The notes beneath the pieces were generated by a model, which was not told where the DNA came from, made no database searches, and saw only the letters and a program-made list of their open reading frames with translations. Shown piece after piece: positions 1 to 64,000 of a stretch of DNA of 64,000 bases. A program made the position numbers and the translations under genes. The stretch is from Salinigranum rubrum (GTDB taxonomy: Archaea; Halobacteriota; Halobacteria; Halobacteriales; Haloferacaceae). How positions within the stretch are numbered: position 1 is the first letter of the stretch; each line of letters opens with the position of its first letter. Where the stretch lies: NCBI RefSeq assembly GCF_002906575.1, contig NZ_CP026309.1, forward strand, positions 1,922,001 to 1,986,000. Direction: 5' to 3'.

Positions 1-188
1 GGGACACGGGCGCGGTGACGAAGCCTCACTCCCCACCCGACTCGCTCACTCGTTTCGTCTGCGGCGCGGCCACGCCCGCGGCACATGGACAGCGAGACGC
101 GACGCGTCCCGCGCTGTTCGCTCCGGTGGCCCCGGCAGTGCTTCGACCACGACGCAACGAGTCGTTCGCTCGGCGCGCGGATACCCTC
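1..188. other. Window edge, no supported gene
   Basis: This is GC-rich sequence downstream of the leftward HTH gene. A TGA at 16-18 could be the end of a rightward gene entering from outside, but only five codons precede it, so nothing can be named. I see no terminator, repeat or RNA gene here. Confidence 0.4.
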
Positions 189-800
189 TCACCGTCGCGT
201 TCGGATCCACCAGACGACGAACGTCCCGAGGATGACGACCAGTCCGCCGAGGAAGAAGAGCAGCCCCGGCGGGAGGCCGGTCGCGGCGGCCGCGGTGGTG
301 GTCTCGGCCGCGATTCGGGCGCCCTCGGCGCTGTCGGCGCTCATCGCCGCGCCCCCTGCGGATTCCCTCCCGAGGAGGAACTGGACGAGCAGGCTGACGA
401 GGCCGAGCACCCCGACCGCGCCCAGAAGGCGCGTCAGGGCGTCGCGGAGGCCGCTGGTCTCCGATTCGCGCGCCGCCACGACGACGAGCGGCTTGTCGCT
501 CGGCGTGTACACCTTCATCTCCCGGCCCTTCTCGGAGTACACCGTTTCGAGGACCTCGACGAGGCCGGCCTCTTCCATCCGGCCGAGGTGGTACTGGACG
601 TTCTGGAGCGAACTGTCGACCTGGGCGGCGATTTCGGAGGCGGACGCGGGTTCCTCGTGGAGCGCGGCGAGGATTCGACGGGCGGTCCGCGAGGAGAGCG
701 CACCGATGAGGTCGTCGGCGTCGGCCGAGTCGAGGCCGATGACGCGCGGCGAGGCGTCGTCGGATGCCGACGAGGAGAGGGAGGGCAGGAGGCGGGCCAT
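189..800 (-). CDS. Winged-helix (ArsR-type) regulator with two C-terminal membrane helices
   Basis: 203 aa. Residues about 20-110 form an ArsR/HTH_20-like winged helix: a helical core reading SSRTARRILAALHEEP, a recognition-helix region reading VDSSLQNVQYHLGRMEEAGL, then a wing ending in VYTPSDKPLVVVAA. Two hydrophobic segments follow, at about 122-144 and 174-199, with a positive WWIRTRR tail. The DNA-binding domain would therefore face the cytoplasm while tethered to the membrane. Such membrane-linked ArsR-like proteins are common in haloarchaea and their signals are mostly unknown. The gene is alone, 60 bp downstream of the start-side neighbour, glycerate kinase, on the same strand. The ATG at 798-800 directly precedes the conserved region. 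The regulator class is well supported; its target is not known. Confidence 0.8.
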   Translation of the reverse strand: MARLLPSLSSSASDDASPRVIGLDSADADDLIGALSSRTARRILAALHEEPASASEIAAQVDSSLQNVQYHLGRMEEAGLVEVLETVYSEKGREMKVYTPSDKPLVVVAARESETSGLRDALTRLLGAVGVLGLVSLLVQFLLGRESAGGAAMSADSAEGARIAAETTTAAAATGLPPGLLFFLGGLVVILGTFVVWWIRTRR

Positions 801-860
801 ACCCCCCGTACTACCGCGGAGGACACAATCTTGTTGGTCAGCGCGCCCGTCGTGGTCGGG

Positions 861-2200
861 TCACTCCCGTTCGAGGACGAGCACCCGCAGGTCGTTGACG
901 TTCGTCCCCGTCGGTCCCGTCCGGATGACGCAGTCGCGGTCGTCGAGCGCCGGCAGGGCGTCGTTCCGGCCGAGCGCGTCGCGGGCCGCCTCTCTGTCCG
1001 CTCTCGCTTCGAGGGTCCGTTCGTCGACGATGGCGCCCGCAACCTCCGTCCCGCCGTCCTTGCCGTCGGTGTCGACAGCCGCGAGGACGGCGTGTCCCAG
1101 GTCACTCTCGGAGAGTTCCACCGCCGCCGAGAGGGCGTACTCCAGGTTCGGGCCCCCCTCGCCGTCGCCCCGAACCGTCACGGTGGTCTCGCCACCGGAG
1201 AGGACGACGGCGGGCGGGTCGAGCGGTTCTCCGGTCGCCAGCACCTCCTCGCCGACGGCGACGTGGGTCTTCGCCGCCTCCCGGGCCTCGCCGCGAACCC
1301 GCGAGGAGAGGACGAGCGACTCGAACCCCTGGGTCTCGGCCTCCTCGCGGGCGGCGGAGAGCGCCGTGAAGCCGTCGGCCAGGACGTGGTCGTCGACGCG
1401 GTCGAAGACCGGGTCGCCCGGCTTCGGCGTCTCCGCTATCTCTCCGTTTCTCCCCCGTTCGAGTCGTTCCCGCACCGACTCGGGGGCCGAAATGTCGTAG
1501 CGCTCGAGCACGGCGAGCGCGTCGTCGTACGTCGTCCCGTCGGGGACCGTCGGGCCGGAGGCGATGACGCTCAGGTCGTTACCGACCACGTCGGAGAAGA
1601 CGAGCGACACCACGGCGGCGGGGGCGGCGAGGCGGGCCAGCCCACCCCCTTTGAGCGTCGAGAGGTGCTTGCGGACGGCGTTCATCTCGCCGATGTCGGC
1701 GCCGCTCTCCAGCAGTCGCTCGGTCGTCTCCTGCAGGGCCGAGAGCGTGATTCCCTCCGCCGGCGCGGGTAAGAGCGCGCTCGCGCCGCCGGTGACGACG
1801 CAGAGCACGAGCGTCTCCTCGTCGGCGTCTTCGAGCAGGTCGACGACCCGCCGGGTGCTCTCGACGCCCCGTTGGGAGGGGACCGGGTGGTCGCCGGGGA
1901 GGTGTTCGATTCTCTTCCCCGCCCCGGGGTCGTAGGTGACGACCGCCCCGCGTCGATGCGGTCGCCGAGGACCCGTTCGAGGGCCTCGGCGACGCCCGCG
2001 GCGGCCTTCCCGCCACCGACCACGACGCACCGCTCGAACCCCGAGAGGTCGTAGACGGCCTCCCCGACGGCGAGAGCGTCCCCGTCGAGACGGAGCGAGG
2101 ACTCCAGGACGCGTTCGGGGTGGGCGGCCTCGATACCGGCCCGGAGACAGGCGAGTGCCACCTCGTGGCGCTCGGTCGGGGCGTGCGCTGTGAGGTTCAT
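861..2200 (-). CDS. Glycerate 2-kinase, MOFRL family (frameshifted)
   Basis: The gene phosphorylates D-glycerate to 2-phosphoglycerate in members of this family, feeding glycolysis. It starts with MNLTAHAPTERHEVAL at the ATG at 2198-2200 and ends with the family-typical DTDGKDGGTEVAGAIVD and RTGPTGTNVNDLRVLV segments. The reading frame breaks at the C run 1946-1949 on the plus strand. Upstream the frame reads LGDRIDAG and downstream AVVTYDPGAGKRIEHLPGDHPVPS, which join perfectly if the run has five C instead of four. The repaired product is 446 aa, normal for the family. The N-terminal frame alone would stop soon after about 90 codons, so the deposited sequence gives no functional enzyme. I regard this as a base-call error more likely than a pseudogene, because both halves are well conserved. 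Confidence 0.85.
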
Positions 2201-2245
2201 GCTATGCGGGCCACTCCCAGTCGATAATAAAGTACCGACAAGCGT

Positions 2246-3946
2246 ATGAGTCGCCGACGGAAAAAGCGGGCAATGAGTCAGGACGCGGCCCCCTCTCCGC
2301 AGAACGGACGGGTGCAGGTCGTCGGGACCGCCCACGTCTCAAAAGAGAGCGTGGCCGAGGTCGAAGAGACGATTCGGGCCGAGCGTCCGGACGTCGTCGC
2401 CGTCGAACTCGACGAGGGGCGCTATCGGCAGATGAGAGGTGGTACCCCGGACGACATCGAGCCGAGCGACCTCCTCTCGGGCAACACCGTGTTTCAGTTC
2501 ATCGCCTACTGGATGCTCTCATATGTTCAGGCCCAGTTGGGCGAGAAGTTCGACATCTCGCCGGGCGCCGACATGCTCGCCGCAGTCGACACCGCGGAGG
2601 AGGAGGGAATCGACGTCGCCCTGGTCGACCGAGACATCCAGACCACCATCCAGCGCTTCTGGGCGCGGATGTCCGTCGTCGAGAAGTTCCGCATGGCCGG
2701 CGGCCTCGCCTTCGGCGTCTCCGACGCCCGCGCCGTCGGCGTCGTGGTCGGTCTCCTGGCCGGGGTGCTCGTCGGACCGCTCGTCGGCCTCTTCGGGGGC
2801 TCGCTCGGTATCACCCCGTTCGTACTCGGTCGCGTGACCGGCGGGGTGATCCTCGCCGTCGCCGCTGGACTGGCGCTCCAGACGCTCGCGGAGGGCTTTA
2901 CCGACGGCGACGACGCGCTGGTCGTCGGACTCGGTGGGGGCCTCGCCGTCGGCCTCGTCGGCGGCGTCGGCCTCGGCCTGGCGGCCCCGCTGGTCGACCG
3001 CCTGAGCCCCTTCCTCGTCAGCGCCGTCGGGAGCCTCGCCATCGGCATCGCCGTCGGCGTCACCGCTGGCGGCCTCTGTGGACTCGTCGCGTACCGTCTC
3101 GGCCTCGGCACGTACGAGGACGTCGAGGAGTTCGACGTCGAAGACCTCACCGACGCCGACGTGGTGAGCGTGATGATGGAGGAGTTCCGCGCCTTCTCGC
3201 CGGGCGGCGCGGAGGCGCTCATCGACGAGCGCGACGCGTACATCGCCCACCAGTTGGTGGCGCTCCGGCAGAACGGCGCACACGTCGTCGCCGTCGTCGG
3301 CGCGGGCCACCGCGCCGGCATCGAGTCGTATCTCGAACGCCCGGAGACGCTCCCGCCGATGGAGTCGCTCGTCGGCGTGCCGCAGAAGCGGGGAATCCCG
3401 TGGGGCAAGATTGTCGGCGTCGGCCTCTCGGTCGTCTTCGTCGGCTTCTTCGTCCTCCTGGCGATGGCCGGGGTGCGCAACGGCTTCCTCCTCCGGGTGT
3501 TCGCCGCGTGGTTCCTCATCAACGGCCTCTTCGCCGCCGCGGGGGCCAAACTGGCTGGCGCGCGGTGGCTTTCGGCGGCCGTCGGCGGTGCGGTCGCGTG
3601 GCTCACCTCCGTCAACCCGTTACTCGCGCCGGGATGGTTCACGGGGTACATGGAACTGCGACACGCTCCCGTGAACGTGGCCGACATCGGCCGACTCAAC
3701 GAACTCCTCGCGGACGAGACGCGTTCGATTCGGGAGATAGTCTCCGACATGTTCGACGTCCCGCTGTTCCGACTCATCATGATCGTCGCCCTGACGAACA
3801 TCGGCAGCATCGTCGCGAGCCTCCTGTTCGTCGCGTACGTCCTGCCGCTGTTCGCGGCCGACCTGGGAGGTGTCGACGCCGTCACCCGACTGATGCTCGA
3901 CGGGGCGGCTAACAGCGCCGACCTCCTCTGGAGGGCCGTCTCGTGA
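2246..3946 (+). CDS. TraB/PrgY family membrane protein
   Basis: 566 aa from 2246, or 557 aa from the ATG at 2273; the conserved domain begins at VQVVGTAHVSKESVAEVEET. An AT-rich element (ataataaagta, near 2224-2234) lies close upstream, so a leaderless or short-leader start is likely. The N-terminal half has the TraB signature residues, including GTAHVS, VAVELDEGRY and a later VVGAGHRAGI. It is interrupted by a glycine- and valine-rich hydrophobic block at about 160-275. The C-terminal half carries several more membrane segments. The family is named after the Enterococcus pheromone-shutdown protein and is related to Tiki/GumN proteins, some of which are metalloproteases; the archaeal role is unknown. 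Its stop overlaps the GTG of the following peptidase gene (GTGA), so the two are probably translationally coupled. Confidence 0.85.
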   Translation: MSRRRKKRAMSQDAAPSPQNGRVQVVGTAHVSKESVAEVEETIRAERPDVVAVELDEGRYRQMRGGTPDDIEPSDLLSGNTVFQFIAYWMLSYVQAQLGEKFDISPGADMLAAVDTAEEEGIDVALVDRDIQTTIQRFWARMSVVEKFRMAGGLAFGVSDARAVGVVVGLLAGVLVGPLVGLFGGSLGITPFVLGRVTGGVILAVAAGLALQTLAEGFTDGDDALVVGLGGGLAVGLVGGVGLGLAAPLVDRLSPFLVSAVGSLAIGIAVGVTAGGLCGLVAYRLGLGTYEDVEEFDVEDLTDADVVSVMMEEFRAFSPGGAEALIDERDAYIAHQLVALRQNGAHVVAVVGAGHRAGIESYLERPETLPPMESLVGVPQKRGIPWGKIVGVGLSVVFVGFFVLLAMAGVRNGFLLRVFAAWFLINGLFAAAGAKLAGARWLSAAVGGAVAWLTSVNPLLAPGWFTGYMELRHAPVNVADIGRLNELLADETRSIREIVSDMFDVPLFRLIMIVALTNIGSIVASLLFVAYVLPLFAADLGGVDAVTRLMLDGAANSADLLWRAVS

Positions 3947-4589
3947 GCGTGGGAGACGCCCTGACCTTCTCGGACCGCGAACTCCGTGACCTCGCGCTCG
4001 CGTGGGTCGCACTCGGCGTGGCGTTCGCCGTCTTCTTCGCCGGGGGCGGTGGCGGCCTCGTGGCGCTGCTCTCTCGGGGGGCTTCGCCGCCGCCGTCGTC
4101 GTGAGCCTCCTGACTGCGGGACTGGGATTCCTCCTCCACGAACTCGCTCACAAGGTGGTCGCCGTCCGCTTCGGTCAGGTCGCGGAGTTCCGCGCCGACT
4201 ACGGCATGCTCTTTCTCGCCGTCGTGAGCGCGCTCGCCGGCTTCATCTTCGCCGCACCCGGCGCCGTCTACCACCGCGGCGTCTTATCAGACAAAGAACA
4301 CGGCCTCATCGCGCTGGCCGGTCCCGCGGTGAACCTCGCGCTCGCCGTCGTGTTCGTCCCCGTCTTCCTCGCCGGAGCCCTCGCCGGCAGCGGCTTCCTC
4401 GAACTCGTCGGCTCCAGGGGCGTGGCGATAAACCTCTTCCTCGCGGCGTTCAACATGCTGCCGTTCGGCGCGCTCGACGGCCGGACCGTGCTGGACTGGA
4501 GTACGGTCGTGTTCGTCGCCGTGTTCGTGCCGAGCGTGCTCGTCACCGTCCTCGTCGTGTTCGTGTTCGGCGTGGGCTTCGGCGGCTGA
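3943..4589 (+). CDS. M50 (site-2 protease-type) membrane metallopeptidase (frameshifted)
   Basis: The start is GTG at 3943, overlapping the TraB stop by four bases. The first 45 codons read VSVGDALTFSDRELRDLALA and run into a membrane helix. At the G run 4076-4081 the frame shifts; a seventh G joins the parts to give about 215 aa. The second part has the zinc motif HELAH within LLHELAHKVVAV, several membrane helices, and the third-ligand motif FNMLPFGALDGRTVLDW. These match family M50/S2P, which cuts substrates inside the membrane. The coupling with TraB suggests a shared role in membrane protein quality control or signalling, but no substrate is visible. The break sits in a homopolymer and is probably a sequencing error. 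Confidence 0.85.
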
Positions 4590-4619
4590 CCCGTCGCAGT
4601 GGGGGTGACGTGTTCGCCG

Positions 4620-5237
4620 TCATTCCCGTCGCGTCCGACGCCACCGCTCGGCGAGCACTCCGGCGCCAAGCGCCACGAGGAACCCGACGACGGTGAGGCC
4701 CGGCCTGTCACCCGCGAACGCGAGGGCCGTCGCGAAGAACGACTCCTGTCGGCCGTAGTAGACCAGTCCGCCGGTCGCCGCGTAGAAGCCGACCGTTCCG
4801 ACCGCGGTGAAGACGCCGAATCGCGCCGGGCTCATCCCAGCGAACCCGGCCGGTATCGAGATGACGGAGCGGAGCACGGGGAAGAATCGCCCCCACAGCA
4901 CCGACGATTGACCCCACCGACGGAACCACACGCGCGACCGCTCGACCCGCCCCTCGGAGACGTGGACGTACCGTTCCAGCCAGGTCCACTCGCCGACGTC
5001 CGCCCGGGAACTCACCGCGAACGGGACGAACGCGCCGACCGTACCGCCCACGCCGGCGGCGGCGACGAAGACGAGAAACGAGGCGAGGTCCGTGACGAGG
5101 AGCACCGCGGCGGCCGGGACGATGACCTCGCTCGGCAGGAACGGAAAGAGCATCGACGTCTCGCAGAAGACGAACAGACACAGCGCCAGCGGGCCGTACA
5201 GACGAATGATGTCGAGAGCGGTCGTCGTGAGGTCCAT
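4620..5237 (-). CDS. DedA family membrane protein
   Basis: 205 aa from the ATG at 5235-5237. DedA hallmarks are clear: FCETSMLFPFLPSEVIVPAA near the N-terminus (re-entrant loop with the conserved acidic residue and proline) and GRFFPVLRSVISIPAGFAGM in the middle. Four to six hydrophobic segments span the length and the tail is basic (RWRRTRRE). Known relatives act in membrane homeostasis as lipid or undecaprenyl-carrier flippases; the archaeal substrate is likely a polyprenyl or ether-lipid carrier, which is inference. The gene is convergent with the M50 gene (30 bp apart) and divergent from the nucleoside phosphorylase. A TTTATC box on its strand lies near 5274-5280. Confidence 0.85.
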   Translation of the reverse strand: MDLTTTALDIIRLYGPLALCLFVFCETSMLFPFLPSEVIVPAAAVLLVTDLASFLVFVAAAGVGGTVGAFVPFAVSSRADVGEWTWLERYVHVSEGRVERSRVWFRRWGQSSVLWGRFFPVLRSVISIPAGFAGMSPARFGVFTAVGTVGFYAATGGLVYYGRQESFFATALAFAGDRPGLTVVGFLVALGAGVLAERWRRTRRE

Positions 5238-5313
5238 CGAGGGTCGGTGTCGGTGTAGCGCCTTCGACGCGGAGTGATAAACACCCGTTGCTCCGCTCGC
5301 GGCCACACCGTGC

Positions 5314-5319
5314 TTATAT
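5314..5319 (+). promoter_or_regulatory. TATA box of nucleoside phosphorylase
   Basis: TTATAT lies 26-31 bp upstream of the ATG at 5345. This is the spacing expected of a leaderless haloarchaeal transcript, and it favours 5345 over the two in-frame upstream starts. Confidence 0.6.
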
Positions 5320-5344
5320 GTCCGCCCCCGACCCACGAGGAGCC

Positions 5345-6163
5345 ATGACCGGCGACGCCGAAGACCCGAACGACGAAGTCCAGTACCACGTCGAACTCGC
5401 CCCCGGCGACACCGCCGGGCCCGTCCTCCTCCCGGGGAACCCAGAGCGCGTCGACGTCATCACCGACCTCTGGGACGACTTCGAAGAGCAGGCGTACCAC
5501 CGCGAATACCGCACCGCCACCGGCACCTACGACGGTGCGCCCATCACGGTCACCTCGACGGGAATCGGCTCACCCTCCACCGCTATCGCCGTCGAGGAAC
5601 TCGCTCGCGTCGGTGCGGACACGTTCATCCGCGTGGGCTCGTGCGGCGCGATTCAACCGGGCATGGACGTCGGTGACCTCGTCATCACGTCGGGGGCGGT
5701 CCGACAGGAGGGGACGAGCCACGAGTACGTCCGCGGTGACTACCCGGCCGTCGCGTCTCACGAGGTGGTCTCGGCGCTCGTCGCCGCCGCCGAACGCCTC
5801 GACTACGACTACCACGTCGGGCTGACGATGAGCGCCGACGCGTTCTACGCCGGCCAGGGCCGCGAAGGGTTCGAGGGGTTCGTCGCCGCGGGGTCGGAGA
5901 CGCTCGTCGACGAGTTACAGGAGGCGAACGTCGCCAATATCGAGATGGAGGCCTCGGCGATTCTCACCCTCGCGAACCTCTACGGTCTCCGCGCGGGTGC
6001 GGTCTGTTCGGTGTTCGCCAACAGAGTGACCGGAGAGTTCCAGACCGAAGGGGAGTCGAAGGCGTCAGAGACGGCGAGTCTCGCCGTGTCGCTCCTCGCG
6101 CGGATGGACGAGGTAAAACGCGAGGCAGGTGTGAACGAGTGGCACGCTGGACTGTCGATATAG
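5345..6163 (+). CDS. Nucleoside phosphorylase (uridine phosphorylase-like)
   Basis: 272 aa. This is the PNP/UDP-phosphorylase superfamily: phosphate-binding LLPGNPERVD near residue 35, the TGIGSPSTAIAVEEL stretch, RVGSCGAIQPG, and the purine/pyrimidine-site motif NIEMEASAILTLANL near the C-terminus. The enzyme cleaves nucleosides with phosphate to free base plus ribose-1-phosphate. The motif set is closest to uridine phosphorylase, so uridine is the likely substrate, although archaeal members can be broad. Together with cytidine deaminase elsewhere in the window (35.1 kb) it would complete a cytidine-to-uracil salvage route. The start at 5345 is supported by the TATA spacing and by absence of conservation upstream. 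Confidence 0.87.
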   Translation: MTGDAEDPNDEVQYHVELAPGDTAGPVLLPGNPERVDVITDLWDDFEEQAYHREYRTATGTYDGAPITVTSTGIGSPSTAIAVEELARVGADTFIRVGSCGAIQPGMDVGDLVITSGAVRQEGTSHEYVRGDYPAVASHEVVSALVAAAERLDYDYHVGLTMSADAFYAGQGREGFEGFVAAGSETLVDELQEANVANIEMEASAILTLANLYGLRAGAVCSVFANRVTGEFQTEGESKASETASLAVSLLARMDEVKREAGVNEWHAGLSI

Positions 6164-6244
6164 GCTCACTAACGGTCGTTCGTGAGGGATTTCGCCATCG
6201 TTTCAACATCCCTTTATCGGATGAATCCCCACCACGACACAGTC

Positions 6245-7423
6245 ATGAGTACGCAGGTTATGGTCCTCGGTTCGGGCTACGCCGGGACAGGTGCGGTGCA
6301 GCGCCTCGAGAACGAACTCGACGGTGACGCGGACATCACGTGGGTGTCGGAACACGACTACCACCTCGTCCTCCACGAGGTCCACCGCTGCATCAGCACT
6401 CCGAGCGCCGAGTCGAAGGTCGCGATTCCCATCGACGAGGTGAAGTCGCCGTCGACGGAGTTCGTCAAGGGCCGCGTCACCGACGTCGACGTCGACGAAC
6501 GAACCGTCGCGCTCGAAGACGGCACCGAACTCGGCTACGACTACCTCCTCGTCGCCCTCGGCAGCACGACCGCCTTCTACGGTATCGAGGGACTCGAAGA
6601 GTACTCGCTCGAACTGAAGGGCCTCGACGACGCCCGCGAGATCAACCAGCAGGTGACGGAGGCCGCCGAGGCCGCGACGCCGACCGAGCCTGCGAGCGTC
6701 GTCGTCGGCGGTGCGGGGCTCTCCGGCATCCAGTCAGCCGGCGAAATCGCGGAGTTCCGCGACGAACACGACGCCCCCCTCGACCTCCACCTCGTGGAGG
6801 GTCTCGACCAGGTGCTCCCGAACATGGACCCCGAACTCCAGGGCGCGCTGCGTCGCCGTCTCGAAGAGCGCGGTATCAACATCATGTGCGGCGAGTTCGT
6901 CTCGAAGGTCGACGAGGAGACCATCTACATCGGCGGCGGCGAGGACACCGAGCCCGAGGAGCTCCCCTACGACGTCTTCATCTGGACCGGGGGTATCACG
7001 GGCCAGCCCGAGATGGCCGCCTGCGAGGTCGACAAGGACGAGCGATCGAACCGCGTCCACGCCGGCTCCGACTTCCAGACGTCGGACGACCGTGTGTTCG
7101 CCGTCGGTGACTCGGCACTCGTCGAGCAGGGTCCCGACGCCATCGCGCCGCCGACGGCACAGGCCGCCTGGCAGGCTGCCGATGTCGCCGGCGAGAACGT
7201 CGCCCGCGCCGTCCGCGGTCAGCCGCTGAAGACGTGGACCCACGACGACAAGGGGACCGTCGTCTCCGTCGGCGAGGACGCTGTCGCCCACGACGTCGAT
7301 GGCGTGCCCATCAACGTGTTCGGTGGGGCGCCCGCCCGCGTGCTGAAGAAAGCCATCGCCGCCCGCTGGATCGCCGACGTGTCCAGCGTCTCCCGTGCGA
7401 TCGACTCGTGGAGCGACATGTGA
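6245..7423 (+). CDS. Type II NADH dehydrogenase / FAD-dependent pyridine nucleotide oxidoreductase
   Basis: 392 aa. It starts with the dinucleotide-binding motif VMVLGSGYAGTGAVQRL (GxGxxG). A second Rossmann motif, VVVGGAGLSGIQSAGEI, occurs near residue 155, and the FAD-end motif VFAVGDSAL near 290. The order and length fit single-subunit NDH-2 enzymes, which pass electrons from NADH to menaquinone at the inner face of the membrane without pumping protons. A short amphipathic C-terminal stretch (ARVLKKAIAARWIADVS) could be the membrane-contact helix. A TTTATC box at 6213-6218 is about 30 bp upstream of the ATG at 6245, supporting this start over two nearer upstream ATGs. Sulfide:quinone reductase-like enzymes are a weaker alternative. 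Confidence 0.82.
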   Translation: MSTQVMVLGSGYAGTGAVQRLENELDGDADITWVSEHDYHLVLHEVHRCISTPSAESKVAIPIDEVKSPSTEFVKGRVTDVDVDERTVALEDGTELGYDYLLVALGSTTAFYGIEGLEEYSLELKGLDDAREINQQVTEAAEAATPTEPASVVVGGAGLSGIQSAGEIAEFRDEHDAPLDLHLVEGLDQVLPNMDPELQGALRRRLEERGINIMCGEFVSKVDEETIYIGGGEDTEPEELPYDVFIWTGGITGQPEMAACEVDKDERSNRVHAGSDFQTSDDRVFAVGDSALVEQGPDAIAPPTAQAAWQAADVAGENVARAVRGQPLKTWTHDDKGTVVSVGEDAVAHDVDGVPINVFGGAPARVLKKAIAARWIADVSSVSRAIDSWSDM

Positions 7424-7631
7424 CGGTCGCTCGGCAACGACCGCAGACACGTCCGAACCGGTGACGACCGGCCGGCTCGGCGGCCGCTGATCTCCCTCCC
7501 CCCAACCGCTCTCTCCAATCGTCGACTACTCCTCCTTCCCGCGACACGTCAGCGACGGCGGCCGATTCTCAAACTTGGGGCCAGCACGGTAACGTTCTTC
7601 CGCACACACCTCGCTCAGTCAACAAACGGTG

Positions 7632-9272
7632 ATGAGGCTCCGAACCAAGCTCATCGTGGTCCTCGTGATTCTGGCGCTGGTCCTTGGTACGAGCCTGTAC
7701 GGTGGGCTCGAACTCTACAAGGAGCAAGCGACGGCGCGCGAGCACGACAGAGCAGAGGAGACGGCGGCTGTCGTCGCGGCGCAGATCGATGCGACCGTCG
7801 AGGAGCGACGCGACTTCGTCGGCTTCGCCGCCTCACGGCCCGACGCGTCGTCGTTCGACCGGGCCGACCGCTTCGCCCGGGGCTTCGTCAACGACTCTCG
7901 GTTCTACGCGGCGCAGGTCGTCGCGGCCAACGGGACCGTCGTCGCGTTCAGCGGCGACGTCACCGCGGAGTCCCGCGAGCGGACGATCGGATCGGACGTC
8001 GGTGACGAACCGTACGTGCGGGAGGCGCTCGCCGGGCGAATCTACGTTTCGGACCCCGAGTACGCCTCGACGGGAGAGTACGTCGCGGTCATCAGTGCAC
8101 CGATCGTCGACGACGGGGAGACGGTCGGCGTGCTGGCGGCGGCGGTGTACATCGACACGAGCACGCTCCTCACGCCGCTTCAGCCGCTCCCCTCGGAGCA
8201 TCGTGCGGTCACCGTGCTCGCGGGGAACGAGACCCTGTATCGGGCGGGCCCCACGTTCGAGCGGACCATCTCCGGAGCGGCGCGCGTCGAAGCCACCGGC
8301 TGGACGGTCCGAATCACGCGCGACCGGACGAGCCTCGACGCCCTACTCAACGAGGTCAGGGTGGCACAGACACTGGGGTTGATTCTCGTCCTCGGCATCG
8401 TGAGCGTGGTCGGCGGCTGGCAGTACCGGACGACTGTCACACAGATGAACCGGCTCAAGCGCGCGTTCGACGCCGCCGGCAGCGGTCGGTACGACCACGA
8501 CCTCTCGCTGTCCGGCGGCGACGAGTGGCGTGACATCGCGGACGGCTTCGACGACCTGCTCCGTGAACTGTCCGAACGCGAACGCATCCTCGAACGACGG
8601 AGACAGCGACTCGACGTACTCAACCGCGTCCTCCGACACAATCTCCGCAACGACCTCGGCGTGGTCCTCGGATACGCGGACATGATCCGGAAGGGTGAGG
8701 CGAGTGACCCACGGAACCTCGCCGAGATCATCCACAAACGGGCTAGCACCCTCGTCGAACTCGGCCAGTCGGCCAGGGAGACCCAGGACCTGATGGCGGA
8801 CGTCACCGAACCCGAACCCGTCAACGTGGGGCGGATACTCCTCGACACCGTCGACGGCCTCTCGACGGAGTTCCCCGCCGTTCGGTTCGAGACGGACGTG
8901 CCGATTCCGGCGTACGCGTCCGCGATTTCGGGCATCGACACCGCGCTCCGGAACGTCTGCGAGAACGCGTGTGAGTACAACGACGCCGAGACGGCGTGTG
9001 TCGACGTCTCGCTCACGTTCCTCGGCGACGACCGCCTCCGCATCACCGTCGCCGACAACGGCCCGGGAATCCCCTTGTACGAGATCGACGTGCTCAAGCG
9101 TGGGCACGAGACGGCGCTCGACCACGGCAGCGGTCTCGGTCTCTGGCTCGTCCAGTGGGTCGTCGACGGGTCCGACGGCCACCTCTCCGTCGAGCAGGCC
9201 GAGCCGCGAGGGACCGTCGTGACGATCGAACTCGATACGGCCTCGTCCCCGTACGACCACCCCGACCGCTGA
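7632..9272 (+). CDS. Membrane sensor histidine kinase with extracellular Cache-like domain
   Basis: 546 aa. A first membrane helix at about 8-25 and a second at about 247-265 bracket an external region with a Cache/sCache pattern (SDVGDEPYVREALAGRIYVS and YVAVISAPIVDDGETVGVLA). A HAMP-like segment follows. The H box is of the haloarchaeal type, VLRHNLRNDLGVVLGYA, with the phosphoacceptor His near residue 336. The ATPase domain has the N box NVCENACEYND, DNGPGIP, and GSGLGLWLVQW. The protein should sense a small extracellular ligand and autophosphorylate; no cognate response regulator is encoded next to it. A GTG three bases upstream is an alternative start. Nothing in the flanks identifies the ligand. 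Confidence 0.88.
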   Translation: MRLRTKLIVVLVILALVLGTSLYGGLELYKEQATAREHDRAEETAAVVAAQIDATVEERRDFVGFAASRPDASSFDRADRFARGFVNDSRFYAAQVVAANGTVVAFSGDVTAESRERTIGSDVGDEPYVREALAGRIYVSDPEYASTGEYVAVISAPIVDDGETVGVLAAAVYIDTSTLLTPLQPLPSEHRAVTVLAGNETLYRAGPTFERTISGAARVEATGWTVRITRDRTSLDALLNEVRVAQTLGLILVLGIVSVVGGWQYRTTVTQMNRLKRAFDAAGSGRYDHDLSLSGGDEWRDIADGFDDLLRELSERERILERRRQRLDVLNRVLRHNLRNDLGVVLGYADMIRKGEASDPRNLAEIIHKRASTLVELGQSARETQDLMADVTEPEPVNVGRILLDTVDGLSTEFPAVRFETDVPIPAYASAISGIDTALRNVCENACEYNDAETACVDVSLTFLGDDRLRITVADNGPGIPLYEIDVLKRGHETALDHGSGLGLWLVQWVVDGSDGHLSVEQAEPRGTVVTIELDTASSPYDHPDR

Positions 9273-9435
9273 CCAGTCGGCCGTTTCTGAGGGAAACGCG
9301 CCGTATTCTCCGTGATCCACCGCCGAGGTCCACTTCGACGTCCACCGCCCTCTCACCGCTGCGACGACGAGACGGACGGCGGTCTGTCGGGGTGAGAAAC
9401 GGAACCGAGGGGACGAAAACGAGGATGAAGAGTGG

Positions 9436-11229
9436 TCAGTCGGTGCGTCGACGGGCGACCGCGAGCAGGGAGACGATGAGGACAGCGACGAACGCGACGC
9501 CGGCAGCGGACAGGGGGACGCCCCCGGCACGGACGGTGTCGAGCGCGGTGAGCGACCCGGGCGTGCTGGTCGAGCGCTGGGTCGTCTCGTCCGCGTACGC
9601 CTCACGGTTGCTTTCGGCCTCGACGTTCTCGACCGTCACCTCACCCGCGACGAGACCGTTGACGCGGACCTCGTACGTTCCCGCCATGTCGAGCGCTCGC
9701 TCGAAGGTGAAACGGCGCTCCCCGCCTGCGGCGACGCTCACTTCCTGGCTGTCGACGATGATGTCGTCGAGGATGAGGTCAGCGTGGAAGCGCCCGCTCG
9801 CGCTCCCGAGGTTCGACACCGTGACGTACACGTCGATGGTGTCGCCCTCGGTGATCTTCTCGACGCTGACCGTCGCGCCGTCGAGCTTGAACTTCGGTCG
9901 CTTCGCCCCGGCGGCGAACTCCGACAGCCCCGGCGACAGCGCCTCGAAGACGACGCCCTCCGCCGTCACGTTCAGCACCTCGGTCGGAAGCTCGGTCCAC
10001 TCGCCGTCGTGGTACCGGTAGAGCGCGACGTTCTCCGGGGCCGTCTCCATCTCCGCGAGTCGCTCCTGTGAGAGCCTGAACGTGAAGGAGACGTTCTCGA
10101 TGTCGGCGTCGGAGACCGAGTGGTTCACGCGCAGGTGCGCCAGCGACTCCGTGCCGTTGACGCCCTCGAACGCGGGCGTCGTGTCGAGCGGGTCGGTTGC
10201 CGTCGTGACGTTCATCGTGAAGTCGGAGTCGTTGGTGACGGTGACGTCGAGTCGGTCGACCGACATCGACTGGTTCGACGCGGCGTCCTCCCCGTCAGTC
10301 CCGCTTGCGTTCCCAGTCGTCGGCTCCGACAACACGAGCGAGATGGGACGACCGGTCGTGACGTTGCTCACCGTGAAGTCGACCGACGGAGCGGCCTTCC
10401 CGTTCGACCCGGAGGCGTTCCCGGCGGTCCGCGAGATGACGGTGCCGTGCGTGGTTACGACGACGTCGCCGCCTTTGCCTCTGGCCTTGCCCTCGTTTCC
10501 GTTCTCGTCTTTCTCTTCGTCCTTGCCTTTCGCCTTACCTTCGTCCTTACCTTTGTTTTCCGTGTTCTCGTTCTTCCCCTTCGCTTTCCCCTTGCTTTCC
10601 GTGTCCTCGTCTTCGCTCTCGTTCTTCGCGTCGGAGTTGGAGTTAGAACTGCCGTTCCCGTTCGACTCGGAGCCGTCGTTCCCGTTCGAGTTCGAGTTGC
10701 TGCTTCCGTCCGACTCGGAGCCGTCGTTCCCGTCCGACTCGGAGCCGTCGTTCCCGTCCGACTCGGAGCCGTCGTTCCCGTCCGACTCGGAGTCGCTGCC
10801 CTCGTCCGACTCGGAGTCGCTGCCCCCGTCCGAATCGGAGTCGCTACCCCCGTCCGAATCGGAGTCGCTACCCCCGTCCGAATCGGAGTCGCTACCCCCG
10901 TCCGAATCGGAGTCGCTACCCCCGTCCGAGTCGGAGTTGGAGCTGTCGTCCTCATTCGAGCCCGAGTTTCCGTTCCCGTTCCCGTTGCTCTTCCCATCCC
11001 CGCGATCACTGTCCTCGTCATCGCTCTCTTCTCCTTGGTCTCGCAGGCCACTGTCGCCTGCGGGCTGAACGCCGACCGACTCGACGACGGACTGGTCGAC
11101 CGCGAGCGAAGTCGTCTCCGCCGACACGTCACCCGACGCCGACGCGTGTGCCCCGACGGTCATCATCGTCGCGGCGGGTGCGAACGCGACGACCATCGTT
11201 ATCATAACGGTTAATCTCAGATATGACAT
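9436..11229 (-). CDS. Ser-Asp repeat PGF-pre-PGF surface glycoprotein
   Basis: 597 aa. A signal peptide (MSYLRLTVMITMVVAFAPAA...) is followed by a long acidic low-complexity stalk at about residues 60-270. The stalk has eight-residue repeats of GGSDSDSD and GNDGSESD type, then a Lys/Glu/Gly/Asn-rich part. A folded PGF-pre-PGF-like domain follows (about 275-470), recognisable from NVALYRYHDGEWTELPTEV and ALSPGLSEFAAGAKRP. Then come a CARDB-like beta domain (VSVEKITEGDTIDVYVTVSN) and a C-terminal membrane helix with a basic end (LLAVARRRTD). Many NxT/NxS sites would allow N-glycosylation. The protein is likely displayed beyond the S-layer, anchored by its C-terminal helix. The design recalls staphylococcal Sdr adhesins by convergence. 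The promoter region at 11230-11420 is unusually AT-rich. Confidence 0.85.
   Translation of the reverse strand: MSYLRLTVMITMVVAFAPAATMMTVGAHASASGDVSAETTSLAVDQSVVESVGVQPAGDSGLRDQGEESDDEDSDRGDGKSNGNGNGNSGSNEDDSSNSDSDGGSDSDSDGGSDSDSDGGSDSDSDGGSDSDSDGGSDSESDEGSDSESDGNDGSESDGNDGSESDGNDGSESDGSSNSNSNGNDGSESNGNGSSNSNSDAKNESEDEDTESKGKAKGKNENTENKGKDEGKAKGKDEEKDENGNEGKARGKGGDVVVTTHGTVISRTAGNASGSNGKAAPSVDFTVSNVTTGRPISLVLSEPTTGNASGTDGEDAASNQSMSVDRLDVTVTNDSDFTMNVTTATDPLDTTPAFEGVNGTESLAHLRVNHSVSDADIENVSFTFRLSQERLAEMETAPENVALYRYHDGEWTELPTEVLNVTAEGVVFEALSPGLSEFAAGAKRPKFKLDGATVSVEKITEGDTIDVYVTVSNLGSASGRFHADLILDDIIVDSQEVSVAAGGERRFTFERALDMAGTYEVRVNGLVAGEVTVENVEAESNREAYADETTQRSTSTPGSLTALDTVRAGGVPLSAAGVAFVAVLIVSLLAVARRRTD
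10711..10926. repeat. Nine tandem 24-bp units in the surface-protein stalk
   Basis: Nine in-frame 24-bp units run without interruption. The first three (10711-10782) are identical copies beginning cgactcggagccg, two are intermediate (10783-10830), and the last four (10831-10926) are identical copies beginning cgaatcggagtcg. Each encodes eight residues. Identity at the DNA level, not just protein level, implies recent unit duplication or gene conversion, so copy number may vary between strains. Confidence 0.95.
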
Positions 11230-11420
11230 GAGATATCACCCCTCTCCCGACCGTATTCCCCCAATGTAGCGAACATACTCTTATATTGAATATTCTCTAA
11301 AGAGATAATAAACTTTCTCAATCGTGCTGACGTGTCCGGCGCTACGCGGGCGAGCGGCAGTGAGAAGAACGAGAAGAGTTGGCAGGACTCCCTGCGGTCG
11401 ACAGCGACGACCAGGCGTCC
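11230..11420. promoter_or_regulatory. AT-rich control region of the surface protein
   Basis: No gene fits here. The stretch 11265-11320 is strikingly AT-rich against the surrounding GC, with several TATA-like words (ttatattgaatatt, agataataaac). On the minus strand it lies 40-90 bp upstream of the surface-protein ATG at 11229, so it may hold an activator site or an upstream promoter. Confidence 0.5.
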
Positions 11421-11954
11421 TCAGTGGGACGGTTCGCCGACCGGTGCTTCCATCCCGTCGATCTGCAGGATGAGGATGTTGTTCGTGTCGTCCTTGCCGT
11501 CGACGGTCCCGCGGATGACGAGCTTCGACAGGGGCGTCGGACCGACTCGGATGCTGTCGCCCTCGTGGAAGTCACGGACCGAGCCCTGCACGTGAATCTC
11601 GGCGCGGCACAGTTCGGGGTGGTGAACGCTGGAGAGGTCGATTTCGTCGACGTTGACGCCTTCGACCTGCTCGTCGTTGTGGAACAGGGGAACCGACGCC
11701 GGCTCGTCCATCTGGTCGACGTCGAGCGCCTCGTACGCGTTCGCGGTCGGTTTGTAGCCACCTTTCGGCCCCGGTACGCCCTCGACCAACTGGAGCGCTT
11801 TCAGGCTCTGCATCTGGTTGCGGATCGTTCCCGGGTTACGGTTCACTTCCTCGGCGATGTCTTCGCCTTTCACCGCGCTCTCGGACTCCCGGTAGAGGTT
11901 GATGAGTGCAGTCAGAATGGTCTTCTGACTCGACGTAAGCTCGATTGATGACAT
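11421..11954 (-). CDS. Winged-helix transcriptional regulator with C-terminal ligand-like domain
   Basis: 177 aa. Residues 1-75 form a winged helix (LTSSQKTILTALINLYRESE, NRNPGTIRNQMQSLKALQLV, GVPGPKGGYKPTANAYEAL) of the Rrf2/TrmB-like kind found widely in haloarchaea. Residues 80-175 form a beta-rich C-terminal domain (AEIHVQGSVRDFHEGDSIRV, PLSKLVIRGTVDGKDDTNNI) that looks like a small-ligand or PilZ-like barrel, with no cysteine cluster. A TTTAAG box near 11981-11987 sits about 30 bp upstream of the ATG, so the message is probably leaderless. It lies between the surface protein and arginase; whether it controls either is unknown. Confidence 0.75.
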   Translation of the reverse strand: MSSIELTSSQKTILTALINLYRESESAVKGEDIAEEVNRNPGTIRNQMQSLKALQLVEGVPGPKGGYKPTANAYEALDVDQMDEPASVPLFHNDEQVEGVNVDEIDLSSVHHPELCRAEIHVQGSVRDFHEGDSIRVGPTPLSKLVIRGTVDGKDDTNNILILQIDGMEAPVGEPSH

Positions 11955-12132
11955 AGTGAGTACTTCGTGGGTGGCCTCCTTAAATTCGATGGATAGACTA
12001 GCACGGACTCGGCTCGACACCGCTGCTGTGCCCTTTTTTCACATACCACATCCCTGGTTGCATCTCTCTCGGGTCGTCCACGACGCTCCGGCGACCGCAA
12101 CGGCTTTTTGATGACTCGCTCACGGTTCGTGC

Positions 12133-13047
12133 ATGCCACGTCGTGTCCGAATCCTCGGTGCGCCGACCGACTACGGGGCCAACCGTCGCGGGGTCGACAT
12201 GGGACCGTCCGCCATCAGATACGCCGACCTCGCGTCCGAACTCGAAGTCGCCGGCGTCGTCCCTCTCGACGAGGGTGACCTCCCCGTCCCGCGGATGGAA
12301 GAGCGCGACCCCGACACCGAGGAGCCACCGGCGGGCACGGCGCAGTTCCTCCGCGAGACCCGAGAGGTGTGCACCGCCCTCGCCGACCGTGTCGCCGAGA
12401 GCATCGACGCGGGCGCGACCCCGCTCGCGCTCGGCGGCGACCACTCCATCGCCATCGGGTCGCTCGCCGGGTCGGCACGCGACGCGCGGATCGGCGCCAT
12501 CTGGTTCGACGCGCACGGCGACATGAACACCCCGACCACCTCACCGAGCGGAAACGTCCACGGCATGCCGCTCGCGGCCGCGCTCGGCATCGGCGACTTC
12601 TCCGAGGGCGCGTACGACTGGGCGAACGCGCTCGGCCTCGACGACTCGAACGTCGCCATCGTCGGCCTCCGGTCGCTCGACGGCGACGAACGCGACGCCA
12701 TCCGCGACTCGGATGTGACGGCGTTCACCATGTCCGCTATCGACGAACGCGGCATCGCGAGCGTGGTCGCGGACGCGCTCGACGTCGCCACCGACGGAAC
12801 CGACGGCATCCACGTCTCGCTCGACCTCGACTGGCTCGACCCGACGGTCGCACCAGGGGTGGGAACGCCCGTCCGCGGCGGCGTCACCTACCGCGAGGCA
12901 CACCTCGCGATGGAGGCCGTCGCACGGAGCGGCGACCTCCGGTCGATGGAACTCGTCGAGGTCAATCCCGTCCTCGACCAGCACAACGAGACGGCCGCTC
13001 TCGCGGTCGAACTCGCGGCGAGCGCGTTCGGAAAGCGGGTGCTGTGA
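12133..13047 (+). CDS. Arginase (ureohydrolase family)
   Basis: 304 aa. All metal-binding motifs of the arginase/agmatinase fold are present: GGDHSIAIG, WFDAHGDMNTP and SLDLDWLDP. The substrate loop TSPSGNVHGMPLAAALG and the C-terminal ELVEVNPVLDQHNETAALAV favour arginase over agmatinase, because the N-x6-HGMPLA pattern reads the alpha-amino-carboxyl group of arginine. The enzyme would split arginine into ornithine and urea with two manganese ions. It stands alone, so it serves arginine breakdown or ornithine supply rather than an arginine-deiminase operon. The start is the ATG at 12133, immediately before VRILGAPTDYGANRRGVDMG. Confidence 0.88.
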   Translation: MPRRVRILGAPTDYGANRRGVDMGPSAIRYADLASELEVAGVVPLDEGDLPVPRMEERDPDTEEPPAGTAQFLRETREVCTALADRVAESIDAGATPLALGGDHSIAIGSLAGSARDARIGAIWFDAHGDMNTPTTSPSGNVHGMPLAAALGIGDFSEGAYDWANALGLDDSNVAIVGLRSLDGDERDAIRDSDVTAFTMSAIDERGIASVVADALDVATDGTDGIHVSLDLDWLDPTVAPGVGTPVRGGVTYREAHLAMEAVARSGDLRSMELVEVNPVLDQHNETAALAVELAASAFGKRVL

Positions 13048-13366
13048 GACGGGAGCCGCTGTCAACCATCCGGTCGGCTGTGAGTCGGTGAAAGCGTTCG
13101 GCACCCCGGGACGCCGGAACCCTCACACGGACGCGGTCGACAGTATCAGTTCGGTACCGACCGCACGAAGTCGTGCGGTCGGAGCGAGACCCGGACCGGT
13201 CACCTGTTGCGGGACGACGGGTCGAACACGCGGACCGCCTCGGTCGTGACGACCACCGGGTGCTCCCAGAGCACCATCGATATCCGGACGTTCCCGCCGG
13301 CCGTCCGCGCGCGACGTTTGCACTTCCGTGCCATCTCCTTTTCCGCCCTCCACCTGTACGAACCCT
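13048..13366. other. Gene-free stretch with a perfect hairpin
   Basis: These 319 bp between arginase and the DUF389 gene hold no convincing reading frame. The one clear structure is the 12-bp inverted repeat at 13157-13182. A stretch rich in pyrimidines precedes the GTG of the next gene. Confidence 0.5.
13157..13182. repeat. Perfect 12-bp inverted repeat with 2-nt loop
   Basis: ccgaccgcacga (13157-13168) pairs perfectly with tcgtgcggtcgg (13171-13182) across the dinucleotide ag. It lies 110 bp past the arginase stop and 185 bp before DUF389. No T tract follows, so it is not a typical archaeal terminator. A protein-binding site or an RNA processing hairpin is possible. Confidence 0.7.
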
Positions 13367-14706
13367 GTGCGTCTCATCCATCTGTTCGTTCCGGACGACC
13401 GGAGCCAAGCGGTGTACGACACGCTCGACGACCTCGGTATCGACTACGCGACGAGCGGTTCGAGCGCGGCACAGGCCGACCGCACGCTCGTCCAGTTCCC
13501 GCTGCCGACGAACGCCGTCGAACCCGTCCTCTCGGAACTCGACGCCGCCGGCGTCGACACCGACGCCTACACCGTCATCGACACCGCCGAGACCGCGATG
13601 ACGCCCGGACTCGAAGGGCTCCGACGGGAGTACTCGCAGGATTACACCCCGCTCGCCCCGTTCTCGCTCCGGTCGAAGGCGCAGGACATGAGCCACGATA
13701 CCCTCTCGTACGTCGTCCTCGTGCTCTTGAGCGCCGTCATCGCGGCGGCGGGCCTCCTCATCGACTCGCCCGCGGTCGTCGTCGGTTCGATGGTCATCGC
13801 GCCGCTCGTCGGTCCGATGCTCACCGCCGGTGTCGGAACCGTCACGGGCGATCGGGCGATGCTCACCGCGAGTCTCCGCCAGCAGGTCGTCGGCATCGCG
13901 GTGGGCATCGTCGGCGCCGCCGTCGTGACCGTCTCGTTCCGCGCACTCGGCATCGTCACCCCTCGCTCGACCCGATGTCGCTCGAACTCGTCACGCTCCG
14001 GATGGCGCCGGGGTTCGTCGCCCTGCTCATCGGTGTCGCGGGCGGCGCGGCGGCCGCGATCGGACTCACCACTAACGGACCGATCTCGATCATCGGCGTG
14101 ATGATCGCCGCGGCGCTCGTTCCGGCGGCCGGCGTCGTCGGGATCGGCATCGCGTGGAGCGATCCCGTCCTCACGGTCGGTGCCCTCCTGCTCCTCGTCG
14201 CCACGCTCGTCGCCGTCAACGTGAGCATCGTGGCGACGCTTCTCCTCGTCGGTTACCGCTCCGACGCCTACTTCTTGATGCGGTCGCCGACCTGGGACCG
14301 CACGACCGTCGTCGCGGCGCTCCTTGTCGTCGCGGTACTCGTCGCGGCGGTCGCCGCGACCGGCGCGCAGATGCGGTACGAACGCGACGTGAACGCCGGC
14401 GTCGAGACGGTGCTCGACCGACCGGCCTACGACCGGGTCTTCCTCACAGGCGTCTCGACACCGTACACGAACCCGCTACTGTTCGACCGACCACACGAGG
14501 TGACGGTTACTGTCGAGCGCCCGGTCGGCCGGTCGTACCCGGAACTCTCCGACAGGCTGAAGACCGAACTCGAATCCCGAACCGGGTCGCCGGTCACGGT
14601 CCGCGTCAAACACGTCCCCTACACTAGCCCTGCCCGCGTGACCGACCCGTCGCGCGCAGTCGGTGTTCCGGTCGGCGCCGCGCGGGAGCGGGTCGTTCCG
14701 AGGTAG
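13367..14706 (+). CDS. DUF389 (TIGR00341-type) membrane protein (frameshifted)
   Basis: The start is GTG at 13367 (VRLIHLFVPDDRSQAVYDTL). A cytoplasmic alpha/beta domain of about 85 residues precedes a membrane domain with the family motif SPAVVVGSMVIAPLVGPMLT. At the C run 13959-13962 the frame breaks: before it the frame reads ALGIVTP and after it SLDPMSLELVTLRMAPGFVA. One additional C joins them to give 446 aa. The second part carries further helices (IGLTTNGPISIIGVMIAAAL) and an extracytoplasmic tail. The function of DUF389 proteins is not established; transport or membrane stress roles have been suggested only loosely. The break matches the homopolymer pattern seen in five other genes here. 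Confidence 0.82.
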
Positions 14707-14816
14707 CCGGTCGATTCCCCGGTCAGAGCGGTGACGGGAAGAACAGCGGTGTGCGAACGCGGCCGGGAACACGGTCGAATCGCGTTCGATCCGAGGCCGA
14801 GAGTCGTCCCTCTCGT

Positions 14817-17375
14817 CTACTGTTCAGCGGCCGACTCGTCGCCATCTCCGTCCTTGTCCCCATCCCCGTCGTCGTCGCTCGCCTGCGCCACCGCGGCCGG
14901 GACGACCGAGACGGCGCCGACGGCGTCCCCGTCCTCGACGTCCATCACCGTCACGCCCTTGGTGTTTCGGCTGATGACGGAGAGGTCGTCGACGGCCGTC
15001 CGGATGATCTGGCCCTTCTCGCTCATCACGACGATGTGGTCGCCGCGACCGACGGTCTCGATGGTGCAGACGGGACCGTTTCTCCCCTCGGTCTTGATGT
15101 CGATGAGCCCCTTGCCGTTGCGTGACTGCTTGCGGTAGTCGGCGATCTTCGTCCGCTTGCCGTAGCCGTTCCGCGTGACGGTGAGCGTCCAGTCGTGGCG
15201 CCCCTCGTCGACGGCCGCGAGTCCGGCGACCCGGTCGCCCTCTCTGAGGTCGATACCGCCGACGCCGCGTGCGCTGCGTCCCATCGCGCGGACCTCCTCC
15301 TCGTCGAAGCGGATGCTCATCCCCCGTTCGGAAGAGACGATGAGGTCGTGTCTCCCGTCCGTTACCTCGACGTCGGCGAGTTCGTCGCCCTCTTCGAGGG
15401 TGATGGCTCGAATCCCGGTCGAGAGGATGTTCTGGAAGCGGTCGACGTTCGTCCGCTTGACTCTCCCGCCTCGGGTGACCATCGTCAGGAACTTCTCGTC
15501 ACCCTCGTCATCGTCGTCGTTCACCTCCAGGTCGTCGCAGTTCACGACGGCCTGAATCTCCTCGCCCGCGTCGAGGTCGAGGTAGTTGACGAGCGCGCTC
15601 CCCCGGGTGTAGCGCGTCTCCGGCCGCGGGAGTTGGTACGTCTTCAGCTTGTACACCTGTCCGCGGTCGGTGAAGCAGAGCAGGTAGTCGTGGGTGTTGG
15701 CGACGAAGACGCTCGCGACCTTGTCACCCTGTTTCAGTTCGCTGCCGATGATACCCTTGCCGCCGCGGCGCTGGGCCCGGAACCACGACAGCGGCATCTG
15801 TTTCACGTAGTCGTCCTCGGTGACGACGACGACCACGTCCTCCTCGGGAACGAGGTCCTCTCGCGTTACTTCACCGTCGTTCTCGACGAAGTTCGTCCGG
15901 CGGTCGTCGCCGTACCGGTCCTTGATTTCGAGCAGTTCCTCCTCGATGACGCCGAGCAGTTCGGACTCGTCGCCCAGAATCGTCTCCAGGCGCTCGATGG
16001 TGGCTTGGACCTCCTCGTACTCGGTCTCGATGGCTTCCGTCTCCATCGACGTCAGCGAGCCGAGTTGCATCGAGACGATGTGGTCGACTTGCGCCTCGGA
16101 GAAGCCGTACGCTTCCCGAAGGGCCGCCTTCGCGCCGTCGCGGTCGTCGGCGTCGCGGATGATGTCGACCACGCTGTCGACGTGTTCGAGCGCCGTGAGC
16201 CGCCCTTCGAGGATGTGCGCGCGGTCTTCGGCCTCGGCGAGGTCGTACTCGGAGCGTCGGCGAACGACCTCCTTTCGGTGTTCGAGGTACTCGACGAGCG
16301 TCTGCTTGAGGTCCAACACCCTGGGCTCGCCGTCGACCAGGGCGAGGTTGATGACGCCGAACGTCGACTCCAGGTGCGAGGAGAGCAGGTGGTTCTTGAC
16401 GAGTTGGGGGTCGGCGTTGCGCTTGAGTTCGATGACGACGCGGATGCCATCGCGGTCGGATTCGTCGCGGATGTCTCGAATCCCTTCGAGGGAGCCGTCG
16501 TTGACGTCGTCGGCGATGCGCTTGATGAGCCGCGCCTTGTTCTCCTGGTAGGGAAGTTCGTTGAGGACGATTCGCTCCTCGGTGACCTCGAAGTCCGCCC
16601 GAACGCGAATACGGCCGCGGCCCGTGGTGTACGCCTTGTGGACCGCGTTCTTGCCGACGATGTTCGCGCCCGTCGGGAAGTCCGGCCCCTTGACCGGGCC
16701 GTCGGAACCGTTGCCACGGCCGTCGCGGGTGTCGACGAGGTCCTCGACGCCGCAGTCGGGGTCGTCGATGAGTTTGACGGTGGCGTCGATGACTTCACCG
16801 AGGTTGTGTGGCGGGATGTTCGTCGACATCCCGACGGCGATACCCGACGAACCGTTGACGAGCAGGTTCGGGAACGCCGCCGGCAGGACGGTGGGTTCCT
16901 CCGTGCGGTCGTCGTAGTTCGACTGGAAGTCGACCGTGTCCTTCTCGATGTCCTCCAAGAGTTCCTCGGCGATAGACGACATCCGCGCCTCCGTGTATCG
17001 CATCGCCGCGGCGGGGTCGCCGTCGACGGAGCCGAAGTTCCCCTGCCCGTCCACGAGGGGATAGCGCATCGAGAAGTCCTGTGCCATCCTCGTCAAGGTG
17101 TCGTAGATGGCGGAGTCGCCGTGGGGGTGGTAGTCACCCATCGTCTCGCCGACGATGGAGGAGGACTTCCGGTGGGAGGAGCCCGAGGAGATGCCCGCCT
17201 GGTGCATCGCGTAGAGGATGCGCCGGTGGACCGGCTTCAGTCCGTCGCGGACGTCCGGCAGCGCCCTCCCCGCGATGACGGACATGGCGTAGTCGATGTA
17301 CGACTGCTCCATCTCCTGCTCGATGCGAGCGTTCTCGACCTGTGCGGCGATCTTGGGATCGGAATCGGAACTCAT
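14817..17375 (-). CDS. gyrA: DNA gyrase subunit A
   Basis: 852 aa. The breakage-reunion core has the catalytic Tyr127 in [10 protein letters not shown]. The quinolone-determining region [14 protein letters not shown] keeps Ser88 and Asp92, equivalent to E. coli Ser83 and Asp87, so wild-type-like drug sensitivity is predicted. The C-terminal beta-pinwheel carries the GyrA box QRRGGKG at about residue 530, which marks a true gyrase able to wrap DNA and supercoil negatively, rather than topoisomerase IV. The tail is a short Asp-rich run ending SAAEQ. The ATG at 17373-17375 lies one base beyond the gyrB stop, so gyrB and gyrA form an operon. Haloarchaea obtained gyrase from bacteria in the distant past. 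Confidence 0.97.
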
Positions 17376-17376
17376 C

Positions 17377-19292
<1,916 letters not shown>

Positions 19293-19621
19293 AGAATCTG
19301 AACGTTGCTACGATTCGGTGTTGCTTAAACCCTCGCACGCGCGCGTGCGACTACATGAAGTAGCATTCGCAAGAACGAAAACGATGGCCGCGAACGGCCA
19401 AGATATCTTCGTCTTCTCCCGCTCGGGGTAACTCGGCGCGGCGGGATAACCCTGTCCCCGTGCGAGCCATCGGCTCCCCTGTACGCTACCCGGTACCACG
19501 TGCCAGGGTGCCGCGACGAACCGTCCGACGACTGGGCTCCGACGGTGTGTAACTCGCGATTTCACTTTCACCGTACCAGCGGAGAGTTCTTAACCGTCGG
19601 TACGGAACTGGTGGACAGACG
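19293..19621. promoter_or_regulatory. Divergent control region between gyrB and top6B
   Basis: This 329-bp gene-free stretch drives gyrase leftward and topoisomerase VI rightward. For gyrB, TTTAAG (19324-19329, minus strand) is 32-37 bp before the ATG. For top6B, TTCTTAA (19587-19593) is 29-35 bp before its ATG. Between them lie an 18-bp palindrome (19333-19350), an inverted repeat tggccg-cgaa-cggcca (19385-19400) and the palindrome aagatatctt (19400-19409). I find no small gene or tRNA in it. Confidence 0.75.
19333..19350. promoter_or_regulatory. 18-bp palindrome with 16-bp alternating pyrimidine-purine core
   Basis: tcgcacgcgcgcgtgcga is a perfect palindrome. Its core at 19334-19349 alternates pyrimidine and purine without a break, the sequence class most prone to Z-DNA under negative supercoiling. 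It ends only four bases upstream of the gyrB TATA box, in the BRE/upstream-activator position. Confidence 0.75.
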
Positions 19622-22069
19622 ATGACCTCGATACAGTCGACACTCGGCGAGGGAGACGAGGGTATCGCCGAGGAGCTGGCCAAGGGCCAGCGTGAGATCT
19701 CCATCGCCGAGTTCTTCGAGAAGAACAAGCACATGCTCGGGTTCGACTCGGGCGCCAGGGGGCTCGTCACCGCCGTCAAGGAGGCGGTCGACAACGCTCT
19801 CGACGCGACCGAGGAGGCCGGCATTCTGCCCGACATCTACGTCGAAATCAGGGAAGTGGACGACTACCTCCGGCTGGTGGTCGAGGACAACGGCCCCGGC
19901 ATCACGAAAGAACAGGTCCCCAAGGTCTTCGGGAAGCTCCTCTACGGCTCTCGCTTCCACGCCCGCGAGCAGTCCCGCGGTCAGCAGGGGATCGGTATCT
20001 CCGCGGCGGTGCTGTACTCGCAGCTGACCTCGGGCAAACCCGCGAAGATCACCAGCCGAACGCAGGGCAAGCCGGAGGCACAGTACTTCGAACTCATCAT
20101 CGATACGGACACGAACGAGCCCGAGATCAAAGAGTCCCGGGAGACCTCCTGGGACCGCTCGCACGGGACGCGCATCGAACTGGAGATGGAGGCGAACATG
20201 CGCGCCCGGGGGCAACTCCACGACTACATCCGCCACACGGCCGTCGTCAACCCCCACGCGCGCATCGAACTCCGCGAACCCGGGCTGGAAGAGCCGATGA
20301 AGTACGAGCGGGCGACCGATCAGCTCCCGGACCCGACCGAGGAGATTCGCCCCCATCCGCACGGTGTCGAACTCGGCACGCTGCGGAAGATGCTCGCCGC
20401 GACGGAGTCGTACTCCGCCTCGGGGTTCCTCCAGGAGGAGTTCACCCGGGTGGGCAAGAAGACCGCCGACAAGGTCATCGACAACTTCCGCGACCGTCAC
20501 TTCGGGCGCGAACTGTCGTGGACGCCTCCCCAGGCTCACGACGGTGTCGACCTCACGAGCGTCGTCGAGGGGGCGGTCGCCAACAAGGGCGCCTCTGCGA
20601 CGGCCGACTTCGCCCGCCGGGTCTCCGACGTGCTCTCGAACCGCGAGCGGGTCGCACACCACGAAGTGAGAGAGGTCGTCGCCACCTGTGCCGACGAGGT
20701 CGAGGCCGATTCCGGCACCCGGTTCGGGCCGACGGTGCGGGAGAACACGGTCGAGGCGCTCTGGGCGGCCGTGACCGGGCCCGGGGAGGAAGACGGTGAC
20801 GACGTGGAGGACGACGCCGGATACGGGCGACTGACCGCGGACCTCTACGCCGTCGTCGACGGGGTCACTTCCACCCGGAAGGACGACGCGACGAAGCAGG
20901 GGATGGCCGAACGCCTCGCTCGAAACGTCTCGGGACTGGACGACGGTCGCCACCGTCTCACCCACCGCGCCCTCGCCGACCTGGTGAACGGTGCCGCGGA
21001 CGACACCGTCGAGTACGACGAGGTCACGTTCGGCGAGACGGCCCGAGAGAACGTGATCGAGGCGCTCTGGTCGAGTGCTCGGACCGTCCCGGACGACCCC
21101 CCGAAGGTGAAGGAGATAGTCGACGACCGCGACTGCGCGCGGGCCCTGCTGGAGGCGATGCGGGAGACGGACATCCTCGCGCCCCCGACGACGTGCCTGT
21201 CGCCCATCTCAGCGGACCTCATCGAGGCCGGCCTCCGCGAGGTGTTCGACGCCGACTTCTACGCCGCCGCGACGAGGGACGCCGAGGTCCACGCCGGCGA
21301 CCCGTTCGTCGTCGAGGCGGGCATCGCCTACGGGGGCGACCTCGCCTCCGAAGGCTCTGTCGACCTCCTGCGCTTCGCCAACCGCGTGCCCCTCGTCTAC
21401 CAGCAGGGCGCCTGCGCCATCACGGGCGTCGTCAAGAACATCGGCTGGCGCAACTACGGCCTGGACCAGCCCGGCGGTTCCGGCATCCCGAACGGCCCCG
21501 CGGTCATCGCGGTCCACGTCGCCTCGACGAACGTCCCCTTCACCAGCGAGTCGAAGGACGCCGTCGCCAACGTCCCGGCCATCGAGGACGAGGTGGAACT
21601 GGCCATCCGAGAGGCCGCTCGCGAACTCAAATCGTACCTCAACCGCCGGCGGTCGATGCAGAAGCGCCGCAAGAAGCAGGAGGTCCTGGGGAAAATCCTC
21701 CCCGAGATGGCCGACAAGCTCTCGGAGGTGACTGGCCGAGAGCGCCCGAACATCGACGGTGCGCTCGCTCGGATCATGAACAACGTCAGCGTCGAGCGCG
21801 TGGTCGAGGGTGACACCGTGACCCTCGTCGTCGAGAACTACTCCGGGCGGAGCGAACAGCCCGAGATAACCGACATCCTCGCCGCCGAACCCTCGGGCGT
21901 CAACGGCGACGCCCAGGTGGTCGACCTCGACGGCGAGTGGTTCGTGAAGTGGTCCCCGTCGGTCCCGGCGGGCGAGACAGCGGAGTTGAGCTACACGCTC
22001 CCCGCAGACACCGACTTCGACATCGCCGTCGACGGCGTCGAGGCGGAGAAACTCACCATCAATACGTAA
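19622..22069 (+). CDS. top6B: DNA topoisomerase VI subunit B
   Basis: 815 aa. The GHKL ATPase starts at about residue 40 with [15 protein letters not shown], followed by [21 protein letters not shown] and the [15 protein letters not shown] lid. A helix-two-turn-helix/transducer region follows, with an enlarged acidic insertion between about residues 290 and 500 that contains two repeated segments ([10 protein letters not shown]... and [11 protein letters not shown]...). A C-terminal beta-sandwich (about 720-815, [20 protein letters not shown]) resembles the Ig-like domain known from some archaeal Top6B proteins. With Top6A it forms the A2B2 enzyme that relaxes and decatenates DNA. The top6A ATG follows the stop directly (taaatg), so they are co-transcribed. 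Confidence 0.95.
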
Positions 22070-23167
22070 ATGTCCCAGACGAAACTCAAAGACGACCTGG
22101 CGCGCGAGCGCCTCATCGACCTCGCGGCGGAGTTCTACGACCAGTTCGAGGGCGGGGAGGTCCCCGAGATGACGCTCCCCACCCGGACGAAGAGCAACAT
22201 CGAGTACGACGAGGAGTCGAAGGTGTGGAAGTACGGCGACCGCACCTCGTCGCGCTCGGCGAACTCGGTGCGCGGCGCCCGAAAGCTGCTCAAAGCGGCG
22301 TACACCATCGAGTTCCTCGCCCGCCAACTCGACGAGGGACGCTCGTCGACCCTGCGTGAGCTGTACTACCTCTCCGAGTCGTGGGACTCCGAGGAGGCGC
22401 ACTTCTCCGACCAGGACGAGTCCAACCAACTGGTCGAGGACCTCGAAATCGTCTCGCACGTCACCCGCGAGGACTTCCACATGCGGCCCGAGGAGTCGGG
22501 CGCGACGCTGATGGGGCCGCTGAAGCTCAGAGAACAGACCCGCCGCGGCGAGCGCGAGATCCACTGCCAGGAGGACGTCGGCGAGGGCGGGTATCAGATC
22601 CCGAACAACCCCGACACCATCGAGTTCCTCGAACACGACATCGACTTCGTCCTCTGCGTGGAGACCGGCGGGATGCGCGACCGACTGGTCGAGAACGGCT
22701 TCGACGATGCGTACAACGTGCTGGTCGTGCACCTCAAGGGTCAGCCCGCGCGGGCGACTCGCCGCATCACCAAGCGCCTTCACGACGAACTCGATGTCCC
22801 CGTGGTGGTCTTTACCGACGGCGACCCCTGGAGCTACCGCATCTTCGGTTCCGTCGCGTACGGGTCGATCAAGTCCGCGCACCTCTCGGAGTACCTCGCC
22901 ACCCCCGAGGCCGAGTTCATCGGCATCCAGCCGCAGGACATCGTCGACTACGACCTCCCGACCGACCCGCTCTCGGACTCCGACATAAACGCCCTCCAGT
23001 CCGAACTCGACGACCCGCGGTTCATGACCGACTACTGGGAGGAACAGATCGAACTCCAACTCGACATCGGAAAGAAGGCCGAACAGCAGGCGCTCGCCTC
23101 CCGCGGGCTGGACTTCGTGACGGATACGTACCTCCCCGAACGGCTCGACGCGATGGGCGTCATCTGA
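22070..23167 (+). CDS. top6A: DNA topoisomerase VI subunit A (Spo11-like)
   Basis: 365 aa. The 5Y-CAP (winged-helix) domain contains [13 protein letters not shown], with the catalytic tyrosine at about residue 100. The Toprim fold has the acidic triad in [20 protein letters not shown]. This subunit makes the covalent 5'-phosphotyrosyl link during strand passage and is the archaeal relative of the meiotic protein Spo11. It begins at the base after the top6B stop. The gene is complete and ordinary in length; the conserved C-terminus ends [12 protein letters not shown]. Confidence 0.96.
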
Positions 23168-23346
23168 AGCCGTCGCGTCTCCCGTGTGGTGGTTCGGCCG
23201 TCCGTTCGACGTCTCTATCGTCAGGGACTCGGACCGTCGACTCCCCGGGAGTCGGCACGACGACGCGCTGAACGGAGCGCGCGTGCGCACCGCGTCCGGA
23301 ACCCCAGTCGTTATGCCGGACCACTGCACATCTCGACTCGACTGAC

Positions 23347-23478
23347 ATGTACCTCCCCCTGCAGTACCGGGCCGAAGGGGCTGGGAGCCTCGGTGAGTTC
23401 TTCGTGGTCCTCCTCTTCTGGGTCGGTCTCTTCGTCGGCGTCCTCGCTCTCGGCAGGTTGTTCGGGAGACTCGTCTGA
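23347..23478 (+). CDS. Small hydrophobic protein, 43 aa
   Basis: The frame begins MYLPLQYRAEGAGS at 23347, followed by one strong membrane helix (FFVVLLFWVGLFVGVLALG), and ends with RLFGRLV. It is short, but the helix is continuous and codon use matches neighbours. It lies in the gap between top6A and the next rightward gene. No function can be given, and the TATA signal is weak, so this is a tentative call. Confidence 0.5.
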   Translation: MYLPLQYRAEGAGSLGEFFVVLLFWVGLFVGVLALGRLFGRLV

Positions 23479-23604
23479 CGCCCTCCCACGTCGAAGTCCA
23501 GCCGAACCCGTGAGCCGATACTGTCGGCCCCCGAGCGCGCCCCCGACGGTCGGCACACCTCGACTCACAGACAGCTTAATCGTCTCGGGGCGCTTCTGTG
23601 TACC

Positions 23605-24216
23605 ATGGTGCGTGGTAACGTCACACTCGAAACCGACCCGGGTCGGATCAAGGCGCTCCCGGACGTCGCAGAACAGATACTCCGAGTGTACTGGTGGCTT
23701 CGAAAGACCGTCTTCACCCACGAGAAGAGCGAGAACCCCTACCTCGTGGTCGAGATGACGAAGGGGGAGGCTCAGGAGTTCTTCGGCGGGCGCCACTTCG
23801 AGCCGGGGTGGGAGATGTCGTACAGCTTCCGCGGCGAGATTCTGAACCTCCGGCGCGTCGAGTGGGCGCACGTCCCGGAGTACCCCGACCTGCCCTGGTG
23901 GCAGGTCCACATCCGAGGATACCGCCACGACGACCCGCCGGGACTCGAACTGACCGCACACTTCGAGGCCGAACCCGCCGAGCATCCGAAGGAACATCTC
24001 GACCACCTGGGTATCGACGTCCCCCGGGGGAACGCGGTGATGCAGCGTATCCTCGACGAGGCCGGAATCGCGTACACGACCTCTCCCGACTGGCCGGACG
24101 AACCGCCGGTCGTTCCCGACGAGACATCGTGGGCGAGCGACGCCGAGGAAGACACCGATACGGGCGCTGACACTGACCCCGGAGGCGCCGAAGGGGTCGA
24201 CGTCGAAGTCGAGTGA
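23605..24216 (+). CDS. Conserved haloarchaeal protein of unknown function, 203 aa
   Basis: I do not recognise a named domain. The protein starts MVRGNVTLETDPGRIKALPD and has an alpha/beta core up to about residue 165, with conserved-looking aromatic stretches (ILRVYWWLRKTVFTHEKS, WEMSYSFRGEILNLRRVEWA, LPWWQVHIRGYRHDDPPGLE). The rest is a disordered acidic tail (EEDTDTGADTDPGG). It has no signal peptide or membrane helix, so it is cytosolic. An AT-rich box (gcttaatcg) lies about 30 bp upstream of the ATG. It faces the metallo-hydrolase gene tail to tail with two bases between them. Confidence 0.7.
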   Translation: MVRGNVTLETDPGRIKALPDVAEQILRVYWWLRKTVFTHEKSENPYLVVEMTKGEAQEFFGGRHFEPGWEMSYSFRGEILNLRRVEWAHVPEYPDLPWWQVHIRGYRHDDPPGLELTAHFEAEPAEHPKEHLDHLGIDVPRGNAVMQRILDEAGIAYTTSPDWPDEPPVVPDETSWASDAEEDTDTGADTDPGGAEGVDVEVE

Positions 24217-24218
24217 GG

Positions 24219-24974
24219 CTACTCGTCCAGCACGACGGGCACGCCGCGCTTGGCCACGTCGCTCGCGAACGCCCCCGAGTCGGCTTCGAGGAAGTCGCGC
24301 GTGTTGTAGTGGATGGGGAGGACGAGGTCAGGGTCGAGCGCCTCGGCGAGGTCGGCCGCGTCGTGGCGGTCCATGCAGACCGACCCCGAGATGTTGGCGA
24401 GGAAGAGCGAGACTTCGAGACGAGCGAAGGCGTCGTGGGCGTCCGAATCGCCGGGCCAGAACACCGTCGTGCCGTCGAGCGAGAGGAGGTACCCACAGCC
24501 CTCCCCTCGCGGGTGGAGGACGGAGCCGTCGTCCCGGGTGTAGGGGCCGTCCGGGTCGTTGTACGCCGCGACGGTCCAGACGTCGACTCCGTCCGAAACG
24601 GCCCGGTGGTCGTCGTCGGTGACGCGAACGACGTCGTACGGGAGGTCCTCGGGCGAGACGACGTCGCGGTCGATGTCCTCGGCGTCGACCGCTTCGTGGA
24701 CGAGTACCGTCGCGTCCTCGCTCGCGACCCGTTCGACGCCGTCGGAGTCGTAGTGGTGGCCGTGGGTGACACACACGAGGTCCGCGTCGCGGGCGTGGTA
24801 GTCGGTCGGTTCTGGGTGGGCCGCCTCGGCTGCGGGCGAGTCGCCCGTCCACTCGCCGGTGAGGACGCCGTACCGGCCGGGGTCGAGGTAGACGACGAAG
24901 CCGTCGGGCGTCTCGATGCGAGCCGTCGCGTAGCCGAACCAGTCGATGGAGAGGCCGTCGTGGCGAACGGTCAT
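24219..24974 (-). CDS. Metallo-beta-lactamase fold hydrolase (UlaG/YycJ-like)
   Basis: 251 aa. The fold is recognisable from IDWFGYATARIETPDGFVVY at the start, a Zn motif LVCVTHGHHYDSDGVERV, then GTTVFWPGDSDAHDAF and the closing LPIHYNTRDF. The usual HxHxDH appears here as HGHHYDSD, so the spacing of the third and fourth ligands is slightly off and only one metal may bind tightly. The family hydrolyses lactones, phosphodiesters or acts on RNA; no substrate can be inferred. The gene is cytosolic, alone, and reads toward the 203-aa unknown. Confidence 0.78.
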   Translation of the reverse strand: MTVRHDGLSIDWFGYATARIETPDGFVVYLDPGRYGVLTGEWTGDSPAAEAAHPEPTDYHARDADLVCVTHGHHYDSDGVERVASEDATVLVHEAVDAEDIDRDVVSPEDLPYDVVRVTDDDHRAVSDGVDVWTVAAYNDPDGPYTRDDGSVLHPRGEGCGYLLSLDGTTVFWPGDSDAHDAFARLEVSLFLANISGSVCMDRHDAADLAEALDPDLVLPIHYNTRDFLEADSGAFASDVAKRGVPVVLDE

Positions 24975-25046
24975 GTGTGGTTCGAGGACGGGCGGCGTCT
25001 TAACCCACGGGGTCGCGTCCGACGGCGCGCGCGACTCGGGTCGACC

Positions 25047-26741
25047 TCACTCGCCGCGGCTCAGTTCCCGAATCCGAGCCAGCGTGTCGGCCTCCTCGGG
25101 CGGTTTCTCGCGGATAGCGACCAGTCGCGGAAAGCGGAGCGCCGCCCCCGAGTCGTAGTTCTGTGAGGTCTGTATCTCCTCGTACCCGACTTCGAGGACG
25201 AGGTCCGGGCGGAGGTCGACCGCCTTCCCCGACTCGCTCTCGACGAGCGGTTCGAGTCGCTCGGTGAGGTCGGCGAGCGTCTCGTCGGTGATGCCCGTCG
25301 CGACCTTTCCGACCGGAGCGAACCCTTCGTTCTCCCCTTCGACGCGCGCGGACACCTCGAACGTCCCGAGGAACGACGCGCGTCTCCCCTCGCCCCACTC
25401 CGCCCCCGTGACGACGAGGTCGAGCGTCTCCACGTCGGGCTTGCGCTTCAGCCAGTTCTTCCCGCGGCGACCGGGCGTGTACGTCGATTCGGGGTTCTTC
25501 AGCATGATGCCCTCGTGACCCGTCCGGAGCGCCCGTTCCTCGTGTGTCTCGACGGTTTCGAGGTCCGAGGCGAGCGTGAGTTCCGGGACGGTCTCGCCCT
25601 CGCCTTCGTCCTCGGCGTCGTCGACCACCGCCTCGAGGCGGGCGTGCCGTTCTGCGAAGGGAACGTCGAGCAGGTCCTCCCCGCTCGCGTGAAGACAGTC
25701 GAAGAGTCGAACGGCGACGGAGACCTCCTCCCGCGCCCGCTCGACGTCGTGCTTCCGTCTGAACCGACGGAGCACCTCCTGGAACGGCAGCGGCGCCCCG
25801 TCGTCGTCGACGGCGACCACCTCGCCGTCGAGGATGGCCGGTTCCGCGAGGGAGCGCTCCGCGAACTCCCCGACCTCGGGGAGGGCGTCGGTGACGTCGG
25901 CCATGTTTCGGGAGAACACCCACGTCTCCTCGCCGGAGTAGTGCAGTTGGATCCGCGCGCCGTCGAACTTGGTCTCGACGGCGACCGTCTCCCACGCGTC
26001 GAGCGCTTCTTCGGCCGTCCCCGCCTGCGCGAGCATCGCCTGGACGGGTCGACCGACTTCGAGCGACAGCCCCCGGAGCCCCGTCTCGCCCTCGTCGCGG
26101 GCGACCCGTGCCACGAGGCCGTAGTCGTTCGACACCTGCAGGGCGTGTTCGACCGCCTCCGGAGGGACCTCGAACGCGTCCGTCGTCGCGTCGCGGACGC
26201 TTCCGGCGCCGACGCCGACGCGCATCTCGCCGAGGACGAGACGGGCGAGGTAGCGCGCCTCGTCCGGCGTACACCGGTTGAACAGGCCGAAGAGGCGGTC
26301 CTCCTTCCGCGACTCGCTCCCGCCGCCGGCGGTGCCCGCGAGCGCGCGGAGTTCCTCGTCGACGACCGCGACCGTGAGTGCCGAGGCTGCGTCGTCGGTG
26401 AACGCGCCGAGCCCCTGTTGGCTCCCGAGGTCGAGTTCGGCCGCGACGTCGCCGACGTCGCCCGTCTCCGCCACCCGGCGCTCGACGTCGTCACCCGACA
26501 CGTTCGGACCGGCCGCGCGAGCGAGGGCGGCGTAGCAGAGTCGCGGTCCGACGTCGAGCGTCGTCGCGTCCCACGCGGGGAAGACCCGCCCCTGCACGAA
26601 CCGCGCGACGACCGGGAGGTCCGCGTCCGCGGCAGCGAACAGGTCGGCCACCGCGGCCACGATATCGGTGTCGGCCGACAGCGCTTCGACCCGGGTCAGC
26701 GCGTCGCAGAACGCGTCGAAGCGCATCGACTGGCTTGTCAT
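25047..26741 (-). CDS. ligA: ATP-dependent DNA ligase
   Basis: 564 aa. The N-terminal DNA-binding domain (about 1-230) leads to the adenylation motif TKFDGARIQLH, with the nucleophilic Lys258. Further nucleotidyltransferase motifs are TWVFSRNMADV, AILDGEVVAVDDDG, GHEGIMLKNPESTYTPGRRG and KNWLKRKPD, followed by the OB-fold with RFPRLVAIREKP. This is the archaeal replicative ligase that seals Okazaki fragments. The ATG at 26741 is chosen because a TTTATC box on the minus strand (26766-26771) lies 25-30 bp upstream; an ATG five codons inside is the alternative. It diverges from the GCS2-type ligase with a 97-bp gap. Confidence 0.94.
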   Translation of the reverse strand: MTSQSMRFDAFCDALTRVEALSADTDIVAAVADLFAAADADLPVVARFVQGRVFPAWDATTLDVGPRLCYAALARAAGPNVSGDDVERRVAETGDVGDVAAELDLGSQQGLGAFTDDAASALTVAVVDEELRALAGTAGGGSESRKEDRLFGLFNRCTPDEARYLARLVLGEMRVGVGAGSVRDATTDAFEVPPEAVEHALQVSNDYGLVARVARDEGETGLRGLSLEVGRPVQAMLAQAGTAEEALDAWETVAVETKFDGARIQLHYSGEETWVFSRNMADVTDALPEVGEFAERSLAEPAILDGEVVAVDDDGAPLPFQEVLRRFRRKHDVERAREEVSVAVRLFDCLHASGEDLLDVPFAERHARLEAVVDDAEDEGEGETVPELTLASDLETVETHEERALRTGHEGIMLKNPESTYTPGRRGKNWLKRKPDVETLDLVVTGAEWGEGRRASFLGTFEVSARVEGENEGFAPVGKVATGITDETLADLTERLEPLVESESGKAVDLRPDLVLEVGYEEIQTSQNYDSGAALRFPRLVAIREKPPEEADTLARIRELSRGE

Positions 26742-26765
26742 CGGTCCACCCTCCGGGGAGCGACG

Positions 26766-26771
26766 GATAAA
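26766..26771 (-). promoter_or_regulatory. TATA box of the DNA ligase
   Basis: TTTATC on the minus strand lies 25-30 bp before the ATG at 26741, the classic leaderless arrangement, and decides the start codon. Confidence 0.6.
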
Positions 26772-26838
26772 CGCTTCCCCTTCGGGCTCAACCGAGCGAT
26801 GCGGCGCGTTCAAGGGGTATGAGGAGAAACCGGGGGGT

Positions 26839-28368
26839 ATGACCGCCGACCTCGCCGAGCGTGTCAAGGACGTCCTCGACGTCGACGCCGAGGCGTTCGA
26901 GGCACAGGCGCGGGCCGATGCCGAGGTAGTGAAGGAGGGACTGCGGGACGGGGTGTTCGACAACCATCAGGCCATCGTCGGCCTCGAGTACGAGTTCTAC
27001 GCCGTCGCGGACGGCCGTTGGCGCGCCGACGACGAGGTGCACGCGCTCACGCGCGTCCCCCGGAGGCTCCTCGAACTCATCGGGTTCGAGAAGGAACTCG
27101 GCCTGCACAACGCCGAGATGACGACGTCGCCACAGCCGCTATCGGCGTACGGGCTACGGGCACAGGAGTCGGAGGTGAAAGCCCGCCTGGCCGCCGCGCT
27201 CGACTGCGCCCGGTCGGAGGGGATGCGCCTCGTGAGCGACGCGCTCTGGACCATCCCGCCCGCGGGCGAGACGGCGCGGGGGTACCTCACGGACGCCGTC
27301 GAAGTCGACGGGGTGCGCCTGGCGACGAACATGAGCGACGCCGTCCGCTACCACGCGATGGCTAACGGTCCCAACGCCCCCGAGTCGATGGGCGTCGACG
27401 CCCCGCACGTCTCCTTCGAGGCCCCGACGGTGATGCCCGAGAGCCTCATCACCTCCATCCAGCCCCACTATCAGGTCGCCCACGCCGCCGACCTCCCCAC
27501 GTACTTCGGGTACGCGCTGCGGGTCGCGGGCCCGCTCCTCGCGCTCGGCGTCAACGCGCCGTTCTTCCCGCCGGACCTGTACGACGCGGGGACGAGCGCC
27601 GAGGAGGTTCTCGCCGACGGCTGGGACGAGGGGCGGATCACGGTGTTCGAGTCGGTGCTCAACGCCGAGGACTCCGAAAAAGTGCGGTTCCCCCGCGACG
27701 TCGACACCGTCGAGGAGGCGGTCGACCGCGTGGCGGGGGACCCGAGCGTCGTCCCGATGGCCGTCTCCGGCGGCGACCGCTACGACGACCGCTTCGCCAC
27801 GCTCCGACGGAAACACGGTACCTACTGGCGGTGGGTCCGACCGGTGTTCGACGGCCCCACCCGTTCGGACGCGAACGCCCGAATCGAGTTCCGTCCCATC
27901 GGCGCACAGCCCACGGTACGGGACTCGGTCGCCTTCCAGGCGGCCTTCGCCGGGTTGATGGAGAGCCTCCCGCGGCGTGCGCATCCCGTGGAGGGACTCG
28001 ACTGGGAGACGGCGCGGGAGAACTTCTACGCCGCCGCCCGCGACGGCATCGACGCGGACTTGACCTGGGTGACGAACGCCGGCGACACTACGACGAACGC
28101 CGCCGAACTGTACGACGACCTCCTCGACCACGCCGCCGACGGCCTCGAATCCGCCGGCTGTTCGGAGGCGGAGGCGGCGTACTACGTCGACCCGCTCCGG
28201 AGACGGGTGGAGACGGCCACGACACCCGCCGCGTGGAAGCGCAGCGAGGTTCGGACGCGACTCGACGACGGCGATGCGTTCGCTGACGCCGTTACGGGAA
28301 TGCAGCGTTCGTACATCGGCCGCCAGAAAGAGACGCTGCTCGAAGGCTGTTTCACCGACTGGCTCTGA
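26839..28368 (+). CDS. GCS2-type glutamate-cysteine ligase-like carboxylate-amine ligase
   Basis: 509 aa. The N-terminal region has the family's substrate/metal motif VGLEYEFYAV, then LHNAEMTTSPQPLSAYGLRA, a middle VRYHAMANGPNAPESMGVD, and later HGTYWRWVRPVFDG and NARIEFRPIGAQPTVRDSVA. These fit the GCS2/YbdK family, which joins glutamate to an amine using ATP. Haloarchaea make gamma-glutamylcysteine as their main thiol, but the usual GshA is shorter, so this longer relative may act on another amine. The chosen ATG at 26839 follows a G-rich run; longer in-frame upstream extension overlaps the ligase promoter and is not credible. The product is soluble and complete. Confidence 0.75.
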   Translation: MTADLAERVKDVLDVDAEAFEAQARADAEVVKEGLRDGVFDNHQAIVGLEYEFYAVADGRWRADDEVHALTRVPRRLLELIGFEKELGLHNAEMTTSPQPLSAYGLRAQESEVKARLAAALDCARSEGMRLVSDALWTIPPAGETARGYLTDAVEVDGVRLATNMSDAVRYHAMANGPNAPESMGVDAPHVSFEAPTVMPESLITSIQPHYQVAHAADLPTYFGYALRVAGPLLALGVNAPFFPPDLYDAGTSAEEVLADGWDEGRITVFESVLNAEDSEKVRFPRDVDTVEEAVDRVAGDPSVVPMAVSGGDRYDDRFATLRRKHGTYWRWVRPVFDGPTRSDANARIEFRPIGAQPTVRDSVAFQAAFAGLMESLPRRAHPVEGLDWETARENFYAAARDGIDADLTWVTNAGDTTTNAAELYDDLLDHAADGLESAGCSEAEAAYYVDPLRRRVETATTPAAWKRSEVRTRLDDGDAFADAVTGMQRSYIGRQKETLLEGCFTDWL

Positions 28369-28512
28369 CCCGTTCTCTTCCGTCCGGGTCGGGTCCGGCT
28401 ATCGGTGTCGGCGGCGAACGCGGGACACGACCCGTGTATCGTCCCGCCTCGCCCGGTTGCACGTGCGCCCCTCATTTTTATTTGGATAGACAGCGATTGG
28501 AATATATTCGCG

Positions 28513-30339
28513 ATGATGAGTCATTCAGTCGACAGTGTGAGGGTCGAAGCCCCGATCAGGCTGCTTCACGTCGACGACGACCAACTGCTCACGGGCCTGC
28601 TGAACGACCTCGTGGTCCAGAGCCACGACGACATCTCTCTACACTCGATGCACGACTGCGACGGCGTCCTCAGCTATCTCGAGACGAACGACGTGGACTG
28701 CGTGATCAGCGACTACGAGATGCCCGGGACGAACGGACTCGAACTGCTCGACGCGGTCCGCCAGCGGTGGCCGGATCTGCCGTTCATCCTCTTCACTGGG
28801 CAGGGCGACGAGGAGATAGCCGAAAAGGCGATCAACGCCGGCGTGACCGACTACGTCCAGAAGCGTTCCGGGGCGCTCCAGTTCGCGCTGCTGCTGAACC
28901 GGGTTCGGAAGGCGGTGGAACAGCGACGCGCCCGCGCCGCACTCGAGCGCGAACTCCGGATCGAGAAGGAACACTTCCGGATGGCGCTGGAGAACTCGCC
29001 GTTCGTCGCGTTCAGGCTGGACACGGACCTTCGATACACGTGGGTCGGTAACCCTCACGAGGACTTCGAGGTGGAGCAGGTCCTCGGCAAGCGCGACGAC
29101 GAACTCCTCCCGCCGGAGGCCGCCGAGACGGTTATGGAGCCGAAGCGGCGGGCGCTGGAGACGGGCGAGCGCGTCCGCGAGGAGGTGACCTACGAGCTAC
29201 CGAGCGGGGTCGTGACGTACGACCTCACCGTCGAACCGCTGCGCGACGAGTCGGGAGCGGTCGTGGGGCTGACCTGTGCCTCCCTGGACGTCACCGACCG
29301 CAAGGCGTACGAACGCCAACTCGAACGTGACTCTCAGCGCACCGAAGCCCAGTTCGAGCTGCTGGTCGACACCGTCGAGGACTACGCGATATTCCTCCTC
29401 GACCCGGACGGCCGCGTCCAGACGTGGAACCGGGGAGCCGAGAACATCAAGGGCTACGCGCGAGAGGAGGTCGTCGGCGAACACGTCTCGGTCTTCTACC
29501 CCGAGGACGACGTCGCGGCCGGCGTCCCCGAGCGCAACCTCCGCGAGGCGAAAGCCGAGGGGCACTTCCGAGGCGAGGGCTGGCGGGTACGAAAGGACGG
29601 TTCGACCTTCTGGGCGGACGTGCGACTCACGGCGATTCGGGAGGACGGAGAGTTCCTCGGCTACGCGAAAGTCACTCGCGACAGCACCGAGCAGAAGCGA
29701 GAACGCGACCTGCTCGAACGGAAAGAGCAGTTGGAGGACCTCATCTCGGCCATCTCCCACGACCTTCGGGGCCCCCTCTCCGTCGCCGCGGGAAACGTCG
29801 AGTTGGCCCGACGGACGGACGACCTCTCTCGACTCGACGCGACGAGCCAGGCGCTGGAGCGAGCGACAGAGCTACTCGACCACCTAGGGCGACTGGCGAA
29901 AGAGGGAACGCAGATTCTCACCCCGAAGCCGACCGACCTCTGCGAGGTGGCCGAGACGGCGTGGTCCCTCGTCGAGACGGGCGGCGCCGAACTCGTCGTC
30001 GAGGGGAGCCTGACCGTCGTCGCGGACCCCTCGCGCCTGCAGCAACTGTTCGAGAACCTGTTCGCGAACAGCGTCGCTCACGCCGGACCGGACGTGACTG
30101 TCTGGGTCGGTCCCCTCGACGAACGGGACGGGTTCTACGTCGAGGACGACGGCCCCGGCGTCCCCGAGACCGAACGGGCGAAGGTGTTCGAGATGGGCTA
30201 CTCGACCGACACGGACGGCACGGGCTTCGGGCTCGCCATCTGCAATCAGATCGCCGACGCTCACGGGTGGGACATCGGCGTGACGGAGGGGCGACGGGGC
30301 GGGGCGCGCTTCGAGATGTCGAGCGTCGGCGTGGCGTGA
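28513..30339 (+). CDS. Soluble hybrid sensor histidine kinase (REC-PAS-PAS-HK)
   Basis: 608 aa. An N-terminal receiver domain (about 14-130) has LLHVDDDQ, the phosphoacceptor Asp67 in CVISDYEMPG, and Lys117. Two PAS domains follow at about 152-265 and 275-395; the second reads WNRGAENIKGYAREEVVGEH. The H box is ISAISHDLRGPLSVAAGN with His416, and the ATPase has ENLFANSVAHA, EDDGPGVP and GTGFGLAICNQ. No membrane helix is present, so it senses an internal cue, or is the receiver-linked end of a phosphorelay. The start follows an AT-rich patch (28472-28510). It is closely similar in plan to the kinase at 61.1-62.9 kb. Confidence 0.9.
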   Translation: MMSHSVDSVRVEAPIRLLHVDDDQLLTGLLNDLVVQSHDDISLHSMHDCDGVLSYLETNDVDCVISDYEMPGTNGLELLDAVRQRWPDLPFILFTGQGDEEIAEKAINAGVTDYVQKRSGALQFALLLNRVRKAVEQRRARAALERELRIEKEHFRMALENSPFVAFRLDTDLRYTWVGNPHEDFEVEQVLGKRDDELLPPEAAETVMEPKRRALETGERVREEVTYELPSGVVTYDLTVEPLRDESGAVVGLTCASLDVTDRKAYERQLERDSQRTEAQFELLVDTVEDYAIFLLDPDGRVQTWNRGAENIKGYAREEVVGEHVSVFYPEDDVAAGVPERNLREAKAEGHFRGEGWRVRKDGSTFWADVRLTAIREDGEFLGYAKVTRDSTEQKRERDLLERKEQLEDLISAISHDLRGPLSVAAGNVELARRTDDLSRLDATSQALERATELLDHLGRLAKEGTQILTPKPTDLCEVAETAWSLVETGGAELVVEGSLTVVADPSRLQQLFENLFANSVAHAGPDVTVWVGPLDERDGFYVEDDGPGVPETERAKVFEMGYSTDTDGTGFGLAICNQIADAHGWDIGVTEGRRGGARFEMSSVGVA

Positions 30340-30444
30340 GCGCGGTGGGAGCGGAGACGCTCCGCTGGCAGACGCTCGGTCTCTCGTGTCGCAGTGATGG
30401 TCAAGAAACCGCGGTTCGGTTCGACGGCGAGACGAGTCGCCGGC

Positions 30445-31179
30445 TCAGAGCAGTTCCGTGAACTCCTTGTACCGGTCTATCTCGACGCCGTCCTCCGTGA
30501 CGACGGCGACGTTGATACCGTTACCCGAGGCGAGGTCGCGCTCGACGGCGCTCTTGATGGCACGGGCGGCGACGGTCTTCGCCTCCTCGATGGAGAGTCC
30601 CTCGTCGTACTCCTGTTCGAGCACACCCAACGCGTACTGGCTGCCCGACCCGGTGACGGTGTACTCCTCCTCGGTGGTGCCGCCGAGGGGGTCGATGCTG
30701 TAGATGTGGGGGCCCTCGTCGTCGACGCCTCCCAGAATCGGCTGGACGATGAGGAACGCGCCCGACCGGAGGAAGTTGGCCGTGAGCGTCGAGAGCGCCT
30801 GCATGCTCATGTTCTCGCCGCGACGGGACTCGTAGAGGCGCACTTCCGCCTTCAGCGAGCGGATGAGCGACTGGGCCGCCGAGACCGACCCGGCGATGGT
30901 GAGCGCACCGGTCGGGTGGATCTCCTCGACCTTCTGGACGTCCTTCGAGGCGACCATGTAGCCCGCGCTGGCGCGCATGTCCGTCGCGAGGACGACGCCT
31001 TCGTCGGTCTTGAGACCGACGGTCGTCGTCCCGGTCTTCATCTCCTTGGTGTCGCCTTCTCCCGCCGACTCTCGACGCTGGTCGGCGTTGGGGAACTCGC
31101 CGAGTTCCGGGCCGAACACCGGTCGAGAGCTGCTCGAGTCGAACCCGCCGGAGAAGTCGTCGTGGGTGGGGGTACGCAT
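30445..31179 (-). CDS. psmB: Proteasome beta subunit
   Basis: 244 aa. A 50-residue acidic propeptide precedes the processing site KTG-TTTVG, giving Thr51 as the N-terminal nucleophile. The catalytic Asp and Lys appear in VVLATDMRAS and the following VASKDVQ. SGSQYALGVLEQEYDEG marks the S1-pocket side. Assembled with alpha subunits into a 20S particle, it degrades unfolded proteins passed on by the PAN ATPase. The start ATG at 31177-31179 gives a propeptide of the length known for haloarchaeal PsmB. The alpha subunit is not in the window; a PAC2 assembly-chaperone-like gene is, at 56.8 kb. Confidence 0.96.
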   Translation of the reverse strand: MRTPTHDDFSGGFDSSSSRPVFGPELGEFPNADQRRESAGEGDTKEMKTGTTTVGLKTDEGVVLATDMRASAGYMVASKDVQKVEEIHPTGALTIAGSVSAAQSLIRSLKAEVRLYESRRGENMSMQALSTLTANFLRSGAFLIVQPILGGVDDEGPHIYSIDPLGGTTEEEYTVTGSGSQYALGVLEQEYDEGLSIEEAKTVAARAIKSAVERDLASGNGINVAVVTEDGVEIDRYKEFTELL

Positions 31180-31369
31180 TGACGGACCTTGTCGTCCAGC
31201 GCTGATAAATGCAGTCCTTCCCCCGCCGTTGCCGCCTCGGCGAGAACGGGCAGGAGAGGTGTCGTCCCGCCGGTCGAGTGCCGTCTTTCGGGCGCCTCCC
31301 AGTCGTCGAACGGTTCGCTCGCGTCGCTCGGCGGTCGGGGTTCGTGTCTCGAAAACGAGCGGTCTCTCC

Positions 31370-31555
31370 TCAGCGCACGTCGGTTGCGTCGGCGGCTTCT
31401 GTGTACGCCTCGTCGAGCGTCTGTACGAGGCGACCGATCGGGAGCGTCACCCCGGCCCGACGTGCGAGCAGGGCGATGGGCATCAGGAGGATGCCGACGA
31501 AGACGGCGAACTGGTACGCGACCAGCAGGCCAGCGCGATACGTGGTTTCAATCAT
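31370..31555 (-). CDS. Small membrane protein, 61 aa
   Basis: It starts MIETTYRAGLLVAYQFAVF and has one or two hydrophobic stretches (about 8-32), then a basic turn ALLARRAGVTLPIGRL and an acidic tail. A box reading TTATGTA on the minus strand (31584-31590) is about 30 bp upstream of the ATG at 31553-31555, so this start is preferred over an upstream in-frame one. It resembles other uncharacterised haloarchaeal single-helix proteins in size. No function is known. Confidence 0.65.
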   Translation of the reverse strand: MIETTYRAGLLVAYQFAVFVGILLMPIALLARRAGVTLPIGRLVQTLDEAYTEAADATDVR

Positions 31556-31881
31556 CTGCGTACTTCTCTGGCGGGGGGTTTGATACATAAGCTTTCTCCC
31601 TCGCCGGTCGAGGTGACCCCGCCGCTGTCATGCGATTCAACTGAACTTGCGGTAGAGACAACTCCGACTGAGTATCGAAAATGAATAAGGTACTGACGGG
31701 GTTACTCACGGCGAGTATTCCCATAAGTTATCGGCGTAATCGACAGGGGGTGCGCCTCTCTCACGGCCGCCCGGCGGCCAGTTGGACACGTGCGAGAGCG
31801 TGACCGCGGTCACGGCTGACATCCCCACGCACGGGGCGGTCGAACCGCAAGAGACGAAACCCTGAGCCTCGATTGACGGGT
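31556..31881. other. Gene-free stretch with palindromes
   Basis: These 326 bp separate the divergent 61-aa and UPF0212 genes. The middle (31640-31740) is relatively AT-rich. Two structures are clear: an inverted repeat ggccgcc-c-ggcggcc (31765-31779) and the 16-bp palindrome at 31799-31814. A 40-codon frame starting MNKVLTGLL at 31681 lacks further support. Confidence 0.5.
31799..31814. promoter_or_regulatory. 16-bp perfect palindrome upstream of UPF0212
   Basis: cgtgaccgcggtcacg is a perfect palindrome ending 67 bp before the UPF0212 start. The position suits a dimeric regulator site, but no regulator can be assigned. Confidence 0.5.
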
Positions 31882-32238
31882 ATGAGTAACTACCTCGTCG
31901 CGCTCGAAGCCGCGTGGCTCGTGCGGGACGTCGACGACGTCGACGACGCCATCGGCGTCGCCGTCAGTGAAGCCGGGAAACGACTGAACGATCAAAACAA
32001 GGAGTTCGTCGACGTGAACGTCGGCATCACCGGCTGTCCCTTCTGCGGGGAGGGGTTCGACTCGGCGTTCATCGCCGCCAACACGGCGCTGGTGGGGCTG
32101 GACCTCGAAATCGAGGTGTTCAACGCCGACAGCGAACAGCACGCCGCGCGCATCGCGAAGAGCGAGGTCGGCGGCGCCCTCCGGGACGTCCCGCTCTCGG
32201 TCATCGAGATCGTCGAGACCGAACCCGAGGACGAGTGA
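31882..32238 (+). CDS. UPF0212 (DUF555) family protein
   Basis: 118 aa. The sequence is highly conserved across haloarchaea and other Euryarchaeota: MSNYLVALEAAWLVRDVDDV, AIGVAVSEAGKRLN, then a zinc-knuckle-like TGCPFCGEGFDSAFIAANTA and RIAKSEVGGALRDVPL. The function is unknown; the CxxC pair suggests a metal or a redox role. The ATG at 31882 begins the conserved block; an upstream TTG adds only three residues. The downstream HTH-CBS gene begins 41 bp later, and the short gap contains a T5 tract, so they may be transcribed separately. Confidence 0.88.
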   Translation: MSNYLVALEAAWLVRDVDDVDDAIGVAVSEAGKRLNDQNKEFVDVNVGITGCPFCGEGFDSAFIAANTALVGLDLEIEVFNADSEQHAARIAKSEVGGALRDVPLSVIEIVETEPEDE

Positions 32239-32257
32239 GCCCCACAACCTTTTTGTC

Positions 32258-32272
32258 ATAACCTCTGGTTAT
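32258..32272. promoter_or_regulatory. Inverted repeat before the HTH-CBS gene
   Basis: ataacc and ggttat pair around tct, ending eight bases before the ATG at 32280. A T-rich box (cttttt) lies just upstream at about -28. The repeat would sit across the transcription start, a good place for autorepression by the XRE-type helix-turn-helix protein encoded next. Confidence 0.5.
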
Positions 32273-32279
32273 ACGGGCT

Positions 32280-32822
32280 ATGGAACTCCCGACCCCGCAG
32301 GAACTGAAAGACCGCCGGGAGTCGCTCGAACTCACCCAGAGCGCGCTGGCGGAGATGGCCGACGTCTCCCAGCCGCTCATCGCCCGGATCGAGGGCGACG
32401 ACGTCGACCCGCGGCTCTCGACGCTGCGACGCATCGTCAACGCGCTCAACGAGGCCGAGGGCGAGGTCGTCCGAGCCGCGGACGTGATGAACGAGAACGT
32501 CGTCTCCGTCTCGCCCGACGACTCGGTGCGCGAGGCACGCGACCGGATGCTCGAGGAGGGGTTCTCACAACTGCCGGTCATCCTCGACGGTCGCCCGCGT
32601 GGGTTCATCTCGAACAGCGACATCCGACACGTCCACGAGGACAACGTGACGGACCTCCCCGTGGCCGAGGTGATGCGCGAGTCGTTCACCACCGTCGAAC
32701 CGGACGCGACGCTCGACGAGGTCGACAGCTACCTCGACCGCCACGACGCCGTCCTCGTCATGCAGGACGGGACGACCGTGGGAATCATCACCGATGCCGA
32801 CATCGCGGCGCAGATGCCCTGA
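32280..32822 (+). CDS. XRE-type helix-turn-helix protein with paired CBS domains
   Basis: 180 aa. Residues 8-60 form a Cro/XRE helix-turn-helix (LKDRRESLELTQSALAEMAD, VSQPLIARIEGDDVDPRLST). Two CBS motifs follow, at about 67-122 (MNENVVSVSPDDSVREARDR, GFSQLPVILDGRPRGFISNS) and 125-180 (MRESFTTVEPDATLDEVDSY, GTTVGIITDADIA). CBS pairs bind adenosine nucleotides or S-adenosylmethionine, so this is probably a regulator that reads cell energy or methyl-donor state. It is a well-known archaeal architecture whose targets are unclear. The inverted repeat at its own start suggests autoregulation. Confidence 0.87.
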   Translation: MELPTPQELKDRRESLELTQSALAEMADVSQPLIARIEGDDVDPRLSTLRRIVNALNEAEGEVVRAADVMNENVVSVSPDDSVREARDRMLEEGFSQLPVILDGRPRGFISNSDIRHVHEDNVTDLPVAEVMRESFTTVEPDATLDEVDSYLDRHDAVLVMQDGTTVGIITDADIAAQMP

Positions 32823-32873
32823 GTCCGCTCTTCTCTGGTGCTCGTCGCGGATGGGGCGCGTCTCGCCGGGTTC

Positions 32874-33247
32874 TTAGCGGTCGACGCGGCGTTCGATGCG
32901 GTCGACCATCGTGTCGGCGTACGCGCGGATAGCGTCCCCGTAACACAGCGGCTGGAGGAACTCGCGCTGCTCGGTCCACTCCTCGCCCTCGACGACGACG
33001 AGTCCCCGCCCGAACGCCTCGGTGAAATCGTCGGTCTTCTCGAACGCCTCCCGGTCGTCGACGAGCACCCGTTCGACGTACGCGGGGTGTGCGAGCACGT
33101 ACGGACCGTCGGCTCCGAGGATATCAGGTCGACGACGTCGCCGTGTTCGGCGACGGACCGGTCGAGAAAGCCGAACGGGTCGCGGGCGAACGCGACCGTG
33201 TTCCCGAGGAGCGGGAGGCCCGCCGGCGACGGTGGCCGCTCGGTCAT
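32874..33247 (-). pseudogene. Cytochrome P450 N-terminal remnant
   Basis: The N-terminal part reads MTERPPSPAGLPLLGNTVAF and FARDPFGFLDRSVAEHGDVV, typical of P450s. Near 33119-33130 the frame changes, and the second frame continues ILGADGPYVLAHPAYVERVL, FGRGLVVVEGEEWTEQREFL and QPLCYGDAIRAYADTMVD. It then stops at 32874. Only about 124 of the usual 440 residues are present: no I helix, no EXXR and no heme-binding Cys exist. The shift here is not in a homopolymer, and the 3' three quarters are absent, with the convergent HTH-CBS gene ending 51 bp away. This is therefore a true deletion remnant rather than only a base-call error. Confidence 0.8.
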
Positions 33248-33380
33248 GGCTTGGTACCTGGCGGTTCGGTCGCCGTGAAGAACCTGTCCGTTCCCCCTCT
33301 CTGGCCGTTCGTGCGGTTCTCACCGTGTGCCGGTCGTCGTGGGGGCAGCGACAGCAGGCGGCGACCGACACCAGCCCTTC

Positions 33381-34436
33381 TCAGAGGTCGAGTCCGCGGA
33401 CGGAGACGTTCGCCTCGTCCTCGCTCGCTTCGACGCGGCCGACCACGCGGCCCTCGGTCTCGGCAGCCAGTTTCTCGGCCGCTTCGGGCGGGAGGGTACA
33501 GACGAAGCCCGTTCCCATGTTGAACGTTCGGTGCATCTCCTCGTCTGAGACGTTTCCTTCCTCCTGGACGAACTCGAAGACGGAGTGGGGCTCGAACGGG
33601 TCGTCGACGACGTAGTCGAACTCGCCCATGCGTTTCAGGTTGGCCCAGCCGCCGCCGGTGACGTGTGCGGCGGCGTGGACGCCGTGTTCTCTCATGGGGT
33701 CGAGCAGGTGCGTGTAGATGCGGGTCGGTTCCAGGAGCGCCGCTCCGACGCTGTCGTAGTCGGGTTCGTCGTCCCCTCCTTCGATGGGATAGGGATCGGT
33801 GTACTCGTGGCGGCGGGTGGCCGCCGTCCGCGCCAGCGTGAGCCCGTTCGAGTGGATACCCGAGGAGCGAAAGCCCACGACGGCGTCCCCCTCTCTGGAT
33901 TCGCCGTCGAACAGCGCCTCTTTCGCGGCGAGGCCCGCACAGGTGCCCGCGAGGTCGAGTCCTCTCACTACCTCGGGCATCACCGCCGTCTCGCCGCCGA
34001 CGAGCGCGATGTCAGCCTCGTCGGCCCCGGCCTTGAGGCCCTCGCCGACCTGCGCCGAGAACGTCTCGTTCGGCTCGTCGACGGCGAGGTAGTCGACGAA
34101 CGCGACGGGGCGAACCCCGGCGGCGACCATGTCGTTGACGTTCATCGCGATGCAGTCGATACCCACCGTCGAGTAGTCGCCCAGCGCCTCGGCGACGAGG
34201 AGCTTCGTCCCCACGCCGTCCGTCGCGAGCGCGAGGTAGCGGTCGCCGATGTCGAGCAGGCCGGCGTAGTCACCCGACCCGGCGTCGCCCGCGGCCGTGA
34301 CGAGCGCCGCCGTCGCCGCCTCGCTCGCCTCGATGTCGACGCCGGTCTCGGCGTAGGTCAACCCCTCTCCCGAGTCGTCTGTCTCGTCCGCCTCGTCCGC
34401 GCCACCGTCCGTCCGCAGCGTCGGGCCGTCGGTCAT
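33381..34436 (-). CDS. purM: Phosphoribosylformylglycinamidine cyclo-ligase
   Basis: 351 aa. PurM signatures are GLTYAETGVDIEASEAA, GVGTKLLVAEALGDYSTVGI, CIAMNVNDMVAAGVRPVAFV, GGETAVMPEV and the later HVTGGGWANLKRMGEFDYVV and FNMGTGFVC. It closes the imidazole ring of AIR in purine synthesis with ATP. A 26-residue acidic N-terminal extension (MTDGPTLRTDGGADEADETD) is a halophilic addition. The ATG at 34434-34436 is the first start with conserved sequence after it. The gene stands alone and is divergent from the small membrane protein at 34.7 kb. Confidence 0.94.
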   Translation of the reverse strand: MTDGPTLRTDGGADEADETDDSGEGLTYAETGVDIEASEAATAALVTAAGDAGSGDYAGLLDIGDRYLALATDGVGTKLLVAEALGDYSTVGIDCIAMNVNDMVAAGVRPVAFVDYLAVDEPNETFSAQVGEGLKAGADEADIALVGGETAVMPEVVRGLDLAGTCAGLAAKEALFDGESREGDAVVGFRSSGIHSNGLTLARTAATRRHEYTDPYPIEGGDDEPDYDSVGAALLEPTRIYTHLLDPMREHGVHAAAHVTGGGWANLKRMGEFDYVVDDPFEPHSVFEFVQEEGNVSDEEMHRTFNMGTGFVCTLPPEAAEKLAAETEGRVVGRVEASEDEANVSVRGLDL

Positions 34437-34659
34437 GCCCGAACGCACCCACGGGTCGGGCAAGAAGCCCCCGGTTGTCGTCGCCGCGGCGGGCCGGACG
34501 CTTTGATACGACTTGAGCCGAGATAACGATTCAGCGGGCTCGATAAACTGTTTCGGGGACAGAGAAACCGTCGTGAAACGTTCGAAGGCACGAATAAACC
34601 GTCGTTTCCGGCGGTGAACGGTCCGGAATTCGAGCGAAACGGAGGCAACGCTCTCCCCC

Positions 34660-34665
34660 TTATAT
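34660..34665 (+). promoter_or_regulatory. TATA box of the 82-aa membrane protein
   Basis: TTATAT lies 30-35 bp before the ATG at 34695 and directs a leaderless message. Upstream, the word aaaccgtcgt occurs twice (34566-34575 and near 34596-34605), a possible pair of activator sites. Confidence 0.55.
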
Positions 34666-34694
34666 CGTGGTCCCGCTCCTACGGTGAACTGCCC

Positions 34695-34943
34695 ATGTCC
34701 GGTGCCCACTCTCGAACGCAGTCCCCACGGTTCGGCTCCCTCCCGACCAGCGCGCTCGCGAACCTCTCCACGCTCGCCTCGAAGACGACTCGGGGCCTCG
34801 CGTTCTGGCTCGCCGTCGTCTTCCCGCTCGCGTACCTCCCCCTGCTGCCCGGTGGCATCGGAAGCGGCGAACTCCTCTCGTTCCTCGCGCTCCTCGCGGG
34901 GAACGTCCTCGCGCTGACCCTCGGACACGACCACGCCCGCTGA
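34695..34943 (+). CDS. Small membrane protein, 82 aa
   Basis: It starts MSGAHSRTQSPRFGSLPTSA, with a polar, Ser/Thr-rich cytosolic half of about 35 residues. Two hydrophobic segments follow (GLAFWLAVVFPLAYLPLL and LLSFLALLAGNVLALTLG), then a His-containing end GHDHAR. The good TATA box and codon use make it a real gene. I do not recognise a family. It lies between purM and cdd, both on the opposite strand. Confidence 0.7.
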   Translation: MSGAHSRTQSPRFGSLPTSALANLSTLASKTTRGLAFWLAVVFPLAYLPLLPGGIGSGELLSFLALLAGNVLALTLGHDHAR

Positions 34944-35114
34944 CGCCTCGGCCCTCCGGTCCTCCACCCTGCCGTCCCCCCGGCCCTCCACCCTGCCCCT
35001 GCCCCGTCCCCTCCGCGCGACTCCGCCTCCATCCGCTCCCGACGGTCCTCCCACCGATTTCGCACCGCACGTGGTCCCCGACGCACTCACTCTCCCGACG
35101 ACTTCCCGAGGTCC
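34944..35114. other. Polypyrimidine spacer
   Basis: The 171 bp between the 82-aa gene and cdd are extremely C/T-rich on the plus strand, with imperfect copies of ggccctcc and tccaccctgcc. No gene is visible. As this is where two converging transcripts end, it may help termination. Confidence 0.45.
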
Positions 35115-35558
35115 TCACTCGCCGTCGTCTGCTCCCGCTCGGTCCGCCGCGTCGAGCGTGTCGAGCGAGATGGTGTTCGGGAGGAGTTCACCCAGCGTGT
35201 ACTCGCTCACCCGGTCGCCCTCGTCACAGATCACGACCAGGTCGTCGTCGCAGAACTCCGCGAGCGTCTGCCGACACATCCCGCACGGGGTGACGCCGTC
35301 GCGGACCCCCGAGGAGACGGCGACGCGCTCGAAGTCGGCGTGGCCGTTCTTGACCGCCGCCGCGATGGCGACCTCCTCGGCGTGCAGGCTGTTCGAGTAG
35401 TTGGCGTTCTCGATGTTACAGCCGGTGTAGACCGTCCCGTCGCTCGTGAGCAGCGCCGCCCCGACCCGGTACTCCGAGTACGGGACGTACGCGTCCGCGA
35501 GCGCCTCCCTGGCGGCGTCGACGAGGTCTGCGTCGGTCGGTCGCGTCGTGTCCGTCAT
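35115..35558 (-). CDS. cdd: Cytidine deaminase
   Basis: 147 aa. Homotetrameric CDA signatures are AYVPYSEYRVGAALLTSDGT, NIENANYSNSLHAEEVAIAA (zinc ligand and catalytic Glu in HAEE replacing CAE) and VTPCGMCRQTLAEF with the two zinc cysteines. The enzyme converts cytidine or deoxycytidine to uridine forms. With the uridine phosphorylase at 5.3 kb it supports pyrimidine salvage. The first zinc ligand is His instead of the Cys of tetrameric enzymes, which is worth noting. The C-terminus has a 20-residue acidic extension. Start ATG at 35556-35558. Confidence 0.9.
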   Translation of the reverse strand: MTDTTRPTDADLVDAAREALADAYVPYSEYRVGAALLTSDGTVYTGCNIENANYSNSLHAEEVAIAAAVKNGHADFERVAVSSGVRDGVTPCGMCRQTLAEFCDDDLVVICDEGDRVSEYTLGELLPNTISLDTLDAADRAGADDGE

Positions 35559-35842
35559 GTGTGGGGGTTCGACGCTGCCGGTGAAATACCCCCGGATAGC
35601 GTCGACGGAGCGTGGTTCGTTTGACCCGTCGGCCACCGCGAACGAAACGGGCAGCGATAGTCGGATCGTGGGGGCCCTCTCGGTATTGCGTATCAGTGAT
35701 GCGTGGCACAGTGGGGCCTTTCTGGGAGAGCGTGACGCTGAAAAGCGACGGAACGGCGACTGCGCGGTGCACGGACGCGGTGACCGCAACCACACCCTCT
35801 CCGGCCGATTCCTTCGGTCACTCCGCTCACTCAGCCATCCCC

Positions 35843-35863
35843 CGAAGCGGCTCTGCCGCTTCG
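35843..35863. repeat. 9-bp stem hairpin
   Basis: cgaagcggc and gccgcttcg pair perfectly around tct. There is no T tract on either side, so it is not a clear terminator; such hairpins are frequent in haloarchaeal spacers. Confidence 0.5.
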
Positions 35864-36050
35864 AGCCGTTCACTCGGTTTCCTCACGTGACGTCACACGC
35901 TACCGATTTCTCTCTCTCATAGCTGTTGGCGCGCGATGAACGAGCGACCAGCGGGAGCGAGTGAACGCGCGAGGGTCCGCTCGCGGTTCCGTCCGCGAGC
36001 GACCGGTTGGGGAGGCACGAGGCTGCGGATCACCGCGCCCGTGTATCATG

Positions 36051-36115
36051 CACCATCCGGTTCTGTCCACCATCCGGTTCTGTCCACCATCCGGTTCTGT
36101 CCACCATCCGGTTCT
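36051..36115 (+). repeat. 17-bp tandem repeat, nearly four copies
   Basis: The unit caccatccggttctgtc occurs three times exactly (36051-36067, 36068-36084, 36085-36101), then a fourth copy matches for 14 bases before diverging. There are no spacers between units, so this is a direct tandem array and not a CRISPR. It ends about 140 bp before the next gene. Confidence 0.95.
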
Positions 36116-36253
36116 CGCGGACACGGACGACCACGACTCCACCCGTCCGCCTTGCGATGTGCGTTCCCCGTACTCCTCACACGCCACCACTTCGGGCCTC
36201 GGCCGTTCGACACAGGAAGAAAGGGTCTATACGGTCGACTCCCAAGTTCCGCT

Positions 36254-36544
36254 GTGACTCCCGTGGCAGACGACAGCACCGACGGACGTCGGGTCTTCCT
36301 CGTGGTCGCCGTGACCGTGGTACTCATCGCGGGCGGCATCGGCTTCTTCGTCGGCGCGAACGGAGCCAGCGTCGCGCCGACGATCACTCTGTTCGGCGGA
36401 CTCGTCCTGCCGACCACGCCGGTGACGATGGCCGTCTACGGGATGCTCCTGGCCGTCGTCTCGCTCGGCGTCCTCTTCGGTCTCGTCACGCTCGCGTCGC
36501 GGTTCGAGGACGTCGACGTCGACGCGGCCGAGGACCGGGAGTAG
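36254..36544 (+). CDS. Small membrane protein, 96 aa
   Basis: The likely start is GTG at 36254 (VTPVADDSTDGRRVFLVVAV), with a tctatac box about 30 bp upstream; a second GTG lies three codons inside. Three hydrophobic segments are visible (FLVVAVTVVLIAGGIGFFVG, APTITLFGGLVLPTTPVTMA, GMLLAVVSLGVLFGLVTLA), then an acidic tail EDVDVDAAEDRE. It resembles small proteins found near cytochrome oxidase genes in haloarchaea, but this memory is not firm. A second small membrane gene follows 56 bp later. Confidence 0.65.
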   Translation: MTPVADDSTDGRRVFLVVAVTVVLIAGGIGFFVGANGASVAPTITLFGGLVLPTTPVTMAVYGMLLAVVSLGVLFGLVTLASRFEDVDVDAAEDRE

Positions 36545-36600
36545 CCCCGCAGAAGCGGGCGGAACGGACCCCTTTTGTCCCTCCGATTCCGAGTACGAGT

Positions 36601-36816
36601 ATGTCCAGCACGCTCGTCGAGGGGACGGGGAAGAACCGCAAGCGCGCCGCCCTGGCCGTGTTGCCGTTTCTCGGTATCGGGCTCGCGGACGTGGTGCTCC
36701 TCCTCTTCTGGGGTATCGAGCCGCTGTGGGGACTTGCTATCCTGCCACCGATCCTCTTCTGCTCGGTACTGGCGTGGATCGTCTTCAGCACGGACTTCCT
36801 CGAGGACCGGACCTGA
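36601..36816 (+). CDS. Small membrane protein, 71 aa
   Basis: It starts MSSTLVEGTGKNRKRAALAV and has two membrane helices (LAVLPFLGIGLADVVLLLFW and LWGLAILPPILFCSVLAWIV) separated by a tight GIEP turn, and ends FSTDFLEDRT. The two helices fill the protein, so it is probably a subunit or modulator of a larger membrane complex. It may be co-transcribed with the 96-aa gene upstream. I do not recognise the family. Confidence 0.65.
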   Translation: MSSTLVEGTGKNRKRAALAVLPFLGIGLADVVLLLFWGIEPLWGLAILPPILFCSVLAWIVFSTDFLEDRT

Positions 36817-36856
36817 GTTTTCCCGACGTTCCCCGACTCGCTGACTCGACGTCCGC

Positions 36857-37438
36857 TTACCGGCCGGTGTCGTACTTGTAGGTCGCGCTGTCGGGGTCGA
36901 TGCCGAAGTCTTCCGGTTGTTCCTCGGGCGCGCTCTCTTCCGCCGCCGGGGCGGCGAGTTTGAACGCCTCGCGGAGGCGCTCGGGCATCTCGAACGCGTC
37001 GACCGCGAGCCGCATGGGAACGATGTCGCCGGCCATCGACTCACGCTTCGCCTCGAGTCGCTCCCGCAGCGGGTCGGGAAGGTCACCCTTTGGGACCGGT
37101 TCGAAGCCGAACTGTGCGAGGTAGGTCGGTTCGAGCGCGAACGAGTAGACCACGTCGAAGCCGGCGTCGCCGCTCTTCTCGACGAGACGCTCGACGACGT
37201 GCGCGCCGACGCCCTGTCCGCGCCACGCGTCGAGGACGCCCATGCCGGTGAGTTCGCAGTAGTCGTCCTCGTCGGTCTTGTGGACGCGAATCCGGCCGAA
37301 GCCGGCCTTCTCGTTCGACTCCTCGTCGAGCGCGACGACGTAGTCGCGAGAGCGGAACGCCGCGTCGTCCAGGCCCATCGCCTCGATGTGGTCGAGCAAC
37401 CAGACCTCTTCCCTGTTTTTGGCATCCCGGACGTACAT
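36857..37438 (-). CDS. GNAT family N-acetyltransferase
   Basis: 193 aa. The acetyl-CoA site is in ELTGMGVLDAWRGQGVGAHV (motif A, R/Q-x-x-G-x-G/A) with FGFEPVPKGDLP as motif B. The N-terminus (MYVRDAKNREEVWLLDHIEA) suggests the ArgA/RimI-like subgroup that acetylates amino-acid or protein amines; the substrate cannot be read. The C-terminal 50 residues are an acidic extension ending ATYKYDTGR. TTTTACG on the minus strand near 37460-37470 is in the right place for its TATA box. It is convergent with the 71-aa gene and has the transporter AtoE upstream on the same strand. Confidence 0.8.
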   Translation of the reverse strand: MYVRDAKNREEVWLLDHIEAMGLDDAAFRSRDYVVALDEESNEKAGFGRIRVHKTDEDDYCELTGMGVLDAWRGQGVGAHVVERLVEKSGDAGFDVVYSFALEPTYLAQFGFEPVPKGDLPDPLRERLEAKRESMAGDIVPMRLAVDAFEMPERLREAFKLAAPAAEESAPEEQPEDFGIDPDSATYKYDTGR

Positions 37439-37486
37439 GCTCGGGAGTTAACGACGGTGTCGTAAAAGGGTTTGTCGGCGCCGGAG

Positions 37487-38887
37487 TCAGTACGGAATGA
37501 CCGTCAGCGCGACCGCGAGGAACGGGATGAGGAGGATGAGCATCGTCACGGCGTATCCGAACATCTCACGGGCGCGGATGCCCGTGATACCGAGCAGCGG
37601 AAGCGCCCAGAACGGCTGGAAGAGGTTCGTGTGCGCGTCGCCGACGGCGTAGGCGATGGTCGCCTGTCCGGCGGGAACGCCGAGTTCGTTCGCCGCCGTG
37701 AGAATCGTGGTTCCGATGACGGTCCACTCGCCACCGCCGGAGGGAACGAAGACGTTGATGATGCCGGCCGTGACCCACGCGACCACGGGGAACGTCGCCG
37801 GCGTCGACAGCGAGACGAGCGCCTCTGCGAGCGTCTGAGAGAGCCCCGAGGCGTTCATCATCCCGATGATGCCGGCGTAGAACGGGAACTGCAGGATGAT
37901 GCCGCTCGTGGCCGGCACCGCGTCCGAGAACGCCTCCTGGTACGCTGCCGGTCGGGTGAACAGCGCGAGACCGAGGAAGACGAAGAGGAAGTTGACCACG
38001 TTGAGGTTGAGCGCGCCCAGACCCTGCTGGACGAACGTCCACACCGAGAGCGCGACGCCGGTCAGCGCGATGACCGCCCCGAGCAGTCGGCTGTTGTCGA
38101 TGCGGTCCCCTATCGTCTCGGACGCCTCGGCCGTGTCGGTCGCGCCGCCGTCGGCCGCCGCCGAACTGAGTTCCCGTTCCGGGACGTACTCCGTGATCGG
38201 CTCCGTCGCCTCCTCGGGCGGGGAGAGGAGGTACAGGACGATCGCGGTGTACACGATGCCGGTGACGACCAGTGCGAGCGTGTACGGGTGGAAGATGGTC
38301 TGTGAGGTGGAGATGAGTCCGCTGACGACTCCCTCTTGGATGAAGACGTTGTCGGGGGTGTTCATCAACAGCGGTGCGGACGCGGCGAGTCCCCAGTGCC
38401 ACGTCAGCCCCATTCCCATGTAGCCGGCGACACAGAGGAGCGGGTAGTGAACGGAGAGTCCGCGCTCCCTCGCTTGTCGGCCCATCTCTCGGGCCATCAC
38501 GGCCCCGACGATGAGACCGAGACCCCAGTGGACCCACGCGACGACCATCGAGATTACGCCCACGAGGACGACCGCCTGCTTGCCGTCGTTCGGCAGTCCC
38601 GTCAGCCACGCGATGCCGCTTTGGACCCACGGGTGGTACGCCAGCGCGTAGCCCGTCACGAGGATCAGCACCATCTGCATCGCGAACGTCAACAGCACCC
38701 AGAAGCCGTCCCGCCAGTACTGCGCCATGGCGACCGGTGACGCCCCTTCGACGACGACACCGGCGACGAACACGACGTACGTCAAGAGGACGGCGAAGAG
38801 GAACGGGCTCGGCATCCACCGCTCGACGCTGTCGGAGATTCGACTCCCGAACCGTTGTATCGCGGTCTCGTTGGTACTCGTCGACAT
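37487..38887 (-). CDS. atoE: Short-chain fatty acid transporter (AtoE family)
   Basis: 466 aa with about 11 membrane helices. The N-terminus reads RFGSRISDSVERWMPSPFLF and the conserved loops VAWVHWGLGLIVGAVMA, WHWGLAASAPLL, NVFVPSGGGEWTVIG and GDAHTNLFQPFWALPLLGI are those of the TIGR00366/AtoE family. Bacterial AtoE imports short-chain fatty acids such as butyrate and acetoacetate. A hydrophilic acidic insert (about 235-270) would lie on the cytosolic side. It is divergent from the acetyl-CoA synthetase gene across 89 bp, which suggests import and activation of acetate or related acids as one function. Confidence 0.88.
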   Translation of the reverse strand: MSTSTNETAIQRFGSRISDSVERWMPSPFLFAVLLTYVVFVAGVVVEGASPVAMAQYWRDGFWVLLTFAMQMVLILVTGYALAYHPWVQSGIAWLTGLPNDGKQAVVLVGVISMVVAWVHWGLGLIVGAVMAREMGRQARERGLSVHYPLLCVAGYMGMGLTWHWGLAASAPLLMNTPDNVFIQEGVVSGLISTSQTIFHPYTLALVVTGIVYTAIVLYLLSPPEEATEPITEYVPERELSSAAADGGATDTAEASETIGDRIDNSRLLGAVIALTGVALSVWTFVQQGLGALNLNVVNFLFVFLGLALFTRPAAYQEAFSDAVPATSGIILQFPFYAGIIGMMNASGLSQTLAEALVSLSTPATFPVVAWVTAGIINVFVPSGGGEWTVIGTTILTAANELGVPAGQATIAYAVGDAHTNLFQPFWALPLLGITGIRAREMFGYAVTMLILLIPFLAVALTVIPY

Positions 38888-38976
38888 ACCGTTTCAACCG
38901 TCTCGAATTTCCCTCATAATCGTGCTGATTTGGACCCGTCCGAAAGATTAGGTAGATTCGCGGGACAGGTGCCGAC

Positions 38977-40967
38977 ATGGACCGCGTACCAGACCCCGAC
39001 GAGGTCGTCCACGAACCGAGCGAGGAGTTCGTCGAGTCGACCAACGTCGCCGCGTTCATGCGCGAGTACGGTATCGACGACTACGACGAACTCATCGAGC
39101 GCACCACCTCCCGTGTCGAACACGTCGACGAGTCGGGCATCGAGTGGTTCTGGGACCTCCTTCCCGAGTATCTCGGTATCGACTTTGACACCCCCTACGA
39201 CCAGGTCCGCGACGATACCGACGGCCCCCAGTTCTCGAAGTGGTATCCCGGCGGGGAGTTGAACCTCGCGCACAACGTGGTGGACCGACACGCCCACGTC
39301 GACTCTCAAACCAGAAACAAAATCGCGTGTCTCTGGGAAGGCGAACCCGGCGACGTCCGCGAGATTACCTACCACGAACTCGCCCGCCAGTCGAACAAAA
39401 TCGCGAACTACCTCGAAGCGAGCGGCATCGACACCGGTGATACGGTCGGCCTGTACATGCCGATGGTCCCCGAGGTCATCTCCATCTTGTATGGGTGTTT
39501 CAAAGTCGGCGCCATCGCCGTCCCCATCTTTTCTGGATTCGGCGTCGAGGCCACCGCCACCCGAATCGAAGACTCCGAATGCTCGGTCCTCTTTACCGGT
39601 GATGGGTTCTATCGGAGAGGAAAGCCCCTGACGCTCAAAGAGAGCGCCGACGAGGCTATCGACGAGGCCGGCCACGTCGAACACACGGTCGTGTACGACC
39701 GGTTGGGCGACGACGCCGACGTCCCGATGCACGACCGAGACGAGTGGTGGTCAGAGGCCATCGAGACCCACTCGGACGCGTACGACACGAAATCGTTGCC
39801 CTCGAACCAGGAGTCGATGCTGCTGTACTCGTCGGGTACGACGGGCAAACCCAAGGGCATCGTCCACACCCACGCGGGGGTGCAGATGCAGTGTGCCAAA
39901 GAGATGTACTTCGGCTTCGACCACCAGCCCTCGGACCGGTTCTTCTGGGTGTCCGACATCGGCTGGATGATGGGCCCGTGGACGCTCATCGGCAACCACA
40001 CGTTCGGGGCACCGTCTTCATGTACGAGGGCGCGCCCGACCATCCAGAGCCAGACCGGTTCTGGGAGATGATCGACCGCCACTCCCTGTCGACGTTCGGT
40101 ATCTCGCCCACAGCAATCCGCGCCCTTCGCAAGCACGGCGACGAGTGGGTCGACGACCACGACCTCTCGTCGCTCCGACTCTTGGGGTCGACGGGCGAAC
40201 CGTGGGACCCCGAGTCGTGGCAGTGGTTCTACGAGAACGTCGGTGGCGGGGACGCGCCCATCATCAACATCTCGGGGGGGACCGAAATCTGCGGGTGTTT
40301 CCTCATGCCGATGCCCACCCAGCCACTGAAACCCACCTCACTGGGCGGTCCAGGCCTGGGCATGGACATCGACATCGTGAACGACGCGGGTGACTCGATT
40401 GCGGACACGAACGAGCGGGGCTTTCTGGTCGCGCGCGACTCGTGTCCGTCGATGACCAAATCGCTCTGGGAGGGCGACGACCGATACCTCGAAGAGTACT
40501 GGTCGACGTGGGAGGACCTGTGGGACCACGGCGACTGGGCGCAAAAAGACGAAGACGGCTTCTGGTTTTTGCACGGACGGGCCGACGACGCGCTGAACGT
40601 CGCGGGACGCAAGGTGGGACCGGCCGAAATCGAAGGCGTGCTCACCGAACACGACTCGGTAAACCAGGCCGCGGCCGTGGGCGTCCCCGACGACACGACG
40701 GGGACCGCCGTCGTGGCCTATGTGGTGCTCGAAGACGGTTTCGAGGGAAGCGACGACCTCCGCGCGGAGCTATCGGCGCTGGTGGGCGAGGAACACGGCA
40801 AGCCGTTCCGCCCGCGCGAACTCCTGTTCGTCTCGGAGCTCCCCAAAACCCAGTCGGGCAAGATCATCCGCCGGGCCATCTCGTCGATCTACCAGGGCGA
40901 AGACCTCGGCGACATGTCGAGCATCGAGAACCCCGCCGCGCTCGACGAACTCCGAGACGCCGCCTGA
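38977..40967 (+). CDS. acs: Acetyl-CoA synthetase / AMP-forming acyl-CoA ligase (frameshifted)
   Basis: The repaired product is 663 aa. N-terminal ACS features include GGELNLAHNVVDRH. The P-loop is LLYSSGTTGKPKGIVHTHAG, followed by DIGWMMGPWTLIGNHTFGG. The frame breaks at the G run 40006-40009; a fifth G joins NHTFGG to TVFMYEGAPDHPEP. Beyond it are WQWFYENVGGGDAPIINISG, GGTEICGCF, the hinge DDALNVAGRKVGPAEIE and the catalytic lysine in PKTQSGKIIRR. The enzyme makes acetyl-CoA from acetate, ATP and CoA; the exact acid may be propionate or another short chain. A box reading agattagg lies about 30 bp upstream. Its 3' end faces a degenerate AMP-ligase 23 bp away. Confidence 0.88.
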
Positions 40968-40990
40968 TGGGTGGGTAGTCGGGCCGAGAG

Positions 40991-41719
40991 TCAGAGCGGC
41001 ACGTCGGCGGCGCGGCAGGCCCGCGGTTCGGGCGGGTTCTCGTCGTCGTCCCCGACGACGGCGACGTCGGCCGACGCTCCCTCGTCGGGGACGACGACCG
41101 TCCCCCCGGCCAGAATCGGCGCAACGAGACCGGCCGCGACCACGTGTGGCTGGACGAGCGGCCCGCGGACGGCGATTCGACTGGCCTCGCCGAGGTCGAA
41201 CGCGTCGACGACGGCGCGGGCGGCGTCGAGGAGGTCCGCGTGGGTGTACGTCTCCTCACCTCCCGCGAGCAGCGGGTCGGCCGGGTCGACGTCGGTCGGG
41301 TGAACGGCAGGATTCTCGCTCCACAGTTCCTTCTCCCAGTGGAGCGTGGTCGCCTGCGCGGGCGCACCGCCGTAGGTGGCGAGTTTCGTGCTCGGACCGG
41401 GAGAGACGGTTTCCTCGTCCGCGACGGGGAGCAAGAGGACGCGCGGGTCGCCCGTCGCTGCCGCCTCACCGTCCACGAACCGGGTCGTCGCCCCGAGTTG
41501 ACCGGCGCCGTAGAACGCCCAGAGCGGGTGGCGACCGACGCCGCCGCCGACGGCGACGGTCGCACCCTCGCGGACGCCGAGATACCGGAGGACGTTCCCC
41601 GCCTTGTACGCGGTCGTACAGAAGTCGTGATACGAGACGGAGCGGTTCGTCTCGGCGGCGTAAAACGCGGGGCGTTCGCTCCGCCGGTCGCGGGCGACGA
41701 GGTCTCCGAGAACGTCCAT
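40991..41719 (-). CDS. Short, degenerate AMP-ligase-like protein (probable pseudoenzyme)
   Basis: 242 aa from the ATG at 41717-41719. The N-terminal half keeps the ligase scaffold (MDVLGDLVARDRRSERPAFY, NRSVSYHDFCTTAYKAGNVL, GAGQLGATTRFVD). At the place of the P-loop it has DPADPLLAGGEETYTHADLL, where an active enzyme has LLYTSGTTGKPKG; the Ser/Thr/Gly/Lys signature is gone. The C-terminal domain with its catalytic Lys is missing: the chain ends VVVPDEGASADVAV and an Asp/Glu-rich tail. No frameshift is needed to read it, and codon use is normal, so it is probably a maintained protein with a non-catalytic role rather than decay. It converges with acs. Confidence 0.75.
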   Translation of the reverse strand: MDVLGDLVARDRRSERPAFYAAETNRSVSYHDFCTTAYKAGNVLRYLGVREGATVAVGGGVGRHPLWAFYGAGQLGATTRFVDGEAAATGDPRVLLLPVADEETVSPGPSTKLATYGGAPAQATTLHWEKELWSENPAVHPTDVDPADPLLAGGEETYTHADLLDAARAVVDAFDLGEASRIAVRGPLVQPHVVAAGLVAPILAGGTVVVPDEGASADVAVVGDDDENPPEPRACRAADVPL

Positions 41720-41894
41720 ACCTGGGGTAAGCGAGTCGCTCCCAAAGGTCGAGCGGTTCGAGACGCACGCCGAACGGTCGACGTGGACGAACCCGGGACC
41801 GTCACGGCGGTGGATGAGTACGATGGTAGTGAACAGATATCGGCCAGTAAACATAATAATCATTGGCCCGACAAATGGCTGAGGTATCAGTACA

Positions 41895-43061
41895 ATGTCC
41901 ATGAGAGCTGTCGTGTACAAGGGACCGAAAGAGGTAGCCGTCGAAGAAGTAGACGAGCCAGAGCTCCAACATCCGAACGACGTCCTGATCGACATCACGA
42001 CGTCGTGCATCTGTGGGTCGGACCTCCACATGTACGAGGGCCGAACCGCGGCCGAAGAGGGGATCGTCTTCGGCCACGAGAACATGGGAATCGTCACCGA
42101 GGTCGGTGACGGCGTCTCGACGCTGGAGGAGGGCGACCGGGTCGTCGCACCGTTCAACGTCGCGTGTGGCTTCTGTCAGAACTGTGAGAACGGCTACACC
42201 GGCTTCTGTACGAACGTCAACCCCGGCTTCGCCGGCGGGGCGTACGGCTACGTCGCGATGGGTCCGTACAAGGGCGGACAGGCCGAGAAGCTCCGCATCC
42301 CCTATGCGGACTTCAACGCGCTCAAACTCCCCGAGGGAGACGAACACGAGGACGCCTTCGCGCTACTGGCCGACATCTTCCCGACAGGGTGGCACGGGAC
42401 GGAACTGGCGAACCTCCAGCCCGGCGAGTCGGTCGCCATCTTCGGTGCCGGCCCGGTCGGGCTGATGGCCGCCTACAGCGCGAAGATCAAGGGCGCGTCG
42501 AAGATTTACTCCGTCGACCGCGTTCCGAGTCGATTGGACCTGGCCGAAGAACACTGTGACGCCACGCCCATCAACTTCGAGGAGGGCGACCCCGTCGAGC
42601 AGATCATCGACGACCACGGGGGCGAAGTCGACAAGGGCGTCGACGCCGTCGGCTACCAGGCCATCGACCCCGAGACCGACCCCGGCTCCGACGCGTACGA
42701 CCCGGCCCGCGAGAACCCGGCCGTGGTCCTGAATCAGCTCATCCAGGTCGTCCGACCCACGGGCGAACTCGGGATTCCGGGCCTGTACGTCCCCTCCGAC
42801 CCCGGCGCACCCGACGAGATGGCCGCGCAAGGCCGGCTGGGAATCGACTTCGGTAAACTGTTCGAGAAGGGCCAGAAGCTCGGCACGGGCCAGTGCAACG
42901 TCAAGGAGTACAACCGCGAACTTCGTGACCTCATCATCGAGGGCCGCGCGGACCCCTCGTGGGTCGTCTCCCACCGGGTCAACCTCGACGAGGCGCCCGA
43001 GATGTACGAGGCGTTCGACAAGCGCGAAGAGGGCGTCACGAAGGTCCTGCTGGAACCCTAG
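41895..43061 (+). CDS. Zinc-dependent dehydrogenase, glutathione-independent formaldehyde dehydrogenase-like
   Basis: 388 aa. Catalytic zinc ligands are in CICGSDLHMYEGR and FGHENMGIVTEVGDG. The structural zinc site is CGFCQNCENGYTGFC. The Rossmann motif is VAIFGAGPVGLMAAYSAK. A long insertion near residues 245-320 (DAVGYQAIDPETDPGSDAYD onward, EMAAQGRLGIDFGKLFEKGQ) is characteristic of the PFDH branch, which oxidises formaldehyde or dismutates aldehydes using tightly bound NAD+. Substrate choice between formaldehyde and other aldehydes or alcohols is uncertain. An AT-rich element (acataataat, 41853-41862) lies about 35 bp upstream. The start is ATG 41895; an ATG two codons inside is possible. 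Confidence 0.88.
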   Translation: MSMRAVVYKGPKEVAVEEVDEPELQHPNDVLIDITTSCICGSDLHMYEGRTAAEEGIVFGHENMGIVTEVGDGVSTLEEGDRVVAPFNVACGFCQNCENGYTGFCTNVNPGFAGGAYGYVAMGPYKGGQAEKLRIPYADFNALKLPEGDEHEDAFALLADIFPTGWHGTELANLQPGESVAIFGAGPVGLMAAYSAKIKGASKIYSVDRVPSRLDLAEEHCDATPINFEEGDPVEQIIDDHGGEVDKGVDAVGYQAIDPETDPGSDAYDPARENPAVVLNQLIQVVRPTGELGIPGLYVPSDPGAPDEMAAQGRLGIDFGKLFEKGQKLGTGQCNVKEYNRELRDLIIEGRADPSWVVSHRVNLDEAPEMYEAFDKREEGVTKVLLEP

Positions 43062-43098
43062 CGCAGCAGCGCTCCACCGCTCGATTTCTTTTCCGACG

Positions 43099-43254
43099 TC
43101 ACCCACGGAGCCACACCTGCGGGTGGGCGTCGCGCAGGTGGTCCTGATACCGCCGCACGAGTTCCGGATACCCCATCGCGACGGTCGACCACTCGCAGTG
43201 GTCACACCGCCCGGTCACCCGGTCGGCACCGTCGGTGGACCGTTCGAGCACCAT
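43099..43254 (-). CDS. Small C2H2-type zinc-finger protein, 51 aa (copy 1)
   Basis: It starts MVLERSTDGADRVTGRCDHC and continues EWSTVAMGYPELVRRYQDHL, then RDAHPQVWLRG. The pattern C-x2-C-x18-H-x4-H is that of a classical zinc finger with a longer loop. It is paralogous to the protein encoded 96 bp upstream on the same strand (43351-43506): the stretch TGRCDHCEW is identical and the helix YQDHLR is shared. Haloarchaea encode many zinc-binding proteins below 60 residues, usually with CPxCG motifs; this C2H2 form is less common. The product could bind nucleic acid or a protein partner. Confidence 0.75.
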   Translation of the reverse strand: MVLERSTDGADRVTGRCDHCEWSTVAMGYPELVRRYQDHLRDAHPQVWLRG

Positions 43255-43350
43255 GTCCGTCGATAGGAAACGGAGACGCGTGTACCTGTCGCCGGGACGG
43301 TGACCCGAGAGAGCGAGCGAGGCTGCGACGGGCCGGCCAGTCGGAAAATC

Positions 43351-43506
43351 TCAGACGCGGAGCCAGGCTTTCGGGTGAGAGGCGCGAAGGTGGTCCTGGT
43401 AGAACTTGACCATCTCCGGGTACGACGTCGTTATCGCCGTCCACTCGCAGTGGTCACACCGACCGGTGACCGCGGTTCGCCGTTGCCGTGAGGGTTTGTA
43501 GCACAT
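43351..43506 (-). CDS. Small C2H2-type zinc-finger protein, 51 aa (copy 2)
   Basis: It starts MCYKPSRQRRTAVTGRCDHC and continues EWTAITTSYPEMVKFYQDHL, then RASHPKAWLRV. It has the same C-x2-C-x18-H-x4-H zinc pattern as its neighbour and a basic N-terminal tail (KPSRQRR) that the other copy lacks. An AT-rich promoter element (tatttattatgtat, 43523-43536) lies 17-30 bp upstream of the ATG at 43504-43506, suggesting a strong leaderless message. Both copies are intact and of identical length, with the same codon phase, so the pair came from a tandem duplication followed by divergence. Confidence 0.78.
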   Translation of the reverse strand: MCYKPSRQRRTAVTGRCDHCEWTAITTSYPEMVKFYQDHLRASHPKAWLRV

Positions 43507-43522
43507 ACCACCCGTCGACTGG

Positions 43523-43563
43523 TATTTATTATGTATCTTCTGGCCTGGTTCTCAGCGCTGAGA
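43523..43563. promoter_or_regulatory. Promoter and palindrome upstream of zinc-finger copy 2
   Basis: The TATA-like tract tatttattatgtat (43523-43536) serves the leftward zinc-finger gene. A 14-bp palindrome tctcagcgctgaga (43550-43563) follows directly upstream of it, in the place of an activator or repressor site. The rightward beta-helix gene has its own box (TTGTTAAG, 43636-43643), 25-32 bp before its ATG. Confidence 0.55.
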
Positions 43564-43667
43564 GCGCTCACGCGCCGCGAGGCGTCCGGTGTCACTGTCG
43601 TCGTGTTCGACCGACATTCCTGCTGAACTGACAATTTGTTAAGTGTCATCGTTCCGAATCCCGTGTC

Positions 43668-46600
43668 ATGACTTCTCGGGAGACGGTCCGGCGGCCCGGA
43701 CGAACCGTTCGCTGTCGTGGGTGGTGGCGGGTCGCTGCCGTGGCCGTCGTGACGCTTCTCGTGTGTACGACGGCGGCCGTCGCCGCGCCATCTCTCCCCG
43801 CCGGCGACGTGTCGTCTCCGGCGGGGACGGCCGTCACCGGTTGTACCACCATCGACACCCCCGGACGATACGTCCTCACCACGGACCTTCGGGCGCCACC
43901 AGGGACCGACGTCTGCCTGTACGTCCGCGCGAGCGACGTGCGTCTCCGAGGTGGTGGTCACCGTATCGACGGACGCGGGAGCGGCACGGTCGGCGTGGGC
44001 GTCGGCTCCCGGGCCGGGGTTTCGAACGTGACCGTCTCGAACGTGACCGTCTCCGGGTGGCGCGTCGGCGTCGGGTTCGGGAACGTCGACGGCGGGTCGG
44101 TGACGGACGTCGAAGCGCGAGGGAACGGCGACGGGGTTCGACTCGCGCGGACACGTGAGATTCGGGTCAGAGACGCCGTCGCCGTCGACAACGACGGGGC
44201 GGGCGTCCGCGTCTCGGACGGGAGTGCGAACAGCGCCGTCGTCGGTCTCTCCGCGTTCGGAAACCAGCGGGGTGTCCTCGTGGAGCGATCAACGGACACT
44301 GCTATCGTCGACGGTCGGCTCATCGGCACCGAACGGAGCGGGGTTCACCTCCAGAACGCTAGGAACAGCACGCTCCGCGGGACTGTCGTCGTCGGGAGCG
44401 GGCAGTACGGCGTCGAGGTCGCCCAGTCGTCGGGGGTTCGACTCTCGAACGCCGCGGTCGACAGACCGGGACAGACCGGCATCGAAGTCACGAACAGTCG
44501 GGACGTCACGCTCGTCGAGAGCGAGGTGAGAGACAGCGAGGCCCACGGCGTCGAAATCTTCTCCACGAGCGGGTCGCTCCTCCGGGACGTTCGGGTCGAA
44601 GACAGTCGAGGCGTCGGGGTCCGTCTCGGCGGCGCGCCGAACAACGCGCTCCGGAACCTCACGGTCGAGGGCGGCGAGGTCGGCGTGTTCCTCTCCGGGA
44701 GTCGCTCGACGGACGTCCGGGGCATAACTGCGGTCGACGCCGACGTCGGCGTCCGGTTGCTGCGGACCGACGACAGTCGCCTCCGCGACGTTCGGGTCCG
44801 TGAGGTCGGGTCGGCGTCGTACAGCGAGACGCCCGTCGGCGTCCACCTCGACGACGCAGCGGGGAACGTCCTCGTGAACACGACGGTCAGCGGCGATCCC
44901 GGCACGGTAACGAGTACCGGCGTCCACGTCGAAGAGGGCGTCGGGAATCGGGTTTCGACGCTGACCGTCACCGAAACCGAACTCGCCGTGTGGATCCAGG
45001 ACGGCCGGGATCACCTGATCGAGAACGCGACGGTCGAGCGGAACGAGGACCCCGTGGTCGGCAGGGGGACCGAGGGACTGTCGTTCGTCGGGGTCACTGC
45101 GAGAGACAACGACGCCGGGGTCGACCTCCGGGGCGCCCCCGGCGCACGCCTCGTCGGAGTGCGCGTGACCGAGAACGAGGTCGACTCCAACCGCGCGAGC
45201 CTCGAACTGTCGGGTGACGATGTTCAGGTCACGGAGAGCCTCGTCCGCGACAACAACGGGGCCGGTCTCGTGGTGTCGCGTTCGAGAGAGAGCGTCGTCT
45301 CGGACACCGTCGTGCGCGGCAACGCGGGGCACGGACTCCGACTGGCCGGCACCCGTGACACTCGGGCCACGAACGTCACCGTCTCGAACAACGAAGGCGA
45401 CGGGGTCGTCATCGCTCCCGACTCGGGAGACTGGCGACAGGACCCGCTCGCGCCCGCGAACAACACGCTCTCGGCCAGCACCGTTACGGAGAACTTCGGC
45501 GACGGTCTCACTATCAGCGACGCCTCGAACACCACCCTCCGCGGCGTCACGGTGACGAACAACCGTGCGGGCATCGACCTCGACGCGAGTCCGGGGACGG
45601 CCGTCACCGACGCAGTCGTCCGAGCCAACGCCGGAAACGGCGTCAGTATCGCCGATGGCTCGAACGGGGCCACGGTCGCGGGAGTCGACGTCTCACGGAA
45701 CGCGCAGGTCGGCCTCAGCGTGACCGAGAGCGACGGGGTCGGGGTCGTCGACGTGGCGGTGCACCGAAACTTCGACGACGGCATCGAGGTCAGGCGGTCG
45801 GACCGGTTCACGGTCGAGTCGGCCGACACGACCGACAACGGCTGGAGCGGGATATACATCGAGAGCAGTCGGGACGCACGCGTGAGGAACGTGACGGCCG
45901 ACGGGAACCGGGCCGACGGTATCGACCTGTGGGGCGTCGAGGGCTGGTCCGTGGTCGACAGCGTCGCGACCGACAACCGCAACGCCGGCATCGGTCCGAC
46001 CGGCAGCGACGACGGGAGGATAACCGAGAGCAGGGTCGTCGGGAACGACCAGGGAATCTGGGCCAGCGGGGAGAACAACAGCTACACGGACAACGTCGCG
46101 GCGCGAAACGAGATGGGCTTCCTGGTGTCGTCGCCGGGTCGAACCCTCGTCCGGAACAACAGCGCCGTCGGGAACGCCGAACTGGGTATCAGAGCGAGCG
46201 GGCGGGCCGTCGTCGCGGACAACGAGGTCAGAGAGAACGGTGCGGGCGTCCGAGACGACGGCTTCAGCCACGGCGGGGTCGTCGTCTCGAACAACGTCCG
46301 GGTCGACCGAAACCGCGTGGTCGACAACGACGGCGTCGGCGTCCTGGTCAGAGAGTCGAACGTCGCCGTCCGCGACAACCGCATCGCGGGGAACGCCGAC
46401 GCCGGCGTCGAACTCGTCGGGACGACGAACACGACCGTCGCGGGGAACGTCGTCTCGGACAACGAACACGGCGTCGTCGTCGACTTCGGTCGGCAGAGCG
46501 ACCGGCAGGGGCGGAGTATCACGCCCTCCCTGGCGACGACCATCGAGGACAACGTCGTGGAGAGCAGGCGGGTGAACGTGCTGGTCCGGGGCGGGAACGA

Positions 46601-47003
46601 CACCCGCGTCCTCGACAACCGACTCGTCGACGGCAGGGTCGGCGTCCGGGTCGAACCGATCACGTTCCTCGGACCCGGTCGAGAGCGGGAAGCGACCGGC
46701 GTCGAGGTGCACGACAACCTGCTCGCGGACAACCGGGCGTTCGGCGTCGAGAACGTCGGCAGGACGGTCGTAAACGCGACCGAAAACGGCTGGGGAGCGC
46801 CGGACGGCCCGTCGAGTCCCACTGACCCCGACGCGCCGTTCGCCGACCCCGTCACCGGCGCGCTCGCCGACGGCGGCGGCGACGCCGTGTCGGAGAACCG
46901 CACCGACTCCGGCGTCTCGAACGTCCGGTTCGACCCGTATCAGTCGACGAACGCTTCGGTCTCGACTTCGGACGCACGCGCGGAGCGCGACGACGGGGAG
47001 TGA
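43668..47003 (+). CDS. Secreted right-handed beta-helix protein (NosD-like)
   Basis: 1111 aa. A signal peptide (WWRVAAVAVVTLLVCTTAAV) precedes TTIDTPGRYVLTTDLRAP, the usual entry to haloarchaeal NosD-type proteins. From about residue 90 to 1040 it is built of PbH1 rungs of roughly 22-23 residues, many with the pattern V-x-x-N/D-x-x-G-V-x-V, for example NNEGDGVVIAPDSGD and NGWSGIYIESSRDA. The tail is acidic and hydrophilic (SDARAERDDGE), with no membrane anchor or PGF-CTERM, so it is either released or held non-covalently. Beta-helix proteins bind or cleave polysaccharides or act as adhesins. No catalytic residues can be placed. Confidence 0.85.
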   Translation: MTSRETVRRPGRTVRCRGWWRVAAVAVVTLLVCTTAAVAAPSLPAGDVSSPAGTAVTGCTTIDTPGRYVLTTDLRAPPGTDVCLYVRASDVRLRGGGHRIDGRGSGTVGVGVGSRAGVSNVTVSNVTVSGWRVGVGFGNVDGGSVTDVEARGNGDGVRLARTREIRVRDAVAVDNDGAGVRVSDGSANSAVVGLSAFGNQRGVLVERSTDTAIVDGRLIGTERSGVHLQNARNSTLRGTVVVGSGQYGVEVAQSSGVRLSNAAVDRPGQTGIEVTNSRDVTLVESEVRDSEAHGVEIFSTSGSLLRDVRVEDSRGVGVRLGGAPNNALRNLTVEGGEVGVFLSGSRSTDVRGITAVDADVGVRLLRTDDSRLRDVRVREVGSASYSETPVGVHLDDAAGNVLVNTTVSGDPGTVTSTGVHVEEGVGNRVSTLTVTETELAVWIQDGRDHLIENATVERNEDPVVGRGTEGLSFVGVTARDNDAGVDLRGAPGARLVGVRVTENEVDSNRASLELSGDDVQVTESLVRDNNGAGLVVSRSRESVVSDTVVRGNAGHGLRLAGTRDTRATNVTVSNNEGDGVVIAPDSGDWRQDPLAPANNTLSASTVTENFGDGLTISDASNTTLRGVTVTNNRAGIDLDASPGTAVTDAVVRANAGNGVSIADGSNGATVAGVDVSRNAQVGLSVTESDGVGVVDVAVHRNFDDGIEVRRSDRFTVESADTTDNGWSGIYIESSRDARVRNVTADGNRADGIDLWGVEGWSVVDSVATDNRNAGIGPTGSDDGRITESRVVGNDQGIWASGENNSYTDNVAARNEMGFLVSSPGRTLVRNNSAVGNAELGIRASGRAVVADNEVRENGAGVRDDGFSHGGVVVSNNVRVDRNRVVDNDGVGVLVRESNVAVRDNRIAGNADAGVELVGTTNTTVAGNVVSDNEHGVVVDFGRQSDRQGRSITPSLATTIEDNVVESRRVNVLVRGGNDTRVLDNRLVDGRVGVRVEPITFLGPGREREATGVEVHDNLLADNRAFGVENVGRTVVNATENGWGAPDGPSSPTDPDAPFADPVTGALADGGGDAVSENRTDSGVSNVRFDPYQSTNASVSTSDARAERDDGE

Positions 47004-47093
47004 CCGACTCCCGTCCGCTTCCCGTCCGCTTCCCGCCCGCTCCCGTTCGCCGCGCGGAGAAGCCTCTTGACGGTGCCGCCCCTGAGTCGACCC

Positions 47094-47261
47094 ATGTGCA
47101 TGTACTGTACGTTCCGCGAGGACGGCTGGACGGCGCTTCTCGACTACGACGACGTCTATCAGGAGGCCATCGCGGCCCAGCGGGCGCGGGAGACGAACTA
47201 CGGCTTCTACGAGGAGTGGGACGACCTCCGCGAGCAGGTCACGCCGGGAACGGGTCGGTGA
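47094..47261 (+). CDS. Small CxxC protein, 55 aa
   Basis: It begins MCMYCTFREDGWTALLDYDD and continues VYQEAIAAQRARETNYGFYE, with a C-terminal EEWDDLREQVTPGTGR. The CMYC pair right after the start could hold zinc or iron with a partner, or be redox active. An acidic helical remainder makes a small soluble protein. Its last 23 bases overlap the 3' end of the CobW gene on the other strand. It is followed by no other gene in its own direction, so an independent function is likely but unknown. Confidence 0.6.
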   Translation: MCMYCTFREDGWTALLDYDDVYQEAIAAQRARETNYGFYEEWDDLREQVTPGTGR

Positions 47262-48378
47262 CGCTGTCGAGCGACTCCGACTCCCCGACGAGACAGGCGT
47301 CGAGTTCCCGTCTGATCTCTGCCTCGTCCATGTCCGTCCCGATGAACACCAGTCGCGTCCGGCGGTCGTCGCGCTCGTCCCACGCGCCGAGCGGACCGGC
47401 CTGTACCGAAGGGCCGGCCTGGCTCAACCCCATCACGGTGTCGGGCCGACCCGCGAGTTTGAAGAATCCCTTCGCCCGTACGACGTCGCCGCGCCACTCG
47501 TCGAGCCACGCGTCGAACCGCTCGGGGTGGAACGGTTCGTCCGTCTCGTAGGTGAACGTCGACACGGCGTGAGAGGCACCGGCGTGATGGTGTTCGGTAT
47601 CTCCGTGGTGGTCTCCTCCTCCTTCGTCTCCGTGTTCGTGACCGTGCCCGCCCTCCCCGGCGAGGTGTCGTTTCCATCCCGCCGCGCGTCGGGCCTCGCT
47701 GAACTCGAATCGGCCGGTGCCGAGGACGGCGTCGGGGGGGATCTCCGAGTACTCCGTTCGGTACAGGACCGCTCGTGGCTGGAGTTCGCGCACCAGCGCC
47801 TCCACCTCGTCGAGCGCGTCGTCCGGGACGGTGTCGCACTTGTTCAGGAGGAGGACGTCACAGAACTCGATCTGGTCGACGAACACCTCCGAGAGCGACC
47901 GTCCCCCGCCCGCGGAGTCCTCCCGGTTCGTCGCGGGGTCGAACTCCTTCCAGAAGCCGTACGCGTCGACGACCGAGACCATCGTGTCGAGGCGGAACCG
48001 TTCGGTCGGGTCGATATCCGACTCCTCCGTCCCCAGCGTGAACGCCTGTGCGATGGGGACGGGTTCGGAGACGCCGGACGCCTCGACCACCAGGTAGTCG
48101 AACGTCCGTTCCTCGGCGAGACGCGACACCTCCGTCAGGAGGTCACCCTGCAGACCACAGCAGATGCACCCGTTCGAGAGGTCGACGACGCCCGTCTCCT
48201 CGTTCTCCTCCTCGATGAGTTCGGCGTCGACGTTCACGTCGCCGACGTCGTTGACGACGACGGCGATAGTCCGGTCGGCGGGGTTCGCGAGCAGTCGGTT
48301 GACGAGCGTCGTCTTCCCCGCGCCGAGCGCACCGCTGAGTACCGTCACGGGGATGCGGTCGTCGGAGCCGTCGGTCAT
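47239..48378 (-). CDS. COG0523 (CobW/Nha3/YjiA) GTPase, metal chaperone
   Basis: 379 aa. The P-loop is VLSGALGAGKTTLVNRLL. The family metal motif GCICC occurs in VDLSNGCICCGLQGDLL, followed by LVVEASGVSEPVPIAQAFTL and the G4 motif LLLNKCDTV. A histidine-rich loop (GGHGHEHGDEGG, HHGDTEHHHAGASH) at about residues 245-272 should bind zinc or another divalent metal. The CobW-C domain follows, with VVRAKGFFKLAGRPDTVMGL. These proteins deliver metal ions, often zinc under limitation or cobalt in cobalamin synthesis, using GTP. The cupin gene 49 bp upstream on the same strand could be a metal-dependent client. Confidence 0.87.
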   Translation of the reverse strand: MTDGSDDRIPVTVLSGALGAGKTTLVNRLLANPADRTIAVVVNDVGDVNVDAELIEEENEETGVVDLSNGCICCGLQGDLLTEVSRLAEERTFDYLVVEASGVSEPVPIAQAFTLGTEESDIDPTERFRLDTMVSVVDAYGFWKEFDPATNREDSAGGGRSLSEVFVDQIEFCDVLLLNKCDTVPDDALDEVEALVRELQPRAVLYRTEYSEIPPDAVLGTGRFEFSEARRAAGWKRHLAGEGGHGHEHGDEGGGDHHGDTEHHHAGASHAVSTFTYETDEPFHPERFDAWLDEWRGDVVRAKGFFKLAGRPDTVMGLSQAGPSVQAGPLGAWDERDDRRTRLVFIGTDMDEAEIRRELDACLVGESESLDSVTDPFPA

Positions 48379-48427
48379 AGGCGTCGTTCGGACCGAGCGG
48401 TAATAATGTCACCGCGGCAGCTAATCG

Positions 48428-48748
48428 TCAGGGCGCGCCGACGACCACGAGCGTGCTCTCTCGCGGTCCGTTCTCGAGTTGTCGGGACGACGCTGGCGCG
48501 ACGCGGACGGCGTCGCCGGGGTCCAGTGGCACCTCGTCGCCGTCGACGTGGAGCGTCGCCTCGCCCGAGACGAGGTAGTACACCTCCTCGTGGTCGCCGT
48601 CGGCGTGGTCGTGTTCCTTTCCGGTCCAGTTCGGTTCACACTCGACGACGGAAAAGCCGAGGTTCTCACAGCCGAGGGCGTCGCGGAGGAAGTACATGCT
48701 GTCCGCGACCGGGTCGACGTCGCGGTGGTTGACCTTCGTGTAGGACAT
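48428..48748 (-). CDS. Cupin-fold protein
   Basis: 106 aa. The two cupin motifs are clear: KEHDHADGDHEEVYYLVSGE (H-x-H and later Glu metal ligands) and VPLDPGDAVRVAPASSRQLE. The second motif lacks the usual metal-binding His (consensus PGDxxxxPxxxxH ends here in RQLEN), so metal binding may rest on fewer ligands. It is a small single-domain cupin of the kind that acts as dioxygenase, isomerase or binding protein; the substrate is unknown. It is upstream of the COG0523 gene on the same strand, and the pair may be co-transcribed. Confidence 0.8.
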   Translation of the reverse strand: MSYTKVNHRDVDPVADSMYFLRDALGCENLGFSVVECEPNWTGKEHDHADGDHEEVYYLVSGEATLHVDGDEVPLDPGDAVRVAPASSRQLENGPRESTLVVVGAP

Positions 48749-48880
48749 GCGCGAGAGAGAAGACGGGCCGCAGGTAAGTATGTGCGGGGCGACCGAGACG
48801 GGAACTTCGAACCGTACCAGACACTCCGCTCCGAGAGGACGTGGGGACACGACTAAACCACCGACTGACATCTACCGGGC

Positions 48881-49555
48881 ATGCGCCGAGGAGAGACCCC
48901 CAATCGGGGGACGTTTCTCGTGGGAGTCGCCGCCGCGACGCTCGTGGGTGTCTCGGTCGCGACCGGTGTGAGCGCCACGGCCGTCGCCGCCCCTCCACTC
49001 GCCGAGACCACCTCGTCGGTCGAAACCGCCGATGCCACGCGACCGACGCCCGCCGACCAGACGAAGGGCGAGACGCCGCCGAACGTCAGTTCGACCCTCC
49101 ATCGACTGGTCGACGCGGACGACCGCGAGGCGTTCGCGTCGGCACACGGCATCGACCTGCGGGACGGGCGGGTCGTCGTCGTCGTCGAACTCCGTGGCCG
49201 CTCGACGCTTCCCGACGGGTACGACGCCACGGTCCAACAGACCGCGACGGTGGGCGGCGAGACGTTCGTCCAGGCGTGGGTCCCCGTCGACCGTGTCGTC
49301 CCGCTCGCCGAAGAGCCAGGAGTGGCGTACGTCAGGCTTCCCGACCGGGCCGACGCGAGCGGGTCGGCGTCGGCCAGCGCTCCCTCGAAGGGTGAGCGGA
49401 CGGCTGCGCCGGACGCTCGGTCGACTGCGCGGGAGACGGACGCGCGAGAGGCAGAGTCCCGACCGACGACGCGGAACACGGACGTCCTCGTCGTCGTCGT
49501 CGCCGTCGTGGTGGCGGTTGTCGCGGTCGGCCTCTACGGGAGGGTGCGTCGATGA
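48881..49555 (+). CDS. Membrane-anchored extracellular protein with subtilisin-propeptide (I9)-like domain
   Basis: 224 aa. A signal sequence (TFLVGVAAATLVGVSVATGV) is followed by a Thr/Ser-rich linker and a small alpha/beta domain at about 85-152. That domain reads GRVVVVVELRGRSTLPDGYD, then VGGETFVQAWVPVDRVVPLA, EEPGVAYVRLPDR. It lines up, without gaps over much of its length, with the propeptide region of the subtilase encoded next (ERVRVVVELDGEHP..., TLVQVRLPTANVTTVEALPW, VQRVRRPAQP). A Ser/Ala/Glu-rich spacer and a C-terminal membrane helix (VLVVVVAVVVAVVAVGLYGR) with VRR end follow. Its stop overlaps the subtilase ATG (ATGA at 49552-49555), so they are translated together. It probably serves as inhibitor, folding aid or anchor for the protease. 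Confidence 0.8.
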   Translation: MRRGETPNRGTFLVGVAAATLVGVSVATGVSATAVAAPPLAETTSSVETADATRPTPADQTKGETPPNVSSTLHRLVDADDREAFASAHGIDLRDGRVVVVVELRGRSTLPDGYDATVQQTATVGGETFVQAWVPVDRVVPLAEEPGVAYVRLPDRADASGSASASAPSKGERTAAPDARSTARETDAREAESRPTTRNTDVLVVVVAVVVAVVAVGLYGRVRR

Positions 49556-52167
49556 CGTCGCACTCGTCCCGGTTCGCCGTTTCGTGTCTGACACTCGTCG
49601 TCGTCTTCGCCGGCGTCATCGCCGCGGCGCCCGGACTCGGGGCGGCAGAGGCGGTTCAGGACGCGAAGACGCCGGTCGGCACGCCCGGTTCTGAAGACGG
49701 ACCGGGCGGGAACGCGACTGTCGCCGAAGCGCCCGGACCGCCCTCGAAGTCGTCACAGTCGCTCCGTGACGAGCGCGTCACGGGGTCGGTCGCGTCCGCG
49801 GGAGCGTCGGCATCCGCACAAGCGTCGGCGCCCGCCGAGGAGCGAGTCCGGGTCGTCGTCGAACTGGACGGGGAGCACCCGACGGCGTACCGCGAACGGC
49901 TCCGCACGCACGGCGCCCGAATCGAGGTGGAACACGACACGCTCGTTCAGGTCAGACTCCCGACGGCGAACGTCACGACGGTCGAGGCGCTCCCGTGGGT
50001 CCAGCGGGTGCGGCGACCCGCCCAGCCGACACCGACCGTCGTCAGCGAGGGCGTCTCCGTCGTCGACGCCGACACGGTTCACGCCGCGGGCGTCTCCGGC
50101 GACGGGGTCCGGGTGGGCGTCGTCGACCTGGGCTTCGACCCGTCGGCCACCGAGATACGCGACAACGTCGTCGCCTCGCGGTCGTTCAGGGCGACCCAGC
50201 CCGGAGCGAACGACCGCTCTCACGGGACGGCCGTGTCCGAACTGGTCGTCGACACCGCACCGAACGCCAGCCTCTACCTCGCGACGGTCGACACCGACGT
50301 GGAGTTCGCCGCCGCCGTGTCGTGGCTCCGTGCGAACGACGTCGACGTCATCACCGCTTCGGTGAACTGGGTGAACCAGCCGTACGACGGGACCGGCTTC
50401 GTCTCGCAGGTCGCCGACGAAGCCGTCGCCGACGGAATCGTCTGGACGAACTCGGCGGGGAACTACGCGCGTCGCCACTGGGAATCCGAGTACAGAAACA
50501 CGGACGGCGACCGATGGATCGAGTTCGCTCCGGGCGACGAGCGGAACTACCTGAACGACGGTCGACCGTTCGACGGGCGCGTCGGCGTGAGCCTCAGCTG
50601 GAACGACTGGCCGCAGTCGGACAACGACTACGACCTGTTCCTCTACCGCGACGTGCCGCCGTACGGTTCCCGCTCACAGGGCGAGGACGTTCTCGTCGCC
50701 CGGTCGACTCGCGCACAGACCGGCTTCCAGCGCCCGACGGAGTTCGTCGGCCCGACGGTCGAACGCGGCGTCTACTACGTGACGGTCGCGAACTACGACG
50801 CCGACGGGAGTCACGTCCTCGAACTGTACACCCGCGACGCGGCCGGGTCGCTCGAACACGAGACGCCCGAGAGCAGTCTGGCCGCGCCCGCAACCGCGCA
50901 CGACGTCGTCGCCGTCGGCGCGTTCGACTGGCTCGGCGGCGGCGTCGAACCGTTCAGTTCCCGGGGGCCGACGAACGACGGTCGGCGAGGGATCGACGTC
51001 GTCGCGCCGGACCGGGTCTCGACGAGTCGGTACTTCTCGTTCGCCGGCACCTCCGCCGCCGCACCCCACGTCGCCGGCGTGAGCGCGCTCGTCCGCGAGC
51101 GGAAACCGGGCGCGTCGCCCCGGGAGGTGGAACGACGGCTCCAGGAGGGAGCCGTCGACGTCGGCCCCGTGGGGCCGGATACGACGAGCGGGTACGGTCG
51201 ACTGAACGCGACCCGGGCGGTGTTCGGCCAGGGTGACCTCGGTGTCATCGGCGTCGGCGAGACGCGGCGGAGCGTCCTCGACCCGCAGGACCCGTTCGCA
51301 CCCGCGTTCCGCGGCACCCACGAACGCGTCGCGCTGTCGGGCGTCGAGGGCGTCCGCGTCGACATCGAGATGCGGTCGACGGAGCGGGGAGGGGACCCGT
51401 ACCTCTTCCTCCTCGCGCCGAACGGGAGCGTCGTCGCACAGGACGACGACGGCGGGGCCGGACTGAACGCGAGCCTCGTCCACACGTTCGCCCACACCGG
51501 CCGGTACACCGTCGTCGCGGCGGGATTCGGGGAACGGGACACGTTCCCGTACGAACTGTCGGTGGTCGAACGACCCGAGCCGACGGCCGTCTCGCTGGAA
51601 CTCTCCGCGGAGACGACGACCGTCGAGACGGGAGAGCCCGTCACGTTCACCGTCGTCCGTGCGGACACCGGTGCGCCGGTGAACGCCACGCTCCTGCGCG
51701 ACGGTGGACAGACCATCGCGGGAACGGACGGCACAGCCGTCGTCCGATTCGACCGACCGGGGACCTACCGGGTGACGGCGACGGCCCCGCCGACGGCGAC
51801 CGAGCGGTTCATCGACAGCGAGGTGACGGTCACCGTCGAGGCCGCGGACCCCGACCCGCCACGGTTCGAGGTCGGCCCGCTGTCGACCCCCGAGACGGTC
51901 CAGCGGGGCGACCACGTCCGGGTGGCGGCGACGGTCACGAACACCGGTGAGCGCGCGGGCACACAGACGGTCTGGGCCGGCGTCGACCAAGACGGTGACG
52001 GGACCCTCGACCCGGTCGTCCACGAGACCGTCGAACTCGATTCCGAGGAAACGTACTCGGTCTCCCGTCCGGTGTTGATTCCGCGGTACCTCTCGCCGGG
52101 GACGTACACGGTCGGCGTGTGGACGGAGAACGAAACGGTGACGACGACGGTGCGAGTGGAAGAATAG
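49552..52167 (+). CDS. Secreted subtilisin-like serine peptidase (S8) with inserted beta-domain
   Basis: 871 aa. A signal peptide (FAVSCLTLVVVFAGVIAAAP) is followed by a Ser/Ala/Gly linker to about residue 95, then an I9-like propeptide domain (about 97-158). The catalytic triad is Asp192 (VVDLGFD), His224 (DRSHGTAVSEL) and Ser501 (FAGTSAAAPHVAGV); the oxyanion Asn304 is in TNSAGNYARR. Between Asn304 and Ser501 a beta-sandwich of the PPC type is inserted (NDWPQSDNDYDLFLYRD... VYYVTVANYDADGSHVLELY). C-terminal regions are a second PPC-like domain (about 570-680), an Ig-like domain (about 685-770) and a CARDB-like domain (775-871). There is no C-terminal anchor. It acts outside the cell, probably on proteins. 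Confidence 0.88.
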   Translation: MTSHSSRFAVSCLTLVVVFAGVIAAAPGLGAAEAVQDAKTPVGTPGSEDGPGGNATVAEAPGPPSKSSQSLRDERVTGSVASAGASASAQASAPAEERVRVVVELDGEHPTAYRERLRTHGARIEVEHDTLVQVRLPTANVTTVEALPWVQRVRRPAQPTPTVVSEGVSVVDADTVHAAGVSGDGVRVGVVDLGFDPSATEIRDNVVASRSFRATQPGANDRSHGTAVSELVVDTAPNASLYLATVDTDVEFAAAVSWLRANDVDVITASVNWVNQPYDGTGFVSQVADEAVADGIVWTNSAGNYARRHWESEYRNTDGDRWIEFAPGDERNYLNDGRPFDGRVGVSLSWNDWPQSDNDYDLFLYRDVPPYGSRSQGEDVLVARSTRAQTGFQRPTEFVGPTVERGVYYVTVANYDADGSHVLELYTRDAAGSLEHETPESSLAAPATAHDVVAVGAFDWLGGGVEPFSSRGPTNDGRRGIDVVAPDRVSTSRYFSFAGTSAAAPHVAGVSALVRERKPGASPREVERRLQEGAVDVGPVGPDTTSGYGRLNATRAVFGQGDLGVIGVGETRRSVLDPQDPFAPAFRGTHERVALSGVEGVRVDIEMRSTERGGDPYLFLLAPNGSVVAQDDDGGAGLNASLVHTFAHTGRYTVVAAGFGERDTFPYELSVVERPEPTAVSLELSAETTTVETGEPVTFTVVRADTGAPVNATLLRDGGQTIAGTDGTAVVRFDRPGTYRVTATAPPTATERFIDSEVTVTVEAADPDPPRFEVGPLSTPETVQRGDHVRVAATVTNTGERAGTQTVWAGVDQDGDGTLDPVVHETVELDSEETYSVSRPVLIPRYLSPGTYTVGVWTENETVTTTVRVEE

Positions 52168-52198
52168 CCGGTGCCGAACGGAGGGTCCGAGCGGCCGG

Positions 52199-53364
52199 TT
52201 AGAACGAGTTCTTGATGCGTTCGAAGAAGCCCTCCTTGACCTCGACTTCGTCGCCGCCGGCCTCGGCGAACTTCTCCAGCGCCCGGCGCTGCTCCTTGTT
52301 GAGGTCGTCGGGCGTGACGACCTGCACTTGGACGTAGAGGTCGCCGTACCGCTGGCGGCCGCGTCGACTCCGCTGGTCGAGTTTGGGCATCCCCTTCCGC
52401 TTCAGGCGGAACGTCTCGCCGCTTTGGGTCCCCTCGGGGACGTCCATCTCGACGCTGCCTTCGAGCGTGGGCACCTCGACGCTCGCTCCGAACACCGCCT
52501 GCGGGAACGAGATGGCGAACTGGTGGTAGAGGTCGTCGCCGTCGCGCTCGAAGTCGGGGTGGTCGCGGATGGCGACGTCGATGAGCAGGTCGCCGTTCGG
52601 CCCGCCGTTCTCCCCGGGCGCGCCCTCGCCGTTCATCCGGAGGGTCTGTCCCTCTCTGATGCCCGCGGGGATGTCGACCGTGAGTTCGGCCTCGCGGCGC
52701 ACCTGCCCGACGCCGCCACACTCCGAGCACTCCTCGGAGTAGAGTTCGCCCTCGCCCCCACAGCGCCGACACGTCTGTGTCTGCTGGACCCTCCCGAAGG
52801 GGGTCTGGCTCACCTGTGTGGTCTGCCCCTGGCCGTTACACTCCGGACAGGTGTTCACGTCGGCGTCGGGGGGTGGCCCGCGCCGTCGCACACGTCACAG
52901 CGTTCGGGCCGGGTGATGGTGAACTGCTTGGAGACGCCCTCGTACGCCTCTTCGAGGTCGAGCGTGATGCTCGTCCGGATGTTCTTCCCCTGGCGGGGGC
53001 CGTTCTGTCGTCCACCGCCACCGCCGCCGAAGAACTGGTTGAAGATGTCCTCGAAGCCACCCATGCCACCGCCGCCGCCCATGCCGCCGAACGGGTCGCC
53101 GCCTCGTCCTCCACCGCCGCCCACGCCGCCTTGCTTCTGGGCCTGCTGGAAGCGCTCGTGGCCGAGTTGGTCGTACATCTGGCGCTTCTCCTCGTCGGTG
53201 AGGACCTCCTTCGCCTTCTGGACCTTCTTGAACTTCTCCTCGGCGTCTGGGTCGTCGCTCACGTCGGGGTGGTACTCCGAGGCCTTCTTCCGGTAGGCTT
53301 TCTTGATCTCGTCGTTCGAGGCGTCGCGCGACACCCCGAGTACGTCGTAGAAGTCCTCGCTCAT
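52199..53364 (-). CDS. dnaJ: Chaperone DnaJ (frameshifted)
   Basis: The repaired product is 388 aa. The J domain has [20 protein letters not shown] with the HPD tripeptide in [21 protein letters not shown]-rich linker follows, and then four CxxCxGxG zinc repeats: [32 protein letters not shown]. The frame breaks at the G run 52868-52873 (plus strand) between the first and second zinc repeats; a seventh base joins GHPP to [10 protein letters not shown]. The C-terminal substrate-binding domain ends [11 protein letters not shown]. DnaJ stimulates DnaK and holds unfolded clients. A TTTTTCAAG box on the minus strand (53394-53402) is 30-38 bp before the ATG. Nothing indicates true gene decay. Confidence 0.94.
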
Positions 53365-53753
53365 CCGTTAGAAGGCCATTCACGACCGAACTACTTGAAA
53401 AACGCGCCTTCGCCGTGAGCAGGCGATTCGACGGATCGAACTTCGGGCATGGTGAGTGGAGTCGATCTACTGGTTGGACACTGTGTTCAGCATCTGTTCG
53501 ACAGCGGAGGGGGAGGCGACGCAGACGACCGCCCGTGCCCCGATGCGGTTCACCTGTTCTCGCCGACGGACTCGACGACGCACCTCCAACACGCTTCGAG
53601 ACGCACACTCGCTGTACGACACGACGTCTTGGCCCCGCACACCACTGTCTCACTCGTGACCGAGACACACGCTTTCTGTCACCACTCGTCTTCGTCTTTA
53701 TCTACGTCTGAAAAATAAAAAATCAGAGATTTCCGATGGGCAGGCGAGAGCGA
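53365..53753. other. Spacer between dnaK and dnaJ
   Basis: These 389 bp contain the dnaK terminator (53711-53722), the dnaJ TATA box (53394-53402) and no credible gene; the 89-codon frame on the plus strand has atypical composition. dnaJ is therefore transcribed from its own promoter rather than reading through from dnaK. Confidence 0.65.
53711..53722 (-). terminator. T-rich terminator of dnaK
   Basis: Read on the minus strand, TTTTTTATTTTT begins about 30 bases after the dnaK stop codon, flanked by CTGA and TCAG that can pair. A T tract of this kind is the standard archaeal intrinsic stop signal and is a rare low-GC patch here. Confidence 0.7.
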
Positions 53754-55685
53754 CTACTCGTCTTCGTCGTCGTCGACGTCCTCGAAGTCGGCGTCGACGT
53801 ACTCGTCGTCGTCGGCGTCGGGGCCGTCGCCGGCACCGCCCATGCCGCCGGGACCGGCGCCGCCCATGCCACCGGGACCGGCGCCGCCCATTCCGGCGCC
53901 GCCCGCGGCCTGCTGCTGGGCCTGCTGTTCGTACATCTGCTTGCCGATCTCTTGGAGCGCCTCGGCGAGGTCTTCCATGGCGTCTTCGATGTCGTCGGTG
54001 GCGGCTTCGAGGTCGTCGGCCTCCTCGTTCTCCGCTAGGACTTCCTCGAGGTTCTCGACCTCCTCCTCGATGTCCTCGCGGAGGTCGTCGGAGACGCTGT
54101 CCTCGTTCTCCTCCAACAACGTCTCGGCGCGCTGGACGGTGCTTTCGGCCTCGTTGCGGGTCTCGACGAACTCGCGGCGGATCTTGTCCTCCTCGGCGTG
54201 TTCTTCGGCCTCGCTCTGCATCTGCTCGATCTGTTCGTCGGAGAGGCCGGCGCCGCCCTCGATGGTGATGTCCTCCTTGTTGCCGGAGCCTTTGTCCTCG
54301 GCGGAGACGTTGACGATACCGTTCTCGTCGATGTTGAACGACACCTCGATCTGCGGCGTCCCCGCGGGTGCGGGCGGGATACCCGTCAACTGGAACTCTC
54401 CCAGGAGTTCGTTCTTCTCGGCGATTTCGCGCTCGCCCTGGAACACGCGGACCTGGACGCGAGTCTGACTATCCGCCGCCGTGGTGAATATCTTCGACTC
54501 CTCGGTGGGGATGGTGGTGTTCTTGTCGATGAGGCGCTCGAACAGCCCACCCTTCACCTCGATACCGAGCGACAGCGGCGTCACGTCGAGGAGGACGATG
54601 TCGTCGACGTCTCCGGACAGAACGCCGCCCTGGATGGCCGCGCCGAGCGCGACGGCCTCGTCGGGGTTGACGCTCTTCTTCGGTTCGACACCGAGTATCT
54701 CTTCGACCTGTTCTCTGACCTGGGGCATCCGGGTCGACCCCCCAACCAAGATGACCTCGTCGATGTCGTCTTTCGAGTAGCCGGCGTCCTCCAGCGCCTG
54801 CTTCGTCGGACCGACCGTGCGCTCGATGAGGTCCGAGGTGAGCGACTCGAACTTCGCCCGCGAGAGCTTCTGTTCGAGGTGGACCGGTCCCGAGTCGGTG
54901 GCCGTGATAAAGGGAAGGTTGATCGTCGTCTCCTTTCGGCTACTCAGCTCGATCTTCGCCTCCTCCGCGGCGTCCTTCAGCCGCTGGAGCGCCTGACGGT
55001 CCTCGCGGAGGTCGATACCGTGGTCGTTCTTGAACTCGGTGGCGAGGTGGTCGATGACCGCCTCGTCCCAGTCGTCTCCTCCAAGAGCGTTGTCGCCGTT
55101 CGTGGCGACGACCTCGTAGACTCCCCCTCCTAAATCGAGGATAGAGACGTCGAACGTGCCGCCGCCGAGGTCGTACACCAACACGGTCTGGTCGGAGTCG
55201 TCGTCGAGGCCGTACGCCATCGACGCCGCGGTTGGCTCGTTGATGATACGCTCGACCTCGAATCCGGCAATCTCGCCGGCGTCCTTCGTCGCCTGGCGCT
55301 GGCGGTCGTTGAAGTACGCGGGAACCGTGATGACGGCCTTCTCGACGTCGTCGCCGAGATACTCCTCGGCGTCGCGCTTGATCTTCTGGAGGATCATCGC
55401 CGAGATCTGCTCGGGCGTGTACTCGTCGTCTCCGATCTCGACGGTGTAGTCCGTCTCCCCCATGTGCCGCTTGATCGAGCGGATCGTGCGGTCGGGGTTC
55501 TGGATGGCCTGGTTCTTGGCGGGTTTGCCGATGAGTCGTTCGCCGTCTTCGGAAAAGGCGACGACGGAGGGTGTCGTGCGGTCTCCTTCGGCGTTCACGA
55601 TGATCTCGGGGTCGCCACCTTCCATCACCGCGAAGGCGCTGTTGGTGGTACCGAGGTCGATACCGAGAATCTTGTTGCTCGCCAT
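53754..55685 (-). CDS. dnaK: Chaperone DnaK (Hsp70)
   Basis: 643 aa. ATPase signatures: [40 protein letters not shown] and [20 protein letters not shown]. The substrate-binding domain has [20 protein letters not shown] and [21 protein letters not shown] helical lid follows, and the last 50 residues are a Gly/Met/Ala repeat ([12 protein letters not shown]) and an acidic end. Hsp70 is thought to have reached haloarchaea from bacteria by transfer. Start ATG 55683-55685 is supported by CTTTAAC on the minus strand (55713-55719), 28-34 bp upstream. The gene order grpE, dnaK, dnaJ is kept, but long spacers and separate promoters split the three. Confidence 0.97.
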
Positions 55686-56089
55686 CTTGGGTTCAACTAT
55701 CGGCTTGCGTCGGTTAAAGGTTACTAGATTCGACTCCCTCTCGGAACAGATGAGGGCTCCGCTGTCATGCGATTTACTCGCGTGCCGACGGTCGAGAGCC
55801 GCGGGACTTATCACGAACCGCACGCCCAACGATGGGCGAGTCGACGACGGCCCTGCGAGCCCTCGCACGAACCCCTCTCGGCCGCGGCGTTCGTCGTCGG
55901 ACGCACCGCGAGGGCGAACGGCGACTGAGGCATCCGGGGAGGGCCGATCAGGACGTGGAAAGATCGGTTGAGAGGTCGATCAGGGCCTGGGAAGGTTGGT
56001 AGGAGGACTGGCTGGGACCCGGGGAGGCGTGGTTGGCGGGGGCTGACCGGGACTCGGGGAAGGGTAGTCAGGGAGGGCTGGTCGGTGAC
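55686..56089. other. Spacer between grpE and dnaK with degenerate repeats
   Basis: The 404 bp hold the dnaK promoter and, toward grpE, a purine-rich degenerate tandem repeat (55945-56077). No gene fits in either strand. The half nearest dnaK (55740-55900) is ordinary sequence with no visible structure. Confidence 0.55.
55945..56077. repeat. Degenerate 32-35-bp tandem repeat, four units
   Basis: Units start at about 55945, 55977, 56009 and 56044. The first two share cgatcagg...gtggaa/gtggaag-like cores (cgatcaggacgtggaaag and cgatcagggcctgggaag); the later two are looser (ggctgggacccggggagg and tgaccgggactcggggaa). The array ends 13 bp before the grpE stop codon on the opposite reading side. 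Confidence 0.6.
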
Positions 56090-56773
56090 CTACTCCGCGT
56101 CGCCCTCGCCGGCACTCACCGTCACCTGCGCGGGCCGAATGACCTTCTCGGCCATCTCGTACCCCGGCTGGTAGAGGTCGACGACGGTTCCTTCCGGCTG
56201 TTCGGAGTCGACGCGGAGCATCACCTCGTGGCGGTGCGGGTCGACTTCGTCGCCCGGTTGCGGCTCGATGGCGGTGACGTTCTCGGCGTCGAGCACGCGG
56301 TCGAGTTCGGCGAGCGTCGACTCCACTCCCGGTCGGATGTCCGCACCCTCCTCCTGGTCGAGCGCCCTGACGAGGTTGTCCCGGACGGGGACGAGGCGCT
56401 CGACGAGGTCCTCGGTCGCGCGGGCGGTGACCTGTTCTTGTTTCTTCTTCATCCGCTTCTTGTAGTTCTGGAAGTCCGCCTGCTTCCGGGTCAGCTTCGA
56501 CCGGGCGTCGTCGAGCGCGTCCTCGAGTTCGGCGACCCGTGCCTCCAACTCGGCCACCTCCTCGGCGAGTTCGTCGTCCACTTCGGCCACCTCGCCGGCG
56601 AGTCCCGTCTCCGTCGACGCTTCCGTCTCGCCCGCTGTGGCGTCGCCGGTGGCCTCGGTCGCTCCGTCCGTCTCCGGCGGGACCGACTCGCCGTTGACCG
56701 CAGGACCCGATTCGACGTTCTCGGCGGCGTGTTCGGCGTCCACGTCGGCGTCGATGTCGGCGTCGTCGCTCAT
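56090..56773 (-). CDS. grpE: Nucleotide exchange factor GrpE
   Basis: 227 aa. An acidic disordered N-terminus of about 65 residues leads into a long coiled coil (VDDELAEEVAELEARVAELE, SKLTRKQADFQNYKKRMKKK), then the beta-domain with VRDNLVRALD, EVDPHRHEVMLRVDSEQPEG and VVDLYQPGYEMAEKVIRPAQ. These are the GrpE family marks. It releases ADP from DnaK. It starts at the ATG at 56771-56773, 73 bp downstream of the PAC2 gene. Its own promoter (cttaag on the minus strand near 56800) lies in that gap. Confidence 0.95.
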   Translation of the reverse strand: MSDDADIDADVDAEHAAENVESGPAVNGESVPPETDGATEATGDATAGETEASTETGLAGEVAEVDDELAEEVAELEARVAELEDALDDARSKLTRKQADFQNYKKRMKKKQEQVTARATEDLVERLVPVRDNLVRALDQEEGADIRPGVESTLAELDRVLDAENVTAIEPQPGDEVDPHRHEVMLRVDSEQPEGTVVDLYQPGYEMAEKVIRPAQVTVSAGEGDAE

Positions 56774-56846
56774 GTCTGCACGAAGTGACCGACGAGGCTT
56801 AAGGCTGTAGAAACGACCCGACAGTTCTCACCGCGGGCTCCCCTCC

Positions 56847-57584
56847 TTACTGGTACATCCCGAGCGGCCGCGCCTGACTGCTCTCCTCGCCCGCGTCCTG
56901 CATCCGCTTCGCGAGTCGTTCCTTCGCCGCTCTGATCTCCTCGGCCCGTTCGACGAGGCTGTCCGTCTCGACGTCGACGTCCGCCAGCGGCTCGATGCCG
57001 TCCCTGATGAGGACCTGCGCGGCCGCCGGGTCGGGGAAGCGCGGGTCAGACTCCACGACGAGTCCGACGGCGTCCCGGCCGTGTTCGACCGCGTCGTTCA
57101 ACAGCGCACCCGTCGGTCCCGAGACGAGTCCCGTCTCGGAGGGCGTCTCGATACCAACCGCGTCGAGCCGTTCGATGCCGTCGCCGACGCCGACGCCGTA
57201 CATCGCCGGTACCGTCTCGGACTTCTCCCGACCGATGCCCGAGAGGTAGATCGGGAACACCCGGTCGTCATCGAACCAGTCGCCGATACAGTCGGCGAAC
57301 TCCTGGGCCGCCGCCGGCGAGATGGGAACGTCGCTCTGGAGGACGAGCAGGTTCGTCCCGGGGTCGGCGTACAGTCGGACGGGCGGGTGGAGCGTTGCAT
57401 CCCCTTGCTGGTAGACGGCGACCTTCGGGAGCGTCTCGCAGTGGACGTTCGCGTAGTGGACCATCCCCAGTTCCTCGACGAGGTGGTCGGCCGCAATCTT
57501 CCCGACGAGTCCGACCCCGGGCAGCCCTTCGACCATCGCCGGCGCGTCGAGTTCGACGGACGCGAGGACGTCGACGTGTGCCAT
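56847..57584 (-). CDS. PAC2 family protein (proteasome assembly chaperone-like)
   Basis: 245 aa. The start MAHVDVLASVELDAPAMVEG is followed by LPGVGLVGKIAADHLVEELG, a strongly conserved PAC2 motif. Later stretches LYADPGTNLLVLQSDVPISP, YLSGIGREKSETVPAMYGVG and TPSETGLVSGPTGALLNDAV fit the archaeal branch of the family. A C-terminal helical part ends ESSQARPLGMYQ. In eukaryotes PAC2 helps build the 20S proteasome; in archaea relatives bind proteasome subunits but the role is not settled. Its position next to grpE-dnaK-dnaJ puts it in a protein quality-control cluster. Confidence 0.87.
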   Translation of the reverse strand: MAHVDVLASVELDAPAMVEGLPGVGLVGKIAADHLVEELGMVHYANVHCETLPKVAVYQQGDATLHPPVRLYADPGTNLLVLQSDVPISPAAAQEFADCIGDWFDDDRVFPIYLSGIGREKSETVPAMYGVGVGDGIERLDAVGIETPSETGLVSGPTGALLNDAVEHGRDAVGLVVESDPRFPDPAAAQVLIRDGIEPLADVDVETDSLVERAEEIRAAKERLAKRMQDAGEESSQARPLGMYQ

Positions 57585-57944
57585 GAGTAGGTGTAAACGG
57601 GGGAGGCGGATAACGCTACGGGCGACGGGTGAGAGACGCGCGGCGAGTGTATCGGTGGTCGTCGGCGAGGGAGCCGGTGAACACGTCTCTCTGGGGTCGT
57701 CGGGGGAGTCGGTGAACGCAGGACTCCCGCGTGTGTCGCGCGCTCGCTGTCTCGTCGCTGAGTCTCCCGACGGTCCCGTGAACCGCTCCCAAACCGAGAC
57801 GAGTCACCACACGCCGAACACGTTCGTCGGCCGCTCCTCCGCTGGCTCCTCACTCCGAAACCCACAAACGCGCACCCGTCGAAGCCGGCGTATGACTCCG
57901 CCCGTTCGACCCGCACTCGTCTCTCGACGCGGGAGGTCCCTCTC
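57585..57944. other. Spacer before the methyltransferase
   Basis: These 360 bp lie between the divergent PAC2 and methyltransferase genes. A near-direct repeat is visible (57658-57682 and 57696-57717, both with gtcgtcgg...gtcggtgaac/gccggtgaac). No gene, RNA or terminator stands out. Confidence 0.5.
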
Positions 57945-58862
57945 GTGACAGAGACCCAGAACCCTCTGGACAGATACGAACCGCTCGTCGACGACCGCGA
58001 GGCGTTTCGCGCGGCCTGCGAGCGGCCGCTCCCCTACGCCGTCCGGGTCAACACCATCAAAGCCGACCGCGAGCGGGTGTGCACCGCCTTCGACGAGGAG
58101 GGCGTCCCCTACACCCCGACGGACTGGAACCCCGACCTCCTCACGCTGGAGGGGAAGGCCGGGCGGACCTGGCCGTACTTCCTCGGATGGGTCCACGGCC
58201 AGGAGGTCGTCTCCGCGCTCCCGGCGACGGTGCTCGACCCCCAGCCCGGCGAACGGGTGTGGGACGCCTGCGCCGCCCCGGGTTCGAAGACGACGCAACT
58301 CGCCGCGCTCATGCAGGACAGGGGAACGCTCGTCGGCAACGACAACAACCTCGGGCGGCTCTCAGCCCTCAGACACAACGCCGAACGCCTGGGCGTGACG
58401 AACCTCGTCGTCACGAACCAGGACGCGCGGAACTTCTCGCTCAAGCCCCTGGCGTTCGAGGCGTTCGACCGCGCTATCGTCGACGCGCCCTGCTCCTGCG
58501 AGGGGACGTGTCGGAAGAACCCCACGGCACTAGAGGACTGGACGCTCGACCACGTCCGGCAGGTCGCCGGAATTCAAAAGGGAATCCTCAAGCGCGCGGT
58601 GCAGGCCACGCGCGAAGGGGGCACGGTCGTCTACTCCACCTGCACGTTCGCGCCGGAGGAGAACGAGGCCGTCCTCGACCACGTCCTCGGCGAGGAACCG
58701 TGCCGACTCGTCGAATACGAGGTGGGGCTGGAGACGTCGCCGGGCGTCACCGAGTGGGAGGGCGAGGAGTTCCACCCGTCGGTCGAGAAGGCACACCGAG
58801 TCTACCCCCACCAGAACGACACGGGCGGCTTCTTCTGTGCGAAACTGGAGGTGACCGGATGA
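57945..58862 (+). CDS. NOL1/NOP2/Sun family RNA cytosine-C5 methyltransferase
   Basis: 305 aa from GTG at 57945. SAM-binding motif I is ACAAPGSKTTQLAALM. Motif IV is DAPCSCEGTCRKNP with one catalytic Cys, and the other lies in VYSTCTFAPEENEAVL. The N-terminal RNA-binding subdomain has LPYAVRVNTIKADRERV. The enzyme methylates C5 of cytosine in rRNA or tRNA. It lacks the PUA-like domain many relatives carry; a PUA-like protein is encoded by the next gene, which begins with an ATGA overlap. The position of the modified base cannot be predicted. Confidence 0.9.
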   Translation: MTETQNPLDRYEPLVDDREAFRAACERPLPYAVRVNTIKADRERVCTAFDEEGVPYTPTDWNPDLLTLEGKAGRTWPYFLGWVHGQEVVSALPATVLDPQPGERVWDACAAPGSKTTQLAALMQDRGTLVGNDNNLGRLSALRHNAERLGVTNLVVTNQDARNFSLKPLAFEAFDRAIVDAPCSCEGTCRKNPTALEDWTLDHVRQVAGIQKGILKRAVQATREGGTVVYSTCTFAPEENEAVLDHVLGEEPCRLVEYEVGLETSPGVTEWEGEEFHPSVEKAHRVYPHQNDTGGFFCAKLEVTG

Positions 58863-59386
58863 GCGAGAACGGGGCGGACAGAGAGAACGACGGTCAGCGG
58901 TTCGACCGCCTCCCCGAGACGCCCGCCGACCGCGTCGTTCCCGGACGGGCGTCCCGCGAGGAGGTGCTCGACTGGTGGGACGACCGATTCGGCGTCTCCC
59001 CGGAGACGTTCGACGAGTTCTCCTTCTGGGAGAAGGGTGCCGGAAAGCTCTGGGTGTTCGCGGGCGAGTCGCCGTCGACGACCGACGTCGAAGGACTCGG
59101 CATGACGTTCCTCCGGACGCGCCAGGAACACTGGAAGCCGACGACGGTCGCGGCTCAGCGGTTTGGTCACCGGGCAACGAAGAACGTCGTCGACCTCCGA
59201 CCCACAGAAGCGGCGCGCTTTGCCGCCGGCGACGACCAGGAACTCGACTGGGACGGCGACTGGGGCTATCTCATCGCCACCCGGGAAGTCGCCGGGGAGC
59301 GCGCCCCGCTCGGCGTGGGGCTGTACCTCCACGGCGAACTCCGGTCGGTCGTTCCGAAGGGCACGCAGGAGGACCTGCCGGAGTAG
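58859..59386 (+). CDS. PUA-like RNA-binding partner of the methyltransferase
   Basis: 175 aa. The ATG at 58859 overlaps the methyltransferase stop by four bases, so the two are translationally coupled. A polar head of about 40 residues is followed by VLDWWDDRFGVSPETFDEFS and FSFWEKGAGKLWVFAGESP. The second half (QRFGHRATKNVVDLRPTEAA, GYLIATREVAGERAPLGVGL, YLHGELRSVVPKGTQEDLPE) resembles the C-terminal PUA-like domain seen fused to NOP2/Sun enzymes such as RsmF. It lacks catalytic motifs. I infer a separate RNA-binding subunit; this has not been shown in the sequence itself. Confidence 0.72.
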   Translation: MSENGADRENDGQRFDRLPETPADRVVPGRASREEVLDWWDDRFGVSPETFDEFSFWEKGAGKLWVFAGESPSTTDVEGLGMTFLRTRQEHWKPTTVAAQRFGHRATKNVVDLRPTEAARFAAGDDQELDWDGDWGYLIATREVAGERAPLGVGLYLHGELRSVVPKGTQEDLPE

Positions 59387-59409
59387 CCCGACGCGGACTC
59401 CGCATCCCC

Positions 59410-60951
59410 TCACTCCTTCTTTCGAAGCACGCCGCCGCTCAGCCCCTCCCACTCGACGCGGTACCCCAGTCGCGAGAGGGTCGCGCTCGTGTCTTCGAGC
59501 CCCACGCCGCCGAGTACGGCCTCCGCGTCGGCGAGCGACATCCCCGCCTCGACGTCCTCCCGTACGCGGTCGAGCACCGCGGGACGGACGAGCGTCCGAC
59601 CCACGCGCTCGTGGTCGGGGAACGTCACAGACGAGAGCGCCTCTTCGCTCACTCCTCGGTTCTCTGCGAGCGCCGCGAGCGACACCACGTCGTCCTCGGG
59701 AACCAGTTCCGCGGGGAGCGACGCTGCGGCCGCCGCCACCAGTTCCTGCTCGTACTCGCGGAGCACGTCGACGACGTCCTTCACCCGGACGTGGCCGGAG
59801 TACGGAACGACACGGTGGTCACGCGCCGTGACCTCCTCGCCGACGCCGAGCGACTCGTCGACCGCGACGAGGAGTTCGACGTCCTCGACCTCCGCTAGCT
59901 GTGTGAGCTTCTTCTCGACGTAGTCGGGCGTCCAGAATCCCATGATCTCGAAGTAAACGCGGAACCCCTCCGGGTTCGAATCGAACTCGGTCGCCTCGGC
60001 CGACCCTGCGGGCCGGTAGTCGAACGCGAAGTCCGGGATCATCACCCGATTCCCGGTCGCCAGCGCCTCCGGCTCTCTCGTGACCTCCCAGTCGAGTTCC
60101 AGACCCCGAAAGCGCGCGGCGAAGTCGGCTTCGACGCCGCTGTCGAACGTCGGTTCGGCGAGTGGTTCGTCGGCGGGGAGCGTGAGGTCGGAATCGGACA
60201 GCGAGAGCGTCCGCTCGGTGCCGCGGTCGTCGATGGTCGCGTCGAGTCGCCACTCGGGTGCCTTCACCAGCGTTCGGAGCAGGCGGGCGAACGCCGTCCC
60301 GTACCGCCGGGTCCGACGGAAGAGCGCGTCGGGGCCGGTGACGACGACTTCCCGCTCGCCGTCGACTCGTCTGATCTCGTACATCAGTCGGAGGCGCTTG
60401 ACCGCCGAGACGAGCGCCCGCGGGTCCGACGACCTGACCCGTACTTCGGTCGCGTCGAACAGCGCGGTCTGTGCGAGCGAGAGGTTGTACCGGTCGAGGA
60501 GGTCGTCGGGGTCCCACGGGGAGTCGAACCGGGTCAGCACCTGGTTCACCTCGCGGTCGGCGTACAACGACGCTTCGACCGCTCCGACCGTCGACCCGAG
60601 CGAATCGGCGGCCCGCGCGAGCGCGCGCTGTCGCTCCTCCTCGCTCGCGACGCCGACGGCCTCGCTCGCCTCGAACGCCGCTCGGCGCGCGCGCTCGGGG
60701 GGCAGCGCCGAGCGCGTCTCGAACGTCGCCTCCCTGTCGAGGAGAGCCGCGAAGCCGCGGACGAGTTTGAAGTCCTCGACCTCCCGTTCTACCCCTTCGA
60801 GGGCTGTCTCCAGCGTCGTACGTGTTTCGCCGACGTGGTCGCGGTAGACGCCGAGCACGCGCGCGGCGAGCGGGCGCTCCTCCCGGTCGACGAACTCCGG
60901 GCGGTAGCCGCCACCTCGTCGGGAGACGCGGAGGAGGTCCTTCGTGAGCAC
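59410..60951 (-). CDS. DUF790 family nuclease (Bax1, XPB partner)
   Basis: 513 aa from GTG at 60951 (VLTKDLLRVSRRGGGYRPEF), which matches the usual N-terminus of the family; an ATG nine codons upstream is possible. The C-terminal half has the nuclease-like core RVMIPDFAFDYRPAG, YFEIMGFWTPDYVEKKLTQL and VELLVAVDESLG, with the D-x(n)-E-x-K-like acidic set of restriction-fold nucleases. The N-terminal half is helical. In archaea Bax1 binds the XPB helicase and cuts DNA at the ss/ds boundary. XPB is encoded upstream on the same strand, but a sensor kinase lies between them. Confidence 0.85.
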   Translation of the reverse strand: MLTKDLLRVSRRGGGYRPEFVDREERPLAARVLGVYRDHVGETRTTLETALEGVEREVEDFKLVRGFAALLDREATFETRSALPPERARRAAFEASEAVGVASEEERQRALARAADSLGSTVGAVEASLYADREVNQVLTRFDSPWDPDDLLDRYNLSLAQTALFDATEVRVRSSDPRALVSAVKRLRLMYEIRRVDGEREVVVTGPDALFRRTRRYGTAFARLLRTLVKAPEWRLDATIDDRGTERTLSLSDSDLTLPADEPLAEPTFDSGVEADFAARFRGLELDWEVTREPEALATGNRVMIPDFAFDYRPAGSAEATEFDSNPEGFRVYFEIMGFWTPDYVEKKLTQLAEVEDVELLVAVDESLGVGEEVTARDHRVVPYSGHVRVKDVVDVLREYEQELVAAAAASLPAELVPEDDVVSLAALAENRGVSEEALSSVTFPDHERVGRTLVRPAVLDRVREDVEAGMSLADAEAVLGGVGLEDTSATLSRLGYRVEWEGLSGGVLRKKE

Positions 60952-61072
60952 GCGTCGTGAGAGGTGGCTGAGTGACAAAAGGGCGTGGGACCGCGTTCGG
61001 GTGCGATGGAGCGGTTACCGACGACCAGTCACGACCGACGTGAGCCGACGCCCCGTCAGCGCCGTGACACGG

Positions 61073-62929
61073 TCACTCGACCGACTCGACGCCGGTTATC
61101 TCGAACCGCACTCCGTCGTCGCTTCCGTCGGTGACGGCGACGTCCCACCCGTGCGCCTCGGCGATGTCGGCGACGATGCTCAGCCCGAGGCCGGTCCCCC
61201 GGTCGGCGGTCGAGTATCCGCGCTCGAACACCCGGTCGCGCTCCGTGGGAGGGATTCCGGGGCCGTCGTCCTCGACGTAGAAGCCGTCTGTGAGGTCGCC
61301 GACGGTGACGTGGATAACGTCCCCGTCGAAGACGCTGCGGTCGGACGCCGACTGACGCGCCGCAGGGTCGTGTCCGTGTCCCTGTCCGTGCTCACGGCCG
61401 TGTTCGACGGCGTTCGTCACGAGGTTCTCCAGCAGGTGGCGCACGCGGGTCTCGTCCGCCAGGACGACCCGGTCGGTCTCGACTGCGAGCGCACACCCGT
61501 CGGTCTCGATGTCTCGCCAGCACCGCTCGGTGAGGTCGGCGAGCGCGACGGGTTCGGCCTCGACGTCGGCCGTCTGCTCGCGCGCCAGTCGCAGGAGGTC
61601 TTCGACCAGCGTCTGCATCCGGTCGTGCGCGTCCGCGACGGTGTCGAGTCGGTCGCTGTCACACTCCTCGCGCGCCAGTTCGAGCGCACCCACTGCCACG
61701 CTCAGCGGGTTGCGGATGTCGTGAGAGGCGACGCTGACGAACTCGTCGAGTCGTTCGTTCCGGCGTTCGAGTTCGTGTTCGCGCCGCTTCAGGCGCGTGA
61801 TGTCGGTCGCCAACCCGACGAGCTTCTGCGGGTCGCCGTTCGGACCCGCGTGGACGTACGCCTCGGAACGAATCCAGCGGACCGGGCCGGCGTCGGGGTG
61901 CGTCCGGTACTCGTATTCGACGCGGTCGTCCGGCGTGGTCCGAAACGTCTCCCGCGCGTGGACGATGTCGTCGCGGTCGTCGGGATGGATCGCCCGTTCG
62001 TAGAACGACTCGGTCGTCGGCACCTCGCTCGACGGGAAGCCGTACAACCGTGCGAACGGACCGTGTCTCGTCTGCCGCCCGGTCGCGATGTCGACCTCGT
62101 AGATGACCGAGTCGGTGGCGTCGAGCGCGAACTCCATCCGGTCGCGAACCGTCTCCAACTTCAGCTGGTACGCCTTCCGGTCCGTGACGTCGCGGACGGT
62201 CCCGACCGTGTGGACCCCGGCCTCGCTCGGAAAGACGGAGAACCGGAACTCACAGTGAATCGGGCCGTCATCGACTCGACGGAGCGGCGCCTCGACGGTC
62301 CCGACCGTGTCGCTGCCGGTGACGAGCGCCTCCCGAGCCTCCCGGCCCGCGGCCGTCGTCTCGGTGTCGACGACGCGCGACAGCGTCGACCCGACGAGTT
62401 CCTCGCGCGACCGCCCCGTCAGGTCGGCCATCGCCCGGTTGACGAAGACGAACCGCAGGTCGTCGTCGAGGACGTACACGCCCTCGTCGATGGTCTCGAC
62501 GATTCGCTCGTAGCGGGCCAACTCCCGGTCGCTCTCGTAGCGGTGAACGGCGTTCTCGATCCGGTTCGCGAGGATGGTGTACTGCTCCCCGTTCCCTCGT
62601 TTCTGGAGGTAGTCGGTCACGCCGGCGGAGATGGCCTGGCTCGCGATTTCCTCGCTCCCCTTCGCCGTAAACAGGATGAACGGGAGTTCGGGGTGTCGCT
62701 TTCGGACCGCGTCGAGAAAGTCGAGGCCGGTCCAGTCGGGCATGTCGTAGTCGGAGACGACGCAGTCGATTCTCTCCTCGGGGTCGTCGACGAGTGCGAG
62801 TCCCCGCTCGGCGCTGGTGGTCGTGACGACATCGAACGACTCGCCCTCCCGGGTGAGAAACTCGGACGCCATCTCCACGAACGCCCGCTCGTCGTCCACG
62901 TGAAGCACGCGGATACGGTCCGGTCGCAT
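61073..62929 (-). CDS. Soluble hybrid sensor histidine kinase (REC-PAS-PAS-HK)
   Basis: 618 aa. A receiver domain (about 5-128) has VLHVDDERAF, phosphoacceptor Asp60 (CVVSDYDMPDW) and Lys110. Two PAS domains follow, at about 140-250 and 262-380; the second includes the PAC motif VGLATDITRLKRREHELERR. The H box is FVSVASHDIRNPLSVAVGAL with His403, then LLENLVTNAVEHG, EDDGPGIP and GTGLGLSIVADIAE. It has the same plan as the kinase at 28.5 kb (FILFT, AISAGVTDYLQKR are shared), so the two arose by duplication. There is no membrane helix. The ATG at 62929 begins the conserved part; an upstream start 20 codons away is less likely. Confidence 0.9.
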   Translation of the reverse strand: MRPDRIRVLHVDDERAFVEMASEFLTREGESFDVVTTTSAERGLALVDDPEERIDCVVSDYDMPDWTGLDFLDAVRKRHPELPFILFTAKGSEEIASQAISAGVTDYLQKRGNGEQYTILANRIENAVHRYESDRELARYERIVETIDEGVYVLDDDLRFVFVNRAMADLTGRSREELVGSTLSRVVDTETTAAGREAREALVTGSDTVGTVEAPLRRVDDGPIHCEFRFSVFPSEAGVHTVGTVRDVTDRKAYQLKLETVRDRMEFALDATDSVIYEVDIATGRQTRHGPFARLYGFPSSEVPTTESFYERAIHPDDRDDIVHARETFRTTPDDRVEYEYRTHPDAGPVRWIRSEAYVHAGPNGDPQKLVGLATDITRLKRREHELERRNERLDEFVSVASHDIRNPLSVAVGALELAREECDSDRLDTVADAHDRMQTLVEDLLRLAREQTADVEAEPVALADLTERCWRDIETDGCALAVETDRVVLADETRVRHLLENLVTNAVEHGREHGQGHGHDPAARQSASDRSVFDGDVIHVTVGDLTDGFYVEDDGPGIPPTERDRVFERGYSTADRGTGLGLSIVADIAEAHGWDVAVTDGSDDGVRFEITGVESVE

Positions 62930-63028
62930 ACTCAGCCCTCCATCGGTCGATACGTCCCTCTCACCGACGACGGGTATAGCTGTTGCCACGTGACACGGGG
63001 AGCACCGGCGACTCCCGTCTCCCGCGGG

Positions 63029-64000
63029 CTACCCCCGCCGTCGTGCGGCGACGTTCTCCTCCGTCGTCTCCTCGGTGACGACCTCGTACAGGAGCGCCCG
63101 TCGGCCGTCGGATTTGGGGCGGAGTATTCGTCCGAGTCGCTGGGTGAACTCCCGTTCCGAACCCGACCCCGAGAGGACGACGGCGACGTTCGCGTCGGGG
63201 ACGTCGACCCCCTCGTCGAGGACGTTCGCGGTCACCACCCGCGAGTAGGTGCCCTCCCGGAACCGCTCCAGTATCTGCCGGCGCTCCGCGGCCCCGGTCT
63301 CGTTCGTGACCGCCGGGAGGAGAAAGCGCTCGGAGAGGCGGTAGACCAGGTCGGTGTGGGCGGTGAAGACGATGACGCGGTCGTCGCGGTGGCGGTCGAG
63401 GATGGACGCGAGCGAGTCCACCTTCGCGTCGGCGTTCATCATCACCCGGCGGGCGCGCTGCTTCGCCAGGAGCGCCTCGCGGGCGCGGGGGTCGTTCCCC
63501 GACCGCATCACCAGTTTCTGGTAGTCCGCGCCCGAGCGCATGTCGAGGTTCGAAGTTCGAAGGTAGTCGACGAACGTCTCCTGCGCCGCGTCGTACCGGC
63601 GACGCTCCTCGTCCGAGAGAGCGACCTCGATTCGTTTGATGTCGTAGTCGGCCAGGTGCTCGCCGGCGAGGTCGTCGACGTCGAGCGCGTAGACGCGCGG
63701 GCCGACGAGTTCTTCGATCGCTCGGTGAGCGCCGTCGGGTCGCTCGAACGTCGCCGTGAGTCCGAGGCGGGCGGGGGCGGCGAGGAGGCGGGCGATGTCC
63801 TGGTAGCCCTCCCCTCCGAGGTGGTGGACCTCGTCGAAGACGACGAGGCCGAACTGGTCGCCGACGTCGTCGGCGCGGAGGTACGCCGAGTCGTACGTCG
63901 AGACCGTGACGCTTTCCTGACGTTGCTCGCCGCCGCCGAACTGCCCGACCTCGACGTCGAACTCGGCTTCGAGTTCGCGCCGCCACTGCTCTAGGAGGTC
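63029..64000 (-). CDS. XPB/Rad25 DNA helicase, C-terminal part (runs off the window)
   Basis: 323 codons are in the window, and the frame is open to the edge at 64000, so the N-terminal part lies outside. The visible part includes VVFDEVHHLGGEGYQDIARL (motif II, DEVH), LGLTATFERPDG (motif III, TAT), VIVFTAHTDLVYRLSERFLL, VVTANVLDEGVDVPDANVAV and QRLGRILRPKSDGRRA (motif VI). The RED/thumb region of XPB appears as AKQRARRVMMNADAKVDSLA. XPB unwinds DNA in repair and promoter opening. Bax1, its partner nuclease, is encoded about 2 kb downstream on the same strand. Confidence 0.9.
   Translation of the reverse strand, partial: DLLEQWRRELEAEFDVEVGQFGGGEQRQESVTVSTYDSAYLRADDVGDQFGLVVFDEVHHLGGEGYQDIARLLAAPARLGLTATFERPDGAHRAIEELVGPRVYALDVDDLAGEHLADYDIKRIEVALSDEERRRYDAAQETFVDYLRTSNLDMRSGADYQKLVMRSGNDPRAREALLAKQRARRVMMNADAKVDSLASILDRHRDDRVIVFTAHTDLVYRLSERFLLPAVTNETGAAERRQILERFREGTYSRVVTANVLDEGVDVPDANVAVVLSGSGSEREFTQRLGRILRPKSDGRRALLYEVVTEETTEENVAARRRG

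Follow-up and report, generated by a model that had tools for sequence, protein, structure and literature searches.

The gyrB promoter of haloarchaea carries a strongly conserved cis-element, a CG-rich tract of alternating pyrimidines and purines placed directly 5′ of the TATA box. In the window analysed here, a stretch of 64,000 nucleotides from Salinigranum rubrum (contig NZ_CP026309.1), this element occupies positions 19332–19349 on the minus strand and reads CGCACGCGCGCGTGCGAG in gyrB sense, with the core CGCGCGTRCGnG standing beside the TATA box; its delineation is based on a matrix of 106 promoters, the spacing, predicted Z-DNA energies and a profile match. The putative TATA box itself, TTTAAG on the minus strand and seen as CTTAAA at 19324–19329, is conserved in the genus as well as in the class, and the 2–5 bases between it and the core probably represent the BRE position. 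Downstream, a short conserved leader, AGATTCT (19293–19299, minus strand), precedes the gyrB ATG at 19292–19290 of the same strand, the likely start site being deduced from the spacing to the TATA box. According to the open reading frames, gyrB (17377–19292, minus strand) is directly followed by gyrA (14817–17375, minus strand), which by position would belong to the same operon, while the divergent neighbour on the plus strand is top6B, encoding subunit B of topoisomerase VI (19622–22069). An earlier note on this DNA had pointed out an 18-bp perfect palindrome, TCGCACGCGCGCGTGCGA, at 19333–19350, with a 16-bp core of unbroken pyrimidine/purine alternation (19334–19349) ending four bases (19330–19333) before the gyrB TATA box, and all of this is indeed present. 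Likewise, both additional repeats described toward top6B can be found, the TGGCCG/CGGCCA inverted repeat TGGCCGCGAACGGCCA at 19385–19400 and the palindrome AAGATATCTT at 19400–19409.

Regions upstream of gyrB were gathered from genus to phylum level, and a scan of genome contigs, yielding mostly bacterial gyrB, added two haloarchaeal loci. In 132 out of 133 haloarchaeal genomes representing 10 families, a 16-mer with a B–Z transition energy (E) of at most 12.4 is present in the gyrB promoter region, and every haloarchaeal family sampled in depth has the CG-rich alternating tract directly 5′ of the gyrB TATA box, with Natronorubrum bangense, Natrinema thermotolerans and, in a diverged version, Halorubellus salinus among the carriers. 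From 106 non-redundant promoters, the consensus CGC(G/T)CGCGCGCGTRCGnG in gyrB sense can be deduced, followed by 2–4 bases and then TTTAW, the whole tract spanning 18–22 bp. The pyrimidine/purine phase is held in 94–100% of this matrix at positions 12–19, the next position being free, and 104 of 108 promoters deviate from CGCGCGTRCG by at most one mismatch. On the distal side, G-to-T/C changes breaking the alternation are common at positions 7 and 9. The element is absent from one lineage (G045) of the 133-genome set and from three representatives (G043, G058, and G052) of families with small genomes, of which few were tested; small-genome haloarchaeal loci without it are L321, L322, L323, and L325. 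Outside the class, inspection of 17 gyrB loci from the same phylum (L241–L257) did not reveal the element. It is also lacking at the gyrB that Salinibaculum sp. KK48 carries on a plasmid (L381), where gyrA is not annotated as a neighbour.

The conserved part of this promoter element is the alternation, while the palindromic symmetry, which the earlier note had treated as part of it, did not hold up. Palindromes of at least 14 bp at the gyrB element are kept in only 6 of the 106 non-redundant relatives, and this rules out the palindrome as a functional feature. Palindromy alone is also unremarkable, because 10 perfect palindromes of at least 18 bp occur in 464 kb of the strain's own genome, corresponding to about one per 46 kb. 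Hence, although the perfect 18-bp palindrome of this genome could in principle be extruded as a cruciform or be transcribed as a hairpin, such an explanation is refuted by the lack of conserved symmetry and retains only a vanishingly small probability; a hairpin, moreover, should not be transcribed with gyrB at all given its position upstream of the TATA box. Within the genus, core and TATA box are conserved in the three congeners, in contrast to the two other inverted repeats, with AAGATATCTT common to only one of the three congeners and TGGCCG/CGGCCA to none. A role of these repeats as functional parts, as previously suggested, is not supported in view of this non-conservation.

For evaluating the propensity of the tract to adopt the left-handed conformation, dinucleotide B–Z energies (textbook values) were used in a simplified model resembling Z-Hunt, with a 464-kb sample of the own genome (463,685 windows of 16 nt) as background. 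The core in the window is the lowest-energy Z-forming 16-mer of all these 463,685 windows, and no other comes within 0.7 kcal. Across haloarchaea, the element has a median energy of 8.9 (range 6.8–12.4), compared to medians of 18.3 for own-genome windows and 17.0 when the letters of the elements are shuffled, while 51 top6B promoters gave a value of 20.0 with a minimum of 17.7. A low B–Z transition energy relative to background, which is a mark of Z-DNA-forming sequences, is accordingly a property of this tract. Alternating runs of at least 12 are found in 73% of the elements versus 0.6% of the shuffles, and 99% of the elements score better than 95% of the shuffled sequences made from them. 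The latter value also bears on the idea that the tract arose by chance or from the base composition of GC-rich genomes: haloarchaeal DNA is CG-rich and short alternating runs are found in coding sequence as well, but the tract keeps its fixed position in about 130 genomes while the flanks diverge and stays CG-rich even in genomes or flanks with less than 50% GC. This conservation refutes a chance or compositional origin, which we consider practically negligible.

The energies also vary less between promoters than would be expected from independent columns. Their standard deviation is 1.16 versus 1.99 when letters are permuted within columns, a procedure that preserves the matrix and whose null ignores phylogeny, and none of 300 permutations gave a value as small; with 54 cluster representatives, the corresponding values are 1.27 and 2.04, again with no permutation as small. 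Accordingly, breaks of alternation are spread over different sequences instead of accumulating in single ones, and poor Z formers (energies above 10.5) make up 8% of the observed elements compared to 22% in the column-permuted sets. Selection on alternation as a whole would produce such mutual avoidance of breaks, with the reservation that the null ignores phylogeny. A two-state estimate, rough since competition, proteins and salt are neglected, places the threshold superhelical density at about −0.041 for the element in the window and −0.043 for the element median, versus −0.060 for typical windows, and none of 2,724 windows is predicted to flip as easily as the gyrB element median. By these predictions, the tract ranks with the most Z-prone stretches that the genome contains.

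From these properties, a function of the element as a conserved, supercoiling-responsive cis-regulatory switch of the haloarchaeal gyrBA promoter can be proposed, a reading that in our judgement could equally well prove right or wrong. At high negative superhelicity, the tract would flip to left-handed Z-DNA and absorb twist, and the B–Z junction thereby placed against BRE and TATA box might hinder loading of TFB and TBP and lower gyrBA transcription. Once the DNA is relaxed, due to inhibition of gyrase or low ATP, the tract would return to the B-form and the gyrB promoter would fire, the outcome being negative feedback on gyrase. While the element and its constraint are directly apparent from the alignments, the flip, the obstruction of TFB/TBP and the sign of the effect are what we infer. 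The model fits the published induction of gyrB by novobiocin, for which PMC9348778 gives up to 20-fold in Haloferax with reference to Holmes and Dyall-Smith 1991; in Halobacterium, too, novobiocin stimulates gyrase (PMC3184054). The literature search, of partial coverage, did not retrieve a mapped cis element for the novobiocin-induced gyrB. Judging by the title of the 1996 work of Kim et al., which PMC12123511 lists among its references, short d(CG)n repeats reportedly adopt the Z-form in plasmids of Halobacterium, with repeat length and supercoiling, but not salinity, as stabilising factors. High cytoplasmic salt as driver of Z-DNA formation was dropped for this reason.

Some features of the element do not sit well with a pure Z-DNA switch. 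The proximal core is kept as a word, with T in 88% of the promoters at position 16, and this T speaks against a purely structural reading because CG is more Z-prone than TG or TA. In addition, alternation is often broken at the distal positions 7 and 9, and the tract stands at a set distance from the TATA box, as would be typical of a protein-binding site. The main rival explanation is that CGCGCGTRCGnG serves gyrBA as a binding site for a sequence-specific regulator, or as an extended TFB/BRE contact, with alternation as a by-product of a CG-rich word. We rate this as a serious possibility, albeit one falling clearly short of an even balance. It would account for the fixed TATA spacing, the near-invariant letters of the core including the T at position 16 and the fact that the distal half tolerates breaks. 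However, a regulator with essentially one target per genome would be unusual for a class-wide protein, the distal part varies in words yet keeps alternation, and the flavoprotein promoters described below share the geometry but, for the most part, not the word. A combination of both, in which the core is recognised by a regulator or nucleoid protein whose access is set by a B–Z transition of the adjoining alternating tract, would match the word constraint in the proximal 10 bp and the looser pyrimidine/purine constraint in the distal 8–10 bp; but it comes with no candidate protein and has more parts than the data require, and appears improbable.

With regard to specificity, scanning 97 genomes with the strict pattern CGCGTRCGNGN{2,4}TTTAW resulted in 64 matches, about 51 of them at gyrB promoters and 13 elsewhere, versus none with the reversed control, and most of the non-gyrB matches fall in coding sequence. 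Correspondingly, a profile built on sequence alone, with this genus left out, ranks the gyrB promoter first in nearly all genomes, with E=1.2e-4 at the own gyrB promoter and 0.11 for the next non-gyrB match. The same word does not recur at several promoters per genome, as would be expected for a regulon, and is found mainly at gyrB. A topoisomerase regulon was rejected, as topA promoters do not have the element at the TATA-adjacent position. A broader regulon defined by a generic pattern of CG tract plus TATA was rejected as well, with 34 matches, mostly in coding sequence, in 24 genomes being little above the about 19 obtained with the reversed control. In two species of one genus (g11; L446 and L447), the promoter of a PRK07218-type RPA gene bears TCGCGCCCGCGCGTGCAACGG-TTTTTA, a sequence closely resembling the gyrB element.

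Beyond gyrB, promoters of an SdhA/FrdA/NadB-like flavoprotein gene in 17 genomes from families f1, f4, and f6 show a Z-prone tract before a TATA-like sequence (loci L449, L450, L452, and L458–L474). These tracts have energies of 6.2–11.4 and the same pyrimidine/purine geometry as at gyrB, but the words are mostly different and only 2 of the 17 contain CGCGTRCG; homologues from family f7 have no Z-prone tract. Going further than the switch at the gyrBA promoter, it is conceivable, and we hold this only tentatively and somewhat below an even balance, that class-wide the DNA itself and not a protein sensor reads superhelicity at the gyrase promoter, thereby completing the feedback by which haloarchaea set their supercoiling, and that the fumarate reductase-like flavoprotein gene shares this switch in several lineages.

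The earlier note had also placed gyrase and topoisomerase VI under a shared divergent element setting the balance between them, for which the divergent arrangement of gyrB and top6B in many haloarchaea (PMC9348778) might speak. This, however, is not supported, because the element is equally Z-prone without top6B nearby (median E of 8.85 at 12 loci with top6B outside the fetched flank, compared to 8.9 at 31 loci with top6B) and because top6B has its own promoter. Furthermore, the distance of the element to the gyrB TATA box is fixed throughout, while anything between 135 and 443 bp can separate the two genes. Shared control was rejected on these grounds and is very unlikely; the best explanation is that the element serves gyrB and not top6B, the latter not being needed for it. 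The separate top6B promoter, about 240 bp away from the element, is conserved and comprises TTTCACTTTCA at 19560–19570 (plus strand) and a TATA-like TTCTTAA at 19588–19594. The former is the published UV-B-response motif, which also occurs at radA1 (PMC2556686). Like the gyrB tract, it is conserved, lies 5′ of a haloarchaeal TATA box and is found in the same intergenic region, but the genes to which it belongs are top6B and repair genes and not gyrB.

Coupling of alternating promoter tracts to supercoiling is a known idea stemming from the bop gene of Halobacterium, the RY box of which (Yang et al. 1996) reportedly lies at or downstream of the TATA box, with stimulation by supercoiling as its reported effect. 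Both promoters, bop and gyrB, have an alternating purine-pyrimidine tract beside a haloarchaeal TATA box, with a link to supercoiling and non-B DNA that for gyrB is predicted. The gyrB tract differs in lying 2–4 bp upstream of the TATA box and upstream of the BRE, in being CG-rich and longer, in its class-wide presence at gyrase and in the opposite expected sign, so that the analogy is a loose one. With the homeostatic, relaxation-stimulated gyrA and gyrB promoters of Escherichia coli, it would share a rise of gyrase transcription upon relaxation, but bacterial control is attributed to sequences around the −10/discriminator, whereas here the upstream Z-prone tract is the candidate. The d(CG)n inserts in Halobacterium plasmids, judging again by title, resemble it in forming Z-DNA from short CG repeats in a haloarchaeon in a supercoiling-dependent manner; these are engineered repeats, whereas the gyrB tract is natural and conserved. 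Our literature search, of partial coverage and not extending to the 1991 gyrB paper, did not bring up any class-wide element that is dedicated to gyrase and situated upstream of the TATA box. The findings address the question of how archaea with a bacterial-type gyrase balance supercoiling and provide a specific and conserved candidate, amenable to mutation in model haloarchaea. Should the B–Z mechanism hold, Z-DNA would here be maintained by selection at a single known promoter throughout a class, which is rarely seen, and its role would be directly measurable.

Two minor observations may be added. The UV-B-response motif in the form TTTCACTTTCA(C) is found 14–19 nt before the TATA box (19560–19570 in the window and loci L382–L400) not only at top6B but also at RPA and at a Hef-like helicase gene, and the published motif thus appears to extend to further replication and repair genes. 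In the assembly studied, gyrB is split into two frames (18921–19292 and 17377–18924) by a one-base deletion at about 18950, while being intact in the three congeners; in an essential gene, such a split suggests an error of sequencing or assembly.

Follow-up and report, generated by a model that had tools for sequence, protein, structure and literature searches.

The window, by which we mean the whole 64,000-nucleotide stretch of DNA that was analysed (positions 1922001-1986000 of contig C1, NZ_CP026309.1, in a 4.97-Mb genome), contains a small gene encoding a 224 aa protein and, overlapping its end, a gene encoding an 871 aa protein of peptidase family S8 (Pfam PF00082, Peptidase_S8, 4e-26). 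Both open reading frames had been called in a first-pass annotation made from the sequence alone, and both were found again at the same coordinates, as was the ATGA that they share. The features are listed below by their positions in the window.

48881..49555, + strand: small gene; 224 aa, product exported, membrane-anchored and propeptide-like; ORF and family conserved in 26 loci
48881..48991, + strand: signal peptide of the small protein, about residues 1-37; read from the sequence and supported by alignment to 21 lipobox signal peptides from relatives
49073..49351, + strand: propeptide-like domain of the small protein, residues 65-157; hhalign with decoys, BLASTP bridges, AlphaFold2 pLDDT 83
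49352..49477, + strand: Ser/Ala/Thr-rich spacer, residues 158-199; read from the sequence, absent from lipoprotein relatives
49478..49540, + strand: C-terminal transmembrane helix, about residues 200-220, then a basic end; maximum 19-residue hydropathy 3.01
49552..49555, + strand: ATGA overlap, in which the protease start coincides with the small-gene stop (sequence)
49552..52167, + strand: S8 subtilase gene; 871 aa, with signal peptide, propeptide, split catalytic domain, and PKD and CARDB-like modules
49834..50037, + strand: the protease's own propeptide, residues 95-162; alignment A6
50125..51054, + strand: catalytic domain span, D192 to S501; invariant columns of alignment A5, 27 sequences
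50125-50127, + strand: D192; invariant column, 27 relatives
50221-50223, + strand: H224; invariant column, 27 relatives
50461-50463, + strand: N304; invariant column, 27 relatives
50584..50811, + strand: beta-sandwich/jelly-roll-like insertion between N304 and S501; weak profile match to the Tk-SP C-terminal domain (3afg)
51052-51054, + strand: S501; invariant column, 27 relatives

The layout that the first-pass annotation had given the small protein, with a signal peptide, a Ser/Ala-rich spacer and a C-terminal membrane helix, was confirmed on reading the sequence and, for the helix, by its hydropathy (3.0). The signal peptide has a hydrophobic core and ends in AVAA, and as the small protein contains no cysteine, it lacks the lipobox cysteine by which a haloarchaeal lipoprotein is recognised. 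Searching Pfam and NCBIfam with the window small protein returned no match above cut-off, and the small family has neither a name nor a Pfam model in the libraries searched.

The assignment of the 871 aa protein is supported by its conserved catalytic residues D192, H224, N304 and S501, which include the Asp-His-Ser triad of the family, and by a profile of the propeptide and catalytic domain, which matches subtilisins at 1e-36 and better and whose alignment with pro-subtilisin E (3whi) starts at chain residue 20, within the propeptide. A PKD module was detected in its C-terminal part (Pfam, 1.2e-5), and the likeness of the insertion to the Tk-SP domain, at about 8 bits, is suggestive only. We also looked for a PGF-CTERM anchor (a PGF motif, a hydrophobic helix and a basic end) in the window protease and found none, the protein ending in ...TVRVEE without a hydrophobic segment.

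Distribution and anchoring of the gene pair

We found 26 loci with the small gene, in eight archaeal families, and in each of them the small protein is encoded apart from the protease precursor, with its own ORF, start and signal peptide. The small gene lies directly upstream of a subtilase gene on the same strand in 22 of the 26 (families f1, f4, f7, f12 and f17, and, outside the haloarchaea, f22, f31 and f44). The first-pass annotation had made its proposed two-gene system depend on co-occurrence of the genes in other genomes, and this pairing bears it out. It had also called the module haloarchaeal, which is right in that haloarchaea carry it and too narrow in that three of the pairs (L133, L134 and L135) come from other families of the phylum. 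Chance cannot account for 22 directly adjacent pairs in 26 loci, given that the window's genome has no more than two S8 genes.

Tight pairs usually overlap, by 1, 4, 8, 20 or 23 bases, and are otherwise separated by gaps of 1-6 bases. Nineteen haloarchaeal pairs are tight (the window, L048-L051, L053, L055, L057-L061, L064 and L097-L102), among them L098, in which the subtilase is frameshifted, and L064, which was found via adjacency rather than by sequence search and is not independent support for the pairing. In three divergent haloarchaeal loci (L104-L106) the gap is 208-581 bp and the subtilase has no recognisable signal peptide, and in L103 an orphan small gene stands next to subtilase fragments.

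With the window protein as query, matches came from 14 of the 171 genomes in its own family, and the module is therefore patchy; the weak matches in two of these genomes (G030 and G098) were rejected as members, having no subtilase nearby and only partial coverage. An order-wide search with the small-protein profile A1 matched 343 of 392 genomes, nearly all through the lipobox region (E = 1e-9 to 1e-3), and membership in this search was accordingly limited to matches covering the domain with E below 1e-14. No member was found among the viral contigs and plasmids searched, and a related-locus search of genome contigs with the protease retrieved one distant Bacteroidetes subtilase. Several close relatives have the subtilase and no small gene (L047, L052, L054 and L056) or an 83-aa remnant of it (L062 and L063), and the small gene is thus dispensable. 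Its loss or decay in these relatives is a point against its serving as a protease lock.

Every one of the 26 small proteins has an export signal and an anchor: 21 have a lipobox cysteine (of the 23 from haloarchaea) and five have a C-terminal helix. The lipoprotein members end 2-21 residues past the domain, near the expected end of a processed propeptide. The window protein and that of L102 have no cysteine and bear instead an extension of 67-79 residues with a C-terminal helix; all three small proteins of the non-halophilic pairs end in such a helix as well. The membrane-anchored second propeptide domain of the first-pass annotation is therefore found in the window, and an anchor in the whole family. 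Anchoring is constant and its chemistry variable, which argues that membrane attachment matters. In the window protein 67 residues follow the domain, so that its tail cannot end in the protease cleft as that of a processed propeptide does, another observation that does not favour a lock.

Most partner proteases have a PGF-CTERM-like or other C-terminal membrane anchor of their own, exceptions being the proteases of the window, L053 and L102. The first-pass annotation had also allowed that the anchored domain tethers the protease. As a general purpose this looks unlikely, most partner proteases being self-anchored and their small partners lipoproteins, and we consider it improbable that the domain serves to hold even an anchor-less protease at the cell surface. 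Such a tether would suit the window and L102, whose unanchored proteases have partners with C-terminal helices, and among haloarchaeal pairs the partner is helix-anchored for 2 of 3 unanchored proteases versus 0 of 15 anchored ones (Fisher p about 0.02, computed by hand and with L055 taken as anchored). However, the proteases of the window, L102 and L047 form one clade and may represent a single event, the unanchored L053 protease has a lipoprotein as partner, and anchored proteases have no need of a tether. Moreover, the small proteins of all three non-halophilic pairs are helix-anchored, although the L133 protease has a PGF-CTERM of its own.

Relationship of the small protein to the protease propeptide

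The central claim of the first-pass annotation was that the domain of the small protein aligns with the propeptide of the neighbouring protease. The motifs on which it relied are present in the two domains (RVVVVVELRG and RVRVVVELDG; TFVQ...P and TLVQ...P, at equal spacing; PGVAYVRLP and PWVQRVRRP), yet a single BLASTP comparison of the window small protein with the window propeptide gave E = 0.12. These two sequences alone leave room for chance resemblance, and it is the relatives that decide the matter. Alignment of the small-family and propeptide-family profiles with hhalign spanned 87 columns with a probability of 97.7 and E = 1.5e-12. The trimmed domains scored 57, in contrast to at most 8.6 for windows of the catalytic domain (n = 10) and at most 5.4 for column-shuffled decoys (n = 20). 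A profile built from small-protein domains only also picked up long subtilase ORFs of other archaea by their propeptides, the best match having E = 4e-13. BLASTP bridges, with the search space set to 500,000 residues, point the same way: the L133 small protein matches its adjoining propeptide at E = 8e-16 (38% identity over 141 residues, signal peptide included), and the window small protein matches the subtilase propeptide of L134, another archaeon, at E = 9.5e-11. The claimed alignment is thus borne out by the profiles and bridges.

Pfam Inhibitor_I9 (PF05922) matched none of 23 small proteins and none of 18 haloarchaeal propeptides, and the Pfam CspB_prodomain model gave one weak match among the protease propeptides. 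The small-protein and propeptide families have in common a VRxP motif right after the last strand; in L105 and L106, Q replaces the R of this motif in both partners. In both families VRxP takes the place of the acidic helix-capping residues of BPN', a substitution that tells against a lock. When the full-length profile A1 was searched against the PDB, the only matches were to lipoprotein signal peptides, and none was counted.

Structure prediction of the window small domain as a single sequence with AlphaFold2 reached a pLDDT of 63 and was uninformative in Foldseek. A second run, in which the window's own propeptide was the only second row of the alignment, so that the model is not independent of the homology claim, reached a pLDDT of 82.7 and a pTM of 0.74. 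The order of elements in this model is helix-helix-strand-strand-strand-helix-strand, with alpha-1 not in its usual place. Foldseek against the PDB (350,542 chains) gave a best E of 0.14, and the top 50 include, with weak E-values, the prodomains 4i0w, 3whi, 8gko, 8gkq and 4yn3, covering the CspB prodomain (rank 3), pro-subtilisin E, and fungal alkaline protease and cucumisin propeptides. Searching structures with the propeptide profile retrieved 13 weak sequence matches, among them the prosegment chains 1scj, 2z58 and 1spb. The first-pass annotation had proposed fold comparison as a check: a confident domain (pLDDT 83) and subtilase prodomains in the Foldseek list were obtained, but the E-values are weak and the helper row was itself the propeptide. 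The predicted fold agrees with a propeptide-like fold whose first helix has been moved or replaced, and the model is not independent proof. Helix alpha-1 of the standard I9 domain is seemingly absent, perhaps replaced by the N-terminal helices, and this too is unfavourable to a lock model.

A tree built from 55 domains separates the small proteins from the rest at a single branch (support 81/91, recovered in 83% of the bootstrap trees) and places them beside the propeptides of non-halophilic subtilases. The tree points to a single ancient duplication of a pro-region, with support that is moderate because the domain is short. We regard it as very improbable that the small gene is a vestigial or functionless duplicate, a reading already disfavoured. 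Its loss or decay in several lineages would be expected of such a duplicate; nevertheless, the gene is under purifying selection (dN/dS 0.19-0.57 in six pairs of relatives), has been retained with an anchor across eight families and apparently has a single ancient origin.

Distances among small proteins correlate with those among catalytic domains (r = 0.80, with 0 of 5,000 permutations as high). Once row and column means are removed, each small domain resembles its cognate propeptide more than non-cognate ones, with an excess similarity of 0.237 in register, a value reached in 0 of 20,000 permutations, versus at most 0.101 across 87 mis-registered shifts; for haloarchaeal pairs only (n = 17) the excess is 0.129 in register versus at most 0.074 shifted. 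Compositional bias was rejected as the cause of this co-variation, as the effect vanishes in mis-registered alignments. The simplest reading is co-adaptation of the small domain and the propeptide to the same catalytic surface, and gene conversion could produce the co-variation instead. Together with the distance correlation, it indicates linkage or a common partner and is no proof of inhibition.

Possible role and comparison with known systems

The homology, the anatomy, the ancient pairing, the purifying selection and the position-specific co-variation with the cognate propeptide are the established part of this work. Binding has indirect support, and we infer from the above the choice between inhibition and chaperoning, as well as any advantage for the cell. 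A subtilase propeptide first folds its enzyme and then inhibits it, and both are possible in trans, as in CspB (PMC3567191). Potent inhibitors are also known among propeptide-like proteins that stand alone, and one of them, SUB1-ProM, is encoded beside its target SUB1 (PMC6993865). Active halolysin trapped inside haloarchaeal cells kills them (PMC6085418).

We favour, with moderate confidence, the reading that the small protein is a stand-alone propeptide-like inhibitor that sits at the membrane and acts in trans on its cognate protease. With overlapping genes and the small gene first, both proteins probably come from the same message. The small protein would be exported and fixed on the outer face of the membrane, by a C-terminal helix here and by an N-terminal lipid in most haloarchaeal relatives. 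Its domain would then bind the catalytic domain where the protease's own propeptide sits, with the C-terminal segment lying close to the active-site cleft, and the surface protease would stay inactive for as long as this lock is neither removed nor degraded. The first-pass annotation had likewise proposed that the secreted protease is held inactive until its release, which would shield the S-layer and the cell itself.

The main rival is that the small protein acts from its membrane anchor as an intermolecular chaperone or a dock, helping the exported protease to fold and to be displayed at the membrane much as the lipase-specific foldase (Lif) assists lipase or PrcB assists dentilisin, with no need for inhibition; we think this unlikely, while giving it serious weight. 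Its anatomy of anchor, variable low-complexity linker and client-binding domain is that of Lif (PMC7046727), and the helper gene would come first in an overlapping pair, as the PrcB lipoprotein is the first gene of the dentilisin operon and is required for the PrtP protein (PMC8167434). The CspB prodomain also chaperones in trans (PMC3567191). However, the partner proteases have kept their own propeptide, as well as the catalytic residues in the cases checked. An obligatory folding helper would therefore be redundant, and for the second copy a role as regulator or safety lock at the membrane is more likely than one as obligatory foldase. Relatives that have lost the small gene have intact-looking proteases, and most proteases have a PGF-CTERM or C-terminal helix of their own, which also speaks against this rival.

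The inhibitor reading can be extended, tentatively and as a possibility somewhat short of probable, to an ancient archaeal two-gene zymogen lock. A duplicate of the propeptide would have separated before the haloarchaea evolved or early in their history, acquired its own anchor and become the first gene of the operon, serving on the cell surface as an immunity protein by which the producer, and perhaps its kin, is protected from its own surface or secreted protease; lipid and helix anchors would have been exchanged while anchoring was kept. The origin of this candidate inhibitor is directly readable, as the same domain is still recognisable in adjacent genes. The family makes it testable how secreting archaea control their cell-surface proteases, and its natural cognate pairs, about 20 in number, could be used to measure propeptide-protease co-evolution.

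Among known systems, the germination protease CspB is similar in that its prodomain folds and then blocks the protease and works in trans, and in the jelly-roll insertion of its catalytic domain, but the prodomain lies within the precursor and there is no separate anchored gene (PMC3567191). In the dentilisin operon PrcB-PrcA-PrtP of Treponema denticola a small lipoprotein likewise comes first in a surface-subtilase operon; PrcB is, however, reported without homologues outside oral treponemes (PMC8167434), and no PrcB family model was among the Pfam matches of 23 members up to E = 10. PopC of Myxococcus xanthus is a subtilase restrained by a dedicated partner, PopD, until a signal triggers the degradation of PopD. 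The two form a complex inside the cell that prevents PopC, which has no signal peptide, from being secreted (PMC6434023), whereas both archaeal partners have export signals. The steric chaperone Lif/LipH has the same arrangement of membrane anchor, unstructured linker and client-binding domain (PMC7046727), but it belongs to another family with another client, and archaeal proteases with their own propeptide should not need a foldase in the same way.

Also similar are the stand-alone propeptide-like inhibitors of fungi, plants and apicomplexans, for which a convergent origin has been suggested: SUB1-ProM of Plasmodium, TgMIC5, POIA1, the yeast proteinase B inhibitor and Arabidopsis SPI-1, each encoded by a small gene of its own and having a domain that is akin to a subtilase propeptide or mimics one, SUB1-ProM also in a conserved locus next to its target protease (PMC6993865). 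These are eukaryotic, with no membrane anchor described in that work (PMC6993865). We found no description of an archaeal module of this kind in the open-access literature. A stand-alone propeptide-like protein is known already, and the archaeal, membrane-anchored, operon-coupled form appears to be new: unlike the SUB1-ProM group, the archaeal family has a lipid or helix anchor, a gene overlapping that of the protease, and sequence homology to the cognate propeptide.

Surroundings of the pair in the Salinigranum rubrum window

Upstream of the pair formed by the small propeptide-like gene and the S8 subtilase gene, the window holds, within 43668-48871, a NosD-like surface protein gene, which is separated from the pair by the genes of a CobW-type GTPase and a cupin.

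43668-47003: parallel beta-helix (NosD-like) surface protein, 1111 aa
47239-48378, minus strand: CobW-type GTPase with a His-rich stretch
48428-48871, minus strand: cupin

Across the whole 5-Mb genome only two genes for S8 proteases were found, that of the window subtilase and one on contig C6 (16736-17560).

Altered and divergent small genes in other archaeal loci

Two relatives' loci, L062 and L063, each carry an 83-aa ORF immediately 5' of the subtilase gene.

L062, reverse strand: 83-aa ORF, directly upstream of the subtilase
L063, 6804-7055: 83-aa ORF, directly upstream of the subtilase

Both ORFs retain the N-terminus of the lipoprotein found at loci L059 and L060 (STRRRFV...GTSGKTGGTGGET), and both the lipobox cysteine and the propeptide-like domain are gone; judged by these sequences, they are small-gene copies in decay. 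At locus L103 (4282-5894), an orphan small gene lies just 3' of a chimeric ORF whose end (IGFGQVDASAAYDGL) resembles a subtilase C-terminus, and a second subtilase fragment is found on the opposite strand (1876-2277). This arrangement of fragments points to L103 being a rearranged, broken locus.

The divergent lipoprotein members of family f4 (L104, L105 and L106) are encoded 208-581 bp upstream of their subtilases; no signal peptide was seen in these three subtilases, even though their lipoprotein partners are exported.

Variation in the partner subtilases and their C-termini

The partner subtilase of L055 (reverse strand) occupies two ORFs of 764 and 933 aa with a 4-base overlap, the second ending in PGF-CTERM, the anchor signal of most partner subtilases. 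This may reflect a frameshift or a real split.

In two further loci, L052 and L097 (the latter on the reverse strand), the subtilase and neighbouring surface proteins have a near-identical C-terminal membrane segment in common (GGGPGPLLIAGVVIVVLALVAALY and similar).

L052, 5850-6992 and 7530-12101: genes with the common C-terminal membrane segment

At both loci the segment stands in place of PGF-CTERM, and it is possibly another sorting signal or the product of tail exchange via recombination.
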